Positions 1 to 8,564 of a stretch of DNA of 8,564 nucleotides are shown one piece after another. Source of the DNA: an uncultured Collinsella sp. GTDB lineage: Bacteria; Actinomycetota; Coriobacteriia; Coriobacteriales; Coriobacteriaceae. Position 1 is the stretch's first letter; every line of letters starts with the position of its first letter. The translations under genes were made by a program, and so were the position numbers. The stretch spans positions 1 through 8,564 of the forward strand of contig UROJ01000061.1 in NCBI GenBank assembly GCA_900549335.1, written 5' to 3'. The notes beneath the pieces are model-generated. The model had not been told where the DNA came from. It made no database searches and was given only the letters and a program-made list of their open reading frames with translations.

Positions 1-161
1 TGATTGATTTCTATGTTCTTCCGCATTATCTTACAGCACCATTTAAGAAAGTTACCGAGAAAATAATGACTGAGTTTTCGGATTTGAATCTATGCCCAAT
101 TAACAACCGTCAGGGAATTGTAATTGATGGTGAAGGTTCAAAGGTTATTTGCAAAGACTAA
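1..161 (+). CDS. C-terminal end of a probable S51 (peptidase E-like) family protein, 5' end outside the window
   Basis: An open frame enters from the left edge (first full codon at base 3) and runs 52 codons to a TAA at 159-161. No start codon is needed because the gene begins outside the window. The translation contains IDFYVLPHYL near its start, then a Lys-rich helix-like stretch, then PINNRQGIVIDGE. This resembles the last part of peptidase E-like proteins (family S51, class I glutamine amidotransferase fold), in which a conserved DF-x-LPHY strand is followed by a P-I-x-N/D-x-Q-x-I-x-V-x-G strand. The nucleophile Ser and the rest of the fold are not visible, so activity cannot be judged. 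Base composition is clearly more AT-rich than the rest of the window (for example many AAA, ATT and GTT codons), which suggests recent transfer, probably with the recombinase remnant just downstream. The family call rests on memory of the motif, not on a search. Confidence 0.62.
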   Translation, partial: IDFYVLPHYLTAPFKKVTEKIMTEFSDLNLCPINNRQGIVIDGEGSKVICKD

Positions 162-289
162 TTTAAAATTCCAGTTTGCTGCACTCGTTCCTAGCAGGGT
201 TTGGGTCAGGAGGGGCGCAAGAGACGGGAGGACCGTGTGCGCGTTCCTGCGCGAGGGCCGCGGGGAGGGGCTGCCTGGGTACGGCGCCT

Positions 290-430
290 GTCAACTCGGT
301 CTACGTCTTTGATGACCGGGTCGTACTCAATATCAAGTTCACGGATGATGCCAAAACGGTCACCCGTGAGGAAGTGTTGGGTTCGAGTGCTATGGACAAT
401 GTTCCAGCATGCTGGGATCGAACTCGCTAG
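290..430 (+). pseudogene. Remnant of the C-terminus of a large serine recombinase
   Basis: Codons 290-430 read VNSVYVFDDRVVLNIKF, then TDDAKTVTREEVLGSS, ending with TAG at 428-430. This closely resembles the extreme C-terminus of large serine recombinases of Firmicutes and Actinobacteria mobile elements, where a FVNSVYVYDDKIVLTFNY-like strand is followed by a T-K-T-I-T-x-E-E-V segment. Only about 45 residues remain. The catalytic N-terminal domain, the recombinase domain and the zinc ribbon are absent, and the frame upstream (176-289) is Gly/Arg/Cys-rich and does not look like the family. The gene is therefore a decayed or truncated relic. The bases at 162-289 hold no gene I can support and mark the switch from AT-rich to GC-rich DNA. 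The last 41 bases overlap the 3' end of the convergent DUF523 gene. In intact elements of this kind the recombinase gene often sits at one end, next to the attachment site, so this may mark an element boundary. Confidence 0.55.
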
Positions 431-851
431 CCGGAATCACACGGTACCCGTGGCGCAGCAGCAGGTCGACAAAAATACCGTTGCCCACGGTGAGCGTACC
501 GCTAAAGGTGCCATCGTAGACGCGACCCGCACCGCACGAGGGGCTACGATCCTGCAAGACGCACGCAGCGATCTCGGACGGGCCGCCTGCCTGCTCACAC
601 ATATCGAGCGCACGTTGGGCACCCAGGCGAAACTCGCGATCGACTGAGACGCCCTCGCAGGTACGGACCTCGCCGCTCACAATCTCGGACGGCTTGCGCG
701 GTGTGGGAAGGCCGCCAAAGACCTCGGGGCATACCAACAGGACCTCGGTCCCCGTGCGCTCGCAAGCCTCAACCAGCTCGCGATGGTAATTGTCGAGCCC
801 GTTATACTTGCAGCTCTCGCCCATCAAGCAGGCACTTACCACGATCTTCAT
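390..851 (-). CDS. DUF523 domain protein
   Basis: A 153-residue protein that matches the DUF523 family over its whole length: VSACLMGESCKYNG at residues 5-18, CPEVFGGLPTPRKPSE at 41-56 and SPSCG at 103-107. The conserved cysteines (8, 14, 41, 107) suggest metal or cluster binding, but the family has no settled function that I know of. The start at 851 is chosen because GAGGAG (861-866 on the plus strand) lies 9 bases upstream. The longer in-frame start at 896 would place the initiation region inside the ftsH terminator hairpin and add a non-conserved leader. The final residues after PASEF (FDPSMLEHCP) lie in the stretch shared with the recombinase remnant, so the native C-terminus may have been altered by an old insertion. 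The gene has no obvious promoter of its own between the terminator and its start. Confidence 0.9.
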   Translation of the reverse strand: MKIVVSACLMGESCKYNGLDNYHRELVEACERTGTEVLLVCPEVFGGLPTPRKPSEIVSGEVRTCEGVSVDREFRLGAQRALDMCEQAGGPSEIAACVLQDRSPSCGAGRVYDGTFSGTLTVGNGIFVDLLLRHGYRVIPASEFDPSMLEHCP

Positions 852-860
852 ATAACAACT

Positions 861-866
861 CTCCTC
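861..866 (-). promoter_or_regulatory. Ribosome binding site fixing the DUF523 start
   Basis: On the minus strand GAGGAG stands 9 bases before the ATG at 851-849. It directly follows the T tract of the ftsH terminator, which supports the short start over the upstream in-frame start at 896. Confidence 0.7.
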
Positions 867-870
867 ACGC

Positions 871-911
871 AAAATCGCCCCATTTGAGATGGACACTCAA
901 ATGGGGCGATT
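871..911 (-). terminator. Rho-independent terminator downstream of ftsH
   Basis: A perfect 16-base-pair inverted repeat (left arm 873-888, 7-base loop 889-895, right arm 896-911) with a GC-rich core (CGCCCC/GGGGCG). Read on the minus strand, the stem is followed by TTTT at 874-871. It begins 19 bases after the ftsH stop codon, and its orientation fits termination of ftsH transcription. It also ends only about 20 bases upstream of the DUF523 start codon. Confidence 0.88.
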
Positions 912-929
912 GACACAGCGCAACTAGTG

Positions 930-2822
930 TTACTGCTGCTTTGGCATCAGCGGATTCTCGCGCGTGAGAAGATTCATAAACTCCTCGCCCGTGATCGTCT
1001 CCTTCTTGTACAGATAACGAGCCAGCTCGTGGAGCTTAAACTTGTTCTCCTTGAGGATCTGCAGGGCACGATCGTGCGCATCCTCAATCAGCTTGGCGAC
1101 AATCGCGTCCACACGCTCCGCCGTACCGGGAGCGCAGGTAAGCGACGTGTCCTGGTTGAGGTACGCGTTCTGGACGGTACCGAGCGCCATCATGCCAAAC
1201 TCATCGGACATACCAAAGCGCGTCACCATGTTACGGGCGAGCTTGGTGGCCTGCTCGATGTCGTTGGCCGCACCGGTCGTCATCTCACCAAAGATGAGCT
1301 CCTCGGCAGCACGTCCGCCGCAGTAGACGGCGAGCTTGTCCAGCACCTCCTGGCGCGTGGTCAGGAAGCGCTCGTCCTCCTCGACCTGCATGGTGTAGCC
1401 CAGAGCGCCGCTCGTGCGCGGCACGATGGTGATCTTGGTAACCGGCGCAGAGCCCTTCTGGCGGGCGGCAACGATGGCATGGCCGATCTCGTGGTACGAA
1501 ACAACCTGCTTCTCGTGATCGGACAGCACCGTGGACTTGCGCTGCTGACCGGCGATGACGACCTCCACCGACTCCTCAAAATCGTCCTGCGTGGCGCGCT
1601 TGCGACCCTCGCGGACGGCACGCAGGGCGCCCTCGTTGATGATATTGGCCAGGTCGGCGCCCGAGGCACCGGGCGTAGCGCGGGCAATCGCGGTCAGGTC
1701 GATCGGCGGCTGCGTCTTCACGCTCTTGGCATGCAACTCAAGAATGTTCTTACGGCCGGTCAGATCGGGCAACTCGACGGGGATGCGGCGGTCAAAACGA
1801 CCGGGGCGCAGCAGGGCCGGGTCAAGGCTGTCGGGGCGGTTGGTAGCAGCGAGAACGACAATACCCTTGTGGTTATCAAAGCCGTCCATCTCGGTCAGCA
1901 GCTGGTTGAGCGTCTGCTCGCGCTCGTCGTTGCCACTAAAGCCGCCGCCATCGCGCTTCTTGCCGATGGTATCGATCTCATCGATAAAGACGATGCACGG
2001 GGCCTTTTCCTTGGCCTGCTTAAACAGATCGCGAACCTTAGCGGCGCCACGGCCGACGAACATCTCGACGAACTCAGAACCAGAAATACTAAAGAACGGA
2101 ACGCCCGCCTCGCCGGCAACGGCCTTGGCAAGCAGGGTCTTACCCGTACCCGGAGGGCCGACAAGGAGGGCACCGCGCGGCAGCTTGGCGCCGATCTCCT
2201 CGTAGCGCTGCGGCTTCTCCAGAAAGTCGACGACCTCCTTGAGGGACTCCTTGGCCTCTTCCTGGCCGGCGACATCCTTAAAGGTCACGCCCACATCCTT
2301 GGAGGCGATCACGCGAGCACCGGACTTGCCCAGTCCACCGCCGCCAAAACCACCGCCGCCAAAGTTCATCGAGGGACCGTCATCACCCATGGCCTTCTTC
2401 ATGCGGCGGTTGAGCCACCAGCCAATCAGGAAGAAAATCGCCATGGGAAGAATGAGGGTGAGCAGGTAGTAGGTCATCAGACCCGAGTTCTTATCGGGAA
2501 CGACCGACTCAAGCGAGGCGCCAGATTCAAGCACGCGATCGGTAAAGCCCGCGTCATTCGGCACACCGGTCGTCTTGTAGGCGATGTTCTCGTCCTCGCC
2601 CTTCTTGGTGTAATAAATCGTGTAATCGTCCGTGTTGTACTCGACCTTGTCGACACTCTTCTTATCGAGCGCTTTGACAAACGTCGAATAATCGGTCTTC
2701 GTAATCTGCTGCGTGTGACCGATGTTGGGGAACAGAACGGTCGAGAGCACGAGGTAGACGACGAAGGCGATGAGCACGTAGAGGATCATATTCCGTCTAC
2801 GTTTGTTGTCATCCATCTCCAT
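930..2822 (-). CDS. ftsH: ATP-dependent zinc metalloprotease FtsH
   Basis: A membrane-anchored AAA+ protease that unfolds and degrades membrane and short-lived cytosolic proteins, acting as a hexamer at the inner face of the membrane. Numbering from an in-frame ATG at 2837: transmembrane helix 1 at about 17-36, extracytoplasmic domain 40-115, helix 2 at about 121-143, a Gly-rich linker (158-170), Walker A GPPGTGKT 227-234, Walker B VFIDEID 283-289, second region of homology with [20 protein letters not shown] 331-350, zinc site HEIGH 449-453 and the likely third zinc ligand Asp526. HEIGH replaces the common HEAGH but keeps HExxH. All catalytic parts are present. The start at 2822 (630 residues, [10 protein letters not shown]) is preferred because GGAG lies 9 bases before it, while the ATG at 2837 (635 residues) has no ribosome binding site. 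Length is normal for the family. The gene is divergent from the corrinoid adenosyltransferase gene and ends at a clear terminator. Confidence 0.97.
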
Positions 2823-2831
2823 CTGCTTGAA

Positions 2832-2835
2832 CTCC
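2832..2835 (-). promoter_or_regulatory. Ribosome binding site supporting the shorter ftsH start
   Basis: GGAG on the minus strand lies 9 bases before the ATG at 2822-2820. It overlaps the second codon of the alternative start at 2837, which itself has no purine-rich site upstream. The support is moderate, since a four-base match can occur by chance. Confidence 0.45.
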
Positions 2836-2837
2836 AT

Positions 2838-2914
2838 CTACTGGGGTTGATAATGCTATCTAGAATACCCAACCCGAACGGCGATAAACCGACGCCGGGC
2901 ACGAAAGGACAGAG
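2838..2914. promoter_or_regulatory. Divergent promoter region between ftsH and the corrinoid adenosyltransferase gene
   Basis: The 77-base gap separates two divergent genes, so it should hold both promoters unless they lie inside the genes. The bases 2850-2870 are more AT-rich than their surroundings. On the minus strand TATTCT is a possible -10 element for ftsH. On the plus strand TAATGC, with TTGAAC about 18 bases upstream inside the ftsH start, is a weak match. No operator-like repeat is evident. AAGGA lies just upstream of the plus-strand ATG at 2915. Confidence 0.35.
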
Positions 2915-3400
2915 ATGGCATCACTGGAAGTCGGCAAGGTTCAAATCTATACGGGCGACGGCAAGGGCAAGACGACGGCTGCGCTGGGGCTCGCGCTGCG
3001 CGCCACGGGCTATGGACTTAACGTGCTCATGCTTCAGTTTGCCAAGAAGCTGCACTGCGCCGAACATGACGCAGCACCTCGATTGGGGCTACGCATCGTA
3101 CAAGCCAATCGCGATACGCCCGAAGCCTGTGCCGTACAGATCATGGAGCTGGCGCGCGAGCAGATTTGCCAGGTCGACGTGCTGATCTTGGATGAGCTGG
3201 GGGAAGCCATGCGACGGGGCTTTGTAACGCGCGAAGATGTCGAAGCATTGATCGCGATGAAACCGACCACCACGGAGCTCGTGCTCACCGGCCGCGGCTT
3301 GCTGCCCCTCGCCGACCTTGCCGACCTAGTAACCGAAATGCGCCCCGTCAAACACTACTTCGACGAAGGCCTCCTAGCCCGCCAAGGCATCGAATACTAA
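2915..3400 (+). CDS. CobO/BtuR-family cob(I)yrinic acid a,c-diamide adenosyltransferase (short form)
   Basis: A 161-residue protein of the corrinoid adenosyltransferase family, which transfers the adenosyl group of ATP to the cobalt of reduced corrinoids to make the coenzyme B12 form. Visible motifs are the P-loop YTGDGKGKTTAA at residues 12-23, the Walker B-like ILDE at 91-94, LTGRG at 124-128 and the family signature DLVTEMRPVKHYFDEG at 137-152, ending in RQGIEY. It is shorter than the roughly 180-200 residues usual for BtuR/CobO. The missing part lies between the P-loop and Walker B, where the corrinoid-binding Trp and Gly residues of larger members normally sit, and no Trp is present. It may therefore be a divergent or salvage-type member, and its activity is not certain. 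The start is supported by AAGGA 6 bases upstream. No other cobalamin gene is in the window, so it stands apart from a biosynthetic cluster. Confidence 0.87.
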   Translation: MASLEVGKVQIYTGDGKGKTTAALGLALRATGYGLNVLMLQFAKKLHCAEHDAAPRLGLRIVQANRDTPEACAVQIMELAREQICQVDVLILDELGEAMRRGFVTREDVEALIAMKPTTTELVLTGRGLLPLADLADLVTEMRPVKHYFDEGLLARQGIEY

Positions 3401-3401
3401 T

Positions 3402-3487
3402 TGATCCGAAGGGGACGAAGGGAAACGGATCCTCGACATCACGACGTAGAGCAATGAGCCGTTTTCCTCCGTCCCCCCCAGGGATCA
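3402..3487. repeat. Long imperfect inverted repeat filling the gap between convergent genes
   Basis: The left arm 3402-3428 and right arm 3459-3487 pair over most of their length. TGATCC pairs with GGATCA at the outer ends. Further in, GGGGACGAAGGGAAACGG pairs with CCGTTTTCCTCCGTCCCC with two mismatches in 18. The loop is about 30 bases (3429-3458). The repeat starts one base after the TAA of the adenosyltransferase gene and ends one base before the stop codon of the MATE gene, so it takes up the whole intergenic space. It could act as a bidirectional terminator, although no strong T tract follows it. Its size and imperfect arms also fit a dispersed REP-like element; this cannot be tested from one copy. 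Confidence 0.7.
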
Positions 3488-4838
3488 TTAGGCAGTGGCG
3501 CGGCCTAGCCAGTTGCCGCTGTGATGGTAGACGGTGAACATCGTGGCGGTGATTACCCAGGTTACGGGGTAGACCAGCAGCAGATGCTCGAGCGAGGGGT
3601 CGAGCGGCATAATCGCGAACACCCACGCCACACGGAGCACGACCGTACCGAAGATCGTGAGCATCATAGGCTGGAAGCTCACGCCGGCGCCGCGGATGGA
3701 GCCGGACGCATTTTCGATAATCGAGAAGATCGCGTAGAACGGCGCGATGAAATGAAGAATCGTCGTGGTGTAGGCCGATATCGCGGCATCGTCGATAAAC
3801 AGACGCGAAAGCGGGCCCGAAAACACCAGCAGCACGGCAGACAGGCCACCGATAAGCACAAATGAAAGCACGAGCGACGTGTGATATCCCTTTCGCATGC
3901 GATCGTAATTGCGCGCACCAAAGTTCTGCGCCGAGAACGTAGTAATCGACACACCAAGCGCCTCGGTCACCATCCAGATAATGCCGTCCAGGCGGCCGGA
4001 AAGGCCCCAAGCGGTCGTAACATCGGCTCCAAACGAGTTGACCGACACCTGAATCAAAACGTTGGAGATCGAATACGCCGCAGACTGAACGCCCAGCGGC
4101 AAACCGCACGAAAGCATGCTCTTGCAAATGCTGCGATCGATACCGAGCTTGGATAGCGACAACCGCCACGCCCCCGGAGCGCGCATCATGCGGATCACAA
4201 TCATCGTGGCATTGGTGCAGATAGTCAGCGCCACCGCGATGCCGCAGCCCAGCGCTTCCATGTGCAGCACGGCGACAAAAAGAATGTCGAGCGCCACGTT
4301 GACGAAGCAGCCGGAGGCAATAATGACCGCCGGACCGCGCGTGTCGCCCACGGCGCGCAACAACGCCGTCCCCATATTGAGCAGCAGCGCCGCAAACATG
4401 GCGGCAAAGTAGCAACGGGCATACGCCACACCCTCGGCCAGCAGCTCATGCGGTGTATTCATCAGCACAAGCATCGGCTCGACAAACACCATGCCCAGAA
4501 TGGAAATGACAATGCCGCCCACCAGCGCGAGCGTCATGGCCGTATGGACCGATCGGCTCAAGCGCTCGTCATCATGCTGACCAAAAAACTGGCCGGTAAT
4601 AACGGCACATCCAGCACCAACACCGACGCAAAAAACCAATGCAGAGCTCCGTGAGCACCATCGTGGCCTGAATGCCACCCAGCGCGAGCTTGCCGCCAAA
4701 CTGACCGACGATATAGGTACCGATAAGCGTGTAAGCCTGCTGAAAAAACGAGCTAAAGAAGATAGGGACGCACAGCGACAGCAGCTGCTGCCAAATAACG
4801 CCATGCGTTACATCGATAGCCGTAGATTTCTTAGCCAC
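3488..4838 (-). pseudogene. MATE family efflux transporter gene, frameshifted
   Basis: A multidrug and toxic compound extrusion (MATE) transporter, a roughly 12-helix membrane protein that exports drugs or metabolites using a Na+ or H+ gradient. The N-terminus (GTG at 4838, preceded by GGGGAGG) reads MAKKSTAIDV and continues through QQAYTLIGTYIVGQFGG to LCIGF at residue 69. There the frame breaks, and this frame stops at 4572. The rest of the protein, from FCVGVGAGCAVITGQFFG on, is in another frame down to the stop at 3488. The break falls exactly at six A (4630-4635; six T on the coding strand), and removing one base would restore a single 449-residue protein of normal MATE length. The rest of the gene is well preserved, so the lesion is recent, a sequencing error, or a phase-variable tract. 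The upstream gap 4839-4963 shows only weak promoter-like bases. The adjacent methyltransferase gene is on the same strand but 125 bases away. Confidence 0.85.
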
Positions 4839-4963
4839 ACGCCCTCCCCACTAGCGTACGTCATACAACAAAACGGCATTTTAAGACCAAAGCCAATACC
4901 AGCTTAGCACCGACCGGCGTAGGCCGAAACGCCCCGAACCAGAGTCCGGTGCGAATTAATTGC

Positions 4964-5878
4964 CTAGTGATACAGCCCCGGCTGGTAGTGGTACTCGTTG
5001 CTCACATGCGGGCACAGCTGCCAAAAGGCGACAGCACTTGCCGCGGCCACGTTGAGTGAATCGACCCCATGCGCCATCGGAATACGCACGGCGCGGTCGC
5101 AGCCTGCAATGGTCTTGGCGCCCAAGCCAGCACCCTCGGTGCCCATAAAGATTGCCAGGCGGTCAATCTCCTGGAGCGCGGGATCGTCCAGCGACACCGA
5201 ATCATCCGTCAACGCCATAGCGGCACACGAAAAGCCGGCATCGTGCAGCGCCGCCAGCCCATCATGCGGCCATACGCGCGCCTCGCTGCCAATGCGCGTC
5301 CAGGGCACCTGGAACACCGTGCCCATGCTCACACGGGCCGAGCGGCGGTACAGCGGGTCACAGCAAGTGGGGCTCACCAAAATACCACCGACGTTCAGTG
5401 CAGCCGCCGAGCGGAAAATCGCGCCGACATTGGTGTGGTCGACAATGCCCTCGAGCACGCACACGCGCACCGGGCGCTCACCCGCCGCCTCGACGACGCC
5501 ACTCAAGAACTCGGCTACCGGAATCTGGCGTGGACGACGGAATGCCGCGAGCGCACCGCGCGTCACGTTAAAGCCCGTCAGCTGCTCCATGAGTTCCATG
5601 GAGGCAACGAACACAGGAACCGGACCCGCGCCCTCGCGCACAACCAGGCGCTCAAACAGCGGCATCATCTGATCGAGCCAGCGCTCGCCCAAAAGAAAGC
5701 TCACCGGCTCGTATCCGGCGCGAACCGCGCGCTCGATGACCTTGGCACTCTCGGCGATAAAAATGCCCTTTTGCGGCTCCAGCACGCAGCGCAGCTCGCG
5801 CTCGGTCAGTCGCACGTAGGCATCGAGCCGCTCGTCCTCGAGCGAATCGATTCGCAGCACCTCAACGGCATCAGTCAT
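4964..5878 (-). CDS. SpoU/TrmH-family RNA 2'-O-methyltransferase
   Basis: A SPOUT-class enzyme that methylates a ribose 2'-OH in rRNA or tRNA using S-adenosylmethionine. Numbering from the ATG at 5878 (304 residues), residues 1-120 form a substrate-binding N-terminal part (LDAYVRLTERELR, GIFIAESAKVIERA). The SPOUT core follows with motif 1 NVGAIFRSAAAL at 150-161 (catalytic Arg in the N-x-G-x-x-x-R pattern), motif 2 IFMGTEGAGL at 243-252 and motif 3 IPMAHGVDSLNVAAASAVAFW at 266-286, which form the knotted cofactor site. All motifs are intact. The target base cannot be told from sequence alone. An in-frame ATG at 5911 would add 11 residues (MCCKEGCGLAA) that do not look like the family. Neither start has a good ribosome binding site, so the choice is uncertain. 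The gene lies 109 bases downstream of folA on the same strand and may be the last gene of the thyA-folA unit. Confidence 0.92.
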   Translation of the reverse strand: MTDAVEVLRIDSLEDERLDAYVRLTERELRCVLEPQKGIFIAESAKVIERAVRAGYEPVSFLLGERWLDQMMPLFERLVVREGAGPVPVFVASMELMEQLTGFNVTRGALAAFRRPRQIPVAEFLSGVVEAAGERPVRVCVLEGIVDHTNVGAIFRSAAALNVGGILVSPTCCDPLYRRSARVSMGTVFQVPWTRIGSEARVWPHDGLAALHDAGFSCAAMALTDDSVSLDDPALQEIDRLAIFMGTEGAGLGAKTIAGCDRAVRIPMAHGVDSLNVAAASAVAFWQLCPHVSNEYHYQPGLYH

Positions 5879-5987
5879 AGCAGCCAGCCCGCACCCTTCT
5901 TTACAGCACATCTATACCAAACGAGGCGACGCTAAGCGCCGCCCCATGCATTCAAACAATCCGATGATACCGTTCACGCCGGACGAT

Positions 5988-6506
5988 TTACGCCTCAACG
6001 CGACGATACGTTACGAACTCATAATCGACACCCTCGTCGCCCTCGCCCGAGGCAATCGTGGCAACACCGCCACGCCGCGCAATCTCCCACGCGGGATCGG
6101 CATCCAGATCGGGAAAGTACGTATCAACGTCATGCACGCAATGGTCGTGCGTGACCTCGGCCTCGGCGCAATACGGCAAAAACTGCCGATACACCTCGCC
6201 GCCACCGATCACCCACGCAACGGGCTCATCGGCTACCGCGGCGAGCGCTTCGTCGACGCTATGCACCACGTCGACACCCTCGGGCGCAAAGCCTTGGTCG
6301 CGCGTGAGCACAATGTTGCGGCGATTCTTGAGCGGACGCCCGCCGGGAAAACTTAGCAGCGTCTTGCGTCCCATAATGACCGGGCAGCCTTTGGTGCACG
6401 CCACAAAATGACGCATGTCGGCGCGATTGGACACCACCATGTCGCCCTCGCACCCAATACCCCAGTCATCGCACACGGCGACAATGGCGGAAAGCATACA
6501 CGTCAT
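5988..6506 (-). CDS. folA: Dihydrofolate reductase
   Basis: Reduces dihydrofolate to tetrahydrofolate with NADPH in the cytosol and is the target of trimethoprim. From the ATG at 6506 it is 172 residues long, a little above the usual 160-165. Visible family features are LSAIVAVCDDWGIGCEGD at residues 5-22, the acidic active-site residue Asp30 in RADMRHF, PVIMGRKT 42-49, SFPGGRPLKNRRNIVLTR 52-69, VIGGGEVYRQFLP 99-111 and DVDTYFPDLD 126-135. The ATG at 6506 is preferred because AGGTGA lies 5 bases upstream and overlaps the thyA stop codon. A GTG directly abutting the thyA stop (6515) is in frame but poorly placed. The gap to thyA is only 9 bases, so the two are almost certainly cotranscribed and perhaps translationally coupled. 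The pairing makes sense, since thymidylate synthase produces the dihydrofolate this enzyme recycles. Confidence 0.96.
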   Translation of the reverse strand: MTCMLSAIVAVCDDWGIGCEGDMVVSNRADMRHFVACTKGCPVIMGRKTLLSFPGGRPLKNRRNIVLTRDQGFAPEGVDVVHSVDEALAAVADEPVAWVIGGGEVYRQFLPYCAEAEVTHDHCVHDVDTYFPDLDADPAWEIARRGGVATIASGEGDEGVDYEFVTYRRVEA

Positions 6507-6511
6507 GCACG

Positions 6512-6517
6512 TCACCT
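6512..6517 (-). promoter_or_regulatory. Ribosome binding site of folA overlapping the thyA stop codon
   Basis: AGGTGA on the minus strand shares two bases with the TAG stop of thyA (6518-6516) and stands 5 bases before the ATG at 6506. This layout decides the folA start and suggests that ribosomes finishing thyA help initiation on folA. Confidence 0.6.
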
Positions 6518-7364
6518 ACACCGCAATGGGGATGTTCTTGACCTGCGGACCGTGCTCATAGCCCTCGATGATCAGATCATCGGTCGTAAACGCATAGAAG
6601 TCATGCACATCGGGGTTGAGCGTTACCTTAGGCGCGGCAAACTGCGGACGCTCGATAAGATCGCGGACGATATCGACATGACGGTCGTAAATGTGGGCAT
6701 CGGCGATCACATGCAGGAGCTCGCCAGCGATCATATCGACCGACTGCGCGACCATCATCAGCAAAATGGCGTACTGGCACACATTCCAGTTGTTCGCAGC
6801 CAAAATATCCTGGCTGCGCTGGTTGAGAATCATGTTGAGCGTCGGTTTGTCATCCTGCGGGCGCTGCGTCACGTTATACGTCACACTGTAGGCGCACGGA
6901 TACAGGTGCATCTCGGACAGGTCGCTAAACACATAGGTGTTCGTCATGATGCGGCGGCTGTACGGCGTGTTCTTAAGGTCGTACAGCACACGATCCATCT
7001 GATCGAAGTCACCCTCGGCATAATGGCTCTTCTGCCCAATCTGATACCCGTAGGCCTTGCCGATGGAGCCAGTCTCGTCGGCCCACTCATCCCAAATATG
7101 GCTGTTGAGGTCATGCACGTTATTGGACTTCTTTTGATAGATCCACAGGATCTCATCCATGGCAGATTTGAGGGCCGTACGACGCAGGGTAAGCGCCGGA
7201 AACTCCTCACGCAGGTCGTAGCGGGCCGTGACGCCAAAGTTTTTAATGGTATAGGCAGGGGTGCCGTCCTCCCACACCGGGCGGACCTTTTGGCCCTCGG
7301 TGGTGGTGCCATGGTCCAGAATATCGCGGCACATGGTTACAAACTGTTGATCAGCCTTGCTCAT
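6516..7364 (-). CDS. thyA: Thymidylate synthase
   Basis: Converts dUMP and 5,10-methylenetetrahydrofolate to dTMP and dihydrofolate, the only de novo source of dTMP in organisms with ThyA. The protein is 282 residues. It shows the N-terminal substrate-binding region, EILWIYQKKSNNVHDLN 71-87, HIWDEWADETGSIGKAYGYQ 89-108, the active-site Cys157 in HLYPCAYSVTYNVT, QRSQD 182-186 for phosphate binding and DAHIYDRH 212-219, which binds the ribose hydroxyl. The C-terminus NIPIAV has the expected Ala-Val ending. The start at 7364 follows AGGAGGG; an in-frame extension up to 7679 is not plausible since it would run through the divergent promoter region and into the next gene. The gene starts the thyA-folA unit. 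A TACAAT (minus strand, 7404-7399) about 35 bases upstream is a possible -10 element. Confidence 0.97.
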   Translation of the reverse strand: MSKADQQFVTMCRDILDHGTTTEGQKVRPVWEDGTPAYTIKNFGVTARYDLREEFPALTLRRTALKSAMDEILWIYQKKSNNVHDLNSHIWDEWADETGSIGKAYGYQIGQKSHYAEGDFDQMDRVLYDLKNTPYSRRIMTNTYVFSDLSEMHLYPCAYSVTYNVTQRPQDDKPTLNMILNQRSQDILAANNWNVCQYAILLMMVAQSVDMIAGELLHVIADAHIYDRHVDIVRDLIERPQFAAPKVTLNPDVHDFYAFTTDDLIIEGYEHGPQVKNIPIAV

Positions 7365-7398
7365 TGACCCTCCTGTCAGTCGCCTATAAGCGAGATTC

Positions 7399-7404
7399 AT
7401 TGTA
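7399..7404 (-). promoter_or_regulatory. Possible -10 element for thyA
   Basis: TACAAT on the minus strand lies 34 bases upstream of the thyA ATG, within the 166-base divergent intergenic region. No convincing -35 hexamer sits 16-18 bases further upstream, so this is a weak call based only on the -10 match and location. Confidence 0.3.
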
Positions 7405-7447
7405 GCCCAGGCACATGCGGCCCCACAGCACAAACATAAGCCCTCAT

Positions 7448-7467
7448 TTTCTGGCATATGCCAGAAA
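7448..7467. promoter_or_regulatory. Upstream operator-like palindrome (TGGCATATGCCAG)
   Basis: A perfect 20-base palindrome: the arm TTTCTGGCAT (7448-7457) is followed directly by its complement. It lies just upstream of the predicted -35 of the DUF134 gene. Its core, TGGCATATGCCAG at 7452-7464, differs from the second palindrome at 7505-7517 in two of 13 bases, both symmetry-preserving R/Y changes. A repeated symmetric site of this kind is typical of a dimeric helix-turn-helix regulator. Confidence 0.72.
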
Positions 7468-7471
7468 TTCC

Positions 7472-7499
7472 TTGCACAAATCAGCGCGTTCGCTATTCT
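7472..7499 (+). promoter_or_regulatory. Promoter of the DUF134-NifX gene
   Basis: TTGCAC (7472-7477) and TATTCT (7494-7499) are separated by 16 bases and resemble a sigma-70 -35/-10 pair. The predicted transcription start, at about 7505-7507, falls at the beginning of the second palindrome. The promoter is therefore bracketed by the two operator-like sites. Confidence 0.55.
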
Positions 7500-7504
7500 A
7501 TTGT

Positions 7505-7516
7505 TGACATATGTCA
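7505..7516. promoter_or_regulatory. Downstream operator-like palindrome (TGACATATGTCA)
   Basis: A perfect 12-base palindrome located at the expected transcription start, with its last base 14 bases before the ATG at 7531. It shares the core TGRCATATGYCAG with the palindrome at 7448-7467; the centres are 53 bases apart, close to five turns of B-DNA. The spacing would place both sites on one face of the helix and allow a repressor to occlude the promoter between them. The strong AAGGAGG ribosome binding site starts five bases further downstream. Confidence 0.7.
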
Positions 7517-7530
7517 GATAAGGAGGACAC

Positions 7531-8295
7531 ATGGCAGGAAGACGCGAGAAACTGCGCCGCGTCGGGATCATCCCCGAATACCGCGGCTTCACCCCCGACG
7601 GCCTTGCCAGCGGAGACGCCATCGATATGACGGTCGACGAGCTCGAGGTGCTGCGCCTGTGCGACCTGGAAGGCCTCAATCAGGAGGCCGTCGCCCAGCA
7701 CATGGGCATTGCCCGTGCCACGGTGGCGGCTATTTGCAGCCGAGCGCATCGCAAGGTGGCAAACGCGTTGGTCAATGGTCGGGCGCTCATCATCGAAGGC
7801 GGTAATATCGCGTACTCCCCCATCACCACAACGACGGCCGTATGGCCAGCAAAGGAGATCGGCACCATGAGGGTGGCAACCACGTACGACAACGGCAACA
7901 TCTTTATGCACTTTGGCCGCAGCGAGCAGTTCAAGATCTACGACATTCAGGACGGCAAGGTACTCAACGAGCAGGTCGTGGGCACCGGCGGCACCGGCCA
8001 CGGTGCCCTTGCGGGCCTGCTCGCCAACGGCGGCGTGGACACGCTCATCTGCGGCGGCATCGGCGGTGGCGCTATCAATGCGCTTGCCCAAGCCGGCATC
8101 ACGGTATACGCAGGTGCCCAGGGCAGCTGCGACGCTTGCGTCGAGGCCCTTATCGCCGGCACGCTCGCCCAGAACGGCGAGGCCACGTGCGGCTGCCACG
8201 GCCACGACCACGAGCACACCCACGAGCATGGCGATTCCTGCGGCTGTCACGGCCATCACGAGCACGAGGGCCGCGAGGGCTGCGGCTGCCACTAG
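7531..8295 (+). CDS. DUF134 helix-turn-helix protein fused to a NifX/NifB-type cofactor-binding domain with a Cys/His-rich tail
   Basis: A 254-residue protein with three parts. Residues 1-95 match DUF134, a predicted DNA-binding family: RRVGIIPEYRGFTP, DMTVDELEVLRLCDLEGLNQEAVAQHMGIARATVAAI (helix-turn-helix about 48-74) and ALIIEGGN. Residues 113-212 match the dinitrogenase iron-molybdenum cofactor (NifX/NafY/NifB C-terminal) fold: VATTYDN, HFGRSEQFKIYDI, ICGGIGGGAINAL and GITVYAGAQGSCDACVEALI. Residues 220-254 form a tail with three CGCH repeats and alternating His/acidic residues (6 Cys and 11 His in 35 residues), which looks made for metal binding. The start follows AAGGAGG. No nitrogenase gene is in the window. 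The inferred role is a metal or cluster sensor that binds the twin palindromes upstream and controls its own gene, and perhaps others. The two-domain pairing occurs in other anaerobes; the function is unproven. It is divergent from thyA. Confidence 0.88.
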   Translation: MAGRREKLRRVGIIPEYRGFTPDGLASGDAIDMTVDELEVLRLCDLEGLNQEAVAQHMGIARATVAAICSRAHRKVANALVNGRALIIEGGNIAYSPITTTTAVWPAKEIGTMRVATTYDNGNIFMHFGRSEQFKIYDIQDGKVLNEQVVGTGGTGHGALAGLLANGGVDTLICGGIGGGAINALAQAGITVYAGAQGSCDACVEALIAGTLAQNGEATCGCHGHDHEHTHEHGDSCGCHGHHEHEGREGCGCH

Positions 8296-8358
8296 CGGCA
8301 CGGCACCGCGAGCTCGGGACGAGACGCTGAACGCAACCCAATAATCAAAGCCAACAAC

Positions 8359-8390
8359 AAAGGCCACCCGGTAGCTTCCGAGTGGCCTTT
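8359..8390. terminator. Bidirectional terminator between the DUF134 gene and ffh
   Basis: A 13-base-pair stem (8359-8371 and 8378-8390) with the 6-base loop TAGCTT and arms ending AAAGGCCAC / GTGGCCTTT. On the plus strand one position is a C-A mismatch, while in the minus-strand RNA it is a G-U wobble, so the stem is stronger for the minus-strand transcript. Minus-strand reading also runs into TTTGTTGTTGG. It most likely ends the ffh transcript and also serves the convergent DUF134 gene 64 bases upstream. Confidence 0.8.
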
Positions 8391-8418
8391 GCCATATCAA
8401 GCTGGAATTACAGCTCTA

Positions 8419-8564
8419 TTACTTATTGCGCATCTGCGCTTCCATCTGGCGCAGCAGCTCCATATCGGACTTGGGACCGCCCGTACCCAGGCCGCCCATG
8501 CCGCCCAGACCCATAGCGTCCAGGCCAGGGATATTGGGCATGCGCATCTTCTTGCCCTTCTTAC
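8419..8564 (-). CDS. ffh: Probable signal recognition particle protein Ffh, C-terminal end (5' part outside the window)
   Basis: An open frame enters from the right edge and ends in TAA at 8421-8419, giving 47 visible residues. It begins KKGKKMRMPNIPGLDAM, continues with a Gly/Met-rich stretch (GLGGMGGLGTGG) and ends in MELLRQMEAQMRNK. Basic and Met/Gly-rich tails like this follow the M domain of Ffh in actinobacterial proteins. Ffh binds 4.5S RNA and signal peptides and directs nascent membrane proteins to the translocon through FtsY. The GTPase and M domains lie outside the window, so this call rests on the tail alone. The gene converges on the DUF134 gene, with the terminator at 8359-8390 between them. 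Confidence 0.6.
   Translation of the reverse strand, partial: KKGKKMRMPNIPGLDAMGLGGMGGLGTGGPKSDMELLRQMEAQMRNK

Follow-up and report, generated by a model that had tools for sequence, protein, structure and literature searches.

Fur, IscR and CsoR are autorepressors that sense a metal or a cluster, with folds unlike that of DUF134, and NifX and NafY are carriers of cofactors, not regulators. MrpORP of Desulfovibrio is a two-domain protein in which a P-loop NTPase accompanies a Di-Nase domain (PMC6345978). DUF134 itself (PF02001; NCBIfam PRK04217, 'hypothetical protein') is annotated as a domain of unknown function: in Methanosarcina mazei, a DUF134 protein and a DUF5320 protein are listed 'without any known function' and with a possible quadruplex-binding motif (PMC7565180), DUF134 is also named in PMC8347963, and UPF0251 appears in a mutation table (PMC5886521). 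A literature search for DUF134, DUF5320, PF02001, COG1342 and NifX, with subscription journals mostly outside its scope, returned no function for DUF134 in titles or in the opening lines of abstracts, and a search for the operator sequence returned a single match, a paper on E. coli motif models. We assign here to this family an operator, a recognition rule and a regulon, all three predicted, starting from a DUF134 gene of an uncultured Collinsella sp. (contig UROJ01000061.1); the window is the whole 8,564-nt stretch that was analysed.

The DUF134 gene and its promoter in Collinsella

The promoter and the gene are laid out in the window as follows:

7448-7467, no strand: predicted distal operator, TTTCTGGCATATGCCAGAAA, a perfect 20-nt palindrome
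7452-7463: core of the distal operator, TGGCATATGCCA, centred at about -49 relative to the predicted transcription start
7472-7477, plus strand: predicted -35 box, TTGCAC
7494-7499, plus strand: predicted -10 box, TATTCT
7505-7516, no strand: predicted proximal operator, TGACATATGTCA, a 12-nt palindrome over the predicted transcription start
7520-7526, plus strand: likely ribosome-binding site, AAGGAGG
7531-8295, plus strand: DUF134 + Nitro_FeMo-Co gene, 254 aa, from Pfam profile matches
7633-7776, plus strand: helix-turn-helix, residues 35-82, with modelled helices at 35-46 and 51-58 and the recognition helix at 62-82
7867-8160, plus strand: NifX/ORP-type cofactor domain, residues 113-210
8188-8292, plus strand: His/Cys-rich C-terminal tail, from residue 220, of low model confidence

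The preliminary description had attributed a DUF134 helix-turn-helix domain to the gene directly downstream of the palindromes, and we confirmed it: PF02001 matches residues 3-93 above its cut-off (E 2.8e-21; 76.3 bits against a curated 27), the score under the PRK04217 model being 69 bits, below its cut-off of 115. PF02579 (Nitro_FeMo-Co) matches residues 121-208 (E 3.5e-21, above the curated HMM cut-off), and this domain has a NifX/ORP-like fold. In the AlphaFold2 model, residue 67 is part of the third helix-turn-helix helix (62-82), in a block with a pLDDT of 94. The His/Cys tail likely binds metal, and the domain content makes cofactor sensing by the protein plausible. The protein is kept at 93-96% identity over at least 237 residues in 20 Collinsella loci; the nearest genome, G001, has 45% of sampled 31-mers in common with the window. 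Both figures place the window in Collinsella or a near relative of it. A GC-rich inverted repeat spotted by eye between the DUF134 gene and the window end (AAAGGCCACCCGGTAGCTTCCGAGTGGCCTTT, 8358-8392) is possibly a terminator.

The two palindromes lie where the preliminary description had placed them, with their centres 53 bp apart. Given the size and composition of the window, 0.011 perfect palindromes of at least 20 nt are expected and one is observed, at 7448-7467; at 12 nt or more, about 2.4 are expected by chance and six are listed, so that the short palindrome counts only through its likeness to the long one and through its conservation. TTGCAC and TATTCT are indeed present between them, separated by a 16-bp spacer (TTGCGC is the -35 variant in many relatives), but fall below the consensus threshold of a simple promoter scan, in which nothing exceeded it, indicating that this promoter is weak. 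The proximal palindrome had been described as covering the predicted transcription start, and it does lie there, at about +5; only this site would overlap the promoter core.

We assessed the conservation of this layout on 20 distinct Collinsella 95-mers, the window included and the divergent locus L084 left out. The majority base is held on average at 97.5% in the distal core and 99.2% in the proximal core, at 92% in the -35 box and 94% in the -10 box, and at 79% and 81% in the remaining spacer and the leader. Of the 20, 18 have exactly TGACATATGTCA as their proximal core. The distal core reads TGACATATGCCA in 14, TGGCATATGCCA in four and another sequence in two, with CATATG at its centre in 19 and CATGTG in one. 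The earlier observation that the differences between the two palindromes keep their symmetry therefore holds in the window and is partly an accident of the strain, since TGGCATATGCCA is the minority state and the perfect distal symmetry of the window the less common one.

The sites are found where the gene is found. PF02001 exceeds its cut-off in 23 of 43 genus genomes. The 43 genomes together contain 44 exact TGRCATATGYCA sites, 38 of them at a DUF134 promoter and six off-promoter, all six inside open frames of at least 289 codons. The 23 DUF134-positive genomes account for 41 sites (38 at the DUF134 promoter, three elsewhere) and the 20 genomes without DUF134 for three; at least one exact promoter site is present in 22 of the 23, the exception (G004, locus L090) having two sites with one mismatch each, and G001 carries exactly two TGRCATATGYCA sites, both at this promoter. 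No non-coding TGRCATATGYCA site away from the DUF134 promoter was found in the 43 genus genomes. Since 38 of the 44 sites are at the DUF134 promoter and the rest in open frames, the predicted Collinsella regulon is a single promoter. Elsewhere in the family and order, 55 genomes were examined and none has DUF134 over the cut-off, against the 23 of 43 in the genus, a distribution that suggests acquisition or repeated loss.

We therefore consider it quite probable, from sequence comparison, that the window palindromes are dimer sites of the DUF134 protein, through which it would repress its own gene by blocking the polymerase. Conserved operator-like sites stand at the gene's own promoter, as in an autoregulatory helix-turn-helix repressor. 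The self-contained circuit proposed earlier, in which the palindromes are the protein's own operators, finds strong support in this conservation, in the co-occurrence of gene and sites, in the covariation of residue 67 described below and in the lack of other non-coding sites in the 43 genus genomes.

Position of the sites across the DUF134 family

The preliminary description had called for a search of the palindrome upstream of DUF134 homologs, and this search found the site well beyond the genus in which it is conserved. Loci came from a protein search, from the genus and from 341 genomes searched with PF02001, all belonging to the same class as L024's genome, a Clostridiales MAG. Of the 341, 130 exceed the cut-off; from these, 30 regions and 100 more were taken, mostly in rank order among the matches listed. 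The family set comprises 193 distinct DUF134 genes among the matches listed, each with at least 90 nt upstream. Of these genes, 111 have a CATATG no more than 120 nt upstream (24/24 in Collinsella, 87/169 in others), or 70 of 114 when counted by 75%-identity clusters. By comparison, 20 shuffles gave a mean of 19.75 and a maximum of 25 genes, the interval from -360 to -240 gave 9 of 190 and the gene itself 3 of 193, and the next best of the 64 palindromic hexamers was found at 38 of the 193 genes. Outside Collinsella, CATATG precedes 45 of 50 genes that encode DUF134 and the cofactor domain in one chain, 19 of 35 single-domain genes for which a downstream cofactor-domain gene was found in the available sequence, and 23 of the remaining 84. 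Among the 82 of 169 non-Collinsella genes without a near CATATG, 11 have TTGACATATG farther upstream, against one of 82 in a downstream control, and in nine of these 11 a second CATATG follows soon after, within the stretch inspected. The one archaeal genome examined for DUF134 operators contained no DUF134.

We then located the gene-nearest site relative to the predicted +1 in 66 clusters, the other four of the 70 having no promoter of sufficient score. The commonest position is 0 to +18 (45/66); in 19 of 66 the site lies at about -28, over the -35 box, and in two elsewhere. As the site contains TTGACA, the -28 group is partly built in, and a fairer test is the -10-like hexamer, found 16-18 bp downstream of TTGACA-containing sites in 39 of 47 cases against 27.6% at random positions. 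Sites over +1 and over -35 would both block the polymerase, which predicts repression, and the promoter occlusion that had been put forward for the window fits this geometry. Activation, in which a distal dimer at about -49 would recruit the polymerase to the DUF134 protein's own promoter, is the reading that comes next. It would suit a window promoter that is weak and a distal site that lies upstream of the -35 box, but we judge it improbable, because the 39 of 47 TTGACA sites with a -10 at the right distance contain the -35 itself and because the gene-nearest site lies over or just past +1 in 45 of 66 clusters.

Looping between the two operators, the other possibility raised at the outset, found no support. 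The 53-bp spacing is on the short side for looped DNA, and the non-Collinsella clusters have either one site or two sites 18-41 bp apart. The centre spacing is 18-41 bp in 29 of the 31 clusters with two CATATG sites; all 22 two-site entries of the main Collinsella cluster have 53 bp, and L084 has 54 bp. Informally, 53 and 32-34 bp are near whole helical turns and 27-29 and 37-41 bp are not, and nothing in the spacings demands a loop.

Predicted recognition of the sites

Covariation between the protein and its sites was measured over 70 clusters, 143 half-sites and three flank bases, left halves reading TTGA being left out because the -35 box could fix those bases. The pairing of residue 67 with the outermost base scores 0.80 bits and has a z-score of 11.5, second only to that of residue 69 with the next base (13.0); columns 38, 44, 52 and 86, outside the recognition helix, range from 6.6 to 8.5. 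In a clade control restricted to residues 63, 66, 67 and 69, flanks were shuffled only within clades defined without the helix. Residue 67 gave p 0.001 in all six partitions (1 to 15 clades), whereas residue 63 gave p 0.012 to 0.108, residue 66 gave 0.024 to 0.686 and residue 69 was lost; covariation at 63, 66 and 69, strong without this control and weaker or lost with it, is therefore not claimed. When residue 67 is Arg, the outermost base is G in 31 of 40 half-sites; it is C in 14 of 17 for Glu and T in 59 of 77 for Ala, Gly, Ser, Gln or Met, and the rarer residues give T in 4 of 6 (Lys) and C in 2 of 3 (Asp). Contacts of Arg with G and of Glu with C are textbook preferences. The window protein, with Ala67 and T as outer base, matches the rule. 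This covariation, which is comparative rather than biochemical evidence, provides the strongest support for the DUF134 domain itself being the likely reader of the site.

The same result bears on the idea that another regulator binds the palindromes while the DUF134 domain targets something else. Such an arrangement would agree with the 82 of 169 non-Collinsella genes that have no near CATATG, and binding by DUF134 is a prediction; we nevertheless find it quite unlikely, because the sites track the DUF134 gene across the genus and because covariation of the outer base with a residue of the DUF134 recognition helix would be unexpected for a third protein.

Assignment of the distal palindrome to thyA, which lies on the opposite strand, is less likely still. 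thyA is divergent and adjoining in 23 of 24 de-duplicated genus loci, and the preliminary description had allowed for an effect of the upstream site on it. However, in L001, L006, L009, L016 and their relatives the segment from thyA to the operator differs in sequence and length while the operator-promoter block is kept, and in L084, whose DUF134 protein is 61% identical, both sites are retained and thyA was not found in the 1,497 nt of upstream sequence available. The sites thus go with the DUF134 gene, and control of thyA was rejected. The L084 gene, on the minus strand and the most diverged of the genus, has a frame apparently broken within the cofactor domain, with both operators intact. 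Finally, chance or close-strain ancestry, for which one might invoke the 12-nt palindromes expected in the window and the close kinship of most Collinsella loci, retains hardly any probability, being refuted by the residue-base rule and by the recurrence of like sites in loci of Clostridia and Spirochaetes, where identity to the window protein is 39-52%.

Possible further targets and comparison with known systems

Outside Collinsella, exact TGRCATATGYCA sites were sought in 20 genomes hand-picked from DUF134 loci: 24 of 40 lie at a DUF134 promoter, in 15 of the 20 genomes, and 16 of the 20 have a site of any kind. We looked at 15 of the 16 other sites (all except G115:C90); 13 are in open frames of at least 100 codons and two, in L166 and L174, are outside such frames. 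The operator of the E67 class, CGNCATATGNCGGAAA, was found at six places in five of 12 genomes, with no exact match in the other seven; five places are DUF134 promoters and one is L295. In L295 (site at 1501), this operator has a promoter-like context, with neither DUF134 nor another clear gene directly downstream.

Among the 341 genomes, 14 contain the operator of the R67 class, TGTGCATATGCACA, at 16 places in all. Eight of the 16 are DUF134 promoters, with 18-23 nt from the palindrome to the start of the domain. At two others a stand-alone gene of the Nitro_FeMo-Co type, encoding a short His/Cys tail, follows at 53 and 55 nt; one of these two proteins was examined with Pfam, and both genomes also carry an R67-class DUF134. 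The remaining six have neither kind of gene after them: two are in open frames of more than 100 codons, five belong to genomes in which DUF134 gave no match, and the sixth genome, G289, has a DUF134 of a different class. TTGACATATGTCAGAA occurs at 10 places in nine of the 341 genomes, all nine with DUF134. Four places are at promoters of fused DUF134 genes (twice in G231, once each in G101 and G275). In L304 it lies 353 nt before a DUF134 gene that is followed by an Mrp-like gene; in L306 and L307 it lies before DUF5320-like genes that precede DUF134, in one case with an Mrp-type gene thereafter; and in L305 a DUF5320 gene follows it. In L304-L307, twin CATATG sites are seen again. Domain assignment by Pfam covered the DUF5320 proteins of L305 and L307, the Mrp-type protein of L307 (PF10609) and the L302 protein, the genes of L304 and L306 being named by likeness. 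DUF134 may have an additional target in a B12-binding radical SAM gene, which has TTGACATATGTCAGAA 48 nt ahead of it in the near-identical loci L302 and L303 (site at 1501). As the same operators precede Nitro_FeMo-Co, DUF5320 and Mrp-type genes in some relatives, Clostridia in which the domains are on separate proteins, the regulon is probably that of a carrier module.

We propose that a helix-turn-helix like that of sigma region 4 would read half-sites that often resemble the -35 hexamer TTGACA. The proximal dimer would cover the start site, and the distal dimer would sit over the -35 box in many Clostridia and just upstream of it in Collinsella. Affinity for DNA may change when the NifX-type domain and the His/Cys tail hold a metal or metal-sulfur cofactor, so that carrier supply would track demand. 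The repressor would then sense the same cofactor that its Mrp/DUF5320/Nitro_FeMo-Co module carries, an anaerobic metal-cofactor carrier module that Collinsella has probably compressed into one gene. More broadly, we lean slightly towards viewing DUF134 as a widespread and undescribed class of cofactor-sensing repressors of anaerobes, in which a captured sigma-region-4 domain, reading palindromes of -35-like half-sites through a residue-67 code, is fused or wired to a NifX/ORP-type carrier and controls Mrp, DUF5320 and Nitro_FeMo-Co trafficking.

This gives a first probable job to the DUF134 family, with a testable function, operator and recognition rule for a domain of unknown function present in 130 of the 341 sampled genomes, and it hints at how anaerobes, including gut bacteria, may tune a poorly understood carrier system for Fe-S or Mo cofactors. 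As sensor, carrier and repressor are likely united in one Collinsella chain under one promoter, ligand and binding are directly testable.

The architecture of an autorepressor is known; the domain pairing, the recognition rule and the probable regulon are described nowhere in the literature searched. The window protein differs from carriers of the NifX/NafY/ORP type (PF02579) by its fused DNA-binding domain and its His/Cys tail. With MrpORP it shares the Di-Nase domain and a two-domain organization, but MrpORP has a P-loop NTPase where the window protein has a helix-turn-helix, and under the MrpORP model (NF041136), whose cut-off is 450 bits, the window protein reaches 72.6 and aligns to positions 262-364 of the profile only; a further link is the Mrp-type NTPase gene that follows DUF134 in two Clostridia loci, L304 and L307. 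No sigma region 2 was found in the window protein, and, in contrast with region 4 of a sigma factor, which reads the -35 box, it likely binds palindromes as a dimer and would block initiation rather than build it. The window system resembles Fur, IscR and CsoR in that its predicted operators overlie the core of the promoter and its protein has a domain linked to metal.
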